NCBI RefSeq assembly: GCF_007752345.1
Contig: NZ_CP036299.1
Span: forward strand, 4,188,001-4,252,000
DNA length: 64,000 nucleotides
Direction: 5' to 3'
Source: Planctopirus ephydatiae
Lineage (GTDB): Bacteria > Planctomycetota > Planctomycetia > Planctomycetales > Planctomycetaceae
This document shows, one piece after another, positions 1 to 64,000 of the stretch. Numbering within the stretch: the first letter of the stretch is position 1; every line of letters starts with the position of its first letter. The notes under the pieces were generated by a model. The model saw nothing but the letters and a program-made list of their open reading frames with translations. It did not search any database and had not been told where the DNA came from. The position numbers and the translations under genes were made by a program.

Positions 1-212
1 GAACCCGAAAACTTGCTGCAATATTACCATTGTTGCACACCTCGGGGTTTTCGGCAGGTTTGGGGTTTGCCGCTGATGACGCAATTCGCGGACTTGGCGG
101 CATTCGGCAGGGAATTGCCACCTCTTCGACTACGGAGAGCGAAGGGGTCACAGTCCAGTGTTCCGTTCATCAACAGGGTGTGCGGAGCCGCTTCAAAGGA
201 TGGACGTTTGTC
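1..212. other. Intergenic region upstream of the response regulator
   Basis: No convincing gene is seen. A reading frame runs through part of it into the response regulator (from position 30), but that extension has no domain character and no ribosome binding site, so it is treated as leader. An AAAGGA at about 195-200 lies 12 bases before the ATG at 213 and probably serves as the ribosome binding site. Confidence 0.5.
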
Positions 213-791
213 ATGAAAACGGTTTTCACCACAGGCGAGGCGGCCAAGATCTGCAAGGTCAGCCAGCAGACAATTATCCGCTGTTTCGATTCGGGTCAGC
301 TCAAAGGTTTTCGTGTTCCGGGATCACGATTCCGACGGATCCCTCGCGACATTCTCTATCGCTTCATGAAAGAGAATGGCATTCCGACGGATGCACTCGA
401 GAGTGGCCGCCGCAAGGCCCTCGTGGTCGATGACGATGTCGAACTCGTGGAACTGATTCGCGATGCCCTTGAGGCCGATGGACGCTTTGAAGTGCGAGTG
501 GCCAATAATGGCTTTGATGCCGGGATGATGGTCAAAGAGTATCGCCCGGATATCATTGTGCTCGACGTGATGCTGCCGGATATCAACGGCAAGGAAGTCT
601 GCCAGCGAGTGCGCAATGATCCGGCTCTCGATGATGTGCGCATCATTTGCATCAGCGGGATGGTGGAAGCCGACAAGATTGACGATCTGAAGAAATCAGG
701 CGCCAACGAGTTCCTGCAGAAGCCTTTCGAGGTCGAAACGCTGGTCGATCGGATGTGCCGCCTGCTCGATGTCGAGCCCTCTGAGAACTAA
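213..791 (+). CDS. Response regulator, excisionase-type HTH followed by receiver domain
   Basis: A 192-residue protein. Residues 1-55 form a MerR/excisionase-like DNA-binding helix-turn-helix (TTGEAAKICKVSQQTIIRCF, then the wing-like RVPGSRFRRIP). Residues 68-185 form a CheY-like receiver with acidic residues DDD at 73-75, predicted phosphoacceptor Asp118 in IIVLDVM, and Lys170 in QKPF. DNA binding before the receiver is the reverse of the common OmpR/NarL order. The ATG at 213 is preferred because the longer frame from 30 adds 61 residues without domain character. The histidine kinase at 1123 lies downstream on the same strand and may be its partner, but the 330-base gap does not prove an operon. 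Confidence 0.85.
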   Translation: MKTVFTTGEAAKICKVSQQTIIRCFDSGQLKGFRVPGSRFRRIPRDILYRFMKENGIPTDALESGRRKALVVDDDVELVELIRDALEADGRFEVRVANNGFDAGMMVKEYRPDIIVLDVMLPDINGKEVCQRVRNDPALDDVRIICISGMVEADKIDDLKKSGANEFLQKPFEVETLVDRMCRLLDVEPSEN

Positions 792-837
792 ACGATAAAC
801 TTTGTGGTTATCAACCTCAAAGCAAAACCTCTTGAGC

Positions 838-868
838 AGGGTGCATGAAGTTCCGACGGAATGCACCA
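838..868 (-). repeat. Palindromic interspersed repeat, family A copy 1
   Basis: A 31-base element whose ends are the inverted repeat GGTGCAT / ATGCACC. Its reverse complement begins TGGTGCATTCCG and ends CATGCACCCT, matching both ends of the element at 991-1019. The pair therefore looks like two copies in opposite orientation rather than two unrelated hairpins. Confidence 0.55.
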
Positions 869-990
869 ACTCATTCTGGTTTGATTTATCGAACGTACTG
901 GCAGTCATCGAGTTTACTGGCAGAGTTTGTCGCTGGGTGTAAGCCTTTGCACTCGTATTGTTTCTCCAGTGCCAGGGAAAGACTCAATGC

Positions 991-1019
991 TGGTGCATTC
1001 CGCAGACTCCATGCACCCT
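991..1019 (+). repeat. Palindromic interspersed repeat, family A copy 2
   Basis: Begins TGGTGCATTCCG and ends CATGCACCCT, with a different short centre from the copy at 838-868. The arms GGTGCAT (992-998) and ATGCACC (1011-1017) can pair. It lies about 100 bases before the histidine kinase start. Apart from these two elements I see no gene in the 330-base gap between the regulator and the kinase. Confidence 0.55.
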
Positions 1020-1122
1020 ACTAGAATTACTGCATGCGTCCTGTTTGAAACGCCTTGGGCACTAACTGGAAAACACCCCAAGAATAACTGTTGAATATGC
1101 GGTTCCAGAGAAGGCCTCGGCC

Positions 1123-1932
1123 ATGAATGACGAGGATCAGCCAACTCTTCCCATTGATACCGCAACCAGCAGCAATGCCTCTCTCTCTGAGAACTCCTGG
1201 TCGCCGGATGCATCCCGCCTGGAGGCCTTAGCCGAGTTTGCTGCCGGTGCAGGTCACGAGATCAATAACCCTCTGGCAACGATTCTCGGGAGAGTGCAAC
1301 TGCTGCTGCCTGGTGAATCGCACCCGGATCGTCGCAAACATCTCGAAACGATCATGTCGCAGACACTGCGTATTCGGGACATGATTGGCGACCTGATGCT
1401 CTTTGCCCGGCCCCCAGCACCACAGCGGGCCATGGTCGATCTCAAACAACTCGTCGAAGAGGTTTGCCGCAAGCAGAAATCCGAGATCCAGTTGGCAGGC
1501 TGTGAACTGGAATTTTCGTGCGAGACCTGCCAAACGACGGCGCATCAGCCGATCGAACCGGTACGTTTCGAGGCTTCCGTCGATCGCCATCAATGGGCGA
1601 TTGTGGTGGCCGAACTCTTACGCAATGCCCGGCAGGCGATGAAAGAAAACGGGGGCGTAGTGAGCGTCCGGCTGTTGCGGATTGCCGAAGCCACTCCGCG
1701 AATTGCCCTGACAATCACAGATCCCGGCCGCGGATTTTCGGCCATCGATCAACAGCATGCCTTCGATCCGTTCTATTCCGGAAGAGAAGCAGGACGTGGG
1801 ATAGGGTTCGGCTTGTGTAAAGTGTGGCAGATCGTCCGCCAGCACGAGGGAACGATTGTCATCCAGTCTCAACCTCAAGGCCCCACAACAGTCACGGTTA
1901 CAGTTCCCGCCCTGCAAACAACAGAATCGTGA
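1123..1932 (+). CDS. Soluble sensor histidine kinase (HisKA-HATPase)
   Basis: A 269-residue protein with no transmembrane segment. The dimerisation/phosphoacceptor helix carries His45 in AGAGHEINNPLATILGR. The C-terminal ATPase domain shows an N box (ELLRNARQAMKENGG), a G1-type box (DPGRGF) and a glycine-rich lid (GRGIGFGLCKVWQIV). The first 30 residues are polar and not recognisable, so there is no obvious sensor domain and input must come from a partner or the cytoplasm. It probably phosphorylates a receiver protein; the HTH-receiver regulator just upstream is a natural candidate, by position only. Confidence 0.88.
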   Translation: MNDEDQPTLPIDTATSSNASLSENSWSPDASRLEALAEFAAGAGHEINNPLATILGRVQLLLPGESHPDRRKHLETIMSQTLRIRDMIGDLMLFARPPAPQRAMVDLKQLVEEVCRKQKSEIQLAGCELEFSCETCQTTAHQPIEPVRFEASVDRHQWAIVVAELLRNARQAMKENGGVVSVRLLRIAEATPRIALTITDPGRGFSAIDQQHAFDPFYSGREAGRGIGFGLCKVWQIVRQHEGTIVIQSQPQGPTTVTVTVPALQTTES

Positions 1933-2200
1933 ATTGTGACCATACGGCCAACCCCTTGGCAACGATTTGATTGGCCGATAATTTGTGATAATCGTCACGA
2001 GGAATGTGTTGCTCGAATTCAGAAGACTTTGCAGTTTGAGCGCAAAACTGAAAAGCTACACTCATACTGATCATTTGCGTGGGATTACACAATCGCATAA
2101 AAATATGTCCATGCGATTGCTTTTGTCGACAACTTCATGTTCGGCTACCCACCGGATGTGATGTGTCGCAAGCCTGATTTTACCGCTCAACAGCCAGGAC

Positions 2201-3316
2201 ATGATGCAATTGACTACGAATCCCCAGCCATCCGGTCAGAAGCTCCGAGGAATTTTGACCCCGAACATTGTGCCGCTCGATGATCAGGGGCGCATCCATG
2301 AATCAGAACTTCGTCGCTATGTCGACTGGCTGATTGCCCAGGGTGTTCATGGACTCTACCCCAATGGTTCGACGGGAGAATTCCTCAGGTTCACCGCCGA
2401 TGAACGCCGGGAAATCATGCGGATCATTCTGGATCAGGTTCGCGGCCGTGTCCCTGTGTTAGCCGGTGCGGCCGAAGCCAACACGCGGGAAACGATCCGT
2501 GCCTGTGAAACGTATTACGACATGGGTGCGACGGCTGTCGCCATTGTTTCCCCCTTCTATTACAAGCTGAGCCCGCGGGCGGTTTATGCTTATTTCAAAG
2601 AGATTGCCGACAACACGCCCATCGATGTGACTCTCTATAATATCCCTTTGTTCGCCAGCCCGATTGACGTACCGACCGTCGAACGCCTGGCCCTCGATTG
2701 TCCCAAAGTTGTGGGCATCAAAGATTCTTCGGGCGACTTGCCACATATGGCCCGCATGATTCAAGCAATCCGCCCGCATCGCCCGGAATTCAGTTTTCTC
2801 ACGGGTTGGGATGCAGCTCTGGTCCCCATGCTGCTCATGGGTTGCGATGGTGGTACAAATGCCAGCTCAGGCGTTGTTCCAGAGATCACCCGCAAGCTGT
2901 TCGATCTCTGTGAACTGGGACAGTATCAGCAGGCCCGCGAAATCCAATTCGAGTTGATCACTTTGTTCGACGCCATGATCGGTGCCGCCGAATTTCCCGA
3001 TGGCTTTCGACTGGGCGTACGCTTGAGAGGCTTCGAAACAGGAGCCGGTCGTCAACCTCTCACTGCCGAGCAACAAATCGAACTGTCGAAGCTGGGCGAC
3101 GCGCTGCAGTGTCTGCTCGCCCGGCACGGCCTGACCAATGCTCCTCACTCCGGTTGCGACCCCAAAATGGCGCCGGCCGCATTCACCTTCGGCAGTACTC
3201 CTCTCGCTTCATCACCATCCGCCAAGGCAGGCACTCCGCCTGCTCCAACACCACTGACGGAAGATCAACTCACACAGATCGTCCAAACGGTTCTGACGGA
3301 ACTGAACAGAGCGTGA
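2201..3316 (+). CDS. DapA/NAL-family class I aldolase
   Basis: A 371-residue protein of the dihydrodipicolinate synthase/N-acetylneuraminate lyase superfamily, which forms a Schiff base with 2-oxo acids in a TIM barrel. The barrel occupies about residues 14-310. Visible signatures are [11 protein letters not shown] (substrate carboxylate loop), Tyr146 in LYNIP and the predicted Schiff-base Lys174 in VGIKDSSGD. After about residue 315 comes a Pro/Ala/Ser-rich linker and a short terminal helix not seen in standard DapA (about 290-300 residues). No diaminopimelate genes lie nearby, so the substrate is open: dihydrodipicolinate, sialic acid or a sugar-acid lyase activity are all possible. The second Met (2204) is an alternative start. 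Confidence 0.85.
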
Positions 3317-3319
3317 TAG

Positions 3320-3556
3320 CAACGATTTTGCGACTTCATCGAGCTGCCACTCCATTGTGAACAAAATGTTGGCGCCACCATCAATTCCCAGAGCAAAATG
3401 CAATATGTCTATGCCGTTTTCTCCAGCAAGCACATCAGCGGCGCTCATCTTCTCCTGATGGACGGTGGTGTCCGATTCATTTCAGAGAACATCGCCGATC
3501 AGGTGCGGCTATCACTCGGCAGCCGGGCTGGCGGGGAAGTGACTGGCGAATTCTAG
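3320..3556 (+). pseudogene. DUF1559 prepilin-like gene remnant (C-terminal tail only)
   Basis: An open frame from just after a TAG at 3317 to the stop at 3554-3556. From 3398 it encodes a recognisable DUF1559 tail: [19 protein letters not shown], then ISENIADQV and a terminal GEVTGEF. The intact gene at 39282 ends in the same way ([14 protein letters not shown] ... GGEVVGDF). The N-terminal methylation helix ([17 protein letters not shown]) and the central domain are missing. The remnant starts three bases after the aldolase stop codon. It is probably the relic of a deletion or recombination; the exact 5' boundary is uncertain. Confidence 0.65.
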
Positions 3557-3750
3557 GCTCCCCTGCCTCTCGACTTTTCCATCGCTCATCTCAGAAACAT
3601 GGTGAACTTAGGAAAAATCATTTAGCAATTATCCATCTTGAGCCAAGTTGACGTATCTATAGTCGATATCAGAGTGATGAGACTCTCAACTCATGAATCG
3701 TAGCAATGTGGTTTCCCCCTCCAAGGAAATCACCTGGCTTTATTTCCAGT

Positions 3751-4719
3751 TCACTCTACGGATCGTTTCAGATTCAGCACGGATTGACCATCCAGCTTCC
3801 AGCTGGCCTGAGGGACAATTCCCAGATAGTCCACGGCGGTAGCAACAATATCCACCTGAAAGGTGGGTTCACTGGTTTTACCAGCCTTCACCTCTGCTCC
3901 ACTGGCAATGATAAATACCTGGCGAATCTCAGGTTTTTCCCGGCCACCACCATGATTCGTCCCCGAGCCACCGTGATCCGTACAGACCAGAATCAACCAG
4001 GCTTCTTGAGATGTCTTTTGCCTTTCATCAACGGCTTCTAGTAACCGGGCGATGTATCCATCGACGCGATCAATCGACTCAACGTACTTCTTCACAGTGG
4101 GATGAAACCCATTTCCATGTCCCGTTTCATCCACCTGCCCAAAATAGCAAACCACGACATCTGATTTTCCTGCACGAATACACTTCGCAGCTGCAGTCGA
4201 GAGTTCGTCATCAGCGACCAGATAATCCTGGGCATGCTGAGCCTTCGCGTTGATCGTCTCATCGGAATGGGACAAAATTTTCTCAGCTATCGGTGGCCAA
4301 CTGCTGAACGATGCTGTTTTCAACTCAGGCCGGGCCTCTTTCACTCGGGCAAAAAAGTGAGGGTACTCTTTGTAATTCGATCCTTTGAAGGAGTTATCCA
4401 CCACTCCATGTTTATCTGGCCAGACACCCGTCAATAGATTCGACCAGCCTGGCCCGCTGACGGTATCTCCTTTGGTTTCGCGACTGGCCAGAATATCTGT
4501 GTTTTCGCAGTACAGACCCTGCTTGATCAAACGATCCAGATGGGGCGTATGGGCGGCCTCCATGGCATCGGGTCGGCAGCCATCAATCCCGATAATCAGC
4601 ACTTTGCGAACGGGCTTGGCTTCAGCACCTGAAGTATCGCTTGCTAACACAGCCAAACAGATCACCGCCAGCAACACTCCGCCCCAGCCTGCCAAAAACT
4701 TTCGACTGCTCTTTGACAT
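3751..4719 (-). CDS. Exported type I phosphodiesterase / alkaline-phosphatase superfamily protein
   Basis: A 322-residue protein with an N-terminal signal peptide (hydrophobic FLAGWGGVLLAVICLAVLA, cleavage near SGAEA). The metal-dependent phosphodiesterase/sulfatase-like fold begins with IIGIDGCRPDAM (a metal-binding Asp) and has a likely nucleophile Thr/Ser near GDTVSGPGWSNLLTG. Later metal ligands lie in FGQVDETGHGNGFH, CTDHGGSGTNHGG and the C-terminal region. It probably hydrolyses phosphodiester, nucleotide or phosphonate substrates in the periplasm; the substrate cannot be told. The start at 4719 is preferred over the upstream Met at 4749 because GGGAGAAGAG precedes it and the signal peptide then sits at the terminus. 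Confidence 0.85.
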   Translation of the reverse strand: MSKSSRKFLAGWGGVLLAVICLAVLASDTSGAEAKPVRKVLIIGIDGCRPDAMEAAHTPHLDRLIKQGLYCENTDILASRETKGDTVSGPGWSNLLTGVWPDKHGVVDNSFKGSNYKEYPHFFARVKEARPELKTASFSSWPPIAEKILSHSDETINAKAQHAQDYLVADDELSTAAAKCIRAGKSDVVVCYFGQVDETGHGNGFHPTVKKYVESIDRVDGYIARLLEAVDERQKTSQEAWLILVCTDHGGSGTNHGGGREKPEIRQVFIIASGAEVKAGKTSEPTFQVDIVATAVDYLGIVPQASWKLDGQSVLNLKRSVE

Positions 4720-4888
4720 GAATCTCTTCTCCCAAAGAACCAACGGCACCTGATTTGGCTGGCATGATCTCCCGAAACCGAAATGGTCTCGATGTTTCGT
4801 CAGTCAGCTTACCCAGGCAATGCCTCAACGCCATTGATCAAATGAGATCGTCATTTGCACGAAGAGATCTTTCATCAATACCAAGGCC

Positions 4889-4920
4889 AAGGGCTACCAG
4901 TAAGTTTCCTGGTAGCCCTT
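4889..4920 (-). terminator. Strong hairpin, probable alaS terminator
   Basis: A perfect 12-bp stem AAGGGCTACCAG / CTGGTAGCCCTT with an 8-base loop, about 35 bases beyond the alaS stop codon. It lacks a strong U tract on either side, so it may act as an RNA 3'-end stabiliser as well as a terminator. Confidence 0.7.
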
Positions 4921-4954
4921 AGAGATCTTGCGATCAATGAAGCAGAAAGGAGCA

Positions 4955-7567
4955 TTAACCGCCGAGCTTATTCTTCAGGAATGCCAGACCTTCCTGCAGA
5001 GCTTCATCGAGTTTTTCCGGGATCTTCCCACCAGCCTCGGCCAGTTCGGCTCGACCACCTCCACCACCGCCAACCAGCTTAGCAGCTGCCTTGACGGCAT
5101 CGCTGGCACTGAATCGCTGGGCCAGGTCTTTGGTCGCGCCGGCAATCAGCGAAACCTTACCATCGACCGCCTGCCCGACAAGAACCGCTGCCGATCCCGC
5201 TTGAGCACGAATCTGATCGACAAGCTCTTTGAGCTGCTCGCGTGCCAGCTCATCGGCACGGTGAACAATGACCTTGATATTGCCCACCATCGGTGCATCA
5301 TTCACCAGTTTGGCAGCCATACCAGCGAGTGATTGCGAGGCATATTGCGAGAGTTCCTTCTTCGCGACGCGCAGTTCATCCTGCAGCGCTGCGACCTTGC
5401 GTGGCAACTCTTCAGCCGTGGTGGCTTTAACCAGCATCCCCACCTCCCGCAGGAGATTCTCGGATTCCCGCATACGAGCAATCGCCTTAGGGCCTGTGAA
5501 GCAACTGATGCGGCGCACACCGGCAGCAACCAGTTCATCCTTCACCACGCGGCAGATACCAACCTGCCCGGTGTTCGAAAGATGTGTACCGCCGCAGAAC
5601 TCGCGACTGAAATCTCCCATTTCGACCACACGGACAAAATCGGGATACTTCTCACCAAAGAGAGCCATCGCTCCGAGTTTCTTCGCTTCATTAATGGGCA
5701 TGACGCGCGTGTTGATTGGAGCCCCTTCCGCAATCAACTGGTTGATCTGATCTTCAATCGAGATCAACTCTTCATTCGTCAGGCTGCGCGGATGAGCAAA
5801 ATCGAAACGGAGTTGGTCCCCTTCGACCTTCGAACCACGCTGGGTGGCGTTTTCCCCCAAAGTCGTTCGTAAAGCGTGATGCAGAATATGTGTGGCCGAG
5901 TGAGCCCGGCGGATCGCAGCCCGACGGCTGGCGTCCACACTGGCGGTGACTTCTTCTCCCACCTTCAGCGAACCCGTCTTGAGTTGCCCAATGTGGACAA
6001 AGAGTTCGCCATCCTTCTGAGTATCGTAAACGGTGAATTCACCGCTGGCAGTGCGAATGGTGCCGGTATCACCGACCTGACCACCCGATTCACCATAGAA
6101 CGGTGTCTTGTCGAGAACGATCCCAATGGTAACCAGTGGGCTGGAGTAGCTTTCGGCCAGCTTTTTATCGGCAATAATGCCGCGAATTGAGGCCTTTGAT
6201 TCAATGGCCTCATAGCCCAGAAATTCTGTCCCGCCACTCTTTTTGAGAGCATCAATCGGCCCTTCCGACATGACGGAATCGGCAAACGCACCGCGCCCGC
6301 TCGCCTTTTTGGCCTCTTCCCGGCACTCTTTGAACCGGGCCATATCGACTGACACACCCTCTTGAGCGGCTAACGTCTCAGTCAGCTCAATCAGGAAGCC
6401 GTCAGTCTGATGCAGATCAAACGCTTCGTCACCAGAAAGAGAAGTTCGATTGGCACTTCGGGCCTGATCGACCAGCTTGCGGAACTTGGTCAGGCCACGC
6501 TCTACCACACCAAGAAACTGCTTTTCTTCTGACTCGATCACATGCGAGACGGCTTCAATCGTCTGGTGCAGTTCGGGATAAGGTTTCCGCATGACTTCGG
6601 CAATCATGGGCACCAGTTGCGAAAGGAATGGCTCTCGTTTTCCTAACAGGAAGCCTTCCATCGATGCGCGCCGCAGGAGCAGTCGAATAATGTAGTTTTC
6701 TTTCTCCGGGCCAGGGACACAGCCCTCATGGATGGCGAATGTGCAAGCACGGACATGATCCGCAATGCGGCGAAGTGGTCGGCCCACAGGGCTGGCAAAG
6801 TCATACTTGACCCCCAGGATCTCACCGCCGCGGTCACACAATGGCCGGAGAATATCGATTTCGTAGTTGCTCTCGAAGCCCTGCATGACCGCTGCAGTCC
6901 GCTCCAGGCCCATCCCGGTGTCGATATTCTTTTTAGGTAATGGCCTCAAATTATTGGGGGGATCACCCACGCGATTGAACTGCGTAAAAACGAGATTCCA
7001 GATCTCGACTTTCTTGCCGCTGGGTGGCGTGTAGTAAATTTCACTGCAAGGGCCGCAGACACCATCCGGGCCATTGGTGGGTGAACCGGCCGGCCAGAAG
7101 TTTTCGTACTCGTCTTCGCGGGTAATCTGCTTCGGATCGAGGCCAATTTCGTTCTGCCAAATACCGACCGCCTCATCGTCGTCCAGATAAGCGGTGACGG
7201 TCAGTCGCGAGGGTTCCAGGCCCAGCCACTTCTTGTCCGTCAGGAATTCCCACGCCCAGTGGATGGCTTCTCGCTTGAAGTAATCTCCAAACGAGAAATT
7301 CCCCAGCATTTCAAAGAAGGTGTGGTGATACGACGTCACCCCGACATTGCTGATATCACCCGTGCGCAGGCACTTCTGGCAGGTTGTGGCCTTAGTGAAA
7401 TCGAGAGGCCCGATGCCAAGAAACTGATTCTTGAACTGATTCATCCCCGCGGGTGTGAAGAGAACGGTTGGATCATCTTTTGGAACCAACACATCCGAAG
7501 GGCGACGGAGACACCCCTTCCCGACGAAGAAATCAAGATACTTTTCGCGGAGTTCATCTGTCTTCAT
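4955..7567 (-). CDS. alaS: Alanyl-tRNA synthetase
   Basis: An 870-residue enzyme that charges tRNA-Ala, close to the usual bacterial length of about 875. In order: class II catalytic core starting [19 protein letters not shown], with the motif [14 protein letters not shown]; a tRNA-recognition helical region; the editing domain with zinc-binding [12 protein letters not shown] and [10 protein letters not shown]; and a C-Ala domain with a glycine-rich [16 protein letters not shown] near the end. The ATG at 7567 is preferred because the family starts at the MKTDELR position; the frame is open 75 bases further upstream. No clear Shine-Dalgarno is visible. The gene is followed by the hairpin at 4889-4920. 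Confidence 0.97.
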
Positions 7568-7724
7568 GTTCGATCGGCTGCCGTGCCTGCAAGGCGATTG
7601 AGGAAACGTCCGGGCATGCAAATTCATGCCTTTCCCTGACAACTTATCACAATCGGCAAAACCGGTGCATCCTCAGCATCGCGAATTGTCGCGCAACGCT
7701 TGCCGATTTCCGCAAATTTGGCAC

Positions 7725-9299
7725 TTATTCGGCGTCCACTGTCACTTGCCGACCATCTGCCAGCGTGAGTTTGAGCTTGCCGGCCGCCGCAGTTACCAAA
7801 GTTGTGAATTCTGCCGGAGTACCAACGGGTTGCCCATTGACCTCCGTAATGAAGTCCCCGACATGGAGCCCTGCCCGACTACCGGCACTCTCTGCCACGA
7901 TTTCCGTCACCAGCACGCCCGGGAGAAAGCGAATGGGCTGTGGCAGAAGTTTCCATCGCCCCGTCGAGTAATCGACTGTTAATCCCCTCAAAGCAGCTCG
8001 CCTGGCCCCCGAGGCCACAATCTGATCTTCCCAGTCGACGGGCCACTTCCCAAGTCGCACGGAAAGCTGCAATTCCTGCTGGCCACGCAACACCTTGAAA
8101 GGAACGACTGTTCCCGGTGCTTTCAGACCCACTTCCCGCATCAGGTCATCCCCTTGAAGGATACGCACCCCTCCAATTTCCAGCACGATATCCCCGGGCT
8201 CAATCCGACCGTTCCATGCCGGCGAATAAGGGTAAGCCATCTCCACCTGAGTACCGTACAACACACGCGGGTACCCTTCGATCGCTCGGGGTATGACCAC
8301 TGGGGCTCGATTGAGGCTCACACCCAGAAATCCGTACTCCACTTCCTCGCCGCGAATAAGCGACTCCACAATCCGGCGGACTCCGGTATCGAACGGCACA
8401 ACAAAGCCACTCGATTTCTCATAACCATCCAAGGCGGCCAGCGAACTTCCAATACCCACGAGTTCCCCATTGAGGTTGATGGCGGCTGCCCCACTCATCC
8501 CCAAAGAAAGTCGTGCGTCGACCTGCCAAAGGGTGCCAAAATAATGAATGGTGGGCTTCGCTTTGCGAGAATCATCCCGAGCCACCAGCGGATCTGGAGG
8601 CGGACGACGGGTCATGTTGGAAATCATGCCCATCGTGACACTGGCTGAACCATCGCGTGCAATCGCATACGGATTCCCCAACAGCAGCACAAACTGCCCT
8701 TTGGTCATCTCATCCGCTCGGCCTAATTCCAACGGTGTGAGATTTAAATCACCTGATCTCAAAGCACCGCTATCAAGTGCAAGGACTGCCAGGTCACTTC
8801 GAGGATCGGCTGCGAAAACGGTCGCCCAGCAACCCTTACGCCCCGTAAATGTGACGAACAACCGCGATTGATCCCCTTTCACAGGCTGCCCATACCGCTG
8901 TCCATTTCGAACAGCGTGATAACAGGTGAGCACCACAGGTTCCTGAGGATTCGCCCCGCGAATCAGAATCCCGCTCGCAAACTCATTGGGAACAAAATCA
9001 GGGTCGAGCGGATCCAGCCGGGTTACCCGCTGATCCGGGCCAATGATCATTTCCGTCGCTGATGGACGCACCCGGGCAATGCTGACAATCGCCCCTTGAT
9101 TCCGCTCAACCAGATTTTGAACCGTCTTTTCAAATGCGACCACAGGGAGAGCTGGAGCCTGTGCCAGAAGTGTCGTCGAGCAGCAAGCACCAAACGCGAG
9201 AACCACGACCAGCAATCCGCGCAACGATCCTCTCGCTGTGGAAACAGCTTTGAAGACTGGCGGCGTGGACTCGCATGACCACATCACAACATTTCCCAC
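7725..9299 (-). CDS. Exported trypsin-like serine protease with PDZ domains (HtrA-like)
   Basis: A 524-residue protein. A hydrophobic segment near residues 26-46 (GLLVVVLAFGACCSTTLLAQ) is a signal peptide or anchor. The protease domain (about 55-300) shows a plausible triad: His128 in VVLTCYHAV, Asp169 in DPRSDLAVLAL and Ser269 in SLGMSGAAAINLNG. Two PDZ regions follow (about 325-410 and 425-520, with GLHVGDFITEVNGQPVG in the second). The nucleophile loop GMSGAA replaces the usual GNSGGP, so activity is likely but not certain. It would act in protein quality control outside the cytoplasm. The start is a GTG with GGAGTTCT before it; an in-frame ATG at 9284 is the alternative. Confidence 0.85.
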   Translation of the reverse strand: MGNVVMWSCESTPPVFKAVSTARGSLRGLLVVVLAFGACCSTTLLAQAPALPVVAFEKTVQNLVERNQGAIVSIARVRPSATEMIIGPDQRVTRLDPLDPDFVPNEFASGILIRGANPQEPVVLTCYHAVRNGQRYGQPVKGDQSRLFVTFTGRKGCWATVFAADPRSDLAVLALDSGALRSGDLNLTPLELGRADEMTKGQFVLLLGNPYAIARDGSASVTMGMISNMTRRPPPDPLVARDDSRKAKPTIHYFGTLWQVDARLSLGMSGAAAINLNGELVGIGSSLAALDGYEKSSGFVVPFDTGVRRIVESLIRGEEVEYGFLGVSLNRAPVVIPRAIEGYPRVLYGTQVEMAYPYSPAWNGRIEPGDIVLEIGGVRILQGDDLMREVGLKAPGTVVPFKVLRGQQELQLSVRLGKWPVDWEDQIVASGARRAALRGLTVDYSTGRWKLLPQPIRFLPGVLVTEIVAESAGSRAGLHVGDFITEVNGQPVGTPAEFTTLVTAAAGKLKLTLADGRQVTVDAE

Positions 9300-9361
9300 A
9301 GAACTCCAGCCCTAACCAACACCCTGGATCCCAGTCACTTCCAACTGATTCTCACTCGGAA

Positions 9362-10420
9362 TCACTCTCCCTTGGAAGAGGTGGAAATGTGCTGACCAGC
9401 GGCATGCAGTTCCAGCACCTTGGCCTTGATCTCGGCCATCAACTCCGGATGCTCTTCCAGATAGATCCGGGCTTTATCCCGGCCCTGACCGAGCTTGACT
9501 TCGCCATACGTAAACCAGCTACCACTTCGATCAATGAGCCGTGCAGCCACCCCCAGATCGAGAAGATCACCAGAAAAGCTGATTCCCTGTGAACTCAACA
9601 TGTCAAACTCAGCCACACGGAATGGGGGTGCGACTTTGTTTTTAACAATCTTGACCTTCATGCGCATCCCGGTCGTGACATCCCCCTCTTTCAAGGTTGC
9701 CAACCTCCGGACATCAGCACGGACGGAGCAATAGAACTTGAGAGCCCGCCCGCCAGGAGTTGTTTCCGGGCTGCCGAACATCACGCCGATCTTTTCCCGG
9801 ATCTGATTGATGAAGATCACTACGGTTTTGGCTTTGGAGATCACCCCGGTCAGCTTACGCATGGCCTGGCTCATCATGCGGGCCTGGAGCCCAACATGTG
9901 AGTCGCCAATCTCGCCCTCCAGTTCTGCTTTGGGAACCAGTGCCGCCACCGAGTCGACGACCACGACGTCAACCGCGTTCGATTTGATCAGCATCTCGGC
10001 AATCTGCAGAGCTTCTTCTCCTGTCGAGGGCTGACTGACCAGCAACTCTTCCAGATTGACTCCCAGCTTTTTCGCCCAGGCAGGATCCAGTGCATGTTCA
10101 GCATCGATAAAGGCCGCAATCCCTCCCTCACGCTGTGAATTCGCAATGCAATGCAGGGCCAGCGTGGTTTTACCGCTTGATTCGGGCCCGAAGATCTCAA
10201 CGATCCGGCCCCGTGGAAAGCCTTTACCACCCAGTGCCAGATCCAGCGACAACGCCCCGGAACCAATCCCATCGACATCCATGCCGGCATCGGTCAGCTT
10301 CATGATCGAGCCGCGACCAAAGGCCTTTTCGATCTGCCCCAGTGTGTTATCGAGCAACTTCACATGCTCGCGTTCAACTTCTGCAGCAGATTTCTTGTCT
10401 GGCTTGGCCTTCGGCGACAT
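9362..10420 (-). CDS. recA: RecA recombinase
   Basis: A 352-residue RecA, the ATP-dependent strand-exchange protein that also activates LexA-type self-cleavage. Walker A is GPESSGKTT, Walker B is in [16 protein letters not shown], and loop regions include [20 protein letters not shown] and [16 protein letters not shown]. The length is typical. AAGGA lies upstream of the ATG. The upstream region (10421-10551) holds a candidate SOS-type operator, described separately. The serine protease gene follows 62 bases downstream on the same strand and could be co-transcribed. Confidence 0.98.
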
Positions 10421-10488
10421 CCTGAGTCATCCTTTTTGAAATCTTTTTCGGTCAATCACAAACCGTACAAAGACACGTTCATTGCGTG

Positions 10489-10502
10489 TGTACAAAAATA
10501 CA
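10489..10502 (-). promoter_or_regulatory. Candidate SOS (LexA-type) operator upstream of recA
   Basis: On the coding strand the sequence reads TGTATTTTTGTACA, i.e. TGT-N8-ACA, resembling the core of the enterobacterial CTGT-N8-ACAG box. It lies about 70 bases before the recA start. An adjacent inverted repeat ACACG-N7-CGTGT (about 10474-10490) overlaps this stretch. The LexA motif of this lineage is not known to me, so this is a weak candidate. Confidence 0.3.
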
Positions 10503-10551
10503 AGAAACCAAATGAACAGTCAACACCCTGCATGAAATGGATTTGATTTCA

Positions 10552-11298
10552 TCACTTCGAAAGCTCTGCCAACACTTCTTCCGACACGCTGAAATTCGAC
10601 ATCACATTCTGAATGTCATCGTTGTCTTCGAGAGCATCTATCAAAGCCAGGACGGCTCGCCCCATCTCCAAATCCAGCTCGACCGTGTTCTGCGGTAACA
10701 TGGTGATTTCTGCAGATTCCGTCAGAATACCGGCCTTCTCCAGAGCTTCTCCCACAGGAGTAAATGTCTCTGGGGGACAAATCACTGAAAAACCACCAGC
10801 ATCGGTGGTGACATCCAACGCTCCAGCATCGAGCGCAATCTCCATGAGCGTGTCTTCATCGGTTACGCCTGCCTTCACCGCATAGAGCCCTCGGCGATCA
10901 AACATCCAGGCCACACAACCTGTGCTGCCAAGATTCCCACCATGGATATCAAAAATCCGGCGGACTTCACCTGCTGTGCGATTCCGGTTCTCTGTCAGAA
11001 TATCACAGAGGACAGCCACACCACCGGGGCCATAACCTTCATAGAGCACCTGCTCGTAATTGTCGGCCTGAAGCTCGCCTGTCCCTTTTTTGATCGCGCG
11101 CTCAATCGTATCGGCAGGCATGCTCGACTTCTTGGCGCGATCAATTGCGTAGCGCAGTGCAAGATTCGCAGCAGGATCTCCCCCCCGCTGTGCAGCCACA
11201 ATAATGGCCTTGGAAAGCTTGCCAAAGAGCTTCCCTCGCTTTTGATCGTATCGTCCCTTCTTGTGAGCGATATTCGCCCAATGGGAATGGCCAGCCAT
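10552..11298 (-). CDS. YebC/PmpR-family protein
   Basis: A 248-residue protein of the YebC/TACO1 family, with the conserved start MAGHSHWANIAHKKGRYDQK and the typical TENRNRTAGEVRRIF and GGNLGSTGCVAWMF blocks. The length matches the family (about 240-250). Members have been described as DNA-binding regulators and, more recently, as factors that relieve ribosome stalling; the sequence alone does not choose between these roles. The gene lies upstream of recA on the same strand with 131 bases between them, so it may or may not share transcription. Confidence 0.93.
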   Translation of the reverse strand: MAGHSHWANIAHKKGRYDQKRGKLFGKLSKAIIVAAQRGGDPAANLALRYAIDRAKKSSMPADTIERAIKKGTGELQADNYEQVLYEGYGPGGVAVLCDILTENRNRTAGEVRRIFDIHGGNLGSTGCVAWMFDRRGLYAVKAGVTDEDTLMEIALDAGALDVTTDAGGFSVICPPETFTPVGEALEKAGILTESAEITMLPQNTVELDLEMGRAVLALIDALEDNDDIQNVMSNFSVSEEVLAELSK

Positions 11299-11457
11299 AC
11301 TGTCTATCTCTTCTCAACTAGCAGATTCAGTTCAACAACTTACGACAAGGCGTGAGATTTCATCTCTTGAGCAGGCAGTGAACCTCGCAGAATGACCAGT
11401 TTCTGACTCGCGCACAAGGGCTTGATGACGGGGAGCCAGCTGACCATCGACAGAACA

Positions 11458-13887
11458 TCAGGACGTGGGCTCGACACCTTGAGGCTTACCCCCCGCTGGC
11501 TTGGCCTCTTCTTTGGGTTTGGCAGCCGTCCCTAACTTTTCTTCCAGTCGCTTGAGTAATTTCTCATCAGGGAGACGTTCAGCTCTCGACTTTTCCATCG
11601 CTTTTGCCCAGGCTTTCTGAGCGTCGGCGGCTCGACCCAGTTTGTCGTAAACATCTCCCAGATGTTCATAGATTGTGCCATCTCCACCCGTCCGCATTTC
11701 AGCGGCTTTTTCCAGTGGCGAAAGTGCCTCTTCATACTTTCCAAGCTTAAACAGCACCCAGCCCAGGCTGTCGAGATAAGCCGCATTTTCAGGTTCTGCT
11801 GCCACCGCCTTGCGGATCATTTTCTCGGCTTTCTCCAGGTTTTTTCCCTGGTCGGCATAGAGGTAGCCCAGATCATTATTGACCGAAATATCCTCTGGAT
11901 CTTCCTCCAGCACTTTTTCAAGGATCGCTTCCCCTCGAGGGATATCTCCCTGCATCACATAGATATTCGACAGGCTGAACTGGCACTGCCTTACAATCCG
12001 TGTCTCGCCGGGAAAATCCCGGAGCACAGTTTCAAACTGGGCAATCGCCTTTTCGAAATTGCGACTGTGATAGTAAATCCAGCCTTTCTGGAACTGCAGG
12101 ACAGCCGCCTGGGGAATCAGACGAATCGCCTGATCAATCGCTTCCAGTGCTCCTTCAGTATTCCCGTTCATCTCCCGGGCTTGAGACAACTGGAAGAGCA
12201 GGTTGGGCTTTCGATCAGCCATGGCGGGCTCTTCCAGGGCTTCTTCCAGAACTTGAGCAGCATCGGCATAGCGGTCGGCTTTCAGAAGCATTTCCGCCAG
12301 ATCGGAAAGCACAATCCCCCCACGATCGGGAGCAATCTCCTTGGCTTTGCGAAAGAATTCGATTGCAGCATCGATTTGCTCACCTTGAGAGGCCAGCTTG
12401 GCAACCAGGTAGGCCTCTTCAAAAGTCAATTCACGAGGCTCGGCCGTAGCCTGCCGACGGCCTGCATCAATCACCAGACCAACCAGTTCCCGATCCTTAG
12501 CCACCGACTCGAACTCGGCTTCAATCTCATCCACACCATCCGGTGGAGCCTGAGACAAGCCGCGACCTAACGTATCGAGCAGCTTATCTGCCACTTTCTG
12601 CTTGCGATACAAACGCGAAAGCCCCAGATATCCCTTTAAATCTCGCGAACCCTTCAACGAGGCTTCGTAGATTTTTTCGGCTTTTTCGTAATCACCACGA
12701 TCCGTCAGCTTCTCAGCCAGAAAGAACTGCAGTGTCGAATTCCGCTGGTCTTTTTCGGCAATCGCAGTCAAGCGATCAATCAACTCTCCCTCAAGACCAC
12801 TGCGGGAGAGAATCTGCGACAACAATTCGTAAGCTTCGCGGCCTTTGGATTGTCTTTGGGCATCGATGTATTTCTGAAGTTCCACCAGAGCCTCCGCCGG
12901 CTTACCTTCGAGAAGCAGCAGTTTGGCCTGATAGAAATTGACATTTCCCCTGCTGGCCTTCCCGGTTTTGACAGCCAATTCCAGGGCTTCTCGTGCAGGG
13001 GCCACCCGTTCCGCATCCAGGAGAACCTGTGCAACACGCTCAGCGCCCGTCCTGGGGTCATTCATCAGTTCGTTGCGGAATCTGGGATCGAGTTTGAACT
13101 CATCCGGCTTCTTAAACACTTTCAGCAGCAGTTCGTACTTATCGGCTGCCTTGGGAATATCACCCGTCGCCAGATACAGAATCGCCAGGTCTCGCTGCAG
13201 TCGGATCGCCCAGTTCGACAGGGGATCGAGTGTGGGAGAATTTGCTGCCTGTTCCAGAAACTTGATCGCCTCGGCCCCTTTCTGCTGGGCAGCCATTCCT
13301 GCGGCAAGAGTATGGAGAACTTCAAAGTCGGCAGGATCGAGATCGACAACTTTCATGGCCCAGGACATCGCCTGTGCAGGTTGTTCCTGAATCAGTGCAA
13401 TCTGCATCAGTTTGCGATACGTCTCGGCAGAGCCTGGGTTAAGTTCCGCAGCCCGCTGGTAAGCGGTATAGGCCCGCTTCCACTCCAGTCGAGATTCGAA
13501 CAATGAGCCCGACATGAACCACGCCAATGCCTCTGCCTGTTTTTCTTCGGCAGCAGTGCGCGGAGTTTTAGGATCGAGTGGAACAGCCGGTTCATCCAAC
13601 GTTTGCAATTGAATGACAGGCCCTGCGGGTACCTTGGGAGATCCAGCAGGCTGAGTTTCCTCAGAAGCTGCTGTTTTCTTTGTTGCCACTTCAGAGACCG
13701 GAGGCGGTGTGACAACCTCTTGAGCTGCCGCAGGCTTCAAGAAGGAATCGGCCAGTCCGTTCCCAGACACCACAGATATGGCTACAAAACAGGGAATCAT
13801 CAGGCCGAACTTGAAGAGTCGGAAACCTCCATCCCGTCGCAGACGAAATGCGGTCAGTCCCAGACTCCATTTACTGACGTGTTCCAT
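11458..13887 (-). CDS. Exported TPR-repeat protein
   Basis: An 809-residue protein made almost entirely of tetratricopeptide repeats. Clear units include AYQRAAELNPGSAETYRKLM, AIDQAIRLIPQAAVLQFQKG and ALSPLEKAAEMRTGGDGTIY. The N-terminus has a basic stretch (RLRRDGGFRLFK) followed by a hydrophobic segment (FGLMIPCFVAISVVSGNGLA), giving a signal peptide or anchor. A Pro/Thr-rich linker and a charged Lys/Pro-rich tail frame the repeats. It probably serves as a scaffold in the periplasm or on a membrane; no enzymatic motif is visible. The start at 13887 is chosen because GAGGGGCAGGG precedes it, unlike the Met 30 bases upstream. Confidence 0.85.
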   Translation of the reverse strand: MEHVSKWSLGLTAFRLRRDGGFRLFKFGLMIPCFVAISVVSGNGLADSFLKPAAAQEVVTPPPVSEVATKKTAASEETQPAGSPKVPAGPVIQLQTLDEPAVPLDPKTPRTAAEEKQAEALAWFMSGSLFESRLEWKRAYTAYQRAAELNPGSAETYRKLMQIALIQEQPAQAMSWAMKVVDLDPADFEVLHTLAAGMAAQQKGAEAIKFLEQAANSPTLDPLSNWAIRLQRDLAILYLATGDIPKAADKYELLLKVFKKPDEFKLDPRFRNELMNDPRTGAERVAQVLLDAERVAPAREALELAVKTGKASRGNVNFYQAKLLLLEGKPAEALVELQKYIDAQRQSKGREAYELLSQILSRSGLEGELIDRLTAIAEKDQRNSTLQFFLAEKLTDRGDYEKAEKIYEASLKGSRDLKGYLGLSRLYRKQKVADKLLDTLGRGLSQAPPDGVDEIEAEFESVAKDRELVGLVIDAGRRQATAEPRELTFEEAYLVAKLASQGEQIDAAIEFFRKAKEIAPDRGGIVLSDLAEMLLKADRYADAAQVLEEALEEPAMADRKPNLLFQLSQAREMNGNTEGALEAIDQAIRLIPQAAVLQFQKGWIYYHSRNFEKAIAQFETVLRDFPGETRIVRQCQFSLSNIYVMQGDIPRGEAILEKVLEEDPEDISVNNDLGYLYADQGKNLEKAEKMIRKAVAAEPENAAYLDSLGWVLFKLGKYEEALSPLEKAAEMRTGGDGTIYEHLGDVYDKLGRAADAQKAWAKAMEKSRAERLPDEKLLKRLEEKLGTAAKPKEEAKPAGGKPQGVEPTS

Positions 13888-14233
13888 TCCCTGCCCCTCA
13901 AGATTTTCCCTGGGCATCTGCTGAAGACGCGGTGTTCACGTCCAGCGACGATTCAACATTTAACACAATTCGATTGTAGCCCTGAATGTCCTTGGGCAGC
14001 AAACCGAAGTTTGACGAAAGTCCGCTTTGGGCAAGGTTCGATGGATCACATTTTCGAAAGCTGGTTCGCAAGAGAAGCCACGAGAAGAGTGTCTCTTCGT
14101 CAGAAACCAACCCACGGAGTCGAATGGACTACCTTTCGGGAACTTTTGGCCACCCGAGCCAGCGCACAAAAACAAAGGTCCCTGGGAGCAGGTATCAGCC
14201 GGTTACGGAGTGACATCTCCCGAGCCTTAACCG
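13888..14233. other. Intergenic region between two minus-strand genes
   Basis: About 345 bases with no convincing coding frame on either strand and no strong terminator hairpin. It presumably holds the promoter of the TPR gene at 11458-13887. I see no repeat or RNA signature in it. Confidence 0.4.
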
Positions 14234-15379
14234 CTACGATTTGGACTTGCCAGCTTTTTTCACAGGGGCTGCCTTGCTCTTGGCAGAGGTAGTTTTCGCA
14301 TCCCCCTTCGCTGTCTTGGCTGAAGACGCAGCTTTGGCAGATTTCTTGTCAGGCGCCGCTTTTGAAGCCGCCTTCGTGCTGGGTGCCTTTTCGGCTTTTT
14401 CTGTCTTCTCAGTCTTTTTGGCAGTTGAGCTCACAGCCTTTGAAGTCGCTGCCTTTTCAGTGCTTTCCTTAGTCGCCTTAGGAGCTTTCTTAGTAACTGC
14501 CTTGGTAGGCTTGTCATCGACCGCTTTGGTGCCTTTGGGGCCTTTTGTTGTCGGGCCAGCCGCAACATCGACTTCTGTGGTCTTCTCTCCAGACTTGGGA
14601 GACTTGGGACCACCCTTGGCTTTAGGCTCGGTCTGCTTCTTCAGCTTCTCCCAGTAGGCGGCAGGCCCGAGCTTCATGAGTTCAGCGAGTCGTTCCATCG
14701 CGGTCCCGGCATCGAAACCTTCTGGTGAATGCGGGTAAACCTCTTTATTGAAGGCACTTCGCAGATTGGAATCTGTCGCCAGAGCACGAATCATCCCACA
14801 AAAACTATCCACTTCTGCTTTTTTGACAGTGGACTTAAGCGACTCACTGATTTCGTCAGCACTTTGTCCGGGCATCGCCAGTCCCAGCCAGACCAGTGTA
14901 TGAATCGAGCTTTCATCCAGAGGGATGACATGCGCACCAAGAACTGCATGCAGTGTGTAAGTTCTGACAAAGGCGGTAGCCGACTTGATTTTCACAAGTT
15001 GCTTCTGGGCCAGTTCGAGTGTCCGCTTTTTGAGCCCTTCGAACTCGAAAGTATAATTCTTATCGAAGACATGCTGCAGCACGCCTTTGTAACGATAAGC
15101 CTTCCATTCGCTGTTATGGAGCGACCCCAGAGCCTCCTGTAGTTCGGTCACAGAACTGACACGGGCTTCGTTCAGGTCTGTAAAGGCTGCTCTCAATTGC
15201 TCATAAGCAGCCTGAGCATCTTCAATCGGTGAATCTTCCAGGCAGACTGCAAAGAGCATCGTTTCCAGAACCGGAAACTCGGGAGACGATGGCAGTTTAT
15301 GAAGCTTTTTGACAACCGGATGAAGCTTCTTCAGAAGTGCCTGCTTGTCGGCGGTTTTTGTTCGTACGGCAGAGGCCAT
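14234..15379 (-). CDS. Putative HhH-GPD/endonuclease-III-like protein with histone H1-like tail
   Basis: A 381-residue protein in two parts. Residues 1-240 resemble the endonuclease III helical fold: PEFPVLETMLFAVCLED matches the first helices, AAFTDLNEARVSSVTELQEA the middle, and HAVLGAHVIPLDESSIHTL the region that in Nth carries the catalytic Asp (here in IPLDES). The helix-hairpin-helix LPGVGxK motif and its catalytic Lys are not visible, nor are the four Cys of the iron-sulfur cluster, so glycosylase activity is doubtful. Residues 250-381 are almost only Lys, Ala, Thr, Ser and Pro (for example KKAPKATKESTEKAATSKAV), like histone H1 or bacterial Hc1-type tails that bind DNA. It lies downstream of rbfA on the same strand. 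The fold assignment is by eye only. Confidence 0.6.
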   Translation of the reverse strand: MASAVRTKTADKQALLKKLHPVVKKLHKLPSSPEFPVLETMLFAVCLEDSPIEDAQAAYEQLRAAFTDLNEARVSSVTELQEALGSLHNSEWKAYRYKGVLQHVFDKNYTFEFEGLKKRTLELAQKQLVKIKSATAFVRTYTLHAVLGAHVIPLDESSIHTLVWLGLAMPGQSADEISESLKSTVKKAEVDSFCGMIRALATDSNLRSAFNKEVYPHSPEGFDAGTAMERLAELMKLGPAAYWEKLKKQTEPKAKGGPKSPKSGEKTTEVDVAAGPTTKGPKGTKAVDDKPTKAVTKKAPKATKESTEKAATSKAVSSTAKKTEKTEKAEKAPSTKAASKAAPDKKSAKAASSAKTAKGDAKTTSAKSKAAPVKKAGKSKS

Positions 15380-15611
15380 CGTGTGTTTCTTCCGCAGTCA
15401 GGTTCCGGGAAATACCACTGTTCTATCAACTTCCGTCACGACGATCATGTTCGTCGGGAATGATGGCAACATCATACAAGAGGAACGTCCCATCATTCCG
15501 GAGGAATTCCACTGAATTTCAATTCTCAGTTCATGAGCAGCCACCAACCACCAGCCAGAGCAGATTGATCTTCGATTTTCATGCACAAGGTTTGTTCTTT
15601 AGTCGCAGACT

Positions 15612-16421
15612 TTATACCGATTTTGATTCACCAGAGACATCTGTATCACCCGCCGCACCATCAGAAACTCGACCCAAGTCTTCACTGGTCACCACTGGAT
15701 CTACGGCACTCGATGAGGATGCCTCCTCGTTCAATTCGCCAGCTTCTTCCGCTTCATCGGCCTCAAATTCTTCATCATAAAGATCGTCATCCAGAGAATC
15801 TTCCCCCTCCTCTTCGGCTTCATCGGTGTCAGCTTCATCGGTGTCAACTTCATCGCTGTCAGCCTCATCGCTGTCAGCCTCATCGCTGTCAGCCTCATCG
15901 CTGTCAGCCTCATCGCTGTCAGCCTCATCGCTGTCAGCCTCATCGCTGTCAGCCTCATCGCTGTCAGCCTCATCGCTGTCAGCCTCATCGCTGTCAGCCT
16001 CATCGCTGTCAGCCTCATCGCTGTCAGCCTCATCGCTGTCAGCCTCATCGCTGTCAGCCTCATCGCTGTCAGCCTCATCAGTGGGAAGAACCTCTCGCAA
16101 GGCTATTGACGTTTCAATACTCCGCTTGACCCCCTGATCGAGCACAAATGTCAGCACCGGGGTATAGCGCGTCTCCAGTCGGTCTGCGATCTTGGCCTGA
16201 AAGAAGCCGCAGGCTGATTGCAAACCGTGCATGCACAAAGACTGCTCTTTGGGAGTCCCCATCACCGAAACATGAACTCGTGCGGTTCGCATATCCGGAG
16301 CCACCTCTGCCGAAAGAACAGTGACGTTCTTGACGCGTGGATCACGGATATGCCGCATGATCGTCAGGCTGACTGTTTCCAGCACAGCCTGAGAAGCCTT
16401 TGCAAGTCGTCGAGACATCAT
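15612..16421 (-). CDS. rbfA: Ribosome-binding factor A with long acidic repeat tail
   Basis: A 269-residue protein. The first 115 residues are RbfA, a KH-like 16S rRNA maturation factor of the 30S subunit, with SLTIMRHIRDPRVKNVTVLS and the downstream LDQGVKRSIETSIALREVLP. The remainder is a very acidic tail of DEADS pentapeptides, then DEVDTDEADTDE and an Asp/Glu-rich end. Typical RbfA is about 110-140 residues, so the tail more than doubles it. The tail is encoded by tandem DNA repeats described separately. It follows infB with an 82-base gap, the usual nusA-infB-rbfA order. Two tandem ATG codons exist at 16421 and 16418. Confidence 0.9.
   Translation of the reverse strand: MMSRRLAKASQAVLETVSLTIMRHIRDPRVKNVTVLSAEVAPDMRTARVHVSVMGTPKEQSLCMHGLQSACGFFQAKIADRLETRYTPVLTFVLDQGVKRSIETSIALREVLPTDEADSDEADSDEADSDEADSDEADSDEADSDEADSDEADSDEADSDEADSDEADSDEADSDEADSDEADSDEADSDEVDTDEADTDEAEEEGEDSLDDDLYDEEFEADEAEEAGELNEEASSSSAVDPVVTSEDLGRVSDGAAGDTDVSGESKSV
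15825..16079 (-). repeat. Tandem 15-bp repeat array inside rbfA
   Basis: Fifteen identical units of GCTGTCAGCCTCATC on the plus strand fill 15855-16079, preceded by two diverged units (15825-15839 and 15840-15854). On the coding strand each unit encodes Asp-Glu-Ala-Asp-Ser. Complete identity at the DNA level, including synonymous positions, suggests recent or ongoing copy-number change by slippage or unequal recombination. Because the unit is a multiple of three, copy changes keep the frame. There are no spacers, so this is not a CRISPR array. Confidence 0.97.
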
Positions 16422-16503
16422 GGCTGTAGTGCCTTATGGCGATAGCGCCTTTACCTATATCCTCACCAGAACTACGACAGCCCGGGATCCAGCATTTCCA
16501 CCC

Positions 16504-19500
16504 TTAATCGAATGTCCGTTTGACTTCTTCGATCTTGTAGGCTTCCAGCAGATCCCCTTCCTTCACGTCATTAAATCCTTCCAGTCGGATACCGCATTCC
16601 ATCCCTTCGCGAACCTCACGGCTGTCGTCTTTCTCACGCCTGAGCGAGGCAATCGCGTAAGAGTTCAGCACCTTCTGGTCTCGAATCACATGGATGCGGT
16701 TGGTTCGCTCGATCGTTCCATTCAACACGCGGCAACCGGCAATTGTGCCAAAACGACTGATATTGAACGTTTGCAGGACAATCGCCCGGCCCAGTGTGAC
16801 TTCCTTCTTGGCCGGCTTGAGCATCCCTTCCAGAGTCTGCTTAATTTCGTCAATCACTTCATAAATGATGTTGTAACGGCGGATTTCCACATTCTCCTGC
16901 AGTGCCAGAGCCGCTGCCCGGTCTTCAGGAATCACATGGAAGGCAATAATGATTGCCGAAGAAGCACTGGCGAGATAGACATCACTTTCGTTGACGCCAC
17001 CGACACCTTCGTGCAGGATGCGAACGCGAACTTCGGGATGTTCAAACTTCCCGATTTCACTTCGCAGAGCTTCCAGAGAACCTGGCGTATCGGCCTTAAC
17101 GATCACACCCAGATCCTGAATTTCACCCTCGCGGGCAGCGTTGAGAATATCTTCCAGCGTTCGTTTACCACCGCGCGAAGAGAGCGAGACCTGTCGGCCA
17201 GCCATCCGTCGCCGCTCGGCAATCTCACGAGCCAGATCCAGATCGTCGAGCACCACAAACTTATCACCAGGAGCAGGAACGATATCGAGACCTGCCAGCA
17301 TGACCGGTGTCGATGGCGGAGCTTCATCGAGTTCCTGCTGATGTTCGTTGAAAATGGACCGTACTTTGCCGTAAGCCTGCCCACACAGAACGACGTCTCC
17401 GCGACGGAGTGTCCCCTTCTGCACAATGAGCCAGGCCAGTGGACCGCGACCTTCATCACGGAAGGCTTCGAGGCAGGCCCCGGTGGCGGGACGCTGCGAA
17501 TTCGCCTTGAACTCATTGAGTTCTGCGGTCAGCAATAATGTTTCCAGCAGTTCATCCAGACCTTCGCCAGATAAACCGGAGGTGCGTACGACTTCAGTGT
17601 CTCCACCCCATTCGGCAGCCAGCACGTTCTGGGCAGCCAGTTCCTGAAGGACACGCTGCTCATTTCGATCAGGCAGGTCAACCTTATTCAGTGCGACAAC
17701 CAGTGGCACACCGGCGGCTTTGGCATGAGCAATACATTCCACAGTCTGAGGCATGACACCGTCATTCGCAGCCACCACCAGCACAACGATATCAGTCACG
17801 TTGGCGCCGCGAGCACGCATTTCACCAAATGCCGCGTGGCCGGGAGTATCCACGAATGTCAGCTTCTGACCATTCTTCGTTACCTGATAAGCTGCAATAT
17901 GCTGGGTAATACCCCCATGTTCGGAGGCAGCCACGTTCGCAGATCGAAGCTTGTCGACCAGAGTCGTCTTGCCGTGATCGACGTGCCCGAGAATCGTGAT
18001 GATTGGTGGTCGATTTTCCAGAACCGAGGGATCGTCTGGGAGATCGATGTATTCCTGCAGTTCGTCTTCGACATCTTTGGGTTTGACGATCTTGAGATCA
18101 ACGCCCAGTTCCAGAGAGAGTTCGAGGGCTGTCTCTTCATGCAGCAGGCTGTTGATCGTCAACATTTCGCCACGTTTGAAGAGAATCCCAAGGATCTGCT
18201 TGGCCGGCCGGCCAATCGCTTCCGAAAGAGAGCGAACAGTGAGTGGTGGCTCAATTTCGGCTGTTGTTTTGAGCTGTGTGGTTTGCTTCTGACCGGGCCG
18301 ACGAATGAGCTTGCGAACGGCCTTACGTTCGGCAACTTCTTCTTCCTCAGAAGAACGAACATCTTTCGTCCGCTTGACCCGGCGGGCTTCACGGACTTCT
18401 TCCATACCAGCACCCAAGGCATTTTTATCTGCCTTTTTGCCACCGGCACGACCCTCCATGATATCCGCAAGATCGGCTTTGTTCTTTTCGTCACTGCCGC
18501 GGCGACCACCGCTACCAGCGACTCGATCTCCCAGAGGAGAATGTGTGACCAGCTTACCTTTGATATCAATACGGATATCAGGTACCTGGGCTTTGACGTC
18601 TTCTTTACGAGCGACCGGGCCGCCACTGAATGGCGCCAGATTCGCAACACCCGGCACATTCATGCGGGGGCGGTTGGAGGGCTCATTCCCTCCTCGATTC
18701 ACAGGGGGTGCTGCTCCACCACCCGGAGCCGGCGGCCCTTGAGTGGCTGCCTGCTCACCTCGCGAAGGAGTTCCTCGACTGCTCATTCCCATATCACGCA
18801 TGGGGCGACTGCCGACCGCACGCATCGGCCCACCGGCCATGCGAGAAGGCATCGAAGGACGTTCCGGCACACCCGAAACACGATTGGCCGAATCCTGTGA
18901 TGGCTGCGAAGTCCCACCCTCCCCACCATTCCCAGCGCCGGGTGCCGAACGCTGCAATGTTTTGGAACCGGCACCCTGTGAAGCATCAGTTCCAGCATTG
19001 CCTTTCGCACTGACAGAACCACGCGAGGTCATCTGGTGTTCACGCACAGGTGTTGGCGGAGTCACTGACTCGACAGTCGCAGAGCTTGATTCGTCACCAG
19101 AATCGGTTTCACCAGCCACATCGGCAGTGGTAATCGCTGCTTCTGTGGATGCTTCGATTTCAGTCGAAACTTCGGTGTCGTGCGAGCCAACGACAGTCGC
19201 CTCAGTCTGCCCGAATGAGTCTTCCTGAGCCTCAACCTCTTGAACTTCGGGCGAAAACTCTCCATCCAGCTCCCGGGGAGCTTCGTGAACAGGTTGGAGA
19301 TTTCCTGAAGCTGTCGGCTTAGCCGCGGGGGATTTGGAAATCATATCCCGAAGTTTGCGAACCGCTCCCGCCAGCTCACGAACATGTTCTTCGCGCTGGG
19401 GCGTCACAGGAGCTTCACCTCCCGGAGCAGTCATCACGGTGGTTGAACCACCGTTGCGGATAATTGCCAGAACACGATCGCGTTCCTCTGGCGAGATACT

Positions 19501-19608
19501 GGCCAGGGCAGAGTTCTTGACCACAATGCCAGCCTTAGCGCAGTGCTCGATCAACAGCCTGCTGTCCATATCGAGCTCTTTGGCAAGAGCGAAAATTCGA
19601 ATCTTCAA
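16504..19608 (-). CDS. infB: Translation initiation factor IF-2
   Basis: A 1034-residue IF-2, the GTPase that places initiator tRNA on the 30S subunit. The N-terminus [20 protein letters not shown] is a typical IF2-N module. A long low-complexity Ser/Gly/Pro/Arg-rich stretch (about 80-380) follows, then the G domain with [31 protein letters not shown] and NKVDL. Domain 2 and C-terminal domains end in EVKRTFD. It is longer than E. coli IF-2 (890) owing to the N-terminal linker. The start is TTG with GAGGA eight bases upstream. nusA lies upstream and rbfA downstream. Confidence 0.97.
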
Positions 19609-19829
19609 ACGCTCGTTCCTCTGTTCAAAACAAGAGTCAGACTCTCAAACAGGAGTCTGTCAATTCTGCCCGGCAGAATCATTTCTCAGTATGTCGACTT
19701 AATTCAGAATCCCGGCTCGAATCAGGAGTTCCTGAGTACGCTCCGGAGTCAAAATCGCGACCTGACCGCCTAACATCCATTAACCAATTCACACCATCGC
19801 CTGACTGGTAAACACCAGCCTTTGATCGA

Positions 19830-21164
19830 TTACGATTTATTGCCGGCCGCCTCCTCGACAGATGCTTCACTGGTCGATTCCGCAGCGGGTGGCACTTTGC
19901 TTTCTACAGGGGGACTCGAGGCGCGTGCCTCTTCCGCCCGACGCTGCTCCCGCTCTTGAGATTGCCGCTCGGCCTTCTCGGTCGCACGACGAAGATCCTG
20001 CTCCTTTTCAATCCGCTCGCTTTCGCGTTCGGCGTATTCGACAATCACGTCGGCCTGCTCTTGAGTTAATGAGCCCATCTCCATCAGCTCGTCGGGCTCG
20101 ATAACAGACAGGTCTTCAAAACTCAGAAATCCTTGCGATACCAGCCCTTCCGCCAGTTCCTCGGAAACTCCCGGGATCTGCGAATAGGCCACGACCGCCT
20201 GGTCAAGCTGCTGATCCAGCTCTTCACGAGTCATCACGTCGATATCCCAGCCCACCAGCTTAGAAGCCAGACGCACATTCTGGCCCCGTTTGCCAATCGC
20301 CAGAGAAAGCTGATCATCCCGCACAAGTACCAGCACCCGGCCCAGCATCGGGCAAAGAATGACATCTTCCACTTCCGAGGGCTGCATCGCATTCGGGACG
20401 AGCACCTGGAGGGAATCATTCCAGCGAACAACTTCAATTCGCTCTCCACCCAGCTCTTCGCCCACATTGCGAATACGGGCACCACGCACACCCACGCAGG
20501 CACCGACCGGGTCGATATTGCTGTCGGCACAGGAGACAGCCACTTTTGTTCGGTACCCAGCTTCCCGAGCCAATGACCGGATCTCGATAATCCTCTCGTT
20601 GACTTCAGGAATTTCCAGTTCAAGCAGGCGGCGGACAAAATCGGGATGAGCTCGAGACAGCACCACTCGAACGCGAGGGCCCATCTTTTTTACTTCCAGC
20701 ACCACGGCACGAATTCGCTCATTCGGACGATGCGATTCACCCGGGATCATTTCACTGCGAGGTAGAATCGCTTCCGCCTTGCCAATGTTGACCGTAATGG
20801 CACTTCCCTCATTGCGAGTCACTGTCCCGGAGACAATCTGCCCTCGCAACTGGGCATATTCATCAAACAACGTATCACGTTCAGCTTCACGAATCTTCTG
20901 AATCATGACCTGCTTGGCAGTCTGAGCCGAGATGCGGCCAAGAATGTCACCCAGTTCATCGCGGTCAATTTCGCGACCATTGGTTTTCACCATCGGCTGA
21001 CCGCTGGTGCGATCAATATGAACCTCGATGACTTCTTCTTCACCAAAGTGCTTCCGCGCAGCCGAAAGAATGGCCTGCTCCACCCCTTCGAAGACAATCT
21101 CCTTGTCGATGCTCTTATCGCGATGGATCGAATCCACGATCCGCAGCACTTCATTGCCGTTCAT
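19830..21164 (-). CDS. nusA: Transcription termination/antitermination factor NusA
   Basis: A 444-residue NusA, which binds RNA polymerase and RNA during pausing, termination and antitermination. In order: N-terminal RNAP-binding domain (ending near [18 protein letters not shown]), S1 domain ([20 protein letters not shown]), two KH domains ([20 protein letters not shown] and [20 protein letters not shown]), then a helix-hairpin-helix-like segment and a charged Arg/Glu-rich tail. It heads a nusA-infB-rbfA block; rimP, often upstream of nusA, is not seen here. The nusA-infB gap of about 220 bases leaves room for a separate promoter. Confidence 0.96.
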
Positions 21165-21489
21165 GACAACCCTCTTGATGAACTCGTTGACAAACAGCAG
21201 TTTGGATCACAGAACCAAAAGCTCGACATCACGAAGATGACAAACCGCCAAATCTGACGAATCACTCGCGAACTGCTCAGCAAAACCCGGCAATCGACGT
21301 GAAATTGTCGACAACCTGATGTCGCTATTTCTGCAAGCTCAGCCATCCGGCTTCACCAGTTGCCTCGATAGCACCTGAAGACGAACCCGATGGCTTTACC
21401 AGCCGAAGCCGTTCGCTCACCCCACTGAATGCAACGCCTTATTCATGCCCCGGAAACAAAGTCGCTTCCGGGATCCAAGTCCCTAAAAC
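21165..21489. other. Region upstream of nusA
   Basis: About 325 bases with no convincing gene. rimP, which often precedes nusA, is absent. The nusA promoter is expected here, but I cannot point to a reliable -35/-10 pair. Confidence 0.4.
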
Positions 21490-21513
21490 AAAAAAAGCAG
21501 GGAATGCCCTACT
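21490..21513 (-). terminator. Rho-independent terminator of the small gene
   Basis: On the minus strand: AGTAGGG, loop CATT, CCCTGCT, then a run of seven T. The stop codon TAG of the small upstream frame lies inside the 5' arm of the stem. Confidence 0.75.
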
Positions 21514-21745
21514 TTTCTGCGGCAGCACCCGCTGCATTGGGTTCAATAATCGCGTGCCGCTCTTTCCGCAGCCCGCGCGTGGCGTGAGCTAAAAGAAAGA
21601 GACTGGCAGCACGGCGAACGCCAGCGATGGAAAGCCGAAACTCACCATCGTTGTACACCAACACCAGCCATGATCGCCTCCGCAGAATGTCAGCAGGCCT
21701 CCCACACAATGTTACCACTGCACGAAAGAACAGCCTGATAAACAC
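21509..21745 (-). CDS. Small hypothetical protein (GTG start)
   Basis: A 78-residue basic protein I do not recognise. The N-terminal half is Arg- and hydrophobic-rich (FIRLFFRAVVTLCGRPADIL, then RRRSWLVLVYNDGEFRLSI) and there is a later hydrophobic patch (AASLFLLAHATRG). Support for its being real: AAGGA sits six bases before the GTG, and a clear intrinsic terminator overlaps its stop codon. No homologous family comes to mind. The alternative is that the transcript is a small RNA and the frame is incidental. Confidence 0.5.
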   Translation of the reverse strand: MFIRLFFRAVVTLCGRPADILRRRSWLVLVYNDGEFRLSIAGVRRAASLFLLAHATRGLRKERHAIIEPNAAGAAAEK

Positions 21746-22189
21746 AGAACATCCTTACTATTGCCAAAGTACAAGTGCCGACAGAGAGTGTCAAGCCGCA
21801 GCAACTGTGGGCAACAAATGATTTAACTGTTCAGAGCCACGCCACGACCTGACATACCTCAACCGGCTCTTCCATGAACCAGAACTTGTGAAGTTTGAAT
21901 TCGAGGAGAATAAAAATCGATTCTCCACAGCGCGTGACTGACTCACCACGAGAAACGCGGAATAAACCAATCTGGGAGAAATGGAAACTCTGCAAAAAGA
22001 TTAACGCCCCGCTCTCTGCCTCCAATTTCTATATTGCCTGAAAATACTGAACATACAGGGGCCGATTTACCCGTTCCTGCTATTGTCTCCCATTGACGGA
22101 TTTCGTCATAAATGGCAACGATCAAAAGTGTTTGAGCAAAGCCGCCTGACGGGCCGCATCCAGAACCTTCCGCAGGAGCCGATAAATCC
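21746..22189. other. Divergent intergenic region
   Basis: About 440 bases between the small minus-strand gene and the plus-strand TPR gene. It should carry both promoters. A minus-strand frame crossing it and the start of the TPR gene looks like an antisense shadow. No RNA gene is recognised. Confidence 0.4.
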
Positions 22190-23830
22190 ATGACCAATAC
22201 GCATAAACAGTTGAGCCAATTGTCTTCCATCCACTCGAGCCCCCATTCGATTACCGTTGCACAGTTGGCAAGCAGTTGGCTGGCCGGTTGGTCTCCCCGG
22301 GTTGTCGTACTGGCATTCGCCTGCCTGGCTGATGCCGGCGTGACAGATGCCTTACTGGGAATTGAAAACCCAAACTCCCGTTCGATAGCACAAGCCCAAT
22401 TGTTTCGCCCATCGACAAGGCCACCGGGTTCTTCGACAAATCCACCCACTCCTCCCGGAGCACCGGGTGCGAACATGATGACGGCTCCAGCAGATCCGAT
22501 GCAGGCTGAAACCGAGGCGGCGTATCAGCGCGGCGATTTCCCCAAGGCTCTCCAACTGGCAGAAGCCATGCTCGCCCGCAATCCTAACAACGATATTGCG
22601 ATTTACCTGAGAGGTTCTGCCCGTGTGGAACTCGGCATCCAGCAGCAGGATCTCGAACTCATTCGCAGTGGCATCGAAGACGCCCGCTCGGCACTCAAAG
22701 TCGGCGGCACAGATAAGATCAATTATTACCTCCCTTATCTCTACGGCATGACAGCATTAGCAGGCTTGGAAGAAAAACGGGAGCACGCCGAAGTCGTTAT
22801 CAAGTTTGCCGACAGTATTCTCGCCCGGCCCAATTTACGTCCCGAAGAGCGAGCGAACCTGCAGTATCAGAAAGCCGGCGCTCAGGTTTACCTCAAGAAC
22901 ACCGAACAGGCGATTGCTTCTTATCTGGCAGCTATTCAATCGAGCCCACAACATCTGGGCGCACATGTCGCTCTGGCCAGTGCTTATGCAACGGCTGGAA
23001 AAATTGCAGAGGCAGAAGCCGCCTTCTCGAATACAACACGCGTCTTTCCTAATAACCCGCTCGTATTTAACAATCGCGGCATGTACTACCAGCAGCAGCG
23101 AAAGCCTAAAGAGGCCATTGCCGATTTCTCACGAGCAATCCAACTCGACCCTCGATTTTATGTGGCCTATACCAACCGTGGTTTTACCTATCTGAACGAT
23201 GGGGAAAACCCGGCAGCAGCCATCGCTGATTTCACAGAATCGCTCAGACTCAACCCGCAGCAGCCCGGGATCTATAGCTTGCGAGGGGCCGCGAAATTGC
23301 AGCAGGGCAAACTCAACGAAGCACTGGCTGACTATAACGAGACGTTGCGACTGGATCCTAAAAATCCGATTGCAATGGCTGATATCGGCTTTACGAAATT
23401 CTTCAGTAAGGATTACCCAGCTGCACTGGCCTCGTTTAATAATGCCGTACTGGAAGATCCTAACCTTCGCTATCTGAATCCCTGGCGATACCTTTCCATG
23501 GCCTACGCAGGACAGGAGGGTGCTGCAGCAGCCACGTTCTCGGACAGTCTCAGCAAACCTGTCGACAAGCGGGACTGGATGGATCAACTGGTGCTCTTCC
23601 TGGCAGGCAAGATCAGCGAGCAGGAACTCTTCAATGCGGCTGAACCGAACGACCTGAACCTGAGAAATGCCCAGTTCTGCGAGGCCTATTACTTTATTGG
23701 CCAGCAGCGATTGCGAGCAGGTAATACAGCAGGTGCTAACCAGTTCTTTGAGCAGGCCCTGGCGACCAAGGCCAGATATCTTTCAGCCTATCGAGGGGCT
23801 GGCTTCGCTCTGGGCAAGTTCGCTCAGTAG
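22190..23830 (+). CDS. Exported TPR-repeat protein
   Basis: A 546-residue protein with a hydrophobic segment (SPRVVVLAFACLADAGVTDAL) after a polar N-terminus, consistent with export or anchoring, then a Pro-rich linker (PPGSSTNPPTPPGAPG). TPR units run from about residue 105 to the end; the clearest include AIADFSRAIQLDPRFYVAYT, AIADFTESLRLNPQQPGIYS and ALADYNETLRLDPKNPIAMA. No catalytic motif is visible, so a scaffolding role is inferred. AGGAG lies 11 bases before the ATG. A strong terminator follows at 23852-23890. Confidence 0.85.
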   Translation: MTNTHKQLSQLSSIHSSPHSITVAQLASSWLAGWSPRVVVLAFACLADAGVTDALLGIENPNSRSIAQAQLFRPSTRPPGSSTNPPTPPGAPGANMMTAPADPMQAETEAAYQRGDFPKALQLAEAMLARNPNNDIAIYLRGSARVELGIQQQDLELIRSGIEDARSALKVGGTDKINYYLPYLYGMTALAGLEEKREHAEVVIKFADSILARPNLRPEERANLQYQKAGAQVYLKNTEQAIASYLAAIQSSPQHLGAHVALASAYATAGKIAEAEAAFSNTTRVFPNNPLVFNNRGMYYQQQRKPKEAIADFSRAIQLDPRFYVAYTNRGFTYLNDGENPAAAIADFTESLRLNPQQPGIYSLRGAAKLQQGKLNEALADYNETLRLDPKNPIAMADIGFTKFFSKDYPAALASFNNAVLEDPNLRYLNPWRYLSMAYAGQEGAAAATFSDSLSKPVDKRDWMDQLVLFLAGKISEQELFNAAEPNDLNLRNAQFCEAYYFIGQQRLRAGNTAGANQFFEQALATKARYLSAYRGAGFALGKFAQ

Positions 23831-23851
23831 TGATCTTAATCTTCTTGAATA

Positions 23852-23890
23852 ACAAAGCATCGCATGGAAAGACTCCATGCGATGCTTTGT
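23852..23890 (+). terminator. Strong intrinsic terminator
   Basis: A perfect 17-bp stem starting ACAAAGCATCGCATGGA, with a 5-base loop and followed by TTTCG. It lies 21 bases after the TPR gene stop codon. Confidence 0.85.
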
Positions 23891-23937
23891 TTTCGAGGAA
23901 CGAAAAGTACGGCAGCTCTAGGGGTCCATGATTAATC

Positions 23938-23980
23938 AGCGTCTGGTGTATGCCATGCTTGCGGCTTGGAGCAAGCATGC
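23938..23980 (+). repeat. Palindromic interspersed repeat, family B copy 1
   Basis: Starts AGCGTCTGG and contains TGCCATGCTTGCGGC and GAGCAAGCATG. The arms CATGCTTGC (23954-23962) and GCAAGCATG (23971-23979) form a perfect 9-bp stem. The same unit recurs at 44656, 44811 and, inverted, 44898. It lies in the gap between two convergent genes. Confidence 0.7.
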
Positions 23981-24132
23981 TGTATGAACACTCTCCACGC
24001 ACCAATATTTTCTGGGATAATCAAGAGCACCAAATCACACAGAAGTCACGTTTGATCAAGTTACACCATGTTGCAGGGTCACTTGATGCTGGTGATTATC
24101 TTCAGACATAGGATTGAAGATCGATTTCGAAG

Positions 24133-25440
24133 CTATTCCACTTCGATAATCACCGCTGCTGCCTGACCTTTGCGAGTCACGTTCATTGATACAAAAGTCT
24201 TCAGCGCAGGACTCACGCCAGGGTCTGTCACAATCGAAACATCGCAGGCAGGATCTGGAGTCTCGTAGTTCAAAGTACGCGGGATAAATCCTGCTTTCAC
24301 ACCAGCTAACGAGGTCATCAATTCCACCAGTCCTGAGCCTGCCGAAGAGTTGCCGACATAACTCTTGGGAGCGGTGACAGGCACACGGTAGCTGCCAAAA
24401 ACTTCGTTAATCGCGCGGGCTTCCGCAGCATCAGCTTCGGGCAGACCAGCGGCATGAGCGTTGTAATGACCAATGTCTGTCGGTTCCATTTCTGCACTTC
24501 TCAAGGCGGCCTTGAGAGCCCCCTTCACCGCATCCTGATAGCGAGGTTGTCCATCAGGATTCACGCATGTGGCAGCACCCGTCGACAGGACTCGCCCGTA
24601 GATCGTGGCGCCGCGCGCTTCCGCATGTGCTCTGGTTTCCAGAATCAATGTTCCGGCCCCTTCCCCAACCACAAAACCACTCCGATCCTTTTCAAATGGT
24701 CGCGATCTTCTGGCTGGTTCAGCCGGTGAGGAGGCTAACAATGTTTTGACCAGTGCCAGGTGCAGAGTACGCACTGGATGTGAATACGAACCTGTGGCAC
24801 CTGTGATCATGATATCTGCAGCACCACGCTGAAGAATGCGGACGGCCTCACCGATCACCACATTTCCCGACGCTTCATCGAGAGTCAGCGAGTTACTTGG
24901 GCCGCGAGCATCGGAAGCAATACTGATATGACAGGCTGGCATGTTCGGCAGATAGCGGAGCAGCCATAATGGCTCCATTTTGCTGTAGCCCGCTTCTCCC
25001 CAGCCTTTGAAACTCGCATCACCAGTGATTTCACTCATCGCGACGGCAGGGCCACCCAGCACAGCCGGTTCGCTGAGCATCAGGTTCGCACCGAACTCCA
25101 CACCCATCCGCGTATGATCGATAGATTCCATATTGAGCTTGGAATCTTCCAGAGCCATCAGAGCACTGGCCACGCCAAGCTGAATATCCCGGCACATCAG
25201 CTTGATGCTTCGCCGGACTTCTTTCAGATAGATTTTTTTTGCAGTTTCTTCGTTGAAATCACCGATCTCAGCGGTCACTGCATCGGGGCTGGCGAATCCC
25301 GGGAAGAACTTCGACTTCGATATTCCGGTGGCCCCGGCACGCAAATTTTCTGTTAATGCCGACAGACCAATTCCGACGGGACTGACAATTCCCACGCCAG
25401 TAATGACAATATCTTGTGCGCTCTTGCTCTTTAAGGACAT
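24133..25440 (-). CDS. Ketosynthase-like protein lacking catalytic Cys (chain-length-factor-like)
   Basis: A 435-residue member of the FabF/KAS II family. The fold is clear (IVITGVGIVSPVGIG at the start, RPFEKDRSGFVVGEGAGTLI in the middle). Where FabF has the nucleophilic Cys (GPxxxxxTACASGN), this protein reads GPSNSLTLDEASGN, placing Glu189 at the Cys position. His329 in YNAHAAG is kept, but the second His (KSxxGHLLGA) is replaced by Asn364 in PKSYVGNSSAGS. It therefore probably cannot condense acyl chains, and resembles KS-beta/chain-length factor subunits of type II polyketide synthases, which pair with an active KS. The normal FabF is two genes upstream. The ATG at 25440 is chosen over an upstream TTG. 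Confidence 0.85.
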   Translation of the reverse strand: MSLKSKSAQDIVITGVGIVSPVGIGLSALTENLRAGATGISKSKFFPGFASPDAVTAEIGDFNEETAKKIYLKEVRRSIKLMCRDIQLGVASALMALEDSKLNMESIDHTRMGVEFGANLMLSEPAVLGGPAVAMSEITGDASFKGWGEAGYSKMEPLWLLRYLPNMPACHISIASDARGPSNSLTLDEASGNVVIGEAVRILQRGAADIMITGATGSYSHPVRTLHLALVKTLLASSPAEPARRSRPFEKDRSGFVVGEGAGTLILETRAHAEARGATIYGRVLSTGAATCVNPDGQPRYQDAVKGALKAALRSAEMEPTDIGHYNAHAAGLPEADAAEARAINEVFGSYRVPVTAPKSYVGNSSAGSGLVELMTSLAGVKAGFIPRTLNYETPDPACDVSIVTDPGVSPALKTFVSMNVTRKGQAAAVIIEVE

Positions 25441-25647
25441 GGCGTGCGTCTTATCTCCAACTGTCAATGCCTGGGCCAAGAGCTGCTACTAAACTCAAAT
25501 CACCAGACGAATATCAAACGCCAGATATGTGAAAACTCAACAGTTCTCGCCTGCTTGTTCGCGTTACAAGCCAGAAAAGAGAGTCGATTCTCATTGATTT
25601 TGCAACCCTATCCGGCGCAGCGGGCTGTCTCCACTGATTCTAAGGGA

Positions 25648-26199
25648 TTATCGCCACAAATTATAGCGCTGCATGGCCTGAATCACTCGATCGGAGACAC
25701 CCCGGTTCCGCAGTTCGATAATTCCTGCCGGTGAAAGTTGAAAATGGCCCCTTCGATCGGCCAGCGTACTGATGATCAAGTCATCAGTGATACCGGCATG
25801 AATCATATGCAGTACATCATGTTCCGTCATGGCACGGCCATGCACATGCACAAATGCTGCCTCCTGTGCCGATGCTTCCAGACTGACGGCCCGGCTGACA
25901 GTCACATCGTCCGCATGACCAACTGAAGCACCCAATGCGGTACCAATCACAGTACCGGCCACAAGTCCGGTTTTAGGGTTACCAGTGGCGGCACCGACTA
26001 ATGTCCCGGCGACTGCGCCAAATGTGCCCCCAGCGAGTGCACCATGACGAGTTCCATTCATGTGCGTGCAACCGGACTGAGAGATCGCCGCAGCACATAA
26101 CAAGAAGCAGCATAACCACTTGCAACACGCATTCCGCGATTCACTCCGCGAGTCGTTGCAGCAACTGGCCAAAGCCCCAGTCTTTACTGGAAAGTTCAT
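25648..26199 (-). CDS. Glycine-zipper lipoprotein
   Basis: A 183-residue protein with a signal peptide ending in a lipobox (LCAAAISQSGC), so it is probably an outer-membrane or periplasmic lipoprotein. A glycine-zipper stretch (GALAGGTFGAVAGTLVGAAT, then GLVAGTVIGTALGASVG) suggests membrane association or oligomerisation. The C-terminal part (VHGRAMTEHDVLHMIHAGIT ... GVSDRVIQAMQR) has a short repeated helical motif seen in other planctomycete lipoproteins, function unknown. It sits between fabF and the ketosynthase-like gene on the same strand. The ATG at 26199 is preferred over an upstream TTG. Confidence 0.75.
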   Translation of the reverse strand: MNFPVKTGALASCCNDSRSESRNACCKWLCCFLLCAAAISQSGCTHMNGTRHGALAGGTFGAVAGTLVGAATGNPKTGLVAGTVIGTALGASVGHADDVTVSRAVSLEASAQEAAFVHVHGRAMTEHDVLHMIHAGITDDLIISTLADRRGHFQLSPAGIIELRNRGVSDRVIQAMQRYNLWR

Positions 26200-26334
26200 C
26201 CCTGAACCTTTCGTGCTCCCCTGCAAGGCATGACAAATCGATCGCTTTATCGAGTACGAATTACGACTGTACGATCGCTGTCAGCACAGCTCTCTCGAGT
26301 TCGAGTGGCAATCGATAAAGCAAGCCCGCAGGTA

Positions 26335-27573
<1,239 letters not shown>

Positions 27574-27576
27574 CCG

Positions 27577-27816
27577 TCATTGCTTTTCTGAAATGTACTT
27601 AACTGCATCACCAACTGTTTTGATTTTTTCGTAATCTTCGTCAGGAATCTGAATACCAAATTCGTCTTCAAATTCCATAACGAGCTCTACGACGTCCAAA
27701 GAGTCGGCCTTCAGGTCGTCGATAAACGAACTCTCCAGCTTCACGTCTTCCTTGGCGATGCTGAGTTGCTCGCTGACAATTGCGATGACTTTATCTTCTA
27801 CCGACGACGACGACAC
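27577..27816 (-). CDS. acpP: Acyl carrier protein
   Basis: A 79-residue ACP, the carrier of growing acyl chains in the cytoplasm. The 4'-phosphopantetheine attachment site is Ser39 in [20 protein letters not shown]. It is acidic and of standard length. It starts with GTG, preceded by GAGGAGAT seven bases upstream. It is followed almost immediately by fabF. Confidence 0.97.
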
Positions 27817-28030
27817 GCCTATCTCCTCAAGCCGCTTGATTCGTAGATCGCCTTTAGGCTCCCATCACGTTGTGAAGAAGACTTCACCCGCTTGGAGGCG
27901 TGATACTAACGGCTTTTCTACATCGTGTAAACCACAACAATCACCCGTTTTGTCAGATTCGTATTCGGAATCTGCACGCCTCGCCCGGGCAAAGTCGACT
28001 CCACCTCACAAAAGGCACAATGTTCACAAT

Positions 28031-28945
28031 TCAGGATACACTATCGTTCACAGTTTCGCAGTTCGCTTTGCGATCAATTCGCTTCAACAGACCCTTCAAA
28101 ACTTTGCCTGGGCCAATTTCATAAAATGTTTCAACACCTTCCGCCAGTAACTCTCTGACTGAGGACTCCCACTGCACAGGTTCAGTGACCTGCTTGATCA
28201 ACAAAGATTTCAGTTCTTCCGGCTCAAAATGGGCTGTTGCATCCACATTCGAGATCACGGGAAGTCGCGGCGATTTCAAATTCACGGCCCCAATCGCCTG
28301 AGCCAAGTCTTCACAGGCCGAGGCCATCAGTGGTGTATGGAACGCACCGGCAACAGCCAGTGGAATCGGCCGGCCTCCAGCCGCTTCAATTCTCTCTGCC
28401 GCCTTGGCACAAGCCGCTTTTTCCCCCGAAAGAACGGTATTGCCCGGACACAGATAATTAGCAATCCAGATCTTCCCGGCGTCCTGAGATTCAACCACGA
28501 CCTGCTCGACCTGGGCTGGCTCCAGAAGTAGCGCACTGACCATTCCCGAAGGTGTCGCATCGGCTGCCGCCTGCATCGCGCGACCACGCACAGCGACAAC
28601 TTTCAAGCCTTCTTCAAATGTCATGGCTCCAGCGAAAACCAGAGCGGTATATTCACCCAGACTCAGGCCGGCACTGGCCACACACGATTCCACTAAGGCG
28701 GGTTGCTCAATTTTCAGCGATTCCAATGCCGCCAGACTTGCGACAAACAGCGCCGGCTGGCTGATCACCGTACTATCGAGTTGTTCTTGTGGCCCTTTCT
28801 CGCAGATCTCCAGGAGATCGAAGCCAAGTACTTCTCGGGCCTGGTCAAACAAAGCTCGCGCAGCGGGATACTTCGCACTCAGGCCGACACCCATCCCCAG
28901 ATGTTGAGCCCCCTGTCCTGGAAAAAGAAACGCGACCTTAGCCAA
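28031..28945 (-). CDS. fabD: Malonyl-CoA:ACP transacylase
   Basis: A 304-residue FabD, which loads malonyl groups onto ACP. It opens AKVAFLFPGQGAQHLGMG. The nucleophile is Ser95 in SAGLSLGEYTAL; the usual GHSxGE motif reads GLSLGE, with Leu instead of His. The catalytic His is present in AVAGAFHTPLMASA. The start codon is TTG. It lies between plsX (275 bases upstream) and acpP (214 bases downstream). fabG, usually between fabD and acpP, is missing here. Confidence 0.94.
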   Translation of the reverse strand: MAKVAFLFPGQGAQHLGMGVGLSAKYPAARALFDQAREVLGFDLLEICEKGPQEQLDSTVISQPALFVASLAALESLKIEQPALVESCVASAGLSLGEYTALVFAGAMTFEEGLKVVAVRGRAMQAAADATPSGMVSALLLEPAQVEQVVVESQDAGKIWIANYLCPGNTVLSGEKAACAKAAERIEAAGGRPIPLAVAGAFHTPLMASACEDLAQAIGAVNLKSPRLPVISNVDATAHFEPEELKSLLIKQVTEPVQWESSVRELLAEGVETFYEIGPGKVLKGLLKRIDRKANCETVNDSVS

Positions 28946-29220
28946 CGGTGGACCTGCCTTCTATCGAATTCCATGATCTCTGGAATGGAAAAACCTCTGA
29001 ATGTCGACAGATTCTCAACTTCTCGCGAGCTTCGCAAGTTACAGGACGATTTCCCAAGATCGTGTGGAACGTCAACATTATTGGACAGGTCGAAAAGGAC
29101 TGGATCCTCTGCTCAAAACCGAGAGCGAGACACACAGAGAGGCTGCAAACGAAGCACGCACTATTCTGTGAGAAAAATCTGTCTCAGCAAGATCTGCCTC
29201 AGTGACCTGGCAGGTCAAAC

Positions 29221-30243
29221 TCAGGCAGAACCGACCAGTTGGAGATCGACTTCCAGTTCGCTGCAAATCTGGCTGTTGATGCCGCGATTCTGCAACTCAT
29301 CGGCCAGCTTGAGGGCATTAAAGATCGAATGCCCATTGCTGGAACCATGGCAGATGATGCAATTGCCATCCACACCCAACAGCGGTGCACCACCCGATTC
29401 GTGATAAACGTATTTGCGCTCGAGAGCTTTCAGAGCTTCAATGGCCTTGTTTCGCTCGACATCCAGAGCCGAAACCACGGCTTTCCCCACTGTCTTGAAG
29501 AGCATATCCACAATGCCTTCACTCGACTTGAGGATCACATTGCCCACAAAACCTTCGCAAATGACGACGTCAGTGCGACCTTCGTACAGATCGCGCCCTT
29601 CGACATTCCCGACGTAATTGTAGCTCTGAATGGCCTTGCTTTTCGCATACAGTTCCTGGGCTTCACGCACCAGATCATTCCCTTTGCCATCTTCGCTGCC
29701 GATGTTCATCAGCCCGATGGAAGGTTTTTCCACACCCAGCAGATTGCGAGCGTAAACAGCACCCATCACACCGTATTGAAGAAGGTGCTCGGGACGGGCT
29801 GCAGGATTGGCCCCCACATCCATCAGCACACATCGACCTCGCATCGTGGGCAAAACCACGGCAATTCCAGGTCGCCGCACATTTCTCAAAAACAGCCGAG
29901 TTCGCAACCCGGCGGCAACCACTGCTCCCGTATGCCCGGCACTGACCACGGCATCAACAGCTTTCGACGCCATCAATTGCCAGCAGACTGCGAGAGAGCA
30001 ATTGGGCTTCTTTCTCAGTGCATCGGTCGGCTTTTCGTCCATGCCGACATAGCCATCAGCCGCCTGAACTGTCAGACGGCGACCAAACTCAGGATGCGAT
30101 GCGATCTCTTGACTCAACAGGGGTGCGTCCCCAACCAGCACAATTTCAATGCCGGGAAGAGCCTCAACAGCTTTAACCGCCCCTTCGAGGTTGGGCCCGG
30201 GAAACACGTCCCCGCCCATCGCGTCCAATGCGACTCTCGCCAC
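29221..30243 (-). CDS. plsX: Phosphate acyltransferase PlsX
   Basis: A 340-residue PlsX, which converts acyl-ACP to acyl-phosphate at the membrane as the first step of phospholipid synthesis. Family signatures are the start ARVALDAMGGDVFPG, the GHTGAVVAAGLR block and the C-terminal ESGGAPLLGVDGNCIICHGS. The start is GTG with AAGGAT eight bases upstream. It follows rpmF by 62 bases, the standard rpmF-plsX pair. Confidence 0.96.
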   Translation of the reverse strand: MARVALDAMGGDVFPGPNLEGAVKAVEALPGIEIVLVGDAPLLSQEIASHPEFGRRLTVQAADGYVGMDEKPTDALRKKPNCSLAVCWQLMASKAVDAVVSAGHTGAVVAAGLRTRLFLRNVRRPGIAVVLPTMRGRCVLMDVGANPAARPEHLLQYGVMGAVYARNLLGVEKPSIGLMNIGSEDGKGNDLVREAQELYAKSKAIQSYNYVGNVEGRDLYEGRTDVVICEGFVGNVILKSSEGIVDMLFKTVGKAVVSALDVERNKAIEALKALERKYVYHESGGAPLLGVDGNCIICHGSSNGHSIFNALKLADELQNRGINSQICSELEVDLQLVGSA

Positions 30244-30305
30244 AGGTTGATCCTTACTGGATGTTTCCAGACTGGTTCATGAACGACCAGCGAGACTCAA
30301 GTCGA

Positions 30306-30494
30306 TTAGTCCGCATCCTTCTCGTCAGCAACGAGAGTACGCCCTTGGTAATAGCCGCAAGTTGGGCACACAACGTGAGTTGGCACCGGTGTCGAACACT
30401 GTGGGCAGCTCGCCAGTTGCAGCGGAGTCAGAAAATCGTGGCTGCGGCGGCGGCGGGAACGCCCTTTTGACTGCCGCCTTTTGGGAACTGCCAT
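30306..30494 (-). CDS. rpmF: Ribosomal protein bL32
   Basis: A 62-residue large-subunit protein starting AVPKRRQSKGRSRRRRSH. It keeps the four-Cys zinc ribbon (CPQC and CPTC), so it is the zinc-binding form. It heads the rpmF-plsX-fabD-acpP-fabF run, linking ribosome and lipid synthesis genes as in many bacteria. The YceD/DUF177 gene often found upstream is not here. Confidence 0.96.
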   Translation of the reverse strand: MAVPKRRQSKGRSRRRRSHDFLTPLQLASCPQCSTPVPTHVVCPTCGYYQGRTLVADEKDAD

Positions 30495-30822
30495 GGCTCA
30501 CTTCCGATCGACGTAAACATTTACAGAACATTGATTTAACAAGTACAAATCGATTCAGCACAGGCTCATTAACTGCCACGATGCTGGCATCGATCTGGTT
30601 TTCTCGAATCAGAATGGTATTCCTTTCTGGAAACAACTGTCAAGCAACGGCCAGTTTCCAGTACGAAACAGACTTCCTTGTGGTCTGCAAAACCTTAGGA
30701 TCACCACTTTCTTCGCGTTGTCCAACCTCATTTTGTCGTCTGCGCATTCGACATTCACTTCTCAGATACGCTTAAATTCAAGACGAATTTAATCCCCATC
30801 GCTCAGAGCAAGGCTTCGCAAG
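30495..30822. other. Divergent intergenic region between rpmF and the oxoprolinase gene
   Basis: About 330 bases that must carry promoters in both directions. The sequence is relatively AT-rich near 30530-30600. No gene, hairpin or RNA signature is recognised. Confidence 0.4.
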
Positions 30823-33800
30823 ATGCAGCAGGGAACAACTGCCGTTCACCAGACCAGCCAGAAATGGAGATTCTGGATCGATGTGGGCGGAACTTTTTCC
30901 GATCTTCTCGCGATTTCGCCAGAAGGTCACCCTGCACTCCTCAAAACACTTAGCTCCGGCAGAATCAAAGGGGTTTGCCAGTGTGGCCATCCAGGACTTT
31001 TCCAATGGGATGATGCTTCTCTGGGGCAATTTCCCTCTGATTTTTTTACCGGCTACGAGTGCCTCTGGGGAAATCACTCACAGAAACAAGTCCGTTCAAA
31101 AATTATTCGCCATGAACAGATTCGATTTTCTGAGTCTTCGAAAGAAAGTCACGCGACATTTTTTGCCAGATTCACGATTCAGCCCCAGGATTCATCAGTT
31201 TCGGCTGTCATCCCCGGCGAAGGCACACTCTATGAACTGACCTCGCACGAAGAATCAGCCTTTTGTGGGATTCGCCAGATTCTTCGCCTGCCCCTCTCGC
31301 AACCATTGCCAGAGATTGACCTATCTTTAGGAACAACTCGGGGCACCAATGCACTGCTGACTCGGAACGGAGCAAAGACGGCACTCCTCACCACCCGCGG
31401 ATTGGGCGATCTCCCCAGGATCGGATCACAGGAACGCCCTCATCTCTTCGCTTTACAGATTGAAAAACCTGCTCAGCTTTTCTGCCAGGTGGTTGAAATC
31501 GACGAACGCATCTCCGCCTCGGGTGAAATTCTCCTCCCGCCAGATGCTCAGCAGATTCGCGAGCAACTCCGGCAATTGCTCCAGCAGGGAATTCAGTCGC
31601 TTGCGATCTCATTCCTCCATGCCTGGAAGTACCCCCAACATGAACAACTGGTTGCTTACCTGGCAAAAGAAGCTGGTTTCATCGAAATCTGCACGTCGCA
31701 TCAGACAGCCCCTTTCCCCAAACTTGTTCCACGCACTGAGACGACAGTTCTCAATGCTTATCTGACTCCTGTCCTCCGTTCGTATCTTAACAGTCTTTCA
31801 AGAGGTCTTGACCAAACGTCTTCTCCCCAATCCCGGCAGGTGCGGCTCATGACCAGTTCCGGCACGCTGGTCAGTGCCCACAATTTCCGTGGAAGTGACA
31901 GTGTGCTCAGTGGCCCGGCGGGAGGAGTTGTGGGCTTTGCCAGAGCTGCCGAAGACGCTGGATTTTCCAAAGCCATTGGCATCGATATGGGCGGCACCAG
32001 CACGGATGTGGCGATTTATGCGGGAGAGTTTCTACGAGAGTTTGAAGGCGTGAAAGCGGGAGTCAAACTCATTGGTGATCGACTGGCCATCGAAACCGTT
32101 GCGGCAGGTGGTGGCAGTGTGTGCGATCTTGTCGGTCGCCAACTTGTTGTCGGGCCACAAAGTGCCGGTGCTTCACCGGGCCCGGCCTGTTATGGACAAG
32201 GCGGCCCATTAACGATTACCGATTGCAATCTGTGGCTGGGACGGATCGATACTTCCCGGTTTCCGTTTCCACTCGATCGAGAGGCGACCAGGCAACGACT
32301 TCACGAAACGCTTTTGAAACTGCAAAGCGTCATTAATTTTGAGCAGGCAGGGATGAAGCCGATCGCCTCAATTGAGGAATTGGCGGCTGGCTTTCTCGAA
32401 ATCGCCAACGCCACGATGGCCCGTGCCATTCGGAAAATCTCCATCGAAAAAGGACAAGTACCTGAAGATTATCTGTTGGTGGCCTTTGGTGGAGCCGCTC
32501 CACAACACGCCTGCGGTATTGCCCGATTGCTGAATATCCAACGCGTACTCATTCATCCGCTGGCAGCGCTTTTATGTGCCTATGGACTCAGTCAGGCCAA
32601 CGTGACTCGTCGAGGCGAACGCCCCATTTACCAGCGATTGCAAGAATCCAGCAGTCGTGATCAATTATCAGAAGACACTTTGAAGACCCTCCTGAGACTG
32701 GCTGGTGAACTGGAGGCAGATCTCCGTCAGCAGATTGAGCAGGAACAGCTGCCGAACACGGTACTCAAACCTTTGCGGCTGGATGTTGCACTCTGTTATG
32801 CAGGCGCAGAGTCCCTATTGGAGATTCGCTTGCCGGACAATCTGAAGAGTCTGTCGATCAGCGATCTGGCAAACCAGTTCCGACGGTTGCATCGGTCTCG
32901 ATACGGATATGACCGCCCTGCCGCTCAACTGGAACTGGTCGCACTGCGCGGCGAACTTTCGGCAACCTGGGAACCCATTTCATTCCATGCTGATGTGCTG
33001 AAAGCTCATGAAGTTTCTCATACCGCATTCAACAACTCGAAGTCTCCCATGACACAACGTCTATGGGTTGCGGGCAACTGGCAGCAGGCGGATTGTTTCC
33101 CTCGGGAACAACTGGCATTGGATGACGTGATTGCCGGCCCGGCTCTGATCACCGACACGACCACCACCACTTATATCGACATGGGTTATGAAGCCCGGCG
33201 ACTCCCCGGCGGTGAGCTACTCATCTCAAAACAAGAGAAAACAGCCCAGACTGACTCAACCAGTCCATCCCAAAAGCAGTTGGAAAACTCTTCAGCAGCC
33301 ACACCCAGAGAAAAAACTCCCGAAATTTCACCTTTCGAGATTGAGGTCTTTCATCAGCGACTGGCTTCAATTGCCGACGAAATGGGGATCAAACTCCAGC
33401 AGACAGCCATTTCAACCAACGTTAAAGAGCGGCTGGATTACAGTTGTGCGATTTTCACCAGGCTTGGTGAACTCGTCGTCAATGCCCCACATGTCCCTGT
33501 CCATCTGGGAGCCATGAGCGAATCGGTCAAAGCCATACTCAAGGCTCATCCGAACATGGAACCTGGCGATGTCTTTCTCACCAACGATCCTTTTGCTGGT
33601 GGCTCTCACCTTCCCGATCTAACCGTCATCAGCCCCGTCTTTATCTCGGCACTTACGGCGAGTAACAAACCTTATCTGGCAGGGTTCGTCGCCAATCGGG
33701 CGCATCATGCCGAGATTGGCGGGATCGTGCCGGGAAGCATGCCCCCGTTCTCGAAATGTCTTGCCGAAGAAGGGGTTCTGCTCAGCAATCTACGTATTGT

Positions 33801-34956
33801 GCATGGCGGCGTGCTCGATGAAGCGGGCCTGATGGCGCGCTGGAAGGCTCCCCCCTATCCTTCCCGAATGCCCGAACAAAACCTCGCCGATCTGCAGGCA
33901 CAAATTGCGGCGAACACCCGTGGAGCTCAACTGGTTGCCGACTTCGTACAGGAGCAATCAATCGCTCACTTTGAGCTATGCTTGAACCAGCTACAGCAGA
34001 TTGCCTCCACCATGATCCGCCAACTGCTGGGGAAACTCCCGCCCGGCGAGTACCCATTTATCGATCATCTCGACGATGGCTCACCAATCCGGTTAACCTG
34101 CCGCATTCTCAAATCGGATTCTTCATCGAATCAGAAGGCAAACTCACCTGTCTGCCAGCTCGATTTCACAGGAACCGGGCCTGTTCTCAAAAGCAATCTC
34201 AATGCCAATCGAGCCATTGTCACAGCCAGTGTGATGTACACACTTCGGTGTCTTGTGGAGTGGTATCATCCCGATCAAGCCCATACGCACTTTCCACTTA
34301 ACAGTGGTGTACTTGAACCTGTGGAGATTGTGCTACCCGAATGTCTGCTCAACCCTCCAGCTCACCACGATCCAAAGCTCGCGGCAGCTGTGGTGGGGGG
34401 AAATGTCGAAACTTCTCAAAGGCTCGTCGATGTTCTCCTGGGTGTTTTTGGAGTCGCAGCAGCCAGCCAGGGAACCATGAACAACCTCACGTTTGGCAAT
34501 GATCGCTTTGGCTACTACGAAACGATCTGTGGTGGAACAGGGGCTACTTCGCGAGGTCCCGGCGCAGACGCAATTCACTCGCACATGACAAATACACGTC
34601 TGACAGACCCTGAAATCCTCGAACAAAGATATCCGCTCAGAGTTAAACGGTTTTCCATTCGCCAGGGATCTGGCGGTACAGGCCAATATCGCGGTGGCCA
34701 TGGTGTCACCCGCCAGCTCGAGTTTCTGGAACCTCTTTCTGTCTCGATTCTTTCGGAAAGACGAGGGGGTTTCCGTCCTTACGGTGTTGCCGGTGGAGAG
34801 GCCGGCCAACCGGGCCAGAATCTTCTGACACGCCGACAAACTGGCGAAACCATCGATCTGGGGGGCAAAGCAACCATACAAGTTGAAACAGGAGATCTTC
34901 TCACCATCCACACGCCCGGCGGTGGCGGATGGGGATCTCCCGATGCCTCAGCATGA
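30823..34956 (+). CDS. Fused hydantoinase/5-oxoprolinase (HyuA-HyuB)
   Basis: A 1377-residue cytoplasmic protein joining HyuA (about residues 1-810) and HyuB (about 840-1377). The HyuA half has ATP-binding motifs of the ASKHA fold: [15 protein letters not shown] and [16 protein letters not shown]. The HyuB half shows [29 protein letters not shown] and the end [15 protein letters not shown]. The fusion and length match the ATP-dependent 5-oxoprolinase type, which opens 5-oxoproline to glutamate; other lactams are possible. Residues about 45-150 between the first ATP motif and [14 protein letters not shown] are longer than I expect for the family. It lies alone on its strand. Confidence 0.9.
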
Positions 34957-35006
34957 GTCACAGGCATAAACAACTACTACCATGAAGCAACCAGAAGTTT
35001 ACTGAT

Positions 35007-35438
35007 TCAACTGGCAAACTGTGATTTCAAGCCTTCTGAAGCGAGCCAGACACAGCCAAAGGAAATGATCAGCCCCAGCACGAAGACCAGCATCGATTGC
35101 CAGAAAATGTCGCAGCGAACGATGACACGCCAGAGTGTGTAAGGGGGAAACAGCACAAACAGCAGACCTTTTTTCGCATTTTCAGCCAGCGCTATGGTAC
35201 CGGCCCAGCTCATCCCGGCGGCTGTCATCGTCAGCCCCAGAGTGACACCCAGAATCAGCATCATCCACAGACCTTGCGTCCCGCCGCGAGTACCGAGTGC
35301 ATACAGCCCACCCAACGCGATTCCACTGGCAATAATCACTGTCGGTGCGAACCCCTTCCAGCGGATCTGCAGTTTTTCCGGCGTCAGTCGATTGGTCTCT
35401 GTGACAGAAATTTCTGCTGTCTGAGGAGCGGAATTCAT
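35007..35438 (-). CDS. Small integral membrane protein
   Basis: A 143-residue protein with about four hydrophobic segments (APTVIIASGIALGGLYAL, GLWMMLILGVTLGLTMTAAG, GLLFVLFPPYTLWRVIV, SMLVFVLGLIISFGCVWLA) after a polar N-terminus. I do not recognise a family. It starts ten bases after the carbonic anhydrase stop codon with AAGGTGG before the ATG at 35438, so the two are probably co-transcribed. A role linked to inorganic carbon is only a guess from position. Confidence 0.75.
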   Translation of the reverse strand: MNSAPQTAEISVTETNRLTPEKLQIRWKGFAPTVIIASGIALGGLYALGTRGGTQGLWMMLILGVTLGLTMTAAGMSWAGTIALAENAKKGLLFVLFPPYTLWRVIVRCDIFWQSMLVFVLGLIISFGCVWLASEGLKSQFAS

Positions 35439-35448
35439 TATGCCACCT

Positions 35449-36159
35449 TCAGGCAGGAGGACTCTGTGGAGTGCTTCCATTGGCGTTATTAACCACGTTG
35501 GAAGTGACTGGCTGTGCCAAAGCAGCGGAATCCATCGATTTATCACCCATCAGAGGTTCAAAAATACCTGTATTTGTTGAAAATGCATGCACCTGACCGG
35601 TTTCCAATTGATAAACCCAGCCATGCAACGCGATTTGATTTCGCTGAAGTTTAACGGCGACAGCCGGATGAGTCTGCAGATTTTCAAGCTGAACGAGGAC
35701 ATGCTCCTGAATGGCGACTTCATAGCGTTCTGCAGGTGCGAGCGCTGGGTAGTTTTCTTCCATGATCCTTCTCGTGGTTTCAGCATGCAGGAGCCACTGC
35801 CTAACCATGGGAAGTTTTTCGGTGGAAGCTGGGTTTAGTAGCGCCTTTATCGCCCCACATTGAGAATGCCCGCAAACGATGATATCACTGACATTCAGGG
35901 CCGAAACAGCAAACTCGATGGTAGCCGCTTCACCTCCCGTCGATGCTCCGAAAGGAGGGACAATATTCCCGGCATTACGGAGAATAAACAGCTCTCCGGG
36001 ATTCGTCATCATGATCAGATCAGGGACGACACGCGAATCGGAGCAGCCAATGAACAGAGCCACAGGCTTTTGGCCAGAACTCAGCTTCTCGAACAAATTC
36101 CGCTGCTTCTCGTAGACCTCTTTGTGGAACTGATGTAAACCGGCGAAGAGGGTTCTCAT
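35449..36159 (-). CDS. Beta-class carbonic anhydrase
   Basis: A 236-residue zinc enzyme interconverting CO2 and bicarbonate. Zinc ligands and the activating pair are visible: Cys39, Asp41 and Arg43 in FIGCSDSRVVPD, and His98 and Cys101 in VCGHSQCGAIKA. The NAGNIVPPFG loop is typical. No signal peptide is seen, so it is cytoplasmic. The C-terminal 25 residues are a polar extension. A small membrane protein gene follows within ten bases. Confidence 0.95.
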   Translation of the reverse strand: MRTLFAGLHQFHKEVYEKQRNLFEKLSSGQKPVALFIGCSDSRVVPDLIMMTNPGELFILRNAGNIVPPFGASTGGEAATIEFAVSALNVSDIIVCGHSQCGAIKALLNPASTEKLPMVRQWLLHAETTRRIMEENYPALAPAERYEVAIQEHVLVQLENLQTHPAVAVKLQRNQIALHGWVYQLETGQVHAFSTNTGIFEPLMGDKSMDSAALAQPVTSNVVNNANGSTPQSPPA

Positions 36160-36312
36160 GGGCAGATAACGTCCTGACGGGTTTCAAAATCACACCAAAA
36201 TACTCACGAATTCAATTTCGTTAATCTATCTGATTGCTTTTGAAATTGTCAGGTTCAGCAACTTTTTCGGCAGGTTCTTCTCGCAGTGAACAAACTGGAG
36301 AACTCATCTCAT

Positions 36313-36900
36313 TTACAGACGGGAGCGAACGGCCTCTTTCCAATTGCCACCATCGACGCCTTTCCACCAAAGGACTGTGGAATAAGGTGCTCCAGCAGCT
36401 GTGGCATTTCCGACAAACTTGGAGACTCGAATGTAGTTCCCATCCCGCATAGGCAATAAGCGAAATTCCTGACTGCGATTGTCAAGCAGGGAGATCTCGA
36501 GGAGTGCTACATCGTTGAGGTTTTCGAGAGCTTCAAATTCGACTTGGAAGAGTAGACCGTTAACGCCCTTTTCTTGAGTTGGCGTAATACGCCAGGATGA
36601 GAGACGGGCTGTGAACAACTTGGGGGCCGGGGGAGGCATAGGCTCCTTGACTTCGGGAACTGTCTCAACAACAGCGGGTGGTGGAGTGACCTGTGGCGGC
36701 GGCGGCGGATCTTCATCATCGCGTTTGAAGCCTGCGACTGGCTTCACTTCTGGTACGGGCGGATTGATCTGATCGCAACCGAAGATCCCAAGGAGCCCGC
36801 AGGCGAAGATCCATGATCGCCAGAAACATTGACGGAATAAGCCTGTCTGGCTTAGACCTGAGTGAAGGCTCGTCTCACCGATCGCATGCAGGCTGGCCAC
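36313..36900 (-). CDS. Lipoprotein of unknown function
   Basis: A 195-residue protein with a signal peptide ending in the lipobox IFACGLLGIFGC, then a Pro/Glu-rich linker (DEDPPPPPQVTPPP) and a C-terminal domain of about 110 residues (FTARLSSWRITPTQEKGVNG ... YSTVLWWKGVDGGNW) likely to be beta-rich. I do not recognise the family. The GTG at 36900 is chosen because AAGGG lies eight bases upstream and it puts the signal peptide near the terminus; a TTG at 36963 is the alternative. Confidence 0.7.
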   Translation of the reverse strand: MASLHAIGETSLHSGLSQTGLFRQCFWRSWIFACGLLGIFGCDQINPPVPEVKPVAGFKRDDEDPPPPPQVTPPPAVVETVPEVKEPMPPPAPKLFTARLSSWRITPTQEKGVNGLLFQVEFEALENLNDVALLEISLLDNRSQEFRLLPMRDGNYIRVSKFVGNATAAGAPYSTVLWWKGVDGGNWKEAVRSRL

Positions 36901-37134
36901 AGATTTTTCCCTTGTGAGTGATGGCGCCAAAAGGACGCCGCGCGTACAACCAACGTGATTCAATAGTCACCTCTTTGGTGGCTCAATGTACTGGCGAGAC
37001 TTACTGCCGCAATTGGCTGTTAGCAATCTTCACAGGGATTTCATCGATTCCTCGATTCGGGCTGATTTCTGTCAAGCTGAGCAGCTTTTGCATGGCCGGA
37101 GGATGATGGCTTTGTCTGTGAGGTGTTTCGTGGA

Positions 37135-37971
37135 TCAGGGAGTCGGGTGATTGACGGGGTGGAGGATTTCGAGGTACGGCCTGAGCAATTGTGCCCAGCG
37201 GCGATAGCCCTCTTCGCTCATATGGAGCCCATCGGCCACAAATAATTCAGGGATCGGTTGACCATCCGCCCCCAGCATCACCGTTTCGGTATCGATAAAG
37301 GTCGCCTGGGGGTCTTTGCCGCAGATTTTCGCCAGTTGACTGTTGGTTTCGCGGATGGATTCGATCATCCCCCAGCGCTTAACACTGGGTTTGATCCCCA
37401 GCACGATGATTTTTGTCTCGGGTAATTCGGTACGAACCCAGGTATGGAACTTCTCAAAATTCTGCACGACTTCTTCGCTGGACTGCTTGGCAGCGATGTC
37501 ATTATCACCCGAATAGATCACCAGCACAGCCGGTTGAAGTGGCTTCAGAATGCGTTCTGCATGGCGAACAAGATCGTCATATCGAGAGCCTCCAAAACCG
37601 CGATTGATCGGCGAGTATTCTGGGAATGAATCTTTGATTTTCCATAGACGAATGGTGGAACTGCCGCAGAAAACAAGGCCGCCCGTGCGCTGAGGATGCA
37701 TCGTGTTCTCCTTGTCGAAAGCGGCGAGTTCCTTGTTCCATCGCTCTGCCTGTGAAACCGCGGCGGTCTGTGGCGGTGCCGCAGTGGTTGTGGCCGGGTT
37801 GTCGATTACCGTTGGTGGAGCAGCAATCACTTCCACCTGATCAAACACCACGGCATGCCACAAAACGGCACTGGCTCCCAGAAGCATTAACCAGCAGGTT
37901 CGACCGGGCATCCAAAAACATCCAGATACTGACTGGCGATTGGGGCAAAGTGTGTAAAGAAGATCTTTCAT
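37135..37971 (-). CDS. SGNH/GDSL-type esterase or lipase, membrane-targeted
   Basis: A 278-residue protein. An N-terminal hydrophobic segment (CWLMLLGASAVLWHAVVFDQ) suggests export. The SGNH hydrolase blocks are visible: Ser in VFCGSSTIRLW, Gly in GFGGSRYDD, Asn in YSGDNDIA and the Asp-His pair in VADGLHMSEEGY. It probably removes acyl or acetyl groups from a carbohydrate or lipid. The ATG at 37971 is preferred: AGGA lies nine bases upstream, and longer starts would run into the divergent methyltransferase gene. Confidence 0.85.
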   Translation of the reverse strand: MKDLLYTLCPNRQSVSGCFWMPGRTCWLMLLGASAVLWHAVVFDQVEVIAAPPTVIDNPATTTAAPPQTAAVSQAERWNKELAAFDKENTMHPQRTGGLVFCGSSTIRLWKIKDSFPEYSPINRGFGGSRYDDLVRHAERILKPLQPAVLVIYSGDNDIAAKQSSEEVVQNFEKFHTWVRTELPETKIIVLGIKPSVKRWGMIESIRETNSQLAKICGKDPQATFIDTETVMLGADGQPIPELFVADGLHMSEEGYRRWAQLLRPYLEILHPVNHPTP

Positions 37972-38123
37972 GGCATGAGTTCCTGTCGATCTGGCGGGAG
38001 AACAATCTTCTGACGTCCATCGCAGAATGAGCGTGGACGGAGGTAAACTCAAGGACGCAGAGGAGAATTTATTCCTTATGCCCTTACAAAGCAGTGCGAA
38101 AGCTTCTTCAGGATGTGGCCGAG

Positions 38124-39041
38124 ATGACAGGATCCGACGAATCAGCACAGAATCCGCCATCTCCCAGATCACCAGAGCTTTCGGAAAATCGAGTCGAGCC
38201 TTTGCAGGATCTCTCCAGTCAGCAGCCTGCATTCACAGAGGGAACGCCCAAAAGAGAAAAACCCGAAAAAAGTCGGCGGATTGAGCGGGAGTTCGGTATT
38301 CCCATCCCCGGTGAGATTCTTCCCCCTGAGCAGTGGGTCAAAACAGCCATCAAAGCCCTACCATCTTCCGGCCTATTGAACTGGCATGAAGTGTTTGGAC
38401 AAACGCTGGAACAGAAGCAGGGCATCGTACTCGATCTCGGTTGCGGCAACGGGCGGAGTACGCTTTGGCACGCGATTGTCGAGCCTCAATACTGTTACCT
38501 GGGCGTTGATATCCTGCCCGTCGTCATTCGCTATGCGACGAGGCGTGCCAACCAACGAGGATTGGGGCATCTTCGATTTGCCGTGATTGGTGGGAAGGAA
38601 CTGCTCGCACAGTTAGTCCCTGCCGGTTCTGTTTCGAAGATCTGCATCTATCACCCACAGCCCTATTACGAAGAGCACCTGATTGGCAAGCGCCTGGTGA
38701 CGCCGGAGTTTCTGGCGATGGCCCATCAGGCGTTGGTGCCCGGAGGCGAGTTGATCCTCCAAACAGATCATCCGGCTTACTGGCAGTACATGGAACAGGT
38801 AGTTCCTGCATTCTTTGAGTTGAGGGCGATCCCCGGTCCATGGCCTGATGCACCGCGCGGCAGAACACGCCGCGAGATTCTGGCGACAAAACGCGGCTTA
38901 CCCGTCTTTCGAGGTGTCGCGACACGGAAAGAAGGGCTGGATCGTGCCTCTGCTTTTGAGAAAGCGAGTGCCCTCCCCGTCCCGACGTTCAATGCGGATC
39001 GTCGGTTGTTGGCACTGGATCGCGAGGAACAGTCGCTTTAG
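38124..39041 (+). CDS. tRNA (guanine-N7-)-methyltransferase-like protein (TrmB family)
   Basis: A 305-residue protein. After a polar, Pro/Glu-rich N-terminus of about 70 residues comes a class I methyltransferase with SAM loop GIVLDLGCGNGRSTLWHA and acidic residue in YLGVDILPVV. The block SKICIYHPQPYYEEHLIGKR sits where TrmB has its FPDPWPKxRH motif, followed by PGGELILQTDHPAYWQYM. The altered motif and the C-terminal tail leave the exact substrate open, but m7G46 in tRNA is the best guess. A GTG at 38094 is an alternative start. It is divergent from the SGNH hydrolase gene. Confidence 0.75.
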   Translation: MTGSDESAQNPPSPRSPELSENRVEPLQDLSSQQPAFTEGTPKREKPEKSRRIEREFGIPIPGEILPPEQWVKTAIKALPSSGLLNWHEVFGQTLEQKQGIVLDLGCGNGRSTLWHAIVEPQYCYLGVDILPVVIRYATRRANQRGLGHLRFAVIGGKELLAQLVPAGSVSKICIYHPQPYYEEHLIGKRLVTPEFLAMAHQALVPGGELILQTDHPAYWQYMEQVVPAFFELRAIPGPWPDAPRGRTRREILATKRGLPVFRGVATRKEGLDRASAFEKASALPVPTFNADRRLLALDREEQSL

Positions 39042-39281
39042 CCGCGCAATTTCAATTCTAGTAACCACTTATCTGGTAATTAGTTGCGACTCTTCTCTCC
39101 AGGAGATCGCAGATTTTTCAAAGCAACAGTTGCGAAAAGTCGGGCAGTCTGAATAATACTGACATTGAGACTCAGTCTCATTTACCTGCCAGCCAGGAGA
39201 TTCTCCCAGCCAGCCTGTGAGGTCATCACTTCATGGGGAAGTGAGCCTTTCATTTCAAAGGCCTTAGGCGTGGAGATTTCT

Positions 39282-40157
39282 ATGCGACATTTGCTGCCGC
39301 GACGCGGATTTACGTTGATCGAACTTCTGGTGGTGATTGCGATCATCGCCATTCTGATCGCCCTGCTCCTCCCAGCCGTCCAACAGGCCCGGGAAGCCGC
39401 CCGGAGAACCCAATGCACCAACAATCTCAAACAGATTGGGTTGGCATTTCACAATTATCATGATGTGCATGGTGCCTTCTGCACGACTGACGGCGGTACC
39501 GCAGCCACCGGGTCAAGTGCTTTTGCAGCGATTCTGCCGCAAATCGATCAAGGAAACCTGTTTCTCAAGTATAATTTCAATCTCACCAATTCCGACCCGG
39601 CAAACACTGCCGTCACCTCACAGGTCATTCCAGCTTACCTGTGTCCATCAGCAGTATTGCGACGGCCAGTTCCAATGCCCGGATGTACGAACACGTCCAC
39701 CGGGAGGAATATTGACGACAATCGAGCTCCCGGCACTTATGCTGTGAATACAGGAACAACAGCCGGTAACGGGGCCATTATCCCTTCTTCCACAGGGGTC
39801 ACCAGGCTTCGAGATTTCACAGACGGCACGTCTAACACACTACTTGCCGGAGAATCGGCATGGAATCTACCTGACTACTTGTTTAGCAGCAGTGCATCAT
39901 GTGCCGGACAAGTACGTTGGGGATTTACGTATTGGGCATCACCTTACAATCTATCGACTGCTTTTGTCGTCCAGCCACCGTTTAACCCCAAATCAGGGGG
40001 AAGTGCCGTGCTATCTCGCTTCCGCAGCGATCACACTGGCGTGGTCAATATGGTGTTTGCCGATGGCCATGTCCGTTTCTTAAGCGAAAACATTGATAGT
40101 GGCCTTCTGTCGGCACTCGCGACGCGCAGTGGTGGAGAAGTCGTGGGAGATTTCTAG
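39282..40157 (+). CDS. DUF1559 prepilin-like protein (type II secretion-type N-terminus)
   Basis: A 291-residue protein of the family greatly expanded in planctomycetes. The N-terminus is a prepilin cleavage/methylation motif ([20 protein letters not shown]) followed by the conserved [20 protein letters not shown]. The C-terminus has [14 protein letters not shown] and ends GGEVVGDF. It is predicted to be processed by a prepilin peptidase and anchored by its hydrophobic helix; its role is unknown. The start at 39282 has GGAGA upstream. A secreted lipoprotein and a second secreted protein follow on the same strand. Confidence 0.92.
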
Positions 40158-40350
40158 TAGCTATACGTCGTTAGCCATTTAGGGGGTGGTTCCAACAATG
40201 GCATCACTCTTTTTACTCCACAGTCTCATTTTCTTTCAGCCAAAACGTCATTCCCCTTTTTTACAGCGTTCGGCCACTCTCACTTCACATGCAAAGTGAA
40301 TCCATCGATAGATAGCACCACCGATTCATCTGGCCGCAGGAAAATACACA

Positions 40351-40809
40351 ATGTTTCAAAAAATGACCATGCTGTTATTACTCTTCTTTGGAGTATTCAG
40401 CTTCAGTGGTTGCGGCCAAAACTATATAGGTCGCCAGCCCATCTCTGGAAGCATTTTATTTGATGGTACCCCAATGAATGAAGGAACTGTACGATTCATA
40501 CCGGATGGCCAGACCAAAGGCCCTGCTGCTTATGGAATCATACAAGATGGTTTCTACGAGATTAGTCATCACGAGGGAGTCGTCCCCGGGACATATCGTG
40601 TCGAAATCGAAAAGAAAATCGAGCTTCCTTTTGAGATCGATGACGAGGCAGCATATGCAAAACATCTTGCAGAACAGAAAGGAAGACAATTTCCCAGGCA
40701 GCCAGTGCCACCAAAGTATAACCGAAACTCCGAACTTAGAGTGACGATTGTCCCCGGACGGAATGCCAGCAAGCTCGATTTTGACTTAACAACATCTGAA
40801 AATAAGTAG
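40351..40809 (+). CDS. Small lipoprotein
   Basis: A 152-residue protein with a signal peptide ending in lipobox FGVFSFSGC. The mature part (PISGSILFDGTPMNEGTVRF ... GVVPGTYRVEIEKK) resembles the carboxypeptidase-regulatory/transthyretin-like beta sandwich common in planctomycete lipoproteins encoded beside DUF1559 genes. AGGA lies nine bases before the ATG. Function unknown. It sits 193 bases after the DUF1559 gene. Confidence 0.8.
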   Translation: MFQKMTMLLLLFFGVFSFSGCGQNYIGRQPISGSILFDGTPMNEGTVRFIPDGQTKGPAAYGIIQDGFYEISHHEGVVPGTYRVEIEKKIELPFEIDDEAAYAKHLAEQKGRQFPRQPVPPKYNRNSELRVTIVPGRNASKLDFDLTTSENK

Positions 40810-40874
40810 AAACCTCTCTGTAAATTCTAAGTTCTTGATCTGTGCATAGCCACCTAGTTTCCCAAGGAATCCCA

Positions 40875-41678
40875 ATGAAACTTTGCATCACTATCATATT
40901 GCTTGTAATAATTAACTTACCAACGAAGTTTGCACAAGCTGACCCACCGCTTCGCTTTCTGAGAACTGAACAAGGTGGGGTCAGATTAAGCCTGAACACG
41001 TACACCCGTGTCGTTATGCCTGATTTTCATCCGCCAATTAATACAGATTCCGATAGTTATAGCTCAGGATTTGTGGAGACTGCACAAGAATCTGTCACAT
41101 CCGCGTCAACTATTCTTACCAACAACGCAATTTCACACTTGCAAGGTGACATTGTTGCCGAAGGTGATGGAGATACGACTATCAGCGCACCCGCGATTGT
41201 GTTGGGAACCCACAACATCTCTCTCGATGGCTCAGACCCGAGCGATGCCAATCTGTCAGCATCCGTAGGCCTGGATTGGGATGTGGAATTCGTTGCAGAC
41301 AACGAAAGTGAATTGAGAGAAAATTTTGGCTTCTACACAGTTTCAGTAAGCGTATCTTATGAAGCCCAAGCGCTTACTAGCGGCATCGCTCATTTTAACC
41401 ACGGAGCAAGTGGATACATTCAGGTCACTGTGGGCGAGCAGATTGTGACGGTATATGCTTTGGATGGTGTTTGGGTCAGTGATAGCAATGGAATTGTCAC
41501 AGTGACCGAGCCATCGTCAGGAATCTTTTCCGTTTCTGCGAGCTCTGAACTCTTCATTGAACATGATGATGTTGTCGATATCAGTGGGGCATTATGGTAT
41601 AACCTCACCTCAGCAACGGTCGATGGAGGTGCTGTCCTAGGCGTGAGTGACATGGTAATACAAGTGCGCGTCGAATAA
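40875..41678 (+). CDS. Secreted protein of unknown function
   Basis: A 267-residue protein with a signal peptide (MKLCITIILLVIINLPTKFA, cleavage near QADP). The mature part is Ser/Thr/Val/Asp-rich and probably all beta (SVGLDWDVEFVADNE, GYIQVTVGEQIVTVYALDG). I recognise no family. AAGGA precedes the ATG at 40875. By eye its DNA is more AT-rich than the flanking kelch gene. It follows the small lipoprotein by 65 bases and may belong to the same transcript. Confidence 0.75.
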   Translation: MKLCITIILLVIINLPTKFAQADPPLRFLRTEQGGVRLSLNTYTRVVMPDFHPPINTDSDSYSSGFVETAQESVTSASTILTNNAISHLQGDIVAEGDGDTTISAPAIVLGTHNISLDGSDPSDANLSASVGLDWDVEFVADNESELRENFGFYTVSVSVSYEAQALTSGIAHFNHGASGYIQVTVGEQIVTVYALDGVWVSDSNGIVTVTEPSSGIFSVSASSELFIEHDDVVDISGALWYNLTSATVDGGAVLGVSDMVIQVRVE

Positions 41679-41722
41679 TTACTTTTATTTCACACATTTA
41701 TTGGTTTTTCAGGAGTTCCGAT

Positions 41723-43384
41723 ATGCTTTCAGTTCGATGGGTGAATTTAACGAGCACACTGTTGCTTGCGACGTGCTTAATGTGTGCGTTTTCATCGACT
41801 TGCCAAGCCCACTTCTTGTGGGTTGTGGATGCCAACCAGTCAGCCGATGGCAAAGTGCATGTTTACTTCTCCGAAGAAGCGGCCCCTGATAATCCAGCAC
41901 TCCTGGAAAAAATCCTCGGGGCCAAACTCTGGGAAGCGAACCTCCACGATGATGCCGTCAAGGTGAGTCCCCTCAAGTTCGAAAAAGGGGAAAATTCTCT
42001 GGAAGCCACCTTCTCTCCCAAATCGACCAACGCCGGTGTCTTTCTCGATTACGGCGTGATGTCAAAAGGCGGAGCCGAGCCCTACCTGTTGAGATATTGC
42101 GGTCGCTCACAAACGATTGCCAACCGCAAAGGTGGCAAGGTCATTGGCGATGCGGCTGTATTGCCATTGGAAGTTGTCGCCGAACGCTCAGGCGACGGTT
42201 TCCTGCTGCGTACCTTCTGGCAAGGCCAGCCAGCCGAAGGGATTGAAGTGACTGTCGATGGTGGCGATCTTTCGGCCCGCAAAGAAGGCGTTTCCAATGC
42301 TCAAGGAGAACTCGCCCTGGGAACACTGGCCAACGGGCTCTATTCCATTCGCGTCAAAAAAGTTCTGGAAGAACCAGGCAAGCTGGGGGATAAAGAATAT
42401 AAATCGATTCGGATCTACAGCACAACTTCGCTGCTCATCAAGCCTGAGGCTGAAGTGACTCAACCCGCCGTATCAAAGGCTTTGCCTGAACTTCCTCGCG
42501 GCATCACGAGCTTTGGTGGAGCCGTCGTGGGCGATGTGGTCTATGTCTACGGAGGCCATACAGGGGGTGCCCATCATTACTCGAAAGAAGATCAATCGCG
42601 CGAACTGCTGGCGCTGAACGTCAAGCAGCCTTCCGAATGGAAAGTGGTAGGAGAAGGGCCAGAGCGAACTGGTCTGTCGATGGTCGCTGTGGGAACTGAC
42701 CTCTATCGCATGGGTGGCTTTATTGCTGATAACGGCAAGGAAGAGAAGGAAGTTCTCAAAAGCACCAGCGATTTTGCCCGCTGGGATGCTGCCAGTAAGC
42801 AATGGATCGAATTGCCCGCACTTCCTGAGCCACGCTCTTCGCTGGATGCTGCTGTGATCGGCAAGACGATCTATGTCGTCGGTGGCTGGAATCTGAATGG
42901 GGGTGGCAAGGAAGCAAAGTGGCACGAAACAGCCTGGAAGTGTGACGTTTCGGCGAATCCTCCGGTCTGGCAGCCGATTGCGAATCCACCGTTCTTGCGC
43001 AGAGCACTTTCCCTCGCCGAGCATCAGGGGAAACTCTATGTGATTGGTGGGATGAAAAATCAGGGTGGCCCGACAACAGAAGTTGCCATCTACGATCCTG
43101 CGACAGATTCATGGAGTTCGGGGCCCGCATTGCCTGGCGAAGGGATGGAAGGCTTTGGCAATTCTGCATTCGCTGTCAATCAGAATCTGTTCGTGAGTGT
43201 GATGTCGGGCAAGGTCTATAAGCTCTCAGCCGATGGTTCCAAGTGGGATCAGGTACACCAGCTCGAGAAGCCCCGGTTCTTTCACCGCATGCTCCCCACC
43301 AGCCAGCATCAGCTGGTGTTTGTTGGTGGAGCCAGTATGGAAGCCGGTAAAGCGAAAACCACCGAGGTTCTGGAAGTTAAGTAA
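41723..43384 (+). CDS. Exported DUF4198-like / kelch-repeat protein
   Basis: A 553-residue periplasmic protein. After the signal peptide (LTSTLLLATCLMCAFSSTCQ), the mature N-terminus begins AHFLWVVDA, typical of DUF4198 proteins associated with metal handling, and this domain runs to about residue 240. A kelch beta-propeller follows, with units such as VGDVVYVYGGHTGG, GTDLYRMGGF, GKTIYVVGGWNLNGGG and QGKLYVIGGMKNQGGP. AGGAG lies eight bases before the ATG. The combination suggests binding rather than catalysis, ligand unknown. A terminator follows at 43412-43445. Confidence 0.85.
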   Translation: MLSVRWVNLTSTLLLATCLMCAFSSTCQAHFLWVVDANQSADGKVHVYFSEEAAPDNPALLEKILGAKLWEANLHDDAVKVSPLKFEKGENSLEATFSPKSTNAGVFLDYGVMSKGGAEPYLLRYCGRSQTIANRKGGKVIGDAAVLPLEVVAERSGDGFLLRTFWQGQPAEGIEVTVDGGDLSARKEGVSNAQGELALGTLANGLYSIRVKKVLEEPGKLGDKEYKSIRIYSTTSLLIKPEAEVTQPAVSKALPELPRGITSFGGAVVGDVVYVYGGHTGGAHHYSKEDQSRELLALNVKQPSEWKVVGEGPERTGLSMVAVGTDLYRMGGFIADNGKEEKEVLKSTSDFARWDAASKQWIELPALPEPRSSLDAAVIGKTIYVVGGWNLNGGGKEAKWHETAWKCDVSANPPVWQPIANPPFLRRALSLAEHQGKLYVIGGMKNQGGPTTEVAIYDPATDSWSSGPALPGEGMEGFGNSAFAVNQNLFVSVMSGKVYKLSADGSKWDQVHQLEKPRFFHRMLPTSQHQLVFVGGASMEAGKAKTTEVLEVK

Positions 43385-43411
43385 GCTTAAAAATTGATCT
43401 GATCACCATTG

Positions 43412-43445
43412 ATTCCGTTCAACAGCCTGGGTTGTTGAACGGAAT
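43412..43445 (+). terminator. Intrinsic terminator after the kelch gene
   Basis: A stem ATTCCGTTCAACA / TGTTGAACGGAAT of 13 bp with an 8-base loop, followed by TCTTGTTTG. It begins 28 bases after the kelch gene stop codon. Confidence 0.8.
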
Positions 43446-43669
43446 TCTTGTTTGGGCCGGTTGCATGGAAATCCTGTGGTTTACAGCCCCCACGGATTTG
43501 ATGAATTTCTGGCCAGTGTCTGAAAAATGTGGTTGTGGCTGGTGTTTGCCCATCAGGAATTATGGTAGGTAGATTCGTCAGTCTGATTGATTCAGAGCAC
43601 TGATGAAGCCTGGTGTTGTTGACTTCCTGCTGGCAGGCTCCCGTGAGGCAATCTCGGAGGAACGTTTTC

Positions 43670-44635
43670 ATGAATGGGCAGTGGACTCGAAGAGTATTGA
43701 AGCGGTCCTTGTTGGTGGCGGGATTCAGTTGGCTGCTCCTCTCCTCTACGGTGACTCAGGCGGAATCACCCGTGGTGCGTGTGATGAGCTACAACTTGTG
43801 GCATGGGGGGGATGCCGGGAAGCAACCGCTGGAACAGACCGCCAGGGTGATTCGCGAAGCCCGGGCTGATCTGGTGGGATTGCAGGAGACGCGTGGCTAT
43901 GCGGCCAGCGGTCAACCTCGGCCTGATCGGGCAAAAGAGATTGCCCAGATCCTCGGTTGGAATTACTTCGATCAGGGTGGAGGCACAGCGATTTTGAGCC
44001 GCTATCCCATTGGCAAAGCCTCACCGGGAAAATGGGGTGTCGAAATTGAACATCCCAGTGGTACGAAGCTGTATTTGTTCAATGCTCACCTCATGTATAT
44101 TCCGTACCAGCCCTATCAGTTGTTGAATATTCCTTACGGTGATTACCCGTTTATCAAGACCGAGCAGGAAGCGATCGACTTCGCGAAAAAGGCCCGCGGT
44201 GAGCAGGTGGAGCGTCTGATTGCGGATAGCAAAGCTGCGGTTCCTCCTGACGCCACTGTCTTTGTGACTGGCGATTTTAATGAGCCATCGCATTGGGATT
44301 GGACAGCAGCAGCTCAAAAGGCTGGCCGCTGCCCGATCGCTGTCCAATGGCCTTCGACCAGCATGATGGCAGAGACAGGCTTTATTGACACCTACCGCGA
44401 GGCCCATCCCGATCCTGTCACTGCTCCCGGAATCACCTGGACGCCGATCACAAAGATCACCGACCCGAAAGACCGCCACGATCGCATTGATTTCGTGCTG
44501 ATGCGTCAGGGAGGTGGCAAAGTCCTCAGTTCGCACGTCGTGGGCGAATCGAAAGAGGCGGCAGACGTGGTCATCGTCCCCTACCCGTCAGATCATCGCT
44601 CGGTGGTGAGCGCTGTTGAACTGACGGGCAAGTGA
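43670..44635 (+). CDS. Exported endonuclease/exonuclease/phosphatase-family protein
   Basis: A 321-residue protein with a signal peptide (RSLLVAGFSWLLLSSTVTQA). The EEP fold, a metal-dependent phosphoesterase related to DNase I and sphingomyelinases, is shown by VMSYNLWHGG (metal Asn), LVGLQETRGY (Glu), VFVTGDFNEPSHWDW (Asp/Asn) and YPSDHRSVVSAVEL (catalytic Asp-His). With export likely, a nuclease or phospholipase role outside the cytoplasm is possible. GGAGG lies 11 bases before the ATG at 43670. Repeat elements follow it. Confidence 0.87.
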   Translation: MNGQWTRRVLKRSLLVAGFSWLLLSSTVTQAESPVVRVMSYNLWHGGDAGKQPLEQTARVIREARADLVGLQETRGYAASGQPRPDRAKEIAQILGWNYFDQGGGTAILSRYPIGKASPGKWGVEIEHPSGTKLYLFNAHLMYIPYQPYQLLNIPYGDYPFIKTEQEAIDFAKKARGEQVERLIADSKAAVPPDATVFVTGDFNEPSHWDWTAAAQKAGRCPIAVQWPSTSMMAETGFIDTYREAHPDPVTAPGITWTPITKITDPKDRHDRIDFVLMRQGGGKVLSSHVVGESKEAADVVIVPYPSDHRSVVSAVELTGK

Positions 44636-44655
44636 TACGCTTTGCATGAAATAAG

Positions 44656-44695
44656 AGCGCTCTATGTGCCATGCTTGCAGCTCTGGGCAAGCATG
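44656..44695 (+). repeat. Palindromic interspersed repeat, family B copy 2
   Basis: Starts AGCGCTCTATGTGCCATGC. Arms CATGCTTGC (44670-44678) and GCAAGCATG (44687-44695). It lies just after the EEP-family gene, with two more copies within 260 bases. The whole gap 44636-44959 between the EEP gene and convergent motB holds these elements and no gene. Confidence 0.7.
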
Positions 44696-44810
44696 TTTTC
44701 ACAAGCAACAACGCGCTGTTGTTTTCTGGGAAACGTATGAATCGTCATACCGATGCCTAGTTGGCATACCATCGCTTGGAGAACGAGTCAGACGAACTCC
44801 ACGATTCAAC

Positions 44811-44850
44811 AGCGTTCTATGTGCCATGCTTGCGGCCCCGAGCAAGCATG
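44811..44850 (+). repeat. Palindromic interspersed repeat, family B copy 3
   Basis: Starts AGCGTTCTATGTGCCATGC and matches copy 2 over its first 23 bases with one difference. Arms CATGCTTGC (44825-44833) and GCAAGCATG (44842-44850). Confidence 0.7.
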
Positions 44851-44897
44851 CTTGGCATGCCCTCAACAGGCTATCGATTTCGGGAATGGGCATCAGA

Positions 44898-44928
44898 CAT
44901 GCTCGCTCAAAGCCGCGAGGCATGGCAC
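44898..44928 (-). repeat. Palindromic interspersed repeat, family B copy 4 (inverted, diverged)
   Basis: Read on the minus strand it is GTGCCATGCCTCGCGGC then TTTGAGCGAGCATG, matching the family consensus with compensating changes in the stem (CTCGC / GCGAG in place of CTTGC / GCAAG). The paired changes suggest selection for the hairpin. Confidence 0.55.
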
Positions 44929-44959
44929 GCAGGATGCAGCATTCATTGATTGCTTGAGA

Positions 44960-45850
44960 TCAATGGTGACCCGAGGACTTCTTGGGCTCGGCTTTCTTGG
45001 TCTCTGCCTTCGCCCCGTGGCTGCTGGAACCATGCCCCGAAGAACCGTGCCCAGAGGCTTCCTTTTTGGCTCCATGGCCGCTGGAAGAACCGTGGCCTGA
45101 AGAGCCATGCCCCGACGAACCGTGCCCTGAGGCTTTTTCCGGTGCGTGGCTATCGGTTTTCGGTTTGGCATGCAGGCTCTGGCCAGGAGGGACTTGTGAG
45201 GGATCAGCCTTGCCAAAGAAGCCGCCCGGTTCGTCGGGACTTTCGCGGTATTTGCGAGCCAGTTCGCCAATCAGAAAGACCTCGACACGAGCATTCTGAG
45301 CCTGATGCTCGGCATCGAGTTTTTTAGCGCTGTAAGGTTCTTCGGCACCATCCTGACTGAGCCGCAGACGTCCAAGCTCAACACCTTTGCTCACCAGAAA
45401 ATCTTTAACTACCTGACTGCGCATCCACGAAAGCTGCCAGGGATCTTCTTTGGACTGAATATCAGCACGTTCGCGGCGTGAGGCGTGGCCGCGAATTTCA
45501 ATCTTGTTGGGTTTCCCCAACAGGTCTGGGAGCAGTGCTTCGAGCTGATTGATGGCAGATTCGTCGAGTGCGTAGGCCTTTTCGGCGAAGAGGACCATCG
45601 TCCCCACGTTTCGTGTTTTTTCGATGTCGTGAAAAATCTTCAGTTCCGCACGCGGCGGAAAGAGCGATGGCTCAACATCAGGATCCAGTTCGGAGGCAGC
45701 AGCACCGGGTGGGGGCTGAAAGTAGTGCGCCACAGCCGTTTTCACTTCTTTGCTCTGGCCCACCAGCCACATGACGAGAAAGAACGCCATCATCGCGGTG
45801 ACGAAGTCGGCATAGGCAACTTTCCATGCTCCTCCGCCACCACCGGCCAT
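44960..45850 (-). CDS. motB: Flagellar stator protein MotB with His/Gly-rich tail
   Basis: A 296-residue MotB/OmpA-family protein. One transmembrane helix near the start carries the ion-channel Asp15 (VAYADFVTAMMAFFLVMWLV). A peptidoglycan-binding OmpA domain follows (IEIRGHASRRERADIQ ... LDAEHQAQNARVEVFLIG). The last 70 residues are unusual: repeats of SGHGSSGHGSS with Lys/Glu stretches, ending KKSSGHH. With MotA it would form the inner-membrane stator that powers flagellar rotation. It starts 36 bases after the motA stop, so the pair is an operon. Confidence 0.92.
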   Translation of the reverse strand: MAGGGGGAWKVAYADFVTAMMAFFLVMWLVGQSKEVKTAVAHYFQPPPGAAASELDPDVEPSLFPPRAELKIFHDIEKTRNVGTMVLFAEKAYALDESAINQLEALLPDLLGKPNKIEIRGHASRRERADIQSKEDPWQLSWMRSQVVKDFLVSKGVELGRLRLSQDGAEEPYSAKKLDAEHQAQNARVEVFLIGELARKYRESPDEPGGFFGKADPSQVPPGQSLHAKPKTDSHAPEKASGHGSSGHGSSGHGSSSGHGAKKEASGHGSSGHGSSSHGAKAETKKAEPKKSSGHH

Positions 45851-45886
45851 CGTTCAATCTCCTGAAAACTGACTCAAATACCAGAA

Positions 45887-46750
45887 CTACGCTGCTGCAT
45901 CGGCTTCTTTGAGCATTTTTTCCAGTTCGACACGCTCGGGGCGGGCTTCACTGCAGACGACTCGACGGGCCTGTTCGATGATCTGCTTAGGAGCTGCTCC
46001 GCCAATCGCGGCTTCGATAATCGCTGCTGTGGTGCGATAGAAATCCATCTCGGATTTTCCGAGAAGATCCATGCGAGCCGCCAGTGGTGCCATAAAGCCA
46101 TACGAAGCAAGAATCCCGAGGAAGGTACCGACGAGAGCAGCACCCACTTTGTGACCAATTTCTTCCACAGGGCCATCGATGGCACCCATGGTGATCACAA
46201 TTCCGAGCACGGCGGCCACAATCCCGAAGCCGGGCATGGCATCGGCACTCTTGGCGAGAATTCCAACTGCCTGATGATGCTCTTCGTCCATCACAGCAAT
46301 CTGCTTCTGAAGCAGGTCGTGGAGTTGTTCCTGGCTCATGCTGGCTTCAACCACTGAAGACAGACCATCACACAGAAAGGTCGTAAAATGATGATCCTTC
46401 TGGAGCCTGGGATACTTCGAGAAAATCTTGCTTTCGTGAGGATCGTTCAGGTGAGGCTCTAGTGCGAGTAAGCCATCCTTTCGAGCTGTTTTGAGAAGAT
46501 CATAAGACAGCTTGAAAAGATCACCGTACGCTTTCTTATTAAACGGGCTCCCCTTAAGTGCCCCGATGATCGACTTGATCAGATCTTTGAGGATTTTGGG
46601 GCTGCCCATGACCAGCATGGCCCCGAGCGAAGCACCACCAATGGTGAGCACTTCGGAGGGGTGGATCAAAGCTTCCACATGGCCACCAGCCCATGTGTAG
46701 CCGCCCAGCACGCAGCCAGTTACAACGATGAATCCGATAATCACAAACAT
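45887..46750 (-). CDS. motA: Flagellar stator protein MotA
   Basis: A 287-residue MotA with four predicted membrane helices: MFVIIGFIVVTGCVLGGYTW, VLTIGGASLGAMLVMG, GFGIVAAVLGIVITMG and VGAALVGTFLGILASYGFMA, separated by the large cytoplasmic torque-generating loop. The conserved GxGIxAAVLGI and VGxAxxGTFxGI blocks are clear. It forms the proton-conducting stator with MotB encoded next. No other flagellar genes are in the window. Confidence 0.95.
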   Translation of the reverse strand: MFVIIGFIVVTGCVLGGYTWAGGHVEALIHPSEVLTIGGASLGAMLVMGSPKILKDLIKSIIGALKGSPFNKKAYGDLFKLSYDLLKTARKDGLLALEPHLNDPHESKIFSKYPRLQKDHHFTTFLCDGLSSVVEASMSQEQLHDLLQKQIAVMDEEHHQAVGILAKSADAMPGFGIVAAVLGIVITMGAIDGPVEEIGHKVGAALVGTFLGILASYGFMAPLAARMDLLGKSEMDFYRTTAAIIEAAIGGAAPKQIIEQARRVVCSEARPERVELEKMLKEADAAA

Positions 46751-47062
46751 GCCGCGATATTCCGCTCGCTGGGGTCACCTTCGGGAACGATATGGCAAAG
46801 AGAACGACGGCTGTCGGATGGCTCAATGGGCGAACCCGCTGAGAGAACTCACCGCCTCTTTGATCGGAAGGCCGGAGCCTGATCAGTGGCAGGAAAGGCA
46901 GGAACTCGCCCCGCAAATTCGAGTTGGCAGTGAAATGCCCTGTTGTACGAGGAATTCACTATTTAACGCGCGCAGCGATTCTGTGGATTATGCGGCGCAC
47001 AGAGCAAGCGCACGATCTTCCATGCGCTGGGAAGAGAGATCCGAGATGCTGCCCTTGGGTGA
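46751..47062. other. Intergenic region upstream of motA
   Basis: About 310 bases between motA (minus) and the end of the CysQ-like gene (minus). Presumably the motAB promoter lies here. I see no gene, strong hairpin or repeat. Confidence 0.4.
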
Positions 47063-48001
47063 TTACTCCACCAGCGAATCACCGGGCCGGTAACGCGCAG
47101 GGTGCCACGACTTCGCGAGATTGATCAGCCCTGCCAGAATCTGCGGGTCATTCGCACAGGCCACCACCCGTGGTAAACGAATCATGTCGGCTTTTTCATC
47201 CAGCCACGTCTCACGAAAGTGCACCGGCTCGCCGGTATCTGTCCAGCAGGCATTACCACCGAAGTACCGCGCAATTTGCATTGAAACCGGAAAGTCGTAG
47301 ACATTCGGCGAATGAATCAACGAGCCTGCAAACTCTCCCGAAGCCATCAGTTCATAGATACTCCCTGGCATCTCATCAGGTGCCACTCCTTCGTAGCCGC
47401 ACTTCGTAATCTCACTGGCTGCCATCACATCCCGATGCTGAAAGCCAATCACGTAGATCTTGTTCGAAGTTGTAGGCCGATCAGCCTCGGCAACCACAAG
47501 ACTCCGCACAACATCAGTCGCGGGGCGTAACCAGTCATCCGGCCCACTCACCACACGTTCCGGCGTCACCTCGACCCACCAGCCCTGCACACCTTTTTCC
47601 GGGATATACACCAGCGAATACAGCATCTCGCTGGCTGTCCGTAGATGGAGCATCACGGCGTATCCATTCCCTGTATGGTCTCGGTACTGTTTGGTTCCAT
47701 CAATGGGATCTAGCGCCAGCACAAATTCTGATTCCTGAGCGAAAGCATCCAGATCGCCTGTCGATTCCTCAGCCTCAATTCGACAATGCCGGAAGATCGG
47801 ATCCACATCACGAAGAGCCGCCACCAGCAATTCCTGGATCGTTAGATCGGCCAGAGTGAGTGCATCAGTCAGTGCACTTCCCGTCGTTTTTGTCGCGACA
47901 GAAATGTTGTGACTTCGTAACCGTCGCGCGATCACACCCGCCCAGCGCAAAATGGGTGGGAGATGGACACTCAGGGCATTGATCAGAAACTCAGACTGCA
48001 T
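47063..48001 (-). CDS. Inositol monophosphatase-family phosphatase (CysQ-like)
   Basis: A 312-residue Mg-dependent phosphatase of the IMPase/3'(2'),5'-bisphosphate nucleotidase superfamily. Metal-binding signatures are EAEES (first Glu pair), LALDPIDGTKQYRDHTGNG (the DPIDGT motif) and the C-terminal VYDFPVSMQIARYFGGNACW, near the usual WDxAAG position but with Asp followed by Phe-Pro. The likely substrate is 3'-phosphoadenosine 5'-phosphate or a sugar/inositol phosphate. AAGG lies about nine bases before the ATG. Confidence 0.82.
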   Translation of the reverse strand: MQSEFLINALSVHLPPILRWAGVIARRLRSHNISVATKTTGSALTDALTLADLTIQELLVAALRDVDPIFRHCRIEAEESTGDLDAFAQESEFVLALDPIDGTKQYRDHTGNGYAVMLHLRTASEMLYSLVYIPEKGVQGWWVEVTPERVVSGPDDWLRPATDVVRSLVVAEADRPTTSNKIYVIGFQHRDVMAASEITKCGYEGVAPDEMPGSIYELMASGEFAGSLIHSPNVYDFPVSMQIARYFGGNACWTDTGEPVHFRETWLDEKADMIRLPRVVACANDPQILAGLINLAKSWHPARYRPGDSLVE

Positions 48002-48077
48002 GGAGCGTCGCCTTATTGAGCAATATCGATGGGAAAGTTGTTTTCAAGCAGTTAACTGATGCCACAAAAGCAAGGAC

Positions 48078-49052
48078 TCAGCCGCCAGGTTCAGATCGCC
48101 CAGCCTGTGAAAGCTCCACGAGCTGCTCGACATACTCGATCAACCGTATTGCGACAGGAATTCCTGTTGCAGCCTGAAATCCCTTCCAGCCGGGAACTCC
48201 ATTCACTTCGAGCAACAGCCATTGACCATCCGGATGTCGTACCAGATCAACACCTGCAAACACAGTCCCTACAGTTTTTGCGGCTGCCACCGCCAGGCTG
48301 GCCGCTTCATCATCGAGTTCTGTACGCATCGATTGGCCTCCCAACGAGAGATTCGTGCGGAAATCCTCTTGAGACATGCGCTCAATAGCCCCTAAAGGCA
48401 CGCCATTGAGCACCAGCACCCGTAAATCGCGACCACCATGATCAATATACTCTTGCAGGTAAAGCACGGCTCCTGTTCGAACCAGAGTCTGTGCCACTCT
48501 CCAGAGCAATTCCGGCTCTTCGATACGAAAAATCCCTCGCCCTTCAGACCCAAACAGTGGCTTGAGCACCACATTTCGCCCAAGCTTCTCAAAAGCCTCC
48601 AAAGCCGCCTGTGCTGTCTCGCAAACAAATGTGGCCGGCACCGGCAGCCCGGCATGAGCGAGGCGAGCCGTGGTGAGAAACTTATCAATGGCACATTCGA
48701 GCGACTTGGGCGAATTGATAATCGGCAGACCTTTCTGCTCAGCCAACGCCAGCAGATTCATCCGCGTCACCACCTGCTCCAGCGAACCTCCGGGCATCGA
48801 ACGCACAATCAACGCGTCCAACTCTTCCAGTTCGAAACGAGGCATGACCTCAGTTGATCGTTTCAGAAATGCCTGGCCTGTGATCTCGATGGGCCAAGTT
48901 GCTGATCGAGTTACTGATCCGCAGCTTGCCGCGAGTTCAGAAAACTCCAGCGGAACGACCATATGGCCACGCTCTCTCGCGGCCAGTTCTATCTGCTCCA
49001 GCGACCAGTTCCCGGGCTGTGACAGCACACCCATCTTCAAGACGGCTGTCAT
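48078..49052 (-). CDS. RimK/MptN-like ATP-grasp ligase
   Basis: A 324-residue ATP-grasp enzyme of the RimK family, which forms amide bonds by adding amino acids, often glutamate, to an acceptor carboxylate. Visible are NSPKSLECAIDKFLTTARLA, VLKPLFGSEGRGIFRIE (ATP-binding loop), YLQEYIDHGGRDLRVLVLNG and WLLLEVNGVPGWKGF (metal-binding Glu/Asn). Its ATG overlaps the mch stop codon as ATGA, so it is translationally coupled to a tetrahydromethanopterin gene. By analogy with MptN of methanogens it may add glutamate to the H4MPT-type cofactor; this is inference from position. Confidence 0.8.
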   Translation of the reverse strand: MTAVLKMGVLSQPGNWSLEQIELAARERGHMVVPLEFSELAASCGSVTRSATWPIEITGQAFLKRSTEVMPRFELEELDALIVRSMPGGSLEQVVTRMNLLALAEQKGLPIINSPKSLECAIDKFLTTARLAHAGLPVPATFVCETAQAALEAFEKLGRNVVLKPLFGSEGRGIFRIEEPELLWRVAQTLVRTGAVLYLQEYIDHGGRDLRVLVLNGVPLGAIERMSQEDFRTNLSLGGQSMRTELDDEAASLAVAAAKTVGTVFAGVDLVRHPDGQWLLLEVNGVPGWKGFQAATGIPVAIRLIEYVEQLVELSQAGRSEPGG

Positions 49053-50008
49053 TCCGTAACCAGACCAAACGACTTGAGAACCAGTGGCACATGAGGCTCG
49101 CCCGCCACATGCACTCGACCGGTATCGACGTTCTGCACAATCACCTGGGCGGGGCTGAACAACAGCTTGTCGATTTTGTAGAAATCGCGTCCGGCAGCTT
49201 CGAAAATCTCAAGGAAGGTTTTTCCAAAGACCGACGACGATCTCGATGGAACCAGGGGCAGAATCTCTGCAATCGATTCGTCATCTCCCGTCATCAGCAG
49301 AGTGACAGTCGAGCCGTAGAGAATGGCATCGTTGGTTCGACCGATGCCCTGCAAATCATTCGCGGCGACAGGTGGCAAAGGTGCCGAACCGAATCCACTG
49401 CGAATTCGATGCACATCAAATCCCAACTCCAGCAGTTTGTGCATCGCCGTTTCGACCGAGCGAGCCGCCACCTGATAATTCCCCGCCACAGATGATGTCG
49501 GTGCAATCAACAGTGTGATATCAGCCGGCTCAACCCCAGTTTTCGCTGAGATTTCCTCAAAAATCGATTCGGGGGGGAGCATGGCTGTTTCCAGAATCCC
49601 TACCACGTGGTCGGCTTCTTCCTTGTACCACAGCTTATCGAACAAGGGCTCTACACCAGCCGCAGCTCGCATGGGGCCACTCCCCATCGCATGAAACTTG
49701 CCACTCGAAAGCTGCCACCCTGCATATTGACTATACAGGCAGGCAGCCACGGGGTAATCGGTCTCCACCACCACATGGGGCCATTGCCACTTCCCTAAAA
49801 GCTGCGGCTGCAGATTGACTGTCGCCAGACCCGCCATGCAGACGGTCGAAAGGACCTGACCTGCCTCAAGTGAACCTTCCGCTTCAACTCCAAAATCGAG
49901 CAGCAAACCTGTCCCGGCTGATTCATGGGCAATAATCCGGAAATGATCCGGCGACTCAACGACTTCTTCAATAATCGAAAGAGACAGTTCGTTGAGTTCA
50001 AGATTCAT
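49049..50008 (-). CDS. mch: Methenyltetrahydromethanopterin cyclohydrolase
   Basis: A 319-residue Mch, which interconverts methenyl-H4MPT and formyl-H4MPT in H4MPT-linked one-carbon transfer. Family blocks are GKFHAMGSGPMRAAAG, LLIAPTSSVAGNYQVAARSV, HRIRSGFGSAPLPPVAANDL and GRTNDAILYGSTVTLL. It is cytoplasmic and of standard length. Bacterial homologues occur in methylotrophic proteobacteria and planctomycetes. It overlaps the RimK-like gene by four bases. No other H4MPT gene (fae, mtdB, fhc) is in the window. Confidence 0.95.
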   Translation of the reverse strand: MNLELNELSLSIIEEVVESPDHFRIIAHESAGTGLLLDFGVEAEGSLEAGQVLSTVCMAGLATVNLQPQLLGKWQWPHVVVETDYPVAACLYSQYAGWQLSSGKFHAMGSGPMRAAAGVEPLFDKLWYKEEADHVVGILETAMLPPESIFEEISAKTGVEPADITLLIAPTSSVAGNYQVAARSVETAMHKLLELGFDVHRIRSGFGSAPLPPVAANDLQGIGRTNDAILYGSTVTLLMTGDDESIAEILPLVPSRSSSVFGKTFLEIFEAAGRDFYKIDKLLFSPAQVIVQNVDTGRVHVAGEPHVPLVLKSFGLVTE

Positions 50009-50118
50009 GCGGAGTGGCTTTTTTCGAAGTCAATAATCGATCAAACAACCACCGGTTCTTACCCAGCGAATGAGTGAATCAACACGGTCGTGGCGGAATT
50101 GTAAACGATTGAAAGACA

Positions 50119-50155
50119 ACTCGCGAGAATCAGCCACCTGCCGATTCTCGCGAGT
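50119..50155 (-). terminator. Strong hairpin after the Bax-inhibitor gene
   Basis: A perfect 13-bp stem ACTCGCGAGAATC / GATTCTCGCGAGT with an 11-base loop, followed on the minus strand by TGTCTTTC. It lies about 75 bases beyond the stop of the gene at 50232-50981 and upstream of mch. Confidence 0.75.
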
Positions 50156-50231
50156 CATGCTTTGTTTCACTTTTCTACCGCGTGGGGAATGCAGGGCATT
50201 TCCACCACAGCAGAAACAACCTAAGTCGTTT

Positions 50232-50981
50232 CTAGTCTCGACTTTGCAACTTGCTGATCAGGCGCAACATCTCCAGATACAGCCACACCAGCGTCACATT
50301 CAGCCCATGAGCAGCGAGCCACTCATAATTCTTGGGCAAGTTCTGCGATGCTGCCGTCGCGATAAAGTCGAAGTCCAGAATCAGGTTCAAGGCCGCAATG
50401 ATGACGCAAAAGGCTGTGAACCCAATCCCGAGGAGCGAAGCGTCATACACGAATGACATCGCCTGAATGTTGAACAGACTCAAAACGAACGCCAGCAGAT
50501 AGACCAGACCAATTCCTCCGGTGGCGGCAATCACACCGGCGCGGAATGTGGCAGTGGCACGAATCAAGCCCACCTTGTAGGCCAGCAGCATCGCTGCAGC
50601 AACTCCCACGGTGGCTGCAATCGCCTGCACGCCAATTCCCGGGAAGCGGGCCTCGAAAATTGTGGTGATCCCCCCCAGAAATACACCTTCCAGAAGTGCA
50701 TAAATGGGCGCTGCCACAGGTGCACTGCGCAGCCAGAAACAGACACACAAGCTGGCAATCAGCCCGCCAATTGCACTACCAATCAAAGATGGCATTAACA
50801 GTTGTGGATTGTTCTGCAGATAGCTGAATGACAGTAATCCGAGGCTGGCAGTTAAACCAATCAGAACCATCGATTTGTTGACGGCTCCAGAAACGGTCAT
50901 CACAGAGGACGACGAAAGGCCACCCTCTTGAGCCCAGCGATCAAAAGCTCCTTCGTTCAGAACTGGATTCCCGGTACGCAT
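50232..50981 (-). CDS. Bax inhibitor-1/YccA-family membrane protein
   Basis: A 249-residue protein with about seven hydrophobic segments, including LIGLTASLGLLSFSY, PSLIGSAIGGLIASLCVCFW, AIAATVGVAAAMLLAYKVGL and GIGLVYLLAFVLSLFN, ending NVTLVWLYLEMLRLISKL, which is typical of the bacterial Bax1-I family. Family members are linked to calcium leak or membrane-protein quality control; the role here is unknown. AAGG lies about ten bases before the ATG. Confidence 0.88.
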   Translation of the reverse strand: MRTGNPVLNEGAFDRWAQEGGLSSSSVMTVSGAVNKSMVLIGLTASLGLLSFSYLQNNPQLLMPSLIGSAIGGLIASLCVCFWLRSAPVAAPIYALLEGVFLGGITTIFEARFPGIGVQAIAATVGVAAAMLLAYKVGLIRATATFRAGVIAATGGIGLVYLLAFVLSLFNIQAMSFVYDASLLGIGFTAFCVIIAALNLILDFDFIATAASQNLPKNYEWLAAHGLNVTLVWLYLEMLRLISKLQSRD

Positions 50982-51224
50982 CGTGTACTGACCTTCGAAA
51001 AATTGAATTTGCTGTCGGAAACCATGGCAGAGTGGTGAAATCTACCAGATCCTAATACGTTCTCGGCCCTCGAATAGATGATCAATGACTCAGTTTTTTG
51101 AAATTCTTTGGCTGAATGATCCATCCATAAACACTGATGACAAAACGGATCGCCAGCTCTTTCCAAGAATTCGCCATCAACCATAACCTCTAATACAGAA
51201 ATCTGTTACAAGATATTGGCGTTC

Positions 51225-52271
51225 ATGTCTGACGCCCCCGATATCGCTTCACTCCGGCATTTTTCGACAATCAAGAACCCCGACAAGAACTCTGAACCGA
51301 TGGCCATTCTGTCAAAAACGGTCACTGTCGAAAAATATCTGGCAGGAGTCCGTGTCGACAGTTTTTTGGTCAAACACTTTCGCAGCTACACGAGCTGGCG
51401 GATCCTCCGCATGGTCGCCGCTGGTCTGGTTACGATCGATGGACAAGTCGCTGCCACCACTCAACGTGTGCATCCCGGCCAACAGGTGACAATTCAACTC
51501 GCAGAGCCACCCGACCTGTATATTCCCCCCGAACCAACCCCGCTCGAAATCCTGTTTGAAGACGACTCCCTGCTCGTCATCAACAAGCCTGCAGGTCTCA
51601 TTGCTCACCCGACTGGCGAAATCCCTGATGGCACACTGATTAACGCAGTCCAGTATTATCTCGACAAACAATCGACTCATCCTGGTCTCGAGAGACCCGG
51701 GATTGTCCACAGGCTGGATCGCGATACGAGCGGTGCCATGGCCATTTGCAAAGAACACCTTTCGCACCGCTTACTCTCGATCCAGTTCCAGTTGGGTCGC
51801 ATATCCAAAAGTTATCTCGCACTCGTGGAAGGTGTCCTCACAGAGGATAAATTGGTCATCGACCTTCCGATTGGCAGGGCTCCTGGTTGCTCCAGCGCGC
51901 TTATGTCGTGCCGGGCCGATGCCCTCGAAGCACAGGCCTCGAAAACTTCTCTTCGAGTGGTGGAACGGTTCCCTCAACACACTCTTGTCGAGGCCAAACC
52001 CCGCACAGGCCGCATGCATCAGATTCGAATTCACCTGGCAACCATCGGGTTCCCCATTGTGGGAGACGAGTTTTACCTCAAAGAAGGGGAAATCCGGCCA
52101 CTCGTCTGGCCAGAAAGTGAACGCGAGCAGGTCTCTCCTCTCATCAATCGACAAGCCTTGCACGCCGCTTGCCTTTCCTTCGCCCACCCGCTCACCAACG
52201 AGTGGCAAGACTTTCAAGCTCCTTTGCCGGACGACCTGCGCCAAGCCATTGAACGCGCCCGCCATGGTTGA
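51225..52271 (+). CDS. RluA-family pseudouridine synthase
   Basis: A 348-residue enzyme converting specific uridines to pseudouridine in rRNA or tRNA. An N-terminal S4 RNA-binding domain (residues about 30-90, LVKHFRSYTSWRILRMVAAG ... GQVAATTQRVHPGQQV) precedes the catalytic domain with HRLDRDTSGAMAICK, whose Asp is the catalytic residue, and KPRTGRMHQIRIHLATIGFP. I cannot tell RluC from RluD type. The first ATG at 51225 is used; a TTG lies three codons upstream and an internal ATG at 51300 is possible. No strong ribosome binding site is visible. Confidence 0.9.
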   Translation: MSDAPDIASLRHFSTIKNPDKNSEPMAILSKTVTVEKYLAGVRVDSFLVKHFRSYTSWRILRMVAAGLVTIDGQVAATTQRVHPGQQVTIQLAEPPDLYIPPEPTPLEILFEDDSLLVINKPAGLIAHPTGEIPDGTLINAVQYYLDKQSTHPGLERPGIVHRLDRDTSGAMAICKEHLSHRLLSIQFQLGRISKSYLALVEGVLTEDKLVIDLPIGRAPGCSSALMSCRADALEAQASKTSLRVVERFPQHTLVEAKPRTGRMHQIRIHLATIGFPIVGDEFYLKEGEIRPLVWPESEREQVSPLINRQALHAACLSFAHPLTNEWQDFQAPLPDDLRQAIERARHG

Positions 52272-52880
52272 ACTTGAGAAAGCGGTTCAGCGAAGAACTC
52301 CACTCTCTTGGATCGAAGTTCATTGGATCGAAGTTCAAAAAATCATTGAACAACGCCCGATGGCCGACTGAGTTTCGATCACTCGGGAATTGCTCCTGCT
52401 GCGCATCAGCAACAATGCGATGCACTGCACATCGCCCACGCGGCCCATACAGAAAGCGGCAGCGATTACAAAGCAACAGCAACAAATGCGGCAAACGACT
52501 GCAAATCCGTTTGCGCCAGCAAGAATATCTGCCAAGTTATCGTTCAACCTGCAAAGATCATCAGGATCTCAGGCGAGTAAACTTCGAGTTCAGACTTTCA
52601 ATTTCCAAAGTCCTCGGATAGGAAAAGATCAGCCAAATCAAGTATGAAATTTTTGCGGAACTTCGAAAACTCTCTGACATTTACTCTCTGACATTGGAAG
52701 TTCAGTCATCAGTCAGTCTGATCATCGTGCCGGAGACTTCGATGGCCAGCAGGTCAATTCCCTGTTCGTAGATGCGCTTCGTTCTCAATAAATCGTTCCA
52801 CGACAAAACAATTCCCACTCAATCGCCTCTGAAGATCGCACAACATTTTGCCCATATAGCACCCACCCGAAAGACTCGTC
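52272..52880. other. Intergenic region, about 600 bases, with a 15-bp tandem duplication
   Basis: No convincing gene. A tandem duplication of TTGGATCGAAGTTCA occupies 52308-52337, just after the pseudouridine synthase gene. The frames that cross this stretch on both strands are short, rich in Cys, Arg and Ser, and have no domain character. Confidence 0.45.
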
Positions 52881-53783
52881 ATGATGCACGACGATCAACG
52901 AAAGCCATCAAGGCTAATAATTAACCAATCACTAAAGCTCACTCGAATTTTAGGCTTCTTGCTGATCCCTTTAATGGCACCGGTATCTTTATCCGCGCAA
53001 TTTTCGTACCCACCTGAATTCAAAGAGGCTCGCGTCGAGACTTATCGGAAGACAGGTTCGACAGAACTGAAGCTCTGGATCTTCGGGGAGTCTGATCCCA
53101 AAACTCCCAAGCCCGCCATTGTGTTTTTCTTCGGCGGTGGCTGGAATTCCGGATCACCAGCACAATTTGAAAATCAGGCACGGCACTTTGCTAAACGAGG
53201 CATGATTGCGATTGTGGCCGACTACCGGGTTAAGTCCAGACACAATGTGCAGGTTGTTGAATGCGTAAAGGATGCCAAGGCTGCTATCGCCTGGGTTCGA
53301 GAAAACGCCAAGCGATTAGGCGTTGATCCCGACAAGATTGCTGCTTCAGGAGGCTCTGCTGGAGGCCACCTTGCGGCCTCAACCGGCACCATCAGTGGTT
53401 TTGGCAGTGATGAACGTCCCAACGCCATGATTCTCTTTAATCCTGCCTGTACTCTCGCACCCATCGCTGGTTGGCAACCCCCAGGAGCCAGAGCCAAACT
53501 CAGCACTGAACGATTCGGCGTCGAGGCAACAGCCATCTCACCGGCTCATCACGTCGGTCCGCAGACTCCACCAACCTTGATTCTCCATGGCACGAAAGAC
53601 ACCACAGTTCCCTACGCTTCGGTCGTCGCATTCGAAGCTGAGATGAAAAAAGCCGGCAGACCCTGCAAGTTAGTAGGCTACGAAGGTGCAGAGCATGGCT
53701 TCTTTAATCGAGGTGAAAACTACGACAAGACTCTCGCTGAAGCTGACAGATTTCTGGTAGAGCTCGGCTGGATCAAAAAGTAA
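52881..53783 (+). CDS. Exported alpha/beta hydrolase (BD-FAE-like esterase)
   Basis: A 300-residue protein with an N-terminal signal peptide (RILGFLLIPLMAPVSLSAQF). The alpha/beta fold shows the oxyanion region VFFFGGGWNSGS, nucleophile Ser in AASGGSAGGHLAAST, Asp in LHGTKDTTVPY and His in EGAEHGFFNRG. This arrangement matches esterases of the acetylxylan/feruloyl type (BD-FAE, PF20434), which act on plant polysaccharide decorations. Substrate not proven. Tandem Met codons begin it, and no clear ribosome binding site is seen. Confidence 0.85.
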   Translation: MMHDDQRKPSRLIINQSLKLTRILGFLLIPLMAPVSLSAQFSYPPEFKEARVETYRKTGSTELKLWIFGESDPKTPKPAIVFFFGGGWNSGSPAQFENQARHFAKRGMIAIVADYRVKSRHNVQVVECVKDAKAAIAWVRENAKRLGVDPDKIAASGGSAGGHLAASTGTISGFGSDERPNAMILFNPACTLAPIAGWQPPGARAKLSTERFGVEATAISPAHHVGPQTPPTLILHGTKDTTVPYASVVAFEAEMKKAGRPCKLVGYEGAEHGFFNRGENYDKTLAEADRFLVELGWIKK

Positions 53784-53810
53784 TCTCCCTCTTTAATTCA
53801 TTCGCTAAAA

Positions 53811-54449
53811 ATGCGATTCATCGGCTACCCGTGTACGAATACTCCTTTAAGCCGACGAACGGCCTTCCGACTCTTTGAATCTCCCTCAGCTTCAATGCAT
53901 TTTGTAATTCCCAACGTTTCAGGATTTGTCGTGACCGAGCCTTATGCATCGCCATCCGCCTGGATCATCCCTTTTTGCGATGCGGCCACCGAAGTTTTTC
54001 TCTGCATGCTTCAAGCCACTTGCCAGATCCAATCCATCCGTCCTCCAGATTCAGCGCCACCACTCGAATCCATCACAATTGCCATCGACCTCACAGGGAC
54101 AGCACCGGGCCGAGTCATCTTGAGTGTCGCCGAATCTGTCGCTGACCAGTTTGTCGAGCGGCTCACGGGCTTCGGTGCCGAAGGCGATCTGGGCTTGTTG
54201 AGGGATATCGTCGGTGAGGTGGCCAATATGGTGGCAGGTTCCGGCAAAGGGAACCTGCCACAATTGGGCTTTCTCATTGGTACACCCCGACAGCTCACAG
54301 CCGAGGAGTTCATCAATTTGTCGGCAAACTGGCCTTTGAGGCAGACAGCCACTTTGGAGACTTCATTCGGCTTATGCCTGCTGGATGTGAGCTGGAACTT
54401 TCAGTTCGCGACTCCTTCAGCAGATACACCTCTTCCAGAAACTGTCTGA
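53811..54449 (+). CDS. CheX/CheC-like chemotaxis phosphatase-domain protein
   Basis: A 212-residue protein. Residues about 50-190 match the CheX fold: FCDAATEVFLCMLQATCQ, ITIAIDLTGTAPGRVILSV and GLLRDIVGEVANMVAGSGKG, which carries the Glu-x-x-Asn signature by which CheX/CheC phosphatases act on phosphorylated receivers. It may dephosphorylate a CheY-like protein or be a non-enzymatic relative. An internal Met at 53895 is an equally good start. Its 3' end overlaps the convergent FAD-type gene by 137 bases. Confidence 0.75.
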   Translation: MRFIGYPCTNTPLSRRTAFRLFESPSASMHFVIPNVSGFVVTEPYASPSAWIIPFCDAATEVFLCMLQATCQIQSIRPPDSAPPLESITIAIDLTGTAPGRVILSVAESVADQFVERLTGFGAEGDLGLLRDIVGEVANMVAGSGKGNLPQLGFLIGTPRQLTAEEFINLSANWPLRQTATLETSFGLCLLDVSWNFQFATPSADTPLPETV

Positions 54450-55392
54450 TATTTCGAGGCTGCTGGAGTTCTTCCGGGAAACCCACCACAGAACCCATCG
54501 CCAGTATCTGCGGGTGCCAGGTTCGCCCCATGGCATCGCACCAGAGCTTCCCGCACTCATCCGATTCAATACCGACTTTGCCCAGATCAAGCTCCACCGT
54601 CACACCAACTTCTGTCTGGCAGGAAACGACGGTCTGTACCAACACACGTTCCCCATTGCAGATCTCCACTTCGCAATAATCACCGCGTTGCCTCAATCCG
54701 CGAATCCCGGCGCGAAACTCTTGCCATTCGGTCGACTTCTGCCTTTCGGGCAAACGCCGCCCCAGCAGCAGAACATCACTTCCCAGCCTGCTGTAAATTC
54801 TCGCCACAGCCTGTGCCCAGCGATTACTCCCCAGCACCACCATCGATTGCGGCACCGACCTCGTCAGCAACAATTCTCCCAGCGAAGATGGCAAAGAACT
54901 TTTGCTATTCATCGATTCATGCGGTGTATGAGGCAAAACACCATGGTGGACAGGAGCCACAACGGATCCCGTGGCCACAATCAGCAGATGTGTCATCAGG
55001 AGGGGCCCATCGACAACCGGCTGCTTCACCGATGGATTAGCAGCACTCATGGCCATCACAGCAATTGAGGCGCCATCGGCCCCCACGACCTTCGCCGCAC
55101 CGGCGAAACAATCGACTCGGGCCTCCCTCAAGAGTCTCTGCTGGCGTTCCTGTTCTCGTCGGCCGTAAGGAAGCAATCGACGAGCCAACGTCTGTGAACT
55201 CATTGCTGCAGCAAACTCATTTTGAGTGATCATTTCCAGGAATTCGGGTGACCACTGCGCCCCGACAGACTCGCTGGAAATTTCCCATGCGGACGCGGGT
55301 TCAATCAAAGCGGTTCGTAATCCCAGCTGTGCCGCCGTCGTGGCCACTTCGACCGCAAGAGCCGTTCCACCAGCAATGGTGCAATCGTACAT
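54313..55392 (-). CDS. Degenerate FAD-dependent pyridine nucleotide oxidoreductase-like protein
   Basis: A 359-residue protein with the outline of the glutathione reductase/SthA family: an N-terminal beta-alpha-beta unit (YDCTIAGGTALAVEVATTAA), the second nucleotide-binding region (SMVVLGSNRWAQAVARIYSR) and a C-terminal DAMGRTWHPQILAMGSVVG where family members read T..P.I.A.GD. The dinucleotide loop is altered (GGTALA instead of GxGxxG), no redox-active Cys pair is visible, and the protein is shorter than the usual 450-470 residues with no full dimerisation domain. It is probably divergent or without redox function. Its 3' end overlaps the CheX-like gene. Confidence 0.65.
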   Translation of the reverse strand: MYDCTIAGGTALAVEVATTAAQLGLRTALIEPASAWEISSESVGAQWSPEFLEMITQNEFAAAMSSQTLARRLLPYGRREQERQQRLLREARVDCFAGAAKVVGADGASIAVMAMSAANPSVKQPVVDGPLLMTHLLIVATGSVVAPVHHGVLPHTPHESMNSKSSLPSSLGELLLTRSVPQSMVVLGSNRWAQAVARIYSRLGSDVLLLGRRLPERQKSTEWQEFRAGIRGLRQRGDYCEVEICNGERVLVQTVVSCQTEVGVTVELDLGKVGIESDECGKLWCDAMGRTWHPQILAMGSVVGFPEELQQPRNIRQFLEEVYLLKESRTESSSSHPAGISRMKSPKWLSASKASLPTN

Positions 55393-55833
55393 GGCTGGAT
55401 CCTTTCACGACACGCCTTGCGAACCACAGTTCCCCAAACCAACGCCGGGTCAATTTCCCTCAACTCGTCCGTCCATAAATAGCCCTCGTTTCCATCGGCA
55501 CGACGAACAAATAAGGGCTATAAGAAGCCTGGGTAAAATATGGAGCATTCTCTCTTTCGGTTCATTTTGACGATAAAAGGGATTCTCCCGACTCATATCG
55601 CCTGGAAGCTCAATTGGAATCTCGCACAAATTGAGCCATAAAGACCGACCACCGTGACGCTCGCGTCGCACAGCCTGACCTGGCCCTTCTCCACTCCACA
55701 CACCCGAACCTCAAGACGTTTTTGTCGAAGCTCTTGAACCGCTGGCCCCGGCTTCCTAAACTTAACTTCACTTCCAGTGGGCAATCGAGGCGTTCATCAC
55801 TTCAGACGAGAGATCGGAACGGATCATAATTCG

Positions 55834-56985
55834 ATGACTGACATCGTTGAGATCCGCCGTTCTGATGATCCGCGAGATGTCATTCACCGGGTGTGCCAGT
55901 CTTTGGCGCAAGGTGAATTGGTTGGTCTCCCCACAGAAACCACCTATACCGTTGCTGCCAGCGCACTTTCTGAGGTTGGTATCCAGCGGCTGAAGTCTCT
56001 CGCCACCGAACTCGCAGTCAATCATCAAGCACCCCAATTCGAACTCCTGCTCAAAGCGGCTGACGAAGCACTCGATTATCTGGTGGAACAGTCGCGATAC
56101 GGCCGCAAACTCATCCGACGCTGCTGGCCAGGCCCCGTGACGTTGCGATTCCCCAAATCTCACTGCGGATGGTTCTTCGAACAACTCCCTGAAACAAGTC
56201 GCCATCTCCTTACGGCCCCCGAAAACACGGTCTCCTTCCGTGTCCCGGCACACACACTCCCGGCCGATATTCTGAATCTGTTGCCCGGCCCGCTGATCGC
56301 ACTTTCGGAAGCTCAGCCCGGCCAGCCACCTCTCAGGCATGCGCGAGATGCCGACCAGAGGTTTGGCAACAACCTGGCACTCATCGTTGATGACGGCCCC
56401 TCCCGCTACGGCGAACCAGGCACAGTCGTTCAGATCGGTAACAACGACTGGAACATCGCATTCCCTGGGGTTGTCTCCGAACGCACCATGGGTCGACTTG
56501 CCAGCGAAGTCATCCTATTCGCCTGCACAGGCAACACCTGCCGCAGCCCGATGGCCGAAGTCCTCTTCCGCAAACTCCTTGCGGAAAAGCTGAACTGCCC
56601 CGAAGAAGAACTTGTCGATCACGGTTACGTCATCCTCTCGGCAGGTTTAGCAGCAGCCATTGGTGCACCTGCTAACCCTGAAGCAATTGCACTACTTGCC
56701 GATGAAGGTCTTGACCTTCGTAATCACGAAAGTCAGCCTCTGACCGAGCGATTGCTGCAGCAGGTCGATATGATCTATACCATGACACGTGGACATCGAG
56801 ACGCCATTCTTGCCGAAAGGCCAGATCTGGCTTCACGTGTTCGAACATTGTCACCCGCCGGGAAAGATATTGCAGACCCGATTGGTGGGGGCCGTGATGT
56901 CTATCGTTCCTGCAAACAAATCATTGAAACGCATTTGCAGCAGATTATTCAGGACCTCTTGTCGTTAAGATCCCATCCGTCATGA
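55834..56985 (+). CDS. TsaC/YrdC-like domain fused to low-molecular-weight protein tyrosine phosphatase
   Basis: A 383-residue fusion. Residues 1-215 resemble TsaC/Sua5 threonylcarbamoyl-AMP synthase: GELVGLPTETTYTVAAS, WPGPVTLRFP, VSFRVPAHTLP and GPLIALSEAQPG. The usual KxR motif is not seen and the SxN motif reads SEA, so synthase activity is doubtful. Residues 224-383 are an LMW phosphatase with loop ACTGNTCRSPMAE (Cys231, Arg237) and Asp348 in ADPIGGGRDVY. In Bacillus the separate genes ywlC, ywlE and rpiB are neighbours; here the first two are fused and rpiB follows, overlapping as ATGA. The ATG at 55834 is used; an alternative start lies at 55777. Confidence 0.85.
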   Translation: MTDIVEIRRSDDPRDVIHRVCQSLAQGELVGLPTETTYTVAASALSEVGIQRLKSLATELAVNHQAPQFELLLKAADEALDYLVEQSRYGRKLIRRCWPGPVTLRFPKSHCGWFFEQLPETSRHLLTAPENTVSFRVPAHTLPADILNLLPGPLIALSEAQPGQPPLRHARDADQRFGNNLALIVDDGPSRYGEPGTVVQIGNNDWNIAFPGVVSERTMGRLASEVILFACTGNTCRSPMAEVLFRKLLAEKLNCPEEELVDHGYVILSAGLAAAIGAPANPEAIALLADEGLDLRNHESQPLTERLLQQVDMIYTMTRGHRDAILAERPDLASRVRTLSPAGKDIADPIGGGRDVYRSCKQIIETHLQQIIQDLLSLRSHPS

Positions 56986-57443
56986 TGAAGATAGCCGTTG
57001 CCAGCGATCATCGCGGCGTGCAAATCAAATCCAAAATCCTCGCACTGGTTTCCGATCTCGGACATCAGGCTCTTGATTTTGGACCGCAGGATCACGAGAG
57101 CGTCGATTACCCCGACTACGGTGCCCGCGTGGCAAAGGCCGTCTCTCGTGCAGAGGCCGATCGTGGCATCCTCATCTGTGGCACAGGCATGGGCATGTGC
57201 ATCGTCGCCAACAAATTCCGCGGTGTTCGGGCTGCAACTTGCCACGACGACGTCACCGCCGAACTCAGTCGTCGACACAATAACGCCAACGTCATGTGTC
57301 TCTCGGGCGATCTTCTCGGCGAGCCATTCGCCATGAGAATGGTCGAAATCTGGCTCACCACCGAATTCGAAGGTGCCAGGCACGCCCGGCGTGTCGACAA
57401 AATCTCTCATTACGAGTCCGAAGAATTTTCATCCAACTCCTGA
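56982..57443 (+). CDS. rpiB: Ribose-5-phosphate isomerase B
   Basis: A 153-residue RpiB/LacAB-family isomerase interconverting ribose 5-phosphate and ribulose 5-phosphate in the pentose phosphate pathway. Family blocks are KIAVASDHRGVQIKSK (Asp9-His10), the catalytic Cys66 in GILICGTGMGMCIVANKF and RRHNNANVMCLSGDL. Length is standard. Its ATG overlaps the stop of the TsaC-phosphatase fusion gene, so translation is coupled. Confidence 0.96.
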   Translation: MMKIAVASDHRGVQIKSKILALVSDLGHQALDFGPQDHESVDYPDYGARVAKAVSRAEADRGILICGTGMGMCIVANKFRGVRAATCHDDVTAELSRRHNNANVMCLSGDLLGEPFAMRMVEIWLTTEFEGARHARRVDKISHYESEEFSSNS

Positions 57444-57869
57444 CTCTCGCGTTTTCGCAAAAAGTCATGAGCACTGACGATAATCACTTTCTTCCGGGAA
57501 GTCGCTTTGACTCGCCCGATCCTCGCGATATCTTGTGCACATGTCTTGTCGATCTGCGAATGTATCACCGATGGTCGCATTGAGTAACCGGCAGATGTCT
57601 TGATCTCTTTTCACAGCATTGAGAACAACGCCGACATCTCAGCTTTACTCAACAGAAGAGCGACCATGGCATCCATGAAGCTGTGTCTGACGAAGACACC
57701 GATAACGCTGGCCATACGTAAACACATCTTGATGTGACCACAGTTTCAACAGCAGAGATCGACACGATTGACCACACGAGCAGCATTTCTCGTGGGCAAT
57801 TCCAAAACCTGACGACTAAGATCATTTGATTTCTTCGACAAAAAAACTTTCCGAAAGGATGCGAAGTTC
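57444..57869. other. Intergenic region upstream of gcvH
   Basis: About 425 bases with no gene. I looked for a glycine riboswitch, which often controls gcv genes, and do not see its conserved core. AAAGGATGCGAAG at about 57855-57867 provides the gcvH ribosome binding site. Confidence 0.45.
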
Positions 57870-58256
57870 ATGGATTTGGCGGCACTTAAGTATGCAAAGA
57901 CTCATGAATGGGTCGCGATTGAAGGTGATGTTGCAACTGTCGGAATTACCGATTTCGCCGTTCAGCTTTTGAGCGACCTGGTTTACATCGACCTGCCCAA
58001 GCCCGGCAAAGCTCTCAAAGTCGGTGAGTCCTGTGGCGAGGTCGAGAGTGTCAAAGCCGTCAGCGATGTCTACGCCCCACTGGCCGGTGTCGTCACAGAA
58101 ACCAACCCCAATCTCGGTGACAATACCGAGCCACTCTCCAGTGATCCCTTCGGTAACGGCTGGCTGATCAAGATGAAAGTCTCAGATCTGTCAGGTCTGG
58201 ATCAATTACTTGATCGAGCTTCCTACGAAAAACACTGCGAGTCCGAAGCTCACTAA
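57870..58256 (+). CDS. gcvH: Glycine cleavage system H protein
   Basis: A 128-residue lipoyl carrier that shuttles the aminomethyl group between the P, T and L proteins of glycine cleavage. It starts MDLAALKYAKTHEWVAIEGD. The lipoylation site is the Lys in GEVESVKAVSDVYAPLAG. Length is normal. It heads the gcvH-gcvPA-gcvPB run; gcvT, usually just before gcvH, is absent. Confidence 0.97.
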   Translation: MDLAALKYAKTHEWVAIEGDVATVGITDFAVQLLSDLVYIDLPKPGKALKVGESCGEVESVKAVSDVYAPLAGVVTETNPNLGDNTEPLSSDPFGNGWLIKMKVSDLSGLDQLLDRASYEKHCESEAH

Positions 58257-58464
58257 GTCGGCAAGGCGAGGATCTTCCTGGTTGATCCGCCCACTGCAAA
58301 GATCAGTCAAATTACGGTCGTCGATGGATTATTCTCACGAGCGCCTATAATTCTTAGACCTTGTGATGGAACCAGTAATATCTGTCGAATGTTCAAGCAT
58401 TTTTCAGTTCGCTCTCTCGCTCTATTGAGAGGCGGTCATCTTTACCAGGGTAGGATTCCCACTC

Positions 58465-59820
58465 GTGAGCTATTTGTTCGCTACGGCTACCGAAGAGCAG
58501 GCAATGCTTTCTCGGATTGGTGTCGATTCGATTGATCAACTTTTGCAGCAGATTCCAAAACCGCTGCAACTCGACAAACTGCTCGATCTCCCGCCGGCTC
58601 TCAGTGAAATGGAACTCGAGCAGCATCTCCGCCAACTCGCGTCACAATCCAGCGGTTCAACCTCCCGCACGTGCTTCCAGGGTGGTGGTGCCTATGACCA
58701 CTATATTCCCAGTGTCGTCGACGAAATCACTGGTCGTGGCGAATACTACACGGCCTACACTCCCTATCAGGCAGAGGCTTCGCAAGGAACTCTGCAGGCC
58801 TTCTTCGAATATCAGACCATGATCTGCCAGCTCACAGGCATGCAGGTCTCGAACGCCTCTTTGTACGAAGGTGGTGGATCTGTCAGCGAAGCCACTCTCA
58901 TGGCGATGCGCACGACTGGCCGCACAGGCCGGGTCGTAATTGCTGGTGCGTTACATCCCGAATATACACAGGTTTTGCGGACCTACGTCGGGCACACCTC
59001 CACCGAAGTGATTCATATTCCCGTTGGATCCGATGGCACCGTCGATTTGACAAAGCTCGCCGGGGCGATCGACGAGAACACTGCCGCTGTCATCGTTCAG
59101 AATCCAAACTTCCTGGGAAATATCGAAGACCTCGCTGCGATTGCTGATTTGACTCATGCCAAAGAGTCGCTGATGGTTGTCTCGACAGATCCGATCAGCC
59201 AGGGCCTGCTCGCCAGACCCGGTGATCTGGGGGCGGACATCGTTGTCGCCGAAGGCCAGTCACTCGGAATTCCCCTGCAATTTGGAGGCCCTTATCTCGG
59301 TATTCTTGCCTGCCGCAACGACTTCATCCGCCGTATGCCGGGCCGATTAATTGGTGAAACGATCGATCGCACCGGGGGGCGTTGCTTTGTTCTCAGCCTG
59401 CAAGCTCGTGAGCAGCATATTCGACGCGATAAAGCGACCAGTAACATCTGCACCAATCAGGGATTGATGGCCCTCCGGGCAACGATGTTTATGGCTCAGA
59501 TGGGTCCTCAGGGCTTCAGGGAAACTGCCGAATTGTGCCTGCAGAAAGCTCATTACGCTGCCACGCAAATTGCCGCCCTCCCCGGCTACACAATTCTCTT
59601 CAGCGAAACACCCAAGTTCAAAGAGTTTGTCATTCAGGCTCCCCAAAGTGCACAGACACTGATTGAAAAAGTTGCCAAAGCCGGTGTGGATATCGGGCCC
59701 GCTCTCAGCCAGTTTGCACCGATTCCAGGTATGGCCGATACCGAAAATCTCCTGCTGGTTGCCGTCACGGAACAACGAACAAAAGCCCAGATTGATCATC
59801 TGGTCAATCTCCTCAAGTAG
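58465..59820 (+). CDS. gcvPA: Glycine dehydrogenase (decarboxylating) subunit 1
   Basis: A 451-residue N-terminal half of the split P protein, which with GcvPB decarboxylates glycine using pyridoxal phosphate. Family blocks are CFQGGGAYDHYIPSVVDEIT, YTPYQAEASQGTLQAFFEYQ and NASLYEGGGSVSEATLMAMR. This half lacks the PLP-binding Lys. The start is a GTG with AGGA upstream. gcvPB follows 141 bases later. Confidence 0.96.
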   Translation: MSYLFATATEEQAMLSRIGVDSIDQLLQQIPKPLQLDKLLDLPPALSEMELEQHLRQLASQSSGSTSRTCFQGGGAYDHYIPSVVDEITGRGEYYTAYTPYQAEASQGTLQAFFEYQTMICQLTGMQVSNASLYEGGGSVSEATLMAMRTTGRTGRVVIAGALHPEYTQVLRTYVGHTSTEVIHIPVGSDGTVDLTKLAGAIDENTAAVIVQNPNFLGNIEDLAAIADLTHAKESLMVVSTDPISQGLLARPGDLGADIVVAEGQSLGIPLQFGGPYLGILACRNDFIRRMPGRLIGETIDRTGGRCFVLSLQAREQHIRRDKATSNICTNQGLMALRATMFMAQMGPQGFRETAELCLQKAHYAATQIAALPGYTILFSETPKFKEFVIQAPQSAQTLIEKVAKAGVDIGPALSQFAPIPGMADTENLLLVAVTEQRTKAQIDHLVNLLK

Positions 59821-59961
59821 GACAGCAACAGTAGGGCAGGCTCCCGCCTCCCAATAATCCAATTGGCGTGTCTTCCTTGGTAAGTCCCACAAGCAGGCTC
59901 TGCCACAGAACAATTTTGTAACGAAAAACACAGCGAAAAAATTCCGCCAAAAGGATTTTGG

Positions 59962-61437
59962 ATGCGTAACACTCTCTCGACTCAATTGATTTTTGATCTC
60001 TCGAGCCCAGGCCGAAGAGCAGCTCGACTTCCTCAATGCGATGTTCCCACCCGAGCGGTTGAAGAACTCATTCCCGCGAAGTTTCTTGCACAAAAACCAC
60101 TTCCACTCCCGGAAGTTGCCGAGCCTGATATCGTTCGTCACTATGTGAATCTTTCCACCTTGAATATGTCGGTGGATACCCACTTCTACCCGCTGGGCAG
60201 TTGCACGATGAAGTACAACCCCAAGCGTCATGAGCGTCTTTCCAAGCTCAGCGGCATTGTGGACGTACACCCTTATCAGCAGGCAGACCGTATGCAGGGC
60301 CTCCTGGCGATCCTGTACGAAATGCAGAACATGCTGGGTGAAATCGCCGGGCTTCCTGCTGTTTCCCTCCAGCCCGCCGCCGGTGCTCAAGGCGAACTCA
60401 CAGCCCTGATGGTGGCTGCCGCCTACTTCCGAGATAAAGGTGAAAACCGCCGCAAGGTGCTCTTCCCCGCCAGTGCCCACGGGACAAATCCTGCCAGTGC
60501 TGCAATTGCCGGTTTCGACTGTGTCCAGTTGCCAGCCACTGCCAATGGCCTGATGGATGTCGAAGAACTGCGAAAGCTTGCCGATAGCTCGACAGCCTGT
60601 CTCATGGTGACCAATCCGAATACGCTCGGCCTCTTCGAAAAGCAGATTGCTGAAGTGGCCAAGATCATTCACGACGTCGGTGGTCTCGTTTACATCGATG
60701 GTGCCAACATGAATGCCATCATGGGCATCACCCGCCCCGGTGACTTCGGCGGCGACATGATGCATTACAATGTTCACAAGACATTTACCGGCCCACATGG
60801 AGCCGGTGGGCCAGGGTCCGGCCCGATTGCTGTCCGCGATTTCCTGAGGCCCTACCTCCCGGCACCAATTATCGAAAAAGCGACTGCTGAAAACGGCAAG
60901 ACCGTCTATCAACTGGTTACGCCCGAGAAGACGATTGGTAAAGTTCGTACCTTCTTCGGAAATGTCGGCATCCTCATTCGAGGCTACTGCTACTTAAGAA
61001 CTTTAGGCCCCGAGGGTGTTCGCAAAGCTGCCGAACACGCCATTCTCAATGCCAATTATCTCAAGGCGATTCTGAAGGATATTCTTCCTGCAGCTCATGG
61101 CGAATACTGTCTTCACGAGTTTGTCGCTTCCGCCTCGAAACTCGCCAAAGAGAAACAAATTTCGGCCATGGATATTGCCAAACGCCTGCTCGATTTTGGC
61201 TTCCATGCTCCGACGGTTTACTTCCCGCTTGTCGTGCCTGAAGCTCTGATGATGGAACCCACAGAGACAGAATCCAAAGCCACACTCGATGCCTTCGCGG
61301 AGACCATCCGCAAGATCACCGAGGAATCCGCAGAGTTCCTGCACGATGCGCCGCATTCGCTGCCAGTCAGCCGTCCCAACGACGTCCAGGCGGCCCGGCA
61401 GCCAGTCCTCTCCTGGAGTCCGAAAGTCGGAGTGTGA
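59962..61437 (+). CDS. gcvPB: Glycine dehydrogenase (decarboxylating) subunit 2
   Basis: A 491-residue C-terminal half of the split P protein. It carries the PLP-binding Lys in HYNVHKTFTGPHGAGGPGSG, with the upstream NTHFYPLG-like block read here as DTHFYPLGSCTMKYNP. It forms the active heterotetramer with GcvPA. AAGGA lies six bases before the ATG. The LipM-like gene follows about 190 bases later. Confidence 0.96.
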   Translation: MRNTLSTQLIFDLSSPGRRAARLPQCDVPTRAVEELIPAKFLAQKPLPLPEVAEPDIVRHYVNLSTLNMSVDTHFYPLGSCTMKYNPKRHERLSKLSGIVDVHPYQQADRMQGLLAILYEMQNMLGEIAGLPAVSLQPAAGAQGELTALMVAAAYFRDKGENRRKVLFPASAHGTNPASAAIAGFDCVQLPATANGLMDVEELRKLADSSTACLMVTNPNTLGLFEKQIAEVAKIIHDVGGLVYIDGANMNAIMGITRPGDFGGDMMHYNVHKTFTGPHGAGGPGSGPIAVRDFLRPYLPAPIIEKATAENGKTVYQLVTPEKTIGKVRTFFGNVGILIRGYCYLRTLGPEGVRKAAEHAILNANYLKAILKDILPAAHGEYCLHEFVASASKLAKEKQISAMDIAKRLLDFGFHAPTVYFPLVVPEALMMEPTETESKATLDAFAETIRKITEESAEFLHDAPHSLPVSRPNDVQAARQPVLSWSPKVGV

Positions 61438-61630
61438 TGGACACAATTTAAGATTACTGACCTGGAAAAATTCCACCTGAGCCCTGCTCATGTCAACCCA
61501 TGTCGTTTGATTCAAAGCGACGACGACATCTGCCGGGCTTCTTTTTTCCAATGGGCAGGTCAAGCGGATACCAGGCAAAGAGACTCAGAAATTCGCCCCG
61601 CTCAGTCCCCAGCCTGGGGTCACCCTATCA

Positions 61631-62377
61631 ATGGCAATGTACCCCATGCGCCAACTCGAACACTGCCATCTCATTCTCGAACCACAGCCACTTTCGGGGT
61701 TCGAGAATATGCGCCGGGATGCCTTACTCTTGAGCGCTGCTGCGACTAGCCGATGGCCTGAGCAGGCTGGCATTCTTCGATTCTACGCCTGGAAAGAACC
61801 CACGCTCTCTATCGGCTACTTTCAGAAACTCGAAGCCATTGTTGCCACTCCCCGCTGGCAATCTCTGCCAGTGGTCCGAAGGCTTTCAGGTGGTGGAGCC
61901 ATCCTCCATGACCGCGAATGGACTTACAGCCTGACGGTTCCCCATTGGCCACAACTCGTCGAAAGGCCGCACGAACTCTACGCAAGAATTCATCAACCCA
62001 TTGTTGATGTTTTGAACTCGATCGGCATTCCCGCACAGTTCCGTGGGGTCACCAATCACCTGCCACTGGAACCTGATCTCTGCTTTCTCCGCTCCGACGA
62101 GAACGACCTCGTCATCGGGGATCAGAAAATCCTGGGAAGTGCCCAGCGCAGGCGAAAGGGCTCACTCCTGCAGCACGGCAGCCTCATTCTTGGCAACTCG
62201 CCAGTGACTCCCGAAATCCACGGTATCAGCGATATCTGTGGGACAGCATTCAACGAATTACACCGACTGGGACTGGCCACAAAGATCGCCAGCAACATCA
62301 GCCATCAGCTTCACACTCACAACGACTGGCCCGCCGAACTGAGTTCTCTCCTGAATGAAGCCGAGACATCCGCCTGA
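61631..62377 (+). CDS. Lipoate/octanoate transferase, LipM/LplA family
   Basis: A 248-residue cofactor-transferase-fold protein that attaches octanoyl or lipoyl groups to carrier proteins. Visible are RRLSGGGAILHDREWTYSL, GDQKILGSAQRRRKGSLLQ and HGSLIL. Cys151 in DLCFLRSDENDL sits where LipM has its acyl-thioester Cys, favouring an octanoyltransferase over an ATP-using LplA. GcvH encoded upstream is an obvious substrate. The exact start among the Met codons at 61631, 61637 and 61646 is uncertain. Confidence 0.82.
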   Translation: MAMYPMRQLEHCHLILEPQPLSGFENMRRDALLLSAAATSRWPEQAGILRFYAWKEPTLSIGYFQKLEAIVATPRWQSLPVVRRLSGGGAILHDREWTYSLTVPHWPQLVERPHELYARIHQPIVDVLNSIGIPAQFRGVTNHLPLEPDLCFLRSDENDLVIGDQKILGSAQRRRKGSLLQHGSLILGNSPVTPEIHGISDICGTAFNELHRLGLATKIASNISHQLHTHNDWPAELSSLLNEAETSA

Positions 62378-62868
62378 TCCCGCACGAGCCACAGCGACCA
62401 CTGACACTGGAGTTCTCACTCAGAAAAGCGATGTCACGCCAAACTCGTTCTCCATCAGGAAGACGTCCATTGACGTTATAGTTCCAACTTCATGATCACC
62501 AGGTTTTGAACAGCCAAAAACACAAACTCATGTTTAAAAAAAACAACGACGAATCATTAACCTTTGAACACATTGAGAAAGAATTCCAATTCAGTTCAAA
62601 TTCAGAAACTTCATTGATTGACGCTCTCGCGAATGACTGGTAGCGTAAAACAATCAAATAATTGCTAGCAGTATTTGTTTTTCATCTGTTAACTCTCGAC
62701 TGCATATCGCGAAACGTATCTGAGTATTTCGTCTTTATTCTCCCCCTGTCGTCAGCCATTGTTCATCGTCTCAGAGAATCCATCATCGGGGTATCCGTCT
62801 TTTGAACGATTCAAAAGATTCCTTCCCCGGCAGATTTCATCCGGTAAGATCCTGGGAGAAGCCAACTC
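62378..62868. other. AT-rich intergenic region upstream of the FHA gene
   Basis: About 490 bases without a gene, notably AT-rich around 62500-62700. It presumably carries the FHA gene promoter. No hairpin or repeat stands out. Confidence 0.4.
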
Positions 62869-63912
62869 ATGCTCAAAGCAGAGTTAAAAATCCTCGTTGG
62901 TAAGCATCAGGGAAAAGTCATTCCCCTGGCAGCGAGAAAGTTTCTCGTTGGCCGTGAGCAAGATTGCCACTTGAGGCCTAACAGTGATCTTGTCAGTCGC
63001 CACCATTGTGTCTTTACCATCGATGATTATGCCGTCCGCCTGAGAGACCTAGGCAGTACCAATGGCACGCAGGTCAATGGTGAGAATATTCGCGGAGAAG
63101 TGATTCTTAACGAAAGTGATCGGGTCACCATTGGCAAACTGGAACTGCAACTGCTCCTCAAAACCGAAGCCAATATTGAGACACAATCCGCTGCCGAAGC
63201 TCGGCAAGGCACCACAGCATTAGGCACTGCTCTCAATGAAGAAAACGCTGCCCGAGCGACTTTGGAACTGGCCAACTTCTCAATGGCCATGCCTGTCGAT
63301 ACAGCAGCTCAAGACACCAGCTATGAAATGGTGGCTTACACTCCCGAGGTCGCCACTGGCGATACCGCAATTGTGGGAAGTCCTCCTCCACCTTTAACCC
63401 CTGCGCCTCCTCCAGGCTTCGCCAACGTCGGAGCACCTCAGCAAGGTTATCCTCAGCAGCCATACCCGGCTGGCATGCCCCAGTACCAGAATCCTCAATA
63501 CCCCGGCATGCCAAATCCGGCATTCCCTAATTCCGGAATTGGTTATCCAGCCGCAGGTTACCCGGCCGCTGGCTACCCACAAGGAATGTATCCTGCCGGC
63601 TATCCCATGCCGGGCTACCCTCAGCAGGCCTATCCAGGGGTTCCAGGTTATGCAGGACAATCTCCCGCATATCCACCAACTGCCCCCATGCCCGGCTATG
63701 CTCCTCAACCGGTGGAAACACCTCAGGCACAGGGGCCTTCAGCCGGTGTCGTCCCGCCACCGATCAGGCTCCCCAATCCTGAAGAGACCGGCGCTGTCGA
63801 AGTCGCACCACCTCCTGCTGCTGGTGGCCCTTCGCCTTCAAAAACGGAAAAACCTTCAGATAAAGCGGGCGACATCATCAAGCAGTACTTGAATCGACGT
63901 GGCGGTCGCTGA
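62869..63912 (+). CDS. FHA-domain protein with Pro/Gly/Tyr-rich region
   Basis: A 347-residue protein. Residues 1-100 form an FHA domain, which binds phosphothreonine: FLVGREQDCHLRPNSDLVSR, then HHC and LRDLGSTNGTQVNGENI. A linker leads to a low-complexity region (about 165-300) of repeated GYPAAGYP/GYPQ-type units rich in Pro, Gly, Tyr and Gln, then an acidic/Pro segment and a basic C-terminus (DIIKQYLNRRGGR). It likely works with Ser/Thr kinases, which are numerous in planctomycetes; none is in the window. GGAGAAG lies eight bases before the ATG. Confidence 0.88.
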   Translation: MLKAELKILVGKHQGKVIPLAARKFLVGREQDCHLRPNSDLVSRHHCVFTIDDYAVRLRDLGSTNGTQVNGENIRGEVILNESDRVTIGKLELQLLLKTEANIETQSAAEARQGTTALGTALNEENAARATLELANFSMAMPVDTAAQDTSYEMVAYTPEVATGDTAIVGSPPPPLTPAPPPGFANVGAPQQGYPQQPYPAGMPQYQNPQYPGMPNPAFPNSGIGYPAAGYPAAGYPQGMYPAGYPMPGYPQQAYPGVPGYAGQSPAYPPTAPMPGYAPQPVETPQAQGPSAGVVPPPIRLPNPEETGAVEVAPPPAAGGPSPSKTEKPSDKAGDIIKQYLNRRGGR

Positions 63913-64000
63913 TTTCTGGGCTCTGGCTCTTTGATCATCCCAATGATTCTCAACCTGAAGTCCTTTCAACATTCATCCCGGCTCTTGGTAGGAATGAGTG

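Follow-up and report, generated by a model that had tools for sequence, protein, structure and literature searches.

The RbfA protein of Planctopirus ephydatiae carries, within a long C-terminal tail that is acidic and predicted to be disordered, fifteen tandem copies of a 15-bp unit encoding DEADS. Comparison with congeners and with RbfA proteins across the Planctomycetota suggests that the array is new and the tail is old. The reading we prefer, to which we give an even chance as a whole, is that a seed unit expanded recently by slippage inside an old acidic disordered tail, and that this tail acts as an electrostatic brake. The expansion of a pre-existing unit by slippage or unequal exchange, in a permissive acidic disordered tail, is well supported; as for the tail, a brake on unspecific RNA or mRNA binding would be, judged by analogy, its likeliest role. 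The gene lies in the window, by which we mean the whole 64,000-nucleotide stretch analyzed, and coordinates refer to it unless a sampled locus is named. P. ephydatiae spb1 is a freshwater-sponge isolate (PMC10923784), and the host genome consists of a single contig of 5,214,061 bases.

Domain, fold and gene context of RbfA

The rbfA gene (15612-16421, minus strand) encodes a protein of 269 residues, comprising a KH-type RbfA domain (approximately residues 1-96), a helix (residues 97-111) and a disordered acidic tail. The protein scores above the curated cut-offs of both family profiles, PF02033 (RBFA) at residues 6-103 with an E-value of 7.5e-21 and 74.8 bits against a cut-off of 34.7, and TIGR00082 with 61.4 bits against 51.15. 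In the AlphaFold2 model, residues 1-110 have block means of at least 90 and close with the helix at 97-111, and beyond residue 120 the pLDDT is about 50 and the tail is predicted to be unstructured. This C-terminal helix, encoded at 16089-16133 (minus strand), follows β3 and is the point from which the tail originates, as assigned from the AlphaFold2 secondary structure and the match to 8byv_A. The KH-type RbfA fold was recovered by Foldseek, whose best matches were 1jos, 8byv and 8bxa (E 2.7e-8 to 2.9e-7); the alignments covered 111 columns for RbfA bound to the S. aureus 30S subunit (8byv_A) and 117 for mouse mitochondrial RBFA (7pnu_a). The AXG helix-kink-helix motif, as described for RbfA in PMC9917171, is present as SACGF at residues 69-73, with G72 nearly invariant among 64 aligned proteins. 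With 80 D/E and 3 K/R among its 163 residues and a pLDDT of about 50, the tail of the window protein belongs among disordered stretches rich in acidic residues or phosphorylation sites. Directly upstream of rbfA lies infB, encoding IF-2 (16504-19608, minus strand; Pfam GTP_EFTU, IF-2 and IF2_N).

Extent of the repeat array and its place in the genome

Tandem Repeats Finder (TRF) identified a single array at 15820-16079, with a period of 15, 17.3 copies, 98% matches and a score of 485. Direct reading of the minus strand, from 16079 down to 15855, gives 15 units of GATGAGGCTGACAGC that are letter-for-letter identical (225 bp, 75 residues, (DEADS)x15), followed at 15810-15854 by three degenerate, older units reading DEVDT-DEADT-DEAEE. 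The array is in frame and free of indels within the 269-residue open reading frame (ORF). The first-pass annotation had described 15 identical 15-bp repeats in the RbfA tail at 15825-16079, identical even at synonymous sites. Number and identity are both borne out by TRF and by direct reading, with 0 synonymous differences among the 15 units; the array itself is real but its span needs correction, the exact units occupying 15855-16079 and the start at 15825 taking in two degenerate ones. Under local codon usage, the probability that two independent DEADS encodings match is 0.009, so the identity of the units is not a matter of chance.

The array was set against a background sample of 39 stretches of 20 kb from the same genome (780 kb, 10 kb of it N), which yielded 48 TRF rows. 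The next short-period array in the sample scores 185, against 485 for that in rbfA. A 30-base double unit, allowing up to 3 mismatches, has no occurrence outside rbfA in the whole 5.21-Mb genome, and a wandering repeat or mobile element is rejected, the array being confined to a single place. A 15-bp period peculiar to rbfA is likewise rejected: 16 of the 48 background rows share it, which indicates that slippage is general in this genome and favors neutral growth of the array, a reading weighed below. Three sampled loci deserve a separate mention. L279 (14099-14447) holds the sole sampled array to outscore that of rbfA, a 191-bp unit in 1.8 copies with a score of 549. The second-best short-period array of the sample, at L270 (19823-19960), has a 15-bp unit in 9.4 copies with 83% matches, and in reverse complement it allows the reading AVAKK, lysine-rich and opposite in charge to DEADS. 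At L251 (15057-16875, minus strand), a 605-residue ORF with a 60-residue stretch of net charge -31 overlaps 27/54-bp repeats.

Acidity was compared over 571 non-overlapping ORFs from the sampled stretches and the window. The C-terminal 60 residues of the window RbfA have the lowest charge of all (-19; sample median 0), and the protein also contains the most acidic 60-residue stretch (-37); acidity as a general habit of the proteome is therefore rejected. Two genes upstream of rbfA stand among the ten most acidic of the 571: infB, with a 60-residue stretch of -18, and, in the same upstream run, the gene at 19830-21164 (minus strand), presumably nusA, with one of -15.

Age and origin of the array

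Three congeners were searched, among them P. limnophila DSM 3776; the other two are referred to as G002 and G003. Relative to the window protein, their RbfA cores are 100% (G002), 99% (P. limnophila) and 90% (G003) identical, and their closed proteins of 195, 198 and 176 residues, respectively, end in acidic tails of 90, 93 and 71 residues. The array is absent from all three of these tails. At the place of the array, P. limnophila has DEADSDEADQEGE, an exact unit followed by the initial 11 bases of another, and G002 has DEAETGEEADTDDAEEE, which can be aligned to the array's degenerate flank; G002 carries the related GAAGCTGACACCGATGATGCCGAAGAG where the window genome has its degenerate units (15810-15854). 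Copy number thus varies between species, with 15 exact units in the window genome, 1 in P. limnophila and 0 in G002. The distal, non-repeated part of the acidic tail with its stop codon (15612-15809, minus strand) is common to both close congeners in the DNA alignment. These sequences make the P. limnophila unit a likely seed of the expansion.

The timing can be gauged from the rbfA core, whose dS is 0.22 to P. limnophila and 0.25 to G002. Approximately 6 synonymous changes would be expected in 75 codons since the split from G002 and 0 are observed (Poisson P 0.002, assuming that the units were not homogenized by slippage or exchange), which therefore points to recent expansion or to ongoing homogenization. 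The first-pass annotation had proposed a very recent expansion, and the identity of the units despite this core divergence, together with the absence of the array from three congeners, supports it. It had also presented the long tail as an addition to a protein that normally lacks one, and here the congeners speak against it, since they already end in acidic tails of 71-93 residues. The comparison of C termini in close relatives, which it had suggested, shows an old tail that the array lengthens from about 90 to 163 residues.

Acidic tails across planctomycete RbfA

RbfA was matched in 385 of the 392 planctomycete genomes searched. The 249 loci with RbfA gave 236 distinct proteins, of which 233 distinct closed planctomycete proteins were kept after removal of L075 and L198, whose open frames ran off the sequence, and L091, recorded as a Clostridiales bacterium. 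The L085 tail was included unchanged despite a masked stretch within it; long runs of N, masked or unassembled, are seen both in this acidic tail and in the lysine-rich tail of the rbfA neighbor at L036.

Of the 233 proteins, 222 have a tail of negative net charge, 3 one of zero and 8 one of positive charge, counts that ignore relatedness, and the RbfA core is positive in 230 and zero in 3. The acidic tail is thus the rule in the phylum and not the novelty for which it was initially taken. Lengths range from 14 to 169-170 residues. The window tail is the most negative of the set (-78). Measured from the profile cut it spans 169 residues, and no other fully readable tail is as long; a further tail, of 170, contains a masked run. 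All 53 tails from relatives of the same genus, family or class are negative (median -13), as are 54 of 55 in a second set of contigs (median -9). The wider phylum draw comprised 30 loci and 97 fetched stretches, the higher-scoring among the matches listed for the 385 genomes, and within that selection 115 of 125 tails are negative (median -5). In a Clostridia-group control of 31 loci from 61 genomes, 24 of 31 tails are negative, with a median length of 20 residues and a median net charge of -1. Judging from these sets, a mildly negative C terminus is common, and a long, strongly acidic one appears to be typical of planctomycetes and strongest near Planctopirus.

In-frame tandem repeats were detected by TRF in 33 of the 233 tails, with periods that are multiples of three in all 33 and equal to 15 bp in 12. 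The units differ by locus: LEDEA in L080, SLDDE and PLADE in L046, a DDDDDQ type in L149 and a GADDGA type in L204. Copies in L080 and L046 have already diverged, so these arrays look older or less homogeneous, and a few of the 33 lack an acidic character, such as the lysine-rich one of L241 and the proline-rich one of L019. Repeats have thus grown in frame in this tail on several occasions, from different units and mostly with the same sign of charge. In the open literature, which leaves most subscription journals outside, we found neither a long acidic RbfA tail with recurrent in-frame expansions nor a paper with an rbfA repeat as its title subject. RbfA itself is ordinary; what is best called new is the long acidic tail with its recurrent in-frame expansions.

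Neutral growth accounts for much of this and, although we consider it the less probable account, it is a serious possibility. The tail would tolerate any in-frame acidic filler, a slippage-prone unit would have grown by drift, and both the array and its length would be inert. Tail length varies as widely as described above, the sequence is unconserved beyond its composition, arrays with unrelated units arise in other tails, and the close congeners manage without the array, which neutral growth explains as well as the preferred reading does. Against it stand the sign of charge kept in 222 of 233 tails and the extreme position of the window C terminus among 571 ORFs; the tail as a class is therefore unlikely to be neutral, and inertness would extend to the 15 units only. 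Two observations also constrain the preferred reading of expansion within a functional acidic tail. Across species, tail charge follows core charge only loosely (rho -0.13, p 0.046), which bodes ill for tight electrostatic tuning. Some planctomycetes, moreover, manage with short or even net-positive tails, the charge being zero or positive in 11 of the 233, which means that RbfA can in principle do without the tail.

The downstream neighbor and a possible charge pairing

Directly downstream of rbfA, a gene at 14234-15379 (minus strand), conserved there in Planctomycetia, encodes a helical protein resembling Endonuclease III (EndoIII) with a lysine-rich C-terminal tail. It has no Pfam match and no NCBIfam match above cut-off; at the profile level it resembles Endonuclease III chains (best E 5.4e-10), and its model, with a mean pLDDT of 95, matches EndoIII structures (best E 6.2e-6). 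A cysteine pattern that we take to be the iron-sulphur pattern of EndoIII-like proteins occurs in 10 of 82 neighbors. The long lysine-rich tail on this gene recurs directly downstream of rbfA in loci L001-L090 and L321-L330.

The opposite charges raise the idea that the two tails, acidic on RbfA and lysine-rich on the neighbor, bind each other, thereby linking, or mutually silencing, an assembly factor and a nucleic-acid-binding protein; we regard this as very unlikely. The arrangement is suggestive: 35 of 40 relatives have a match to the neighbor, and of 101 loci, a count that includes duplicates, 96 carry it on the strand of rbfA. The set comprised 96 pairs; 9 rows were left out, 8 because they were truncated where the locus ends and 1 because its gap exceeded 1000, and counting identical RbfA tails once left 77 distinct pairs, in which the neighbor tail is net positive in 76 and the RbfA tail negative in all but one. 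However, the two charges barely co-vary (rho -0.20, p 0.078; for lengths, rho 0.02), and coupling of the two tails is rejected because this co-variation is not significant. The pair is also mostly missing outside Planctomycetia, the neighbor adjoining rbfA in 1 of 30 phylum loci (L100-129), and yet weaker acidic RbfA tails persist outside the class (115 of 125, among the higher-scoring matches listed). The neighbor was seen in 30 of 120 fetched stretches, each with at most 900 bases downstream, and beside rbfA in 0 of 31 Clostridia-group loci.

The array as nucleic acid

It is extremely unlikely that the array matters as DNA or mRNA, its hairpin-forming units regulating transcript folding, translation or recombination. 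The junction between units, GCTGACAGC, is an imperfect palindrome, and in folding the array outperforms 200 of 200 dinucleotide shuffles both as DNA (z -6.9) and as RNA (z -9.5). Nonetheless, repeats with one self-complementary stretch tend to score high in folding, the real unit ranks 17th of 192 synonymous DEADS encodings for DNA folding, and six of seven other rbfA-tail arrays have z values of -1.0 to +3.7 (the remaining one -3.6); it is protein composition that these arrays share. Hairpin folding may have helped the unit to slip, a suggestion that amounts to a hint because of this rank and the six arrays without strong folding. The predicted array RNA (15855-16079, minus strand) is one long imperfect hairpin ladder of -95.7 kcal/mol, which might affect how the 3' part of rbfA is translated.

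An assembly artefact, with a different true copy number or an erroneous array, is scarcely credible: the copy number rests on one assembly, but the genome is a single contig identical in size to that of the published type strain, the array is in frame without indels, and its flanks agree with two congeners.

Proposed mechanism and function

Taken together, the preferred reading of recent expansion within an old acidic tail can be set out as a sequence of steps. The DEADS unit would already have been present in the Planctopirus ancestor and would have grown to 15 identical copies in the P. ephydatiae lineage, presumably by in-frame replication slippage or unequal exchange. This growth would have taken place within a C-terminal tail, acidic and predicted to be intrinsically disordered, that is old and general in planctomycete RbfA and that would be tethered just past the helix leading towards S7 and the mRNA path. 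From there, the tail may compete with RNA for the basic KH face and the nearby channel, such that RbfA would bind its proper 30S site rather than RNA at large and be released more easily, and it may also restrain premature mRNA entry. The 15 extra units may alter the strength of these effects or be neutral. The first-pass suggestion that the tail could modulate RNA binding or 30S release is a reasonable inference.

The structural setting is compatible with such a role. In S. aureus, the C-terminal helix of RbfA contacts S7 and has been suggested to obstruct the mRNA path in part (PMC9917171). In the predicted model, a tail leaving helix 97-111 would start near that path, which is geometry and not proof. 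Nop15, a factor in ribosome biogenesis, has an acidic cluster that suppresses unspecific binding to RNA (PMC8348266). Our search of the open literature found no experiments on any planctomycete RbfA.

A bolder proposal, which we consider improbable, is that the planctomycete tail does in bacteria what the extension of mitochondrial RBFA does: as a polyanion it would take the place of mRNA in the channel of the immature 30S subunit up to the departure of RbfA, and in-frame slippage would set its length and charge, giving a core assembly step a mutable dial, with the lysine-tailed neighbor perhaps serving as a charge partner in Planctomycetia. The authors of PMC9917171 remark that bacteria may need another protein for the job of the mitochondrial extension. 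A tail that controlled the access of RNA or mRNA would supply, for one phylum, a reply to that remark. In planctomycete RbfA, the charge of the tail is maintained as its sequence is replaced, in part through expanding repeats. Direct testing is possible in P. limnophila, a species that possesses both tail and seed and whose essential genes have already been studied genome-wide (PMC10632474); on the essentiality of rbfA in this species, the main text of that study does not mention the gene by name.

Comparison with known systems

The window protein resembles the RbfA family (PF02033/TIGR00082) in its KH-type fold, its scores above cut-off, the helix after β3 and the neighboring infB. It departs from the family in its acidic disordered tail of 163 residues, against approximately 20 in the Clostridia-group control, and in its 15 identical tandem units. 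An analogy for the proposed competition is offered by the acidic C-terminal tip of Hfq and by other nucleic-acid-mimic tails, where an acidic disordered tail competes with RNA for a basic surface; the planctomycete tail is like the Hfq tip in acidic disorder and unlike it in fold and partner. Nop15 likewise has a disordered acidic stretch on the RNA-binding domain of a ribosome-biogenesis factor, but that domain is an RRM and not a KH-type RbfA domain, and the effect measured in Nop15 (PMC8348266) would apply to RbfA by analogy. In the case of mammalian mitochondrial RBFA, a KH domain is again combined with a long C-terminal extension, which runs more than 60 Å through the mRNA channel (PMC9200640). 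The planctomycete tail differs in being acidic, often repetitive and predicted to be disordered, and the likeness lies in the fold and the start of the helix.

Follow-up and report, generated by a model that had tools for sequence, protein, structure and literature searches.

A FabF-linked ketosynthase homologue of Planctopirus ephydatiae, predicted to be catalytically dead, as a candidate chain-length-factor-like subunit of fatty-acid synthesis

Gene Organization of the fabF Locus

The window, which is the whole stretch of 64,000 nucleotides of Planctopirus ephydatiae analyzed here, carried a block composed of infB, nusA, B, fabF, acpP, fabD, and plsX, where B denotes a ketosynthase (KS)-like gene. 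The features of this region were as follows:

19830-21164, minus strand: nusA, downstream end of what looks like the ancestral fabF-B-nusA-infB locus (open reading frame; synteny)
24133-25440, minus strand: pseudo-ketosynthase B (open reading frame and translation, family score, model with the FabF fold)
25648-26226, minus strand: glycine-zipper lipoprotein-like gene, located between B and fabF (glycine-zipper families matched weakly)
26335-27573, minus strand: fabF (KAS II) with canonical Cys-His-His (TIGR03150 616.5 bits, above the cut-off; catalytic residues)
27577-27816, minus strand: acpP, acyl carrier protein (open reading frame with a DSLD motif; beside fabF in many loci)
28031-28945, minus strand: fabD (open reading frame; conserved synteny)
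29221-30243, minus strand: plsX (open reading frame; conserved synteny)

The first-pass annotation had placed a KS-like gene at 24133-25440 next to a normal fabF and acpP. The coordinates were right, the strand was minus, and the neighbors were as described, with acpP at 27577-27816 and a canonical FabF that possessed Cys164, His304, Lys336, His341, and the GFGG motif. The B gene was an intact open reading frame of 435 amino acids, with the ATG start at 25440 and the stop codon at 24133-24135, and a TTG at 25479 was a possible alternative start that would add 13 amino acids to give 448. Elsewhere in the window, an rbfA-like ribosome-binding factor gene (15612-16421, minus strand) contained about 17 near-perfect 15-bp repeats at 15820-16079 (98% match), which encoded a long acidic DEADS tract at the C-terminus.

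Among the 71 named loci with enough flanking sequence, B immediately followed fabF in the same orientation in 30 and lay apart from it in 40. Four MAGs with the annotation Pirellulaceae, Rhodopirellula or Planctomycetaceae (L159, L162, L165, and L167) had a gap of 6-21 bp between fabF and B and the gene order fabD-fabG-acpP-fabF-B-nusA-infB as far as the contigs reached; nusA was found in the same order in these loci and at L187. Moreover, in the family f5, B was located at most 3.5 kb from fabF and near nusA and infB. The linkage of fabF and B in multiple families and MAGs, as well as in the window, indicated that the connection with fatty-acid synthesis (FAS) is old and conserved and not an accident of one genome. 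In its ancestral form, the B locus was apparently plsX-fabD-(fabG)-acpP-fabF-B-nusA-infB. The glycine-zipper lipoprotein-like gene was not general to the locus, as only a few related loci had it. In addition, B was often a solo gene, and no recurrent neighbor other than the FAS block was found where B was away from fabF.

Sequence and Fold of B

The positions of B that correspond to key residues of E. coli FabF were assigned as follows:

24874-24876, minus strand: Glu189 codon (GAA), at the site of Cys163 (sequence and alignment census)
24454-24456, minus strand: His329 codon, equivalent of the catalytic His303, kept in the window protein (sequence)
24349-24351, minus strand: Asn364 codon, at the site of the second catalytic His, His340 (alignment)
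24964-24966, minus strand: Trp159 codon, at the position of Phe133 in the dimer-interface helix (alignment)

The exchanges of the nucleophilic Cys for Glu189 and of the second His for Asn364 had been noticed earlier, and the numbering was confirmed at codons 24876-24874 and 24351-24349. It had also been stated that the rest of the fold was intact. This was borne out for the fold itself: the AlphaFold2 model of B showed a full KS fold (pLDDT 89.6, pTM 0.88), and the structure comparison matched it to the FabF from T. thermophilus (1j3n, Z 57.1) and the actinorhodin KS (1tqy_A, Z 55.8), and also to 6kxf. However, the statement did not extend to the active site, where the gating loop GFGG with Phe400 was replaced by TRKGQ in the alignment. 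In FabF, the oxyanion hole is partly supplied by this Phe400 (PMC7138838). The window protein retained His329 and Lys359. Both Pfam ketosynthase domains were present in B, and its TIGR03150 (FabF) score was 249.7 bits against a cut-off of 493.75. The nearest solved sequences in the PDB were FabF enzymes, not chain length factors (CLFs), with about 30% identity. Furthermore, the dN/dS of B relative to P. limnophila was 0.036.

Conservation across the B Family

A match to B was found in 59 of 59 relatives searched. The residue census was performed on an alignment of 103 B, 15 C (a paralogous pseudo-KS), 41 FabF, and 11 active KS (type D) sequences. At the Cys163 position, the 103 B proteins had Glu (85), Asp (17) or Gly (1), and neither Cys nor Gln occurred; at the His340 position they had Asn (88) or Ser (15). 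The first-pass annotation had proposed an alignment to see whether Glu189 and Asn364 are conserved and had regarded relatives with Cys and His as evidence against its reading. The acidic residue was conserved in 102/103 and Asn/Ser in 103/103, and no B protein possessed Cys or His340. Phe at the gate position 400 was absent among the residues listed for the 103 B proteins, the motif being T-R-x-G-Q. Within the same alignment, Cys-His-His-Phe was kept in 41/41 FabF and 11/11 D sequences. The losses of Cys and His are thus family-wide with one qualification: the first catalytic His is kept in the window protein and has been lost repeatedly across the family. His303 was retained in 75 of the 103 B sequences and switched its status about ten times on the tree of B and C.

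Position 133, on the other hand, never switched on this tree and was Trp in 103/103 B and 15/15 C, while planctomycete FabF had Met or Thr. The dimer-interface helix and strand formed the most conserved part of B, with a mean majority frequency of 0.87 vs. 0.63 overall. The active-site loops were degenerate in B (0.58-0.74), compared with 0.90-0.99 in FabF. A conserved interface together with degenerate active-site loops marks a protein that is retained for its interface and not for its chemistry. At the sequence level, B cannot carry out condensation because the nucleophile, the second His, and the gate are all lost. Judged from its sequence, B is an intact KS fold that is catalytically dead and strongly conserved.

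The loss of all catalytic motifs might be expected of a decaying or dispensable FabF duplicate. Such an origin of the pattern is scarcely credible, since B was intact in essentially all related genomes, had residues that were invariant class-wide, and is probably essential (see below). The intact reading frame, the dN/dS of 0.036, and the conservation in 103 orthologues likewise indicated that the change of the Cys was due to neither chance nor decay. Decay was rejected on this dN/dS, the conservation in the 103 B, and the matches in the relatives.

A KS-like protein of this kind might also have gained another activity. B could be a homodimeric enzyme of changed chemistry, with the acidic residue as a general base or as an acyl or ACP ligand site, or an acyl-ACP sensor or regulator. 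The conserved acidic residue, the retention of Lys335 in 102/103 sequences, the invariant Asp and Glu of the HGT loop, and the frequent occurrence of B as a solo gene would suit such a role. However, the active-site loops were among the parts most degenerated relative to FabF, His303 was dispensable, and the FAS block was the sole recurrent neighbor, so that this explanation is considered unlikely.

The first-pass annotation had offered a decarboxylating, KSQ-like subunit as its alternative. Cys-less KS domains with Gln are established decarboxylases of malonyl groups, and B would accordingly convert malonyl-ACP to acetyl-ACP and prime fatty-acid synthesis. The His329 and Lys359 of the window protein would fit this activity, and the Asn at the second His site recalls the His-Asn pair of FabH. 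However, the Cys site of B was Glu or Asp and not Gln, His340 was never kept, His303 had been lost about ten times, and Phe400 of the gate was gone. In addition, FabH scored above the cut-off in 18/18 genomes tested, which leaves no primer gap for B to fill. Priming by decarboxylation was rejected on these residues and on the presence of FabH, and it is regarded as very improbable.

Relationship with the Paralogue C and the Active KS D

In the maximum-likelihood tree, the B clade had an SH-aLRT support of 99, and B and C formed a single pseudo-KS clade with a support of 100. Trp133, Leu138, and Asn140 were the core interface residues common to both. By profile score, B occurred in Planctomycetaceae and in certain further families of this class, and it was not seen in genomes whose best pseudo-KS scored only as C. 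The tree and the synteny showed that B arose from a duplication inside an older planctomycete pseudo-KS lineage. Two records titled Candidatus Kuenenia stuttgartiensis (L111 and L146) contained Planctomycetaceae-type B and are apparently MAGs under a wrong name.

The C-type proteins of other families in the class adjoined an active D-type KS, within clusters that carried two FabZ-like dehydratases, FabG, and ACP and were type II polyketide-like. Adjacent pairs of a C-type protein and an active KS occurred outside the class too. In Planctopirus ephydatiae, D (G000:C1:4859755-4861026) was accompanied by FabZ, FabG, ACP, and FabZ, and C was located elsewhere (L068). D was of two types: D1, present in every B-bearing genome tested, and D2, next to the C-type proteins of other lineages. 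Overall, D was found in 19/19 further genomes tested.

The D cluster of Planctopirus ephydatiae (locus L086, G000:C1:4851000-4870000, at 8738-12964) comprised D, two FabZ-like dehydratases, FabG, and a 128-aa ACP with no enoyl reductase, and it was type II polyketide-like or polyene-like. Its D probably belongs to the group of five essential KS described below for P. limnophila, and the cluster may make an essential, undescribed lipid. In L071 1-15000, L076, L083, and similar loci of other planctomycete families, the KS/pseudo-KS pair was followed by an alpha/beta hydrolase-like protein and by a conserved protein that, by eye, resembled a GH3-type adenylating ligase in sequence. A further region, G000:C1:4794407-4810733 (L001, L007, L010, L011, L014, L016, and L017), was a large cluster that encoded an extra FabH and a 2286-aa multidomain protein along with several stand-alone KS; a set matching these stand-alone KS was absent from P. 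limnophila.

Putative Function of B and Its Partner

The first-pass annotation had compared B with the KS-beta subunit or chain-length factor. Of the readings considered, this analogy had the best support, from the dead, conserved, and FAS-linked nature of the KS and from its invariant bulky interface residue; the heterodimer with FabF that it implies is putative. The probability that B serves an active KS, with FabF as the likeliest, as a non-catalytic, chain-length-factor-like subunit was estimated at about 0.5. In FabF-type dimers, the interface helix with positions 133-138 borders the acyl pocket of the partner. B would join an active elongating KS in a mixed dimer, with the neighboring FabF as the likeliest candidate, and the interface helix of B with the invariant Trp133 would line the acyl pocket of this partner. 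It would thereby set the chain lengths that are made or passed on, for example those of acyl chains in the membrane or in lipid A. The pockets of FabB and FabF differ at residues 138-140 (PMC4606726), and chain length factors act by shaping the tunnel of the partner (PMC12664062).

FabF was considered the likeliest partner on account of the synteny. A fused FabF-B protein was modeled with AlphaFold2 from the in-frame read-through at locus L114, with the stops as Ser and nine paired rows; the model had a pLDDT of 73.5 and a pTM of 0.50, with low confidence in both halves. In the mirror-tree analysis, the distances of B and FabF co-varied beyond the NusA control (partial r 0.39, uncorrected Mantel p 0.02), which lends weak support because the presumed C-D pair, at -0.02, gave no signal. 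No interface changes were found in FabF between B-bearing and B-less genomes, the hydrophobic homodimer helix being normal in both. Hence, FabF homodimers must persist in B-bearing genomes and compete with any FabF-B dimer.

B might be the chain-length-factor-like subunit of D instead of FabF. D lacked a hydrophobic pocket helix of its own, with Glu108, Glu134, and Glu138 in 19/19 sequences, as expected of an obligate heterodimer KS, and it was present in all 19 further genomes. Moreover, the interface helix of B resembled the helix of C-type proteins, which are syntenic with a D-type KS and not with FabF, and in one MAG (L129) B was found about 1.6 kb downstream of D. However, the ancestral position of B was in the fabF operon and not in the D cluster, and the B-D distances showed no co-variation (0.01). 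In the interface helices of 19 Planctomycetaceae, the acidic D faced a C bearing His or Arg, and the apolar B faced the apolar FabF; the solo C of these genomes (His/Arg108, Gln137) suits the acidic D better than B does. Outside those Planctomycetaceae, an apolar C adjoined an acidic D, so that the helix charges did not discriminate between FabF and D. On balance, D is a serious competitor but rather unlikely as the partner, and FabF is preferred.

Probable Essentiality in P. limnophila

In P. limnophila DSM 3776 (G001; ESSENTIALITY), ten KS-domain matches were obtained, and exactly five of them were stand-alone proteins, namely FabF, B, C, D, and one more KS, whose triad was intact. The remaining matches were located in proteins of more than 2,000 aa. 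The B gene of this strain lies at CP001744 3,333,189-3,334,532. According to a published TraDIS transposon screen of P. limnophila, a group of five such KS paralogues was all essential (PMC10632474). The agreement of this number with the five stand-alone KS, which include B, makes it very probable that B is essential and required for growth. Since no gene of its strand block follows B, a polar effect is unlikely.

The fifth stand-alone KS (G000:C1:329720-330481, L012; G001 L288 7706-9025) was divergent, with Cys-His-His intact. It scored about 165 bits to FabF, adjoined a MOSC-like gene, and probably belongs to the same all-essential group of P. limnophila.

Significance

In bacterial fatty-acid synthesis, the known elongating KS are homodimeric, and heterodimers of a KS with a CLF are known from secondary metabolism. 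This division would change if a bacterial class indeed has an essential dead KS within its core FAS locus. Such a KS would be a natural example of a pseudoenzyme that controls chain length in primary metabolism, with the CLF architecture recruited into it. We propose, tentatively and at somewhat less than even odds, that elongation by the housekeeping FAS of Planctomycetia relies on a heterodimer of FabF and B, the latter being an essential dead KS with Glu that controls the chain length, and that a parallel C-D pair serves a second pathway. Since the sister pseudo-KS is paired with an active KS in polyketide-like clusters elsewhere in the phylum, a simple route to the origin of the type II PKS heterodimers would also be provided. 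Furthermore, it would bear on the unusual lipids of planctomycetes, such as the long-chain 3-hydroxy acids of the P. limnophila lipopolysaccharide, which has 3-OH 14:0 and 3-OH 20:0 (PMC3035269). P. limnophila is genetically tractable, and the question of B is therefore directly testable in this species.

Comparison with Known Systems

The first-pass annotation had known of no described role in this setting. This holds for the function; however, two FabF paralogues of R. baltica with Cys163 changed to Asp and Glu were reported in 2009 (Rattray 2009, PMC2649909), and the literature search found no described role for B beyond them. The divergent FabF paralogues of that study were RB3714 and RB4527 of R. 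baltica and kuste3606/2805/3348 of K. stuttgartiensis. The R. baltica pair probably belongs to the B/C pseudo-KS clade; it was presented in the context of ladderanes, without linkage to the fabF operon, a family-wide census or essentiality. A 2023 catalogue of type II KS-CLF pairs covers Planctomycetes (PMC10132072). In our search, no paper was found on the FabF-linked B family, the invariant Trp or the probable essentiality; the class-wide conservation, the FAS linkage, and the probable essentiality of B appear to be new.

Like the KSQ loading domains and the FabF C163Q variant, B has its nucleophilic Cys replaced. However, KSQ domains keep both His and possess Gln, and B has neither feature. 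B shares its fold and overall sequence family with FabF (KAS II), but it differs in the absence of the Cys, the second His, and the Phe gate, and it falls below the TIGR03150 cut-off. ApeC, the CLF of the aryl polyene synthases (ApeO-ApeC), is likewise a KS-like partner without catalytic activity, in a type II system that resembles FAS. It is about half the size, with a single thiolase domain (PMC8358021), and unlike such half CLFs of about 200 residues, B has 435 aa and both Pfam KS domains.

The KS-beta subunits or CLFs of type II PKS, such as those of the actinorhodin (1tqy) and ishigamide (6kxd-6kxf) KS-CLF, typically have Gln at the nucleophile site, while B has Glu or Asp in 102/103 sequences and Gln in none. 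The gating motif T-R-x-G-Q and the closest solved sequences, which are FabF, also distinguish B from them, as does its place beside fabD, acpP, and fabF in an operon of housekeeping fatty-acid synthesis. Like these subunits, B is a full-length KS fold without the Cys, and its gene adjoins those of an active KS and an ACP (after fabF in 30/71 loci), but the KS is the housekeeping FabF and not a PKS enzyme.
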